From Candidatus Poribacteria bacterium (GTDB taxonomy: Bacteria; Poribacteria; DTPJ01; WJIO01): 11,981 nucleotides of DNA. Shown here piece after piece: positions 1 to 11,981 of the stretch; positions within the stretch are counted from its first letter, which is position 1; the number at the start of each line of letters is the position of its first letter. The notes under the pieces were generated by a model, which had not been told where the DNA came from, did not search any database, and was given only the letters and a program-made list of their open reading frames with translations. The stretch spans positions 1 to 11,981 of the forward strand of contig WJIO01000121.1 of assembly GCA_014730235.1 (NCBI GenBank). The letters run 5' to 3'. Made by a program: the position numbers and the translations under genes.

Positions 1-102
1 GATAAGGTTGTTACAGGTATATACGTTTACAGGCTTGAAGCTGAACTTCCCGATGGACAGAAGGCCAACAAGGTCGGCAAGCCGATGATTATAAAAAATT
101 AA
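1..102 (+). CDS. C-terminal end of a surface/secreted protein (FlgD-like or T9SS type A-like C-terminal domain), partial
   Basis: Only the last 33 codons are present; the frame is open at the window edge and ends at TAA 100-102. The visible peptide begins DKVVTGIYVYRLEAELPDG and ends in GKPMIIKN. A GIYVYRLEA strand followed by a charged turn and a short hydrophobic-basic end (K-P-M-I-I-K) is the usual shape of FlgD-like Ig domains and of type A C-terminal sorting domains on large exported proteins of Bacteroidetes-like and candidate-phylum bacteria. That family link is inference from a short stretch; the upstream domains that define the protein's job are outside the window. It is followed 103 nt later by a PorV/PorQ-family gene on the same strand. 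PorV is a T9SS component in Bacteroidetes, so the pairing is suggestive but not proof of a sorting system. Confidence 0.6.
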   Translation, partial: DKVVTGIYVYRLEAELPDGQKANKVGKPMIIKN

Positions 103-178
103 GTGATGAGTAATCAGTGATCAGAAAAATTGTACTTGGTGGTCAGTAATCAGTCAATTTCAACTGGTTACTGATTAC
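102..178. repeat. Heptamer repeat AGTRATS and inverted repeat between two genes
   Basis: Directly after the first stop codon the sequence reads AGTGATG-AGTAATC-AGTGATC (102-122), three tandem 7-mers of pattern AGTRATS. A second cluster (TCAGTAATCAGT, 143-154) lies further on, and GTAATCAG at 146-153 is answered by CTGATTAC at 171-178, giving an 8-bp stem with a 17-nt loop. It resembles the short tandem heptanucleotide repeats found between genes in some bacterial genomes. It could fold in RNA as a weak transcript end, but has no T tract. Confidence 0.5.
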
Positions 179-205
179 AACCCACTATTATATAGGAGAA
201 TTGGA

Positions 206-1150
206 ATGCTAAAAACAGAAAGAAGATATGTTAAGGACTTCATAGTCGCGGTTTGCATTCTGTTTGCCATTTCGTTTGCTTGTGCTATATCAATCGCCGA
301 TGAAATAGGCACAGAAGATGCCGCATTTTTGAAAATTGATGCCGCGTCCAGACCTGCTGCAATGGGCGGGGCTTTTGTAGGTGTTGCCAACGATGTAAAC
401 TCTGTATTCTGGAATCCAGCCGGTCTGACCCAGACGGAAAAGCGGGAATTAAGTGCCATGTATAACTCATGGTTTGCCGGTATAAACTACGGTTCCGGGG
501 CTTATTCCCAGCGGATAGGCAACGCCGCTGTTGGTCTCAGCGTTATTTACTTACAGTCCGAAATCCAGAGAAGAACTGACGACACAGAAGAAGCCGACAG
601 CACCTTTAACGCCTATTCTATGGCAGCGGGAATTTCAGGTAGCTATGCCTTAATACCGAAGGTGTTTTCCCTGGGCGGTACAGTGAAACTTATAGATCAG
701 GATTTTGACGTGGAAGATTCAAACGGCACAGCCCTTGATCTGGGAGGTATGTTCCATATATCAAAGCTGAATATAGGCGGAAGCGTCCAGAATATAAAGC
801 TGCACAGCAGTCTTGATGATGGAAGCCTGCCATTAGGCATAAGAGCCGGGATTTCCTATCCCTTTGTCAGCGAAGGTATTATCGCCGCTGAGTTCTCAAA
901 ACAGGGTGCGGCTGATGCTACATACCATATTGGCGTGGAAAAATGGTTTAAGAAGATACTGGCAATGAGGCTTGGATACTGCCTGGGTTCCGGTGACAAT
1001 CCAAAAGAAGGTTTCTCTTTAGGTCTTGGTCTTAAAGCCTACGGCACAAAACCCATGGAGAATATGAACTTCCAGTTTGATTATGCCTACGTGCCGGAAT
1101 GGGATGGTCTTGGAGATACCCACCGTATATCTATGATGGTCAGGTTTTAG
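206..1150 (+). CDS. PorV/PorQ family outer-membrane beta-barrel protein
   Basis: A 314-residue protein with a basic start (KTERRYVKD), a hydrophobic stretch at about residues 12-28 and likely signal-peptidase cleavage near A-D at 31-32. The mature N-terminus carries the family hallmark: DAASRPAAMGGAFVGVANDV followed by N-x-V-F-W-N-P-A-G-L. The rest is alternating hydrophobic and glycine-rich strands with polar turns, ending in M-M-V-R-F, a terminal Phe typical of outer-membrane barrel insertion signals. PorV/PorQ (UPF0164-like) proteins are FadL-type barrels; in Bacteroidetes PorV shuttles type IX secretion cargo, but homologues in many lineages lacking known T9SS have no proven role. The start at 206 is supported by AGGAG at 194-198, 7 nt upstream. 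The preceding gene fragment may encode a cargo-like C-terminal domain. Family assignment is firm; function is inferred. Confidence 0.85.
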   Translation: MLKTERRYVKDFIVAVCILFAISFACAISIADEIGTEDAAFLKIDAASRPAAMGGAFVGVANDVNSVFWNPAGLTQTEKRELSAMYNSWFAGINYGSGAYSQRIGNAAVGLSVIYLQSEIQRRTDDTEEADSTFNAYSMAAGISGSYALIPKVFSLGGTVKLIDQDFDVEDSNGTALDLGGMFHISKLNIGGSVQNIKLHSSLDDGSLPLGIRAGISYPFVSEGIIAAEFSKQGAADATYHIGVEKWFKKILAMRLGYCLGSGDNPKEGFSLGLGLKAYGTKPMENMNFQFDYAYVPEWDGLGDTHRISMMVRF

Positions 1151-1182
1151 TGTGTAAATAATTTGAAAATATTTAAAGCTTA

Positions 1183-1206
1183 TCATTCCAGCGAAAGCTG
1201 GAATGA
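1183..1206. repeat. REP-like hairpin with GAAA tetraloop, TCATTCCAGC stem
   Basis: A perfect 10-bp stem TCATTCCAGC / GCTGGAATGA closes a GAAA (GNRA-type) loop in the 97-bp gap between the PorV-family gene and trpA. No T tract follows, so it is a poor classical terminator. The stem shares the CATTCC...GGAATG core with hairpins inside the mobile-element copies at 2091-2156 and 4616-4641, so it is probably another member of a dispersed palindromic repeat family. It may still stabilise or end the upstream mRNA. Confidence 0.7.
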
Positions 1207-1247
1207 ATAATTAGGAAGAACCATATAATTTTTAGAGAAATTAGAAT

Positions 1248-2051
1248 ATGAATAAAATTGACAGGAAATTTGCTGAATTAAAATCTCAGGGCAAAAAGGC
1301 CTTTATGCCCTTTATAACTGCTGGTGATCCTTCCCTGAAGCATACACCAGCGCTAATTGAAAAATTGGAATCATCAGGAGCGGATTTGCTTGAGCTTGGT
1401 ATACCTTTTTCCGATCCGGTGGCTGATGGTCCCAGTATCCAGAGGTCATCCCTACGCTCCCTGGATTCGGGAACTACACTGGGCAAAATTCTAGATACCA
1501 TGTCGCAAATCAGGGCAAAAGCTGATATTCCCATAGCTTTTATGAGTTATTACAATGTGATATTGAGATATGGTATAGAAAAATTTGTTAAAGACGCTGT
1601 TGAAGCCGGCGTTGACGGAACAATAATCCCCGATCTTCCACCTGATGAAGCCGCTGATCTTATCTCTGTCGCCAGGGATAATGACTTTGCCACTATATTT
1701 TTGTTGACACCTACAAGCACCGATCAGAGGATGGAGGTTGTATCCAAAGCATCCACAGGATTTATATACTGCGTTTCCCTTACCGGAGTAACCGGAGCAC
1801 GAAAACAGGTGTCCGAAATGTTAGCACCGACGTTGGATAAGATCAGGAAACATTCAGATAAACCTGTGGCCGTAGGTTTTGGCGTTTCAACCCCGGAACA
1901 GGCGGAGGCTGTGGCGAAAATGGCCGAAGGGGTTATTGTAGGAAGTGCTATAGTCAATGTTATCGAGGCAAATGCCGATAATCCTGAGAAAATGCTGGAC
2001 GAAGTGGGGAGATTTACAAAAAAACTTTCTGATGCTGTGAAGAAGGCATAA
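1248..2051 (+). CDS. trpA: Tryptophan synthase alpha chain
   Basis: This cytosolic TIM-barrel enzyme cleaves indole-3-glycerol phosphate to indole and glyceraldehyde 3-phosphate; indole is channelled to TrpB for the last step of tryptophan synthesis. At 267 residues it matches the usual length. The active-site block LLELGIPFSDPVADGPSIQ places the catalytic Glu at residue 49 and Asp at residue 60, the same numbers as in the E. coli enzyme. The mobile loop is YCVSLTGVTGAR, and phosphate-binding segments VAVGFGVSTPEQA and GVIVGSAIV follow near the C-terminus. No trpB or other trp gene is visible on either side: upstream is an outer-membrane protein gene 97 nt away and downstream is a repeat element. 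It may be a detached gene, or the tail of an interrupted operon. The ribosome site is weak (AGAG about 11 nt upstream), but the start agrees with the family. Confidence 0.97.
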   Translation: MNKIDRKFAELKSQGKKAFMPFITAGDPSLKHTPALIEKLESSGADLLELGIPFSDPVADGPSIQRSSLRSLDSGTTLGKILDTMSQIRAKADIPIAFMSYYNVILRYGIEKFVKDAVEAGVDGTIIPDLPPDEAADLISVARDNDFATIFLLTPTSTDQRMEVVSKASTGFIYCVSLTGVTGARKQVSEMLAPTLDKIRKHSDKPVAVGFGVSTPEQAEAVAKMAEGVIVGSAIVNVIEANADNPEKMLDEVGRFTKKLSDAVKKA

Positions 2052-2055
2052 GCTT

Positions 2056-2217
2056 AACTCTTTCACAAAAAATGTGGTAAAAATAAAAAAACTTCTACAA
2101 GCCATTCCTGCTTCAAGCTTTTTAAAAAGCTTGAAGCAGGAATGGCTTGTAGAAGTGGATATGCTCTTATTTAACCAGTAGAATTTTCTTCATTTCCACA
2201 CTCAAATCGGAAGTGTC
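2056..2217. mobile_element. MITE-like element, copy C (degenerate), carrying the 66-bp palindrome
   Basis: The right end (2195-2213, minus-strand reading CTTCCGATTTGAGTGTGGA) matches the terminus of copy A at 17 of 21 positions. The left subterminal TGTGGTAAAAATAAAAAAAC (2073-2092) matches TGTGGTAAAGATAAGAAAC in copy A. The outermost left end is decayed (about 12/22 match when aligned from 2056) and no target-site duplication is visible, so outer limits are approximate. It fills the gap between the convergent stops of trpA (2051) and the agmatinase fusion (2225) and probably works as the shared transcript end. I infer an old copy of the same element as at 4569-4688 and 10844-11005. Confidence 0.6.
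2091..2156. repeat. Perfect 66-bp palindrome (33-bp arms, no spacer)
   Basis: Left arm 2091-2123 (starting ACTTCTACAAGCCATTCCTG) is the exact reverse complement of right arm 2124-2156; the centre is TTTTTAAAAA. It lies between two convergent stop codons, so in either transcript it would form a very long hairpin and could act as a bidirectional terminator. The left arm begins inside the conserved left subterminal block of the surrounding mobile element and contains CATTCCTGCTTC, also present in copy A. It therefore looks like a fold-back duplication of element sequence rather than an unrelated insertion. Confidence 0.95.
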
Positions 2218-2224
2218 AAATATA

Positions 2225-4543
2225 TTACTTCAACTTTAAGAATATGTATCCAAGGTTATATCTGCGTTCATCTTCAGGATCAAAGTATGAGTCATTATAT
2301 CTTTCTATAAGGTAATCATAGGCTTCCACAATGTCCATAAACTTCTGAGGGTATTTTTTCTTGAATTCCTCAGCTATCATGCCCGGTAATGAGAAATTAT
2401 CCAGCAATTCAACTCCCTGATAGTTTTGTTTTTCCTGAACATCCATCCACCATTGATATTCCAGCATTTTTTCATCTTCATCCCTGTAGACCAGGGGCCA
2501 GATGTAATAATCCTCCCGTATAAGAAGACCGAGACCGTCATGGAAAACATGTATGAGGTCTATGTCGTCTATCCAGTCCTGCATTACTTCAAGCAGGTAT
2601 TGGGGTATGTCCTGGGGAACTACATGATAATAAAATTCCTCTTCCCTGAGCACCATCTTTACCTTTATGCTTTTCTTATTTTCCGGCTGTAGATAATCTT
2701 CTATCTCATATCCGGTCATAAATATAAAGGGAACATTGCCGTTGGCAATGTCCATCATAACATCTTCCGTTTCCAGATCATACAGCAAAGCCATATGCTC
2801 CCAGTATATCATAAATTTCTTTCCCAGTTCAAAATCCAGAGTCTCTAACATTTCCCGAAGGGGCCCTTCGGGAAATGGCCCTTTTGCCCCTGGCCCTCCC
2901 AGTAGATATTCACAGTTGAAACCGTATACATCGCTGATCATTTTCATTGCTGATGATTTCTCTGTGCATGTTCCCCCTCTTCCTGCGATTATATTCAGTA
3001 ATGTTTCTGAAGGGTCTTTAAACCAGAGTTTATCGCCTATAAAACGTGAATATAACTCAAAATCAGCTTCCCACATTCTTTTGCCTACAGCTTTGAGAAA
3101 ACGCTTGCAGTCCTCAACTGTAGTTAGTTCCAGTATCCTGTCGGCTGATGAGCCATAAGCATCTTCCAGACATTCGTAAACAAAATTTTCAAAAACATCC
3201 TGGTTTTTCATCCACTTTCTTATGTTATAGCCGTAGGGGTTGCCTTCCTCAGTAATCTGGGAGCGATCAAGGACAATGTCCAGTAGCATAAAATCTTCTG
3301 TTTCCTGAGACCGGTAAAGCTCAAATTCCGGTTTCTGATCAAGATTCAGGATATTATCATCCTGCCTGATTATCAAACCTTCGTATAGATCAAGAAGTTG
3401 ACCGTCATCATTTATTTTATAAATGCAGTCCTGAATTACATTAAGGTTTTTTCGTGATTTTGGTTTAGGGCTGCCTGCGTCTACATTTTTAACATACTTA
3501 TCCAGCATTTCTTCTATGGAATTAAAACTGTTGGGATCGACTTTTACTGCACATTTGAACCGGTTTGGAAAATCGGTAATCTGTAATATATAGGACATAT
3601 CTTTTTCCATGACTTCAGAAACCCCTTTGTTTTTGAGTAAATTAACGCTATCATCGTATATAATTATATTATTCTCTCTTGCTTTATATATGTAACCGAT
3701 AAGTTTATAAATCAGCTTTGCCGTCAGGAAATCCGGTGCGGGATTTCCCTGCTGTGGGCTGAGTTCTACCACATCAAAACCCACTATATTCTTTTTTGCG
3801 GCAACCTGCTTCAGTAAATCAAGAGTATTATCCCACATCAAGCCACCGGGTTCAGGTGTTCCAGTAGAAGGCATGATTGACGGATCAAAGGCATCCACGT
3901 CTAATGTTATATAGACGTTTTCAGTCAGTTTTTCGATTACCTTATCTATCCAGTTGTCTTTAATATCCTGCATAAAAAATACCGGCAGTTTTTCCTTTTG
4001 AATAAATATTTTCTCAGGATATGACAAACTGCGGATTCCTACCTGAACGGCTGGACAATGTTCCAGAATTCTTCTTATAGAGCAGGCATGGTTATACTTG
4101 CTTCCCATATATTGATCCCGCAGATCGGCATGAGCATCGAGTTGCAAAACTGAAAGAGAACTGTATTTATCGGCGAATGCAGCTACTGCTCCGGGTGTAA
4201 CAGAATGTTCCCCACCTAAAATAATTATAAGCTTTTTGCTGTTCAGTAGCTTTTTAGTCGCTTTATATACATGCTGGAATATGTCGTCAATCTGAGTGGA
4301 TCTTAATTCTGGTAGGGTAATAAATCCCCATACGTGAGGTTCGCAATCCAATTCTTCGCTGTAGAATTCCACGTGTTTTGATGCTTCAATAATGGCTTTT
4401 GGGCCTTTTGCTGTTCCCCGGCCGTATGTTACAGTTGCTTCATAAGGAACCGGGATTATTATTACGTTTGCATGGCTGAGACGGGTGTTTCTGATCCCCA
4501 TGAACGTTGAAGTTATAGAGCGTTTTATGAAGTGGTTGATCAA
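2225..4543 (-). CDS. Agmatinase (ureohydrolase) fused to a C-terminal NAT/transglutaminase-like cysteine-enzyme domain
   Basis: Residues about 24-288 form a full arginase-fold domain. All six metal ligands are visible: H113 in GGEHS, D136/H138/D140 in DAHAD, D215/D217 in LDVDAFDPS; the agmatinase-type TGTPEPGG follows and E260 lies in VVELSPQQ. The expected reaction is agmatine to putrescine plus urea in the cytosol. Residues about 312-772 are unrelated. They include GRGGTCTEKSS (C526), EHMALLYDL (H583) and VMMDIANGNVPF (D598), matching the RGGxC...H...D pattern of arylamine N-acetyltransferases, with the NAT-typical 15-residue His-Asp spacing; Cys-His spacing is 57 instead of about 38. The substrate of this half is unknown. 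Start: TTG at 4543 has AGGA 8 nt upstream; the ATG at 4501 has no ribosome site. M312 (codon at 3610) has AAAGGGG 11 nt upstream and could be an internal start. Its 5' end faces glnA, with mobile-element copy A just upstream of its ribosome site. Confidence 0.88.
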   Translation of the reverse strand: MINHFIKRSITSTFMGIRNTRLSHANVIIIPVPYEATVTYGRGTAKGPKAIIEASKHVEFYSEELDCEPHVWGFITLPELRSTQIDDIFQHVYKATKKLLNSKKLIIILGGEHSVTPGAVAAFADKYSSLSVLQLDAHADLRDQYMGSKYNHACSIRRILEHCPAVQVGIRSLSYPEKIFIQKEKLPVFFMQDIKDNWIDKVIEKLTENVYITLDVDAFDPSIMPSTGTPEPGGLMWDNTLDLLKQVAAKKNIVGFDVVELSPQQGNPAPDFLTAKLIYKLIGYIYKARENNIIIYDDSVNLLKNKGVSEVMEKDMSYILQITDFPNRFKCAVKVDPNSFNSIEEMLDKYVKNVDAGSPKPKSRKNLNVIQDCIYKINDDGQLLDLYEGLIIRQDDNILNLDQKPEFELYRSQETEDFMLLDIVLDRSQITEEGNPYGYNIRKWMKNQDVFENFVYECLEDAYGSSADRILELTTVEDCKRFLKAVGKRMWEADFELYSRFIGDKLWFKDPSETLLNIIAGRGGTCTEKSSAMKMISDVYGFNCEYLLGGPGAKGPFPEGPLREMLETLDFELGKKFMIYWEHMALLYDLETEDVMMDIANGNVPFIFMTGYEIEDYLQPENKKSIKVKMVLREEEFYYHVVPQDIPQYLLEVMQDWIDDIDLIHVFHDGLGLLIREDYYIWPLVYRDEDEKMLEYQWWMDVQEKQNYQGVELLDNFSLPGMIAEEFKKKYPQKFMDIVEAYDYLIERYNDSYFDPEDERRYNLGYIFLKLK
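2849..2877. repeat. 29-nt palindrome inside the coding sequence of the fusion gene
   Basis: CATTTCCCGAAGGG (2849-2862) and CCCTTCGGGAAATG (2864-2877) are perfect 14-bp inverted arms around one G. The stretch codes for G-P-F-P-E-G-P-L-R-E-M (around residues 555-565) between the putative catalytic Cys526 and His583, just where this protein's spacing exceeds that of typical NAT enzymes. Such a long palindrome is unusual in a gene and may mark a palindromic repeat inserted in frame. Confidence 0.85.
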
Positions 4544-4568
4544 TTCTATTTTCCTGTTGAAAGTTTTG

Positions 4569-4688
4569 ATTCTTCCGGGTTTAGTGTGGTAAAGATAAGA
4601 AACTTCTTTATGCTGTCATTCCTGCTTCCGCGGGAATGACAAGCTGAGAGCATTTTCAATTATTACCACACTAAACCCGGAAGAATCA
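4569..4688. mobile_element. MITE-like element, copy A, with 8-bp target-site duplication
   Basis: A 120-bp element with perfect 25-bp terminal inverted repeats. The left one begins GATTCTTCCGGGTTTAGTG and the right one ends in its exact complement. It is flanked by a perfect direct repeat AAAGTTTT (4561-4568 and 4689-4696), an 8-bp target-site duplication. No coding capacity. The centre holds an 11-bp hairpin (4616-4641, GTCATTCC...GGAATGAC) closed by a TTCC loop. Bases 4581-4621 match copy B at 37 of 41 positions. The element lies between the ribosome site of the minus-strand agmatinase fusion and the divergent region toward glnA, so it separates that gene from any promoter further upstream. 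Families with 8-bp duplications (ISL3, IS66, IS256, IS1595 among others) are candidate donors of transposase; ISL3 is my guess from the end sequence, unverified. Confidence 0.85.
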
Positions 4689-4745
4689 AAGTTTTTAAAT
4701 CATGAGTAGGAAATTCATGCTATAAAACACTTTATTATAATTATT

Positions 4746-4807
4746 TTACCATATTTCATTATTTTTGTTTACATAGATTTTACATAACTGATAAAACTAT
4801 TTTACAT
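4746..4807 (+). promoter_or_regulatory. Helically phased TTTACAT repeats upstream of glnA (candidate response-regulator site)
   Basis: TTTACAT occurs at 4769-4775, 4780-4786 and 4801-4807, spaced 11 and 21 bp, i.e. on one face of the helix. A related TTTACCA starts at 4746, 23 bp before the first. Hexamers TTTACA separated by 5 bp resemble the direct-repeat sites bound by OmpR/PhoB-family regulators such as B. subtilis PhoP. It lies about 140-200 bp before glnA and could serve glnA or the divergent agmatinase fusion. The regulator is unknown; chance in AT-rich DNA is possible. Confidence 0.4.
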
Positions 4808-4843
4808 TGATGATATAGAGACGTAACAATTATGATGTATAAT
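4801..4843 (+). promoter_or_regulatory. Candidate sigma-70-type promoter(s) for glnA
   Basis: The AT-rich stretch offers overlapping possibilities: TTGATG (4807-4812) with TATGAT (4831-4836) at an 18-bp spacer, TTTACA (4801-4806) with TAACAA (4824-4829) at 17 bp, and a TATAAT at 4838-4843 without a clear -35 box. Any of them gives a leader of roughly 100 nt before the glnA start. The choice cannot be made from sequence alone. Confidence 0.35.
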
Positions 4844-4893
4844 TATAACCGAAAACAGAAGTCAAGCAAGATTGCTAGTCTTTTAGCGAAGCA

Positions 4894-4914
4894 GGCATTT
4901 TTCAGAAAAATGCT
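4894..4914 (+). promoter_or_regulatory. Leader hairpin before glnA
   Basis: GCATTTTT (4895-4902), loop CAG, AAAAATGC (4906-4913) form an 8-bp stem followed by TTTATTA, 16 nt before the glnA ribosome site (AGAGGAG, 4929-4935). Smaller complementary pairs lie just upstream (AGCAA/TTGCT at 4864-4875). It could be a weak attenuator or an mRNA-stability element. I do not recognise a known glutamine riboswitch class here. Confidence 0.35.
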
Positions 4915-4944
4915 TTATTAACTATTTGAGAGGAGTAAAAGAGA

Positions 4945-6276
4945 ATGGAAGTCAAAGACAAGAAATACATTCTTGAGATGGTAAAGAAGCACGATGTTAA
5001 GTTTATAAGACTATGGTTTACAGATATACTTGGTTACCTGAAGAGTTTTGCTATTACTGTTGAGGAACTTGAAGGTGCACTTGATGAAGGTATGGGTTTT
5101 GACGGATCATCCATACAGGGTTTTGCCAGAATTGATGAAAGTGATATGATGGCTATGCCCGATCCCAGCACTTTCCAACTTCTTCCCTGGAGACCAAGAG
5201 AACACAGCGCTGTTGCCAGAATGTTCTGTGACATTGTAGAACCCGATGGCACTCCATATGTAGGCGATCCCAGAAGAGTTCTAAAGGATATGCTGAAGAA
5301 GGCCTCTGATATGGGCTATTCTTTCTACGTGGGGCCGGAGCTTGAATACTTCTACTTCAAAAACGATCAGGGAACAGAAGTTCTAGATCATGGTGGTTAC
5401 TTCGACCTGATTCCATCGGATGTTGCAACTGACCTGCGTAGAGAAACAGTCCTTATGCTGGAAGCCATGGGAATCCAGGTGGAATACAGCCATCATGAGG
5501 TGGCTCCCAGTCAGCATGAAATTGATATGCGTTATACTGATGCCTTGACAATGGCTGATAACGTTATGACTTACCGCCTGGTAGTCAAGGAAGTTGCCCT
5601 TAAAAACGGTGTATATGCTACTTTTATGCCCAAACCGATATTTGGTGAAAACGGCAGTGGTATGCACACACATCAGTCATTATTTAAAGGCGACAAGAAC
5701 GCTTTCTTTGATAAGGAAGACCCACATCATCTGTCAGCAACGGCAAAGGGCTATATAGCTGGACTTTTGGAGCATGCCCCTGAAATCACACTGGTAACTA
5801 ACCAGTGGGTGAATTCATACAAGCGTTTGGTGCCGGGATATGAAGCTCCTGTTTATATATCATGGGCGATGCGTAACAGGTCAGACCTGATAAGAGTTCC
5901 TCTTTATAAACCGGGACAGGAAAAGGCTACCAGGGTTGAATATAGATCACCCGATCCGGCCTGTAATCCATATCTGGCCTTTTCATTGATGCTGGCCGCT
6001 GGTCTGGAAGGTATCGAGAAAGGATATGAGCTAAGGGCTCCGGTAGAGGAAAACGTTTATGAAATGTCAGAAGAGGAGAGGGCAAACAGAGGTATTGATA
6101 CTCTCCCACCCGATCTTTATGAAGCTATTCTGGCTACAGAAAAAAGCGAACTGGTAAGGAAAACCCTTGGTGACCATATATTCAATAAATTGATTGAAAA
6201 CAAGATAATTGAATGGAACAGGTATCGAGTTCAGGTTACTCAATACGAACTGGATGAATATCTACCGCTACTGTAA
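4945..6276 (+). CDS. glnA: Glutamine synthetase, type I (GSI-alpha)
   Basis: Cytosolic dodecameric enzyme joining ammonium to glutamate with ATP. All core segments are visible: FDGSSIQGFARIDESDM, GPELEYF (E132, E134), HHEVAPSQHE (E185, E192), GENGSGMHTHQS (H241/H243), the flap Glu E300 in LVPGYEAP, and RVEYRSPDPACNPYLAF. Length 443, against about 470 for the beta class, and the tail NVYEMSEEER...GIDTLP closely follow the Bacillus/Clostridium alpha class. Arg62 in GFARIDES sits at the position of B. subtilis Arg62, which mediates glutamine feedback inhibition. Alpha-class enzymes are generally not adenylylated, so control is expected through feedback and possibly protein partners; a Tyr (Y372) is present near the adenylylation position, but in alpha-type context. 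AGAGGAG lies 9 nt before the ATG. It heads the ammonium-assimilation module, 264 nt before amt1. Confidence 0.97.
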   Translation: MEVKDKKYILEMVKKHDVKFIRLWFTDILGYLKSFAITVEELEGALDEGMGFDGSSIQGFARIDESDMMAMPDPSTFQLLPWRPREHSAVARMFCDIVEPDGTPYVGDPRRVLKDMLKKASDMGYSFYVGPELEYFYFKNDQGTEVLDHGGYFDLIPSDVATDLRRETVLMLEAMGIQVEYSHHEVAPSQHEIDMRYTDALTMADNVMTYRLVVKEVALKNGVYATFMPKPIFGENGSGMHTHQSLFKGDKNAFFDKEDPHHLSATAKGYIAGLLEHAPEITLVTNQWVNSYKRLVPGYEAPVYISWAMRNRSDLIRVPLYKPGQEKATRVEYRSPDPACNPYLAFSLMLAAGLEGIEKGYELRAPVEENVYEMSEEERANRGIDTLPPDLYEAILATEKSELVRKTLGDHIFNKLIENKIIEWNRYRVQVTQYELDEYLPLL

Positions 6277-6300
6277 GGAATTGATTTCCTGAAGTAAAAA

Positions 6301-6453
6301 TTCTGTGCAGAAGTCACAAATGTCCTGGAAGGCGAATCTTCTGCACAGAAGAATGGCTAATCTCTGGTATTGAAACCAGAGGTGTTCTTATGGGTTTTTA
6401 GCCAGCAGATTGCTGCAACAATCTGTTATAAATAATTCTTGCCTAAAACCCAC
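6301..6453 (+). promoter_or_regulatory. Structured intergenic region between glnA and amt1 (three consecutive hairpins)
   Basis: The 264-nt gap holds, in order: a 13-bp perfect stem TTCTGTGCAGAAG (6301-6313) / CTTCTGCACAGAA (6338-6350) with a 24-nt loop; a 7-bp stem CTCTGGT (6362-6368) / ACCAGAG (6375-6381); and a nested structure in which TGGGTTTT (6391-6398) pairs with AAAACCCA (6445-6452) around an inner 7-bp hairpin CAGATTG (6406-6412) / CAATCTG (6419-6425). No strong T tract follows any stem. It may be the glnA 3' end, an amt1 leader RNA, or a processing site between the two. The last 85 nt before amt1 show only AAAGGA (6528-6533) as a ribosome site and TATTAT-like boxes. Confidence 0.55.
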
Positions 6454-6540
6454 AATTTGTCAATAGTAATTTTCCAGCCATACCCTTAAGCGGAAGATTC
6501 ATCCGTATCAGACTATTATAGTCAAAGAAAGGATAATTAC

Positions 6541-7905
6541 ATGAGGCGCGTTTTAATCACAACGGCCGCAGTTCTGATACTGGTGTTTCTAACTACTAAT
6601 CTATTTGCCGATGATGCAACTACGTCATCAAACTCCAGAGCCATTGATACAGTCTGGATGCTCCTGGCAGCTTTTCTTGTGTTCTTCATGCAGGCTGGCT
6701 TTGCCATGGTAGAAGCAGGATTCACAAGAGCTAAAAACGCCTGTAACATTATCATGAAAAACCTTATGGACTTTTCAATAGGTTCATTAGCATACTGGGC
6801 TCTGGGATTTGGCATAATGTTTGGCGCAAGCAAAGCCGGTTTGTTTGGCAGTGATGGATTTTTCCTGTCAGCGGGAGATCCCAGTACTGGCGATGGATTA
6901 TGGCAGATAGCTTTTTGGCTGTTCCAGGCTGTATTTGCCGCAACGGCTGCTACAATCGTTTCAGGCGCTATGGCCGAGAGGACAAAATTCTCCGGTTACC
7001 TGGCATACAGCGCGGTTATTACAATACTAATATATCCTGTTGTAGGTCACTGGATATGGGGCGGCGGATGGTTATCCAAACTGGGTATGATAGACTTTGC
7101 AGGCTCAACAGTTGTCCACTCTGTTGGTGGATGGGCTGGCCTGATGGGGGCTATTGTGCTGGGGCCTCGAGTTGGAAAATATATCGACAATAATGGTGGG
7201 AAAAAAATATCTAAAGCTATCCCTGGACATAATATCCCACTAGCTGCTTTAGGTGTCTTCATCCTCTGGTTCGGTTGGTTTGGCTTCAATCCCGGTAGTA
7301 CAACTTCCGGAACAAACCTGAGCATCGCCACCATCGCAGTAACGACAAATCTGGCAGCGGCGGCTGGCGCTATAAGTGCCATGTTTACGGCATGGATACG
7401 ATACAAGAAACCTGATGCCAGTATGTCCCTCAACGGTGCATTAGCCGGACTTGTGGCTATTACCGCTCCTTGCGCAGTTGTATCTCCATTAAGCGCTGTT
7501 ATTATAGGCCTTATTGGTGGAATACTGGTTGTCCTGGCCGTTGATTTCTTTGACAAGATTCTGCATATTGACGACCCTGTTGGCGCTGTATCGGTTCATG
7601 GTGTATGCGGGATGTTTGGAACTCTGGCCGTTGGCTTGTTTGCCGAATCCCGCTATGCACAGGCAGCAGGTCTTGGCGATGTAAACGGTTTATTCTTCGG
7701 TGGCGGGGCAAAGCTGCTGGGTGTGCAGGCATTAGGAGCAATATCTGTGCTTGCCTGGGTTTCGGTTACTGCCTTGATTATGTTTCTGATCATAAAGAAA
7801 ACCATTGGACTACGGGTATCCCGGGAAGAGGAACTTCGAGGACTGGATATTGAAGAACACGGTATGGAAGCATACTCCGGGTTCCAGATATTTACGAACC
7901 AATAA
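6541..7905 (+). CDS. amt: Ammonium transporter, Amt family (first copy)
   Basis: A 454-residue inner-membrane channel for ammonium. Residues 1-23 are a cleavable signal peptide ([10 protein letters not shown]..., cleavage near LFA-DD), normal for Amt proteins with a periplasmic N-terminus. Eleven membrane segments follow. The pore histidine pair is present: H193 in [13 protein letters not shown] and H353 in [14 protein letters not shown]. Other family blocks are [52 protein letters not shown] and [14 protein letters not shown]. The C-terminal tail [19 protein letters not shown], ending in AYSGFQ, is the cytosolic region through which AmtB-type trimers contact PII. The PII gene glnK1 starts 14 nt after the stop, and a paralogous amt-glnK pair lies downstream. 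Ribosome site AAAGGA is 7 nt before the ATG. Confidence 0.97.
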
Positions 7906-7919
7906 AGGAGACACTGAAA

Positions 7920-8261
7920 ATGAAACTTATCATCGCATACATCCAACCGGAAAAGCTTAACGATGTAAAGCAGGAACTTTACAAGGCTGAGATATACAAG
8001 ATGTCAGTAACAAACGCCATGGGATGTGGTCAGCAGAAAGGCTATCACGAATCATATCGTGGCGTTGATATAGAAGTAAACCTGCTTAAAAAGATTCGTC
8101 TGGAAATTGCCGTCAACGAAGATTTTGTAGCACCGACTATAAACGCAATAATAAAGGGTGCAAGAACAGGTGAAATCGGCGACGGAAAGATATTTATCCT
8201 TGATCTTGTAGAATGTATCAGGATCAGGACAGGCGAAACTGGTAACGAAGCTATAGGATAA
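7920..8261 (+). CDS. glnK: Nitrogen regulatory protein PII (GlnK1), variant T-loop lacking Tyr51
   Basis: A 113-residue trimeric signal protein that binds ATP/ADP and 2-oxoglutarate and plugs the Amt pore. Ligand residues Q39 (GQQKG) and K58 are present, as is the C-terminal signature [12 protein letters not shown]. The T-loop reads [18 protein letters not shown]: Tyr46 is kept, but position 51, the uridylylated Tyr of enteric GlnB/GlnK, is Ile. So uridylylation at 51 is impossible and control of Amt is probably by nucleotide and 2-oxoglutarate alone. The block [17 protein letters not shown] followed by VNLLKK looks like an established PII subgroup linked to amt genes, not a decayed copy. AAGGAG (7905-7910) overlaps the amt1 stop; spacing of 14 nt indicates co-transcription and likely a dedicated partner of Amt1. 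Confidence 0.95.
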
Positions 8262-8267
8262 TAATAA

Positions 8268-8303
8268 CATTCATCCAGCCACATTCCTGTGGCTGGATGA
8301 ATG
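8268..8303. terminator. 15-bp hairpin between glnK1 and the porin gene
   Basis: CATTCATCCAGCCAC (8268-8282) and GTGGCTGGATGAATG (8289-8303) form a perfect 15-bp stem with loop ATTCCT, beginning 7 nt after the glnK1 stop. There is no T tract downstream (AAAAATA follows), so it is either a Rho-dependent or partial terminator, or an mRNA-stabilising 3' end that lets some transcription pass to the porin gene. Its right arm contains the ATG at 8297, which argues against that codon as the porin start. Confidence 0.6.
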
Positions 8304-8332
8304 AAAAATATATAGAGGAAAGGTTCAGGGAT

Positions 8333-9043
8333 ATGTATAGAGTTGGTATATTAACAGCAGCAATTTGTTTGATATTGGCTACAACTACGTTCGGTGAAAT
8401 ACCCGAAATTGAGGGATCGGCGGATATATACTTTACTGACAATTATTTCTGGAGGGCTGCCGGTGACGGCAATCCCCATCTTCAATATGATTTTGGATTA
8501 TCAACCAGCATTGCGGGATTGGGCATAAGCTTTTCCCCCTGGGTTTCTCACAACCTGGATAACATGGATGTGGATGAAGTTGACTATGCCTTTGACCTCA
8601 GCTACTCCATTTTAGAAGCATTATCAGTAAATGCTGGGGTTTTATATTACGATGTTACAGGAATAGAGGAGACAGGGGAATTTTACGGGGCGTTGGGTTA
8701 TGAAATCCCAATCTCTGAGATGCTAAGTATGTCCCCGGGTATAACCTTTTACTACGATTTTATGGAAGTAGACAAACCGTATCTTGAAGCTTCCGTCTCT
8801 GCAGGTGTGAGTGTCTTTGAGCCCCTCTCGGCTTCGCTTTCGGCTGTTATCGGGTTTGACTTCGGACAGTATGAATCAGATGATTTTGAAAATGGCCCTA
8901 CAGTTCTCCAGATAGGGGTATCGGCAGACTACCAGTTGACGGAGGTGGTCACCCTCACACCTGCCTTTACTTATGTTTTAGGCCTGGCTGATGTTTTTGA
9001 TAATGATACATTTCTCGGTGTAAACATCGGTTTTGGTTTCTAG
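8333..9043 (+). CDS. TorF-like putative porin / outer-membrane beta-barrel protein
   Basis: A 236-residue protein starting MYRVGILTAAICLILATTTFGE: a short signal peptide with likely cleavage after FG or FGE. The mature part is a run of amphipathic strands (for example LSVNAGVLYYDVTGI, YLEASVSAGVSVF) and ends in F-L-G-V-N-I-G-F-G-F, a C-terminal Phe barrel signal. The N-terminal part (GSADIYFTDNYFWRA, YDFGLSTSIAGLGISFSPWVS) resembles the TorF/Gcw_chp family of putative porins, which often lie next to amt-glnK genes; this is from memory. The expected place is the outer membrane, perhaps admitting ammonium or small nitrogenous solutes; substrate is inference. Start: GAGGAAAGG (about 8315-8323) lies 9 nt before ATG 8333; an in-frame ATG at 8297 would add 12 residues but lies inside a hairpin and has no ribosome site. 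It separates the two amt-glnK pairs. Confidence 0.75.
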   Translation: MYRVGILTAAICLILATTTFGEIPEIEGSADIYFTDNYFWRAAGDGNPHLQYDFGLSTSIAGLGISFSPWVSHNLDNMDVDEVDYAFDLSYSILEALSVNAGVLYYDVTGIEETGEFYGALGYEIPISEMLSMSPGITFYYDFMEVDKPYLEASVSAGVSVFEPLSASLSAVIGFDFGQYESDDFENGPTVLQIGVSADYQLTEVVTLTPAFTYVLGLADVFDNDTFLGVNIGFGF

Positions 9044-9079
9044 AAGTCCAACTTAAACCTCAATACTGCTACAGCAACC

Positions 9080-9104
9080 GGGGCAGATGCCCAACATCTG
9101 CCCC
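9080..9104. terminator. 10-bp GC-rich hairpin between the porin gene and amt2
   Basis: GGGGCAGATG (9080-9089) and CATCTGCCCC (9095-9104) pair perfectly around loop CCCAA, 36 nt after the porin stop and followed by TGATTTCGTGTT. Stem strength suits a terminator but the T tract is poor. GGGGCAGATG...CATCTGCCCC is also the form of dispersed palindromic repeats, so it may be a REP-type unit reused as a transcript end. Confidence 0.6.
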
Positions 9105-9140
9105 TGATTTCGTGTTAAAGAGAAATAGAGGAGGTTATGA

Positions 9141-10484
9141 ATGTCTTATAGATCATTCCGTAAAAAATCAAAATTACTAATCGCTGCCGTTATAATGTTT
9201 CTTTTAGCAGCAAGTATTGCTTTTGCGGATGAAACAGCCGCTATCGGCACACTTACAGTGGGGCTTGATACTGTATGGGTGCTGGTAGCGGCTTTTTTAG
9301 TGTTCTTTATGCAGGCCGGTTTTGGAATGGTGGAAGCCGGTTTCATAAGGGCAAAGAATACATGTAATATACTGACAAAGAATTTCCTGGATTACTGCAT
9401 GGCATCTATTGGATTTTTTATTTTTGGATACGCCATAATGTTTGGTTCTGGAAATGCTTTTATGGGCCTTAAGGGATGGTTTCTGGCTGGGGCTGAGTCA
9501 GCGGCTGATGTTCCCCTCTTTGCTTTCTGGCTATTCCAGGCGGCTTTCTGTGGGGCGGCGGCGACTATTGTTGCCGGGGGAATGGCCGGAAGGATGAAAT
9601 TCCAGGCCTATTTGATATATTCGTTTTTGATCTCCGCGCTTATATATCCAATCGTGGGTCACTGGGTATGGGGCGGCGGATGGCTTGCCAGCTTAAATTT
9701 TGCCGATTTTGCCGGTTCTACCGTTGTCCATTCTGTGGGTGGATTTGCCGCTTTGATAGGTACTATTTTTCTGAAGCCAAGAATTGGCAAATACAATCCC
9801 GATGGTTCACCAAACGCCATTCCCGGACATTCGATTCCCCTGGCTTCTCTAGGGGTTTTCATATTGTGGTTTGGATGGTTTGGATTCAACCCCGGTTCTA
9901 CACTGGGAGTAGGCGACGGCAATCTTATAGGACGCGTTGCCATAAACACAAACCTGGCGGCTGCTGCCGGGGCTATTACGGCCATGATAGCTATCTGGAT
10001 AGTATCGGGAAAACCTGACCTGTCAATGATAATGAACGGGGCCCTGGCCGGATTGGTGGCTGTAACTGCTCCATGTGCTTTTGTTGATCCCTGGGCGGCT
10101 ATTGTTATTGGCGCGGTTGGCGGAGTAATTGTAGTCTTTGGCGTTATAATGCTGGACAAATTCAGGATTGACGATCCCGTAGGTGCTGTACCTGTGCATG
10201 GATTAAACGGTATATGGGGAACCATTTCCATCGGTCTTTTTGGTCGAAAAAATCTGGCTTTGGCAAATGACGGGCTTTTTTACGGCGGTGGTTTTAAGCA
10301 GCTTGGGGTGCAATTTCTCGGAGTAATTTCAGTGGTTGCATTTGTCCTTGTGACTATGGGGATTATATTTAAGATAATTGATGTTACAGTAGGATTGAGG
10401 GTTACACCCCAGGAAGAAATGGAAGGATTGGACACTGGTGAGCATGGTTTACAGGCATATTCTGGTTTCCAGATACAGGAATAA
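9141..10484 (+). CDS. amt: Ammonium transporter, Amt family (second copy)
   Basis: A 447-residue paralogue of the upstream Amt. The basic N-terminus MSYRSFRKKSK plus a hydrophobic stretch ending SIAFAD is a signal peptide. The pore histidines are H197 ([13 protein letters not shown]) and H353 (DDPVGAVPVHGLNG); [43 protein letters not shown] and [14 protein letters not shown] are conserved, and the PII-contact tail is GLRVTPQEEMEGLDTGEHG ending in AYSGFQ. One deviation: the segment that reads MAERTKF in the first copy and usually carries an acidic residue is MAGRMKF here (Glu to Gly near residue 150). AGGAGG is 6 nt before the ATG, stronger than for amt1. glnK2 begins 12 nt after its stop. Full length and intact, so probably a functional second channel with different affinity or regulation. 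Confidence 0.96.
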   Translation: MSYRSFRKKSKLLIAAVIMFLLAASIAFADETAAIGTLTVGLDTVWVLVAAFLVFFMQAGFGMVEAGFIRAKNTCNILTKNFLDYCMASIGFFIFGYAIMFGSGNAFMGLKGWFLAGAESAADVPLFAFWLFQAAFCGAAATIVAGGMAGRMKFQAYLIYSFLISALIYPIVGHWVWGGGWLASLNFADFAGSTVVHSVGGFAALIGTIFLKPRIGKYNPDGSPNAIPGHSIPLASLGVFILWFGWFGFNPGSTLGVGDGNLIGRVAINTNLAAAAGAITAMIAIWIVSGKPDLSMIMNGALAGLVAVTAPCAFVDPWAAIVIGAVGGVIVVFGVIMLDKFRIDDPVGAVPVHGLNGIWGTISIGLFGRKNLALANDGLFYGGGFKQLGVQFLGVISVVAFVLVTMGIIFKIIDVTVGLRVTPQEEMEGLDTGEHGLQAYSGFQIQE

Positions 10485-10496
10485 GGGGGAGAAAAA

Positions 10497-10835
10497 ATGA
10501 AAAAAATTGAGGCTATAATACGTCCCGAAGGGCTTACCGCCGTCAGAAATGCCCTGGAAGAGCTTGGATACCCGGGGATGACTATAACTGAGGTTAAAGG
10601 GCACGGAAAACAAAAGGGCAAAGAACAGGTATGGCGAGGCAAGGAATACAAAGTGGAATTTTTACCAAAACTGAAACTGGAAATTGTTGTAATAGACGAC
10701 GATGTCTCCAAAATTGTCCGGGCCATAATAAACGAAACCAGGACAGGAAACATCGGCGACGGAAAGATTTTCATATATCCGGTGGAAGACGCCATAAGGA
10801 TCAGGACTGGAGACTTTGGCAATAACGCCATATAA
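10497..10835 (+). CDS. glnK: Nitrogen regulatory protein PII (GlnK2), canonical T-loop with Tyr51
   Basis: A 112-residue PII trimer subunit. The T-loop VKGHGKQKGKEQVWRGKEYK keeps Tyr51, the uridylylation site of enteric PII, while position 46 is Trp instead of the usual Tyr. Q39 and K58 (2-oxoglutarate/ATP site) and the signature [12 protein letters not shown] are present. It is thus the mirror image of GlnK1, which keeps Tyr46 and lost Tyr51. Tyr51 alone does not prove uridylylation, as many PII proteins with Tyr51 are not modified. It follows amt2 with a 12-nt gap and a GGGGGAG ribosome site, so the expected role is gating Amt2. The stop codon (10833-10835) directly abuts the 8-bp target duplication of mobile-element copy B. 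Confidence 0.96.
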   Translation: MKKIEAIIRPEGLTAVRNALEELGYPGMTITEVKGHGKQKGKEQVWRGKEYKVEFLPKLKLEIVVIDDDVSKIVRAIINETRTGNIGDGKIFIYPVEDAIRIRTGDFGNNAI

Positions 10836-10843
10836 TTTTTAAT

Positions 10844-11005
10844 GGCTTTTCCGGTTTTAGTGTGGTAAAGGTAAGAGACTTTTTTATGATGTCATTAGGA
10901 TTCTTGACTTGTAGGGACACGGTATACCGTGTCCCTACAAGTGTATAAATGTTATGTCTTTTAAAAAGTGCGAAAGTATAGAACCACACTAAACTCGGGA
11001 AAGCC
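10844..11005. mobile_element. MITE-like element, copy B, with 8-bp target-site duplication
   Basis: A 162-bp element with terminal inverted repeats GGCTTTTCCGG... (10844-10866) and its complement (10983-11005), matching at 20 of 23 positions. It is flanked on both sides by TTTTTAAT (10836-10843 and 11006-11013), a perfect 8-bp target-site duplication. It carries no reading frame of note. The left subterminal block 10856-10896 matches copy A at 37 of 41 positions. The centre holds the 36-bp palindrome at 10907-10942. It occupies the gap between the convergent stops of glnK2 and the cohesin-like gene; without it the two stops would be 3 nt apart. On the + strand the end of the terminal stem is followed by TTTTT, so the element may now be the glnK2 terminator. 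Confidence 0.88.
10907..10942. repeat. Perfect 36-bp palindrome inside copy B
   Basis: Arms of 18 bp, starting ACTTGTAGGGACACGG and centred on GGTATACC, are exact complements with no spacer. The GTAGGGACACGG...CCGTGTCCCTAC form is unlike the rest of the element and looks like a separate dispersed palindrome nested in the mobile element, where copies A and C carry CATTCC-type hairpins instead. Confidence 0.9.
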
Positions 11006-11008
11006 TTT

Positions 11009-11981
11009 TTAATAAGGGAAAACCCACGTGCAGTCGTCCAGAACGTTTATCCAGCATCCATAACCGGGTTTCAGCTTATCCAGGTTGCCAATCATACCAG
11101 CGTAATACAGCCATAGCTTATTTTCGTTGTCATAGGTGTAAACGGCGGTATAAATGTCTTCTATAAGTTGCAGCGCTTCGGCATAATCCATCTCCACGTT
11201 CTGGTTATATCCCGCTAGATTCCAGCCTGTGTATAATTCCACAGAGGAGTCGTCCAGGGAATCGCCAAATACGGTAAGGGTAACATCAGCATTGACAAAT
11301 ATCAGGTAACCCCTGCCGGGAATAATTAAACTCAGGTTGTTATCACCACCGGTGTTCCCATAGATATGTCTTAACCATAGACCTGTCAGGGCATCATAAG
11401 CCCACACCGATTCCCAGAAGCCCTCTATGGGCTTAAGCAATGTTACCAAGTTGCCGGATATAGGGTCAACGTTTACCGAGATCAGGTTCCAGCCCTGGTA
11501 TAACTGGATGTCCTGCTGGATATATTCACCTTCTGGTTTGCTTTGCACTATCACAGGATTTGCCATACCCAGGTCAATGGGATTACCGTCGGGATCAACG
11601 GCAGCTATATCTGTCAGGGTAAATGCGCTGGTGATTCCCCCGTCGTTGAATTGCATCTGCACCTTTGCTATTGAACCGTAGCCGTCTACCCCATTAATGC
11701 CCTTGCGGACAATGCCTATGCTTACAGTTCCGGCATCCGGGTCTATCTGGGGTTCTAATGAGATCAGATCGTCGCCCAGCAGACCATCTGTGGCTATCTG
11801 GGCGTCAACGGCTTCAATATCCTCCGGATTTGTATACTGAAACACCAGAGATATGCCGAACAGGTTATCCACCGGATCAGCTTCACTTCCGACCTGTATG
11901 TCAACCCAGAAGGCTTCACCGGGGTCATGTAAGGGATCGGCTATGATAGACAGTCCGTTGGACGAAGATACCACAGCATCC
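11009..11981 (-). CDS. C-terminal part of a surface/secreted protein: cohesin-like domain plus two GWNL repeats, partial
   Basis: The frame is open at the right edge of the window, so the N-terminus, including any signal peptide, is missing; 323 residues are visible and the stop is TAA at 11011-11009. The first ~145 residues (VDIQVGSEADPVDNLFGISLV, then LLGDDLI, GTVSIGIVRKG, GYGSIAKVQMQF) follow the strand order of cohesin-like domains (CBM2/cohesin fold). Then come two ~79-residue repeats, each opening with LYQGWNLIS or LYTGWNLAG and continuing A/T-Y-D/T-Y-D...L-W-L, a P-G-x-G-Y/C segment and a final hydrophobic strand (VTLTVF / CTWVFPY). Such modules occur on large exported proteins; binding partner unknown (a dockerin-type partner is only a possibility). 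The strongly acidic composition fits an extracellular protein. Its stop codon lies inside the target duplication of mobile-element copy B. Confidence 0.75.
   Translation of the reverse strand, partial: DAVVSSSNGLSIIADPLHDPGEAFWVDIQVGSEADPVDNLFGISLVFQYTNPEDIEAVDAQIATDGLLGDDLISLEPQIDPDAGTVSIGIVRKGINGVDGYGSIAKVQMQFNDGGITSAFTLTDIAAVDPDGNPIDLGMANPVIVQSKPEGEYIQQDIQLYQGWNLISVNVDPISGNLVTLLKPIEGFWESVWAYDALTGLWLRHIYGNTGGDNNLSLIIPGRGYLIFVNADVTLTVFGDSLDDSSVELYTGWNLAGYNQNVEMDYAEALQLIEDIYTAVYTYDNENKLWLYYAGMIGNLDKLKPGYGCWINVLDDCTWVFPY

What the first reader, a model, noticed from the sequence alone, without database searches (positions are those of the whole stretch)
4561..11013. A MITE-like family proven by two perfect 8-bp target-site duplications
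Copies at 4569-4688 and 10844-11005 have TTCCGG-type terminal inverted repeats, a 41-bp left subterminal block identical at 37 positions, and each is flanked by its own perfect 8-bp direct repeat (AAAGTTTT and TTTTTAAT). Different duplicated targets with homologous ends is direct evidence of independent transposition. Neither copy codes for a transposase, so an element elsewhere must move them. 8-bp duplication fits families such as ISL3, IS66, IS256 or IS1595; the ends look ISL3-like to me, unverified.
Basis: partly seen in the sequence, partly recalled or inferred. Interest (0 to 1): 0.82.

Follow-up and report, generated by a model that had tools for sequence, protein, structure and literature searches.

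The report
ISL3-type mini-transposons carrying a shared hairpin
The two repeats are genuine non-coding mini-transposons, two of several hundred in this bacterium, with ends like those of a known insertion-sequence family (ISL3); most copies carry a small hairpin repeat that at least one other, unrelated mini-transposon family in the same genome also carries.

Summary
Element 1 is 4568-4687, flanked by AAAGTTTT (4560-4567, 4688-4695). Element 2 is 10844-11005, flanked by TTTTTAAT. Both belong to one family (F1) with hundreds of copies: the end pattern has 792 hits against 3 control hits. Of 121 paired copies, 50 have perfect and 27 near-perfect 8-bp target duplications (shuffles expect 0.7 and 3.3). 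Paralogous empty sites, some with long and close matches, show real insertion events. The ends resemble ISL3: annotated ISL3 elements on plasmids and ISL3 genes from the same phylum have GG(C/T)TC(T/A)TC-type ends and often 8-bp duplications; IS256 ends do not match. No intact ISL3 carrying these ends was found, so the mover is inferred.

New here: 113 of 121 copies contain a TGTC-tagged REP hairpin (CGTC-1 type, a class reported to lack a dedicated transposase). The same hairpin sits in a second mini-transposon family with different ends and 5-6-bp duplications (F2). In the fetched DNA, 183 of 188 such hairpins lie beside a mini-transposon end (4.6% of control sites do). F1/F2 hybrids exist. 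REPs inside MITEs are known (QMITE2); one REP shared by MITEs of two transposition types looks like a new variant.

The parts
4560..4567 (.). left 8-bp target-site duplication of element 1, AAAGTTTT
4568..4687 (+). F1 MITE, element 1 (120-bp class), 25-bp perfect TIRs 4568-4592 / 4663-4687
   Evidence: about 40 near-full-length copies scored in the genome
4614..4641 (.). TGTC-tagged REP hairpin TGTCATTCCTGC-TTCC-GCGGGAATGACA inside element 1
4688..4695 (.). right 8-bp target-site duplication of element 1, AAAGTTTT
10836..10843 (.). left 8-bp target-site duplication of element 2, TTTTTAAT
10844..11005 (+). F1 MITE, element 2 (162 bp), ISL3-type ends, hybrid interior
10909..10981 (+). piece of another repeat (F5) inside element 2: palindrome TTGTAGGGACACGGTATACCGTGTCCCTACAA and the F5 right end ...AAAAAGTGCGAAAGTATAG
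   Evidence: the same piece occurs elsewhere in the genome
11006..11013 (.). right 8-bp target-site duplication of element 2, TTTTTAAT
1143..1222 (+). decayed F1 copy with REP hairpin at 1183-1206; right end GGAAGAACC; the TAG stop of gene 206-1150 lies in its left end
   Evidence: no TSD found; boundaries approximate
2062..2217 (-). decayed F1 copy: right end CCACACTCAAATCGGAAGTGTC intact, left end decayed; long REP hairpin at 2102-2145
   Evidence: left boundary approximate

Best explanation
Both copies belong to a very abundant family of non-autonomous mini-transposons (F1) that spread by transposition into AT-rich intergenic DNA, duplicating 8 bp at each insertion. The transposase was most likely of the ISL3 family, acting in trans on the ends GG(C/T)TCTTCCGGGTTTAGTGTGGTAA. 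The intact transposase is not visible in this assembly and may be lost. Most copies carry a TGTC-tagged REP hairpin (CGTC-1 type) as a passenger. The REP was acquired by a roughly 90-bp REP-free ancestor, first as a head-to-head dimer (164-bp class), then trimmed by a 44-bp deletion between its internal repeats to the dominant 120-bp class. The hairpin is shared with at least one other MITE family (F2, moved with 5-6-bp duplications). Recombination at the shared core most likely makes the hybrid elements. Shown: family, ends, TSD, insertion, REP content, sharing and hybrids. Inferred: ISL3 as mover, order of REP acquisition and trimming, recombination as source of hybrids.
For: Copies. TSD statistics: (50 perfect and 27 at 7/8 of 121; no excess at 9 or 10 bp). 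Paralogous empty sites keeping one target copy. The clearest is F1 inside an F2 copy at C224:7231-7351 (TSD TCATTTTT), whose joined flanks match uninterrupted F2 copies at 92-98%. ISL3 ends: plasmid ISL3 elements mostly have GG(C/T)TCTTC-type TIRs, 6 of 10 with a perfect 8-bp TSD; the ends of 8 of 9 score at p 1e-5 to 6e-4 in the F1 end matrix, while IS256 ends do not. ISL3 genes of the same phylum have such ends directly after the transposase stop, e.g. GGTTCATCAGACTTAAGTGGGG, matrix score 18.1. REP. REP beside MITE ends 183/188 against 69/1500 control sites. F2 TSD 5-6 bp. F1/F2 hybrids, about 15, with a near-perfect 8-bp TSD in 1. Intergenic: 4 of 121 inside ORFs that cover 86% of the DNA.
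Against: No complete ISL3 element with the same ends was found in this genome or in 83 others of the phylum. The ISL3 fragment ends here agree with the MITE end for at most 9 of the first 10 bases, and C342 and C236, which hold two of the three fragments, contain no F1 ends and may be foreign. The genome is a fragmented assembly (451 contigs); some hybrids or TSD-less copies could be assembly joins. Only 1.19 Mb was read directly, partly chosen for hits; the unbiased part is 0.47 Mb. Several of the empty-site matches are short or partial.
Confidence: 0.86

Rival explanations
1. F1 is moved by another transposase family that also makes 8-bp duplications (IS256, IS66, IS1595 and others); the ISL3 resemblance is superficial.
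For: 8-bp TSDs are not unique to ISL3. An IS256 transposase copy exists in the genome, and two IS256 elements on plasmids also gave perfect 8-bp TSDs.
Against: The end of the genome's own IS256 does not match. IS256 ends on plasmids score far below ISL3 ends in the F1 end matrix. ISL3 ends start GG(C/T)TCTTC as F1 does. IS66 and IS1595 were not tested.
Confidence: 0.1
2. The REP hairpin, not the MITE, is the mobile unit: REPs inserted repeatedly into the middle of pre-existing MITEs through a RAYT-like enzyme.
For: REP-free F1 copies exist, some with perfect TSDs. One Y1 transposase gene is present. The hairpin is shared by families with different ends.
Against: The Y1 gene's contig holds no REP arms. 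183 of 188 hairpins lie by MITE ends, only 5 do not. 8-bp TSDs flank the whole MITE including the REP. CGTC REPs are reported to lack a dedicated transposase (PMC3733652).
Confidence: 0.12
3. F1 elements are maintained as functional RNA or regulatory hairpins (terminators, mRNA stabilisers), selected at their sites, with mobility a thing of the past.
For: Very stable folds (z -13 and -9); almost strictly intergenic.
Against: Perfect TSDs and varied sites show insertion; copies are enriched in divergent gaps (30 of 102 against 71 of 517) and few in convergent ones, not the pattern of terminators; no Rfam match. Not exclusive of a mobile origin.
Confidence: 0.1
4. Hybrids and shared cores are artefacts of short-read assembly across repeated hairpins.
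For: Fragmented assembly, hundreds of near-identical 28-bp cores.
Against: 77 of 121 F1 pairs have matching TSDs on both sides, so most cores were joined correctly; F2 pairs, most with a REP arm, have their own 5-6-bp TSDs, so sharing of the core does not rest on hybrids.
Confidence: 0.1

Closest known systems
ISL3-family insertion sequences (e.g. the elements on Neochlamydia pS13, Gloeothece and Nostoc plasmids)
   Same: End motif GG(C/T)TCTTC..., inverted ends, 8-bp target duplication, often AT-rich
   Different: F1 has no transposase gene, is about 50-250 bp, and its inner end (GGGTTTAGTGTGGTAA) is not identical to any ISL3 end seen here
QMITE2 of Coxiella burnetii (PMC5896051)
   Same: MITE of 150-190 bp with a REP inside, direct repeats at the sites, mostly intergenic
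   Different: Carries a GTAG REP, not a CGTC-type one, with 7-11-nt direct repeats; no sharing of the REP with a second MITE family is mentioned in the passages read
CGTC-1 REPs, including Neisseria dRS3 (PMC3733652)
   Same: CGTC/TGTC tag, 8-bp stem starting with AT, 4-nt loop, CCA tail, head-to-head dimers, high copy number
   Different: There REPs are said to be mostly not associated with other repeats; here almost every hairpin lies in a MITE. Related case: H. neapolitanus CGTC-1 dimers inside 41-bp palindromes
MITEs of other bacteria (ERIC, Nezha, MITEAba12 and others; review PMC10969869)
   Same: Short, non-coding, TIR, TSD, intergenic, moved in trans; ERIC reaches up to 711 copies
   Different: Different ends; the review has no mention of ISL3

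Membership tests
MITE | Short, non-coding, with terminal inverted repeats | tested here: met
MITE | Many dispersed copies in one genome | tested here: met
   792 end hits against 3; about 380 paired copies per genome extrapolated from the unbiased part
MITE | Target-site duplication of fixed length | tested here: met
   8 bp, no excess at 9 or 10
MITE | Empty sites exist | tested here: met
   paralogous empty sites (nested and repeated targets), some matches short; orthologous ones not testable
MITE | A partner transposase with the same ends | tested here: inconclusive
   only ISL3 fragments here; related ends next to ISL3 genes in the phylum
ISL3-derived | ISL3-type terminal repeats | tested here: met
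ISL3-derived | 8-bp target duplication | tested here: met
   the same in 6 of 10 plasmid ISL3 elements
ISL3-derived | Cut and joined by an ISL3 transposase | not testable with these tools
   needs a biochemical or cellular assay
IS256-derived | IS256-type terminal repeats | tested here: not met
IS66- or IS1595-derived | Terminal repeats of these families | not tested
   no comparison run
CGTC-1 REP (the interior hairpin) | CGTC/TGTC tag, 8-bp stem starting AT, 4-nt loop, CCA tail, head-to-head dimers | tested here: met
   sequence of the 24- and 68-bp cores against PMC3733652
CGTC-1 REP (the interior hairpin) | No flanking dedicated transposase | tested here: met
   the only Y1 gene lies on a contig without REP arms

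The most novel reading that the evidence does not exclude
CGTC-type REPs, which have no known transposase of their own, spread in this lineage as passengers of MITEs moved by at least two different transposases, and the shared hairpin lets the MITE families recombine into hybrids; this may be a general route by which transposase-less REPs multiply.
Probability: 0.45. Interest if true: 0.68.

Novelty: new variant of a known kind. Interest (0 to 1): 0.5.

Why it matters
CGTC REPs are reported from several phyla with no known way to multiply (PMC3733652). Here nearly all of them ride inside mini-transposons with at least two different sets of ends and duplication lengths, so the question how transposase-less REPs spread becomes testable. 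It also gives an ISL3-type MITE family at several hundred copies in a lineage (probably Poribacteria, by inference) for which the paper search found no MITE report, and a record of MITE families exchanging interiors.

Tried and rejected
IS256 as mover, suggested to me by the inner motif TTTAGTGTGGTAA: rejected, ends do not match. Size classes 120/141/164/185/205 as helical phasing: rejected, they are explained by REP monomer/dimer and a 21-bp insert. The first assignment of F1/F2 hybrids (44) was inflated by a lax pattern matching F1 arms; a stricter count gives 18, of which 3 are still false by inspection. Viral and plasmid collections: nothing beyond one chance-like viral hit. GTDB pattern scan: one solo end in a Campylobacterales bin, whose genome has only one other, 1-mismatch hit. 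L168 and single hits in three phylum genomes judged chance. Outward promoters: two weak symmetric matches in element 1, no evidence of function; not pursued.

Full report
What is there. The window is contig C40 of a 5.53-Mb genome in 451 contigs. It holds ordinary genes: an outer-membrane-like protein, trpA, an arginase-family gene, glnA, two ammonium transporter/P-II pairs and others. Element 1 lies between the divergent arginase-family gene and glnA; element 2 lies just behind a P-II gene. Exact coordinates: element 1 4568-4687 with AAAGTTTT at 4560-4567 and 4688-4695; element 2 10844-11005 with TTTTTAAT at 10836-10843 and 11006-11013. Two further decayed copies lie at about 1143-1222 and about 2062-2217.

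More than chance. In the own genome the query with element 1 returned about 40 near-full-length places, only 40 of 835 first-look candidates having been scored, and the end pattern gave 792 hits against 3 for the reversed pattern. I fetched 1.19 Mb in stretches; some contigs were chosen because they had hits, 0.47 Mb was taken in contig order. A matrix of the end found 341 ends and 121 left-right pairs; the shuffled control for the first 1.0 Mb gave 3 ends above the same threshold. Of the 121 pairs, 50 have perfect and 27 have 7/8 8-bp duplications; re-paired flanks give 0.69 and 3.31 and never more than 4 perfect in 1000 trials. Duplications of 9 or 10 bp show no excess. The duplicated targets are about 90% A+T. 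The unbiased part extrapolates to about 380 paired copies.

Insertion. I joined the flanks of copies with TSDs and searched the fetched DNA for uninterrupted versions. Several queries gave alignments across the junction, mostly because the MITE had landed in another repeat. The clearest is an F1 copy inside an F2 copy (C224:7231-7351, TSD TCATTTTT), whose joined flanks match many intact F2 copies, one at 98% over 51 bp. Others are short or have gaps. The orthologous empty sites of the two window copies could not be tested: only one genome of the same order is held, and it and the other relatives searched lack the family (three single hits there are at chance level).

Which transposase. Annotated ISL3 elements on plasmids were used as a yardstick: 9 of 10 gave clear inverted ends, mostly GG(C/T)TCTTC-like, and 6 of 10 a perfect 8-bp TSD. 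Scored with the F1 end matrix, the ends of 8 of 9 have p between 1e-5 and 6e-4; Bernardetia's do not. Three IS256 elements did not match, nor did the IS256 of this genome. In the phylum, ISL3 genes end directly at GGTTCATCAGACTTAAGTGGGG (G064) and GATTCATCCGACTTATGTGGG (G063). In this genome there are only three ISL3 fragments at contig ends. So ISL3-type ends are well supported; the actual mover is inferred. IS66 and IS1595 were not compared.

The interior. 113 of 121 F1 pairs carry an arm of the hairpin TGTCATTCCTGC-NNNN-GCAGGAATGACA or a longer form. It fits the published CGTC-1 REP: TGTC tag, 8-bp stem starting AT, 4-nt loop, CCA tail and head-to-head dimers. The 68-bp core is such a dimer, and the 24-bp core is what a 44-bp deletion between its ATTCCTGC repeats would leave. 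Exact cores: 272 in this genome, none in 83 others of the phylum. REP-free F1 copies of 52-91 bp exist, some with perfect TSDs. That REP-free elements came first is inference.

Sharing. The same hairpin sits between other ends. F2 (GTAATCGTTAAAAAATG) has 235 end hits against 0 and its own 5- or 6-bp duplications (11 and 7 of 29 pairs, expected 0.64 and 0.37). Rarer ends, F3 and F4, are seen a few times only. Of 188 cores, 183 have a MITE end within about 110 bp, against 69 of 1500 AT-rich control sites. About 15 F1/F2 hybrids exist; one has a near-perfect 8-bp TSD, against 77 of 121 for F1 pairs. Recombination at the shared core is the simplest reading, not shown. Element 2 is itself a mosaic: F1 ends around a piece of a further repeat, F5, with its 8-bp TSD intact, so it was probably moved as a hybrid.

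Context. Only 4 of 121 copies lie inside ORFs although ORFs of 120 aa or more cover 86% of the DNA; of those placed between genes, 65 are in tandem, 30 in divergent and 7 in convergent gaps (background 385, 71, 61). RNA folds are very stable; a role as terminator or stabiliser is possible but not supported by the divergent bias.

Known and new. ISL3 elements, MITEs, CGTC REPs and a MITE with a REP inside (QMITE2, GTAG type) are all known. In the papers and passages read I saw no report of one REP shared by MITEs of two transposition types, nor of an ISL3-type MITE; the searches were limited to open papers. The organism is probably a member of Poribacteria, from protein motifs recalled from memory, not tested.

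Limits. Fragmented assembly, partial and partly selected sampling, no close relative, no experiment.

Noticed in passing
1143-1150: The TAG stop of the outer-membrane-like gene 206-1150 lies within the left end of a decayed F1 copy, so the insertion may have set the end of the protein.
   Followed up: no
8268-8303: Perfect 16-bp hairpin CATTCATCCAGCCACA...TGTGGCTGGATGAATG with a T-rich tail on the minus strand, between a P-II gene and gene 8297-9043; terminator-like.
   Followed up: no
6299-6350: Inverted repeat TTCTGTGCAGAAG / CTTCTGCACAGAA behind glnA, before the first ammonium transporter gene.
   Followed up: no
L076 5143, L115 7642, L136 10696, L144 6242 and others: Another repeat (F5) with ends CTATACTTTCGCACTTTTT and a ...ACACGGYATRCCGTGT... 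palindrome; its right part is inside element 2.
   Followed up: partly
L080 16570, L129 19708, L137 12290: Rarer element type (F3) with ends CTGAGAATTCTAAAAAATCTCTAAAACC and TGATATTTCTAAAATTAACTAAAACC around the same REP hairpin.
   Followed up: partly
L069 (C391) 1-490: 3' end of an ISL3 transposase gene followed within about 310 bp by a second type of F1-like end; the relation between the two is unclear.
   Followed up: partly
window 2225-4543: A 772-aa gene with an arginase-family N-terminal domain and a long C-terminal part without a Pfam match.
   Followed up: no
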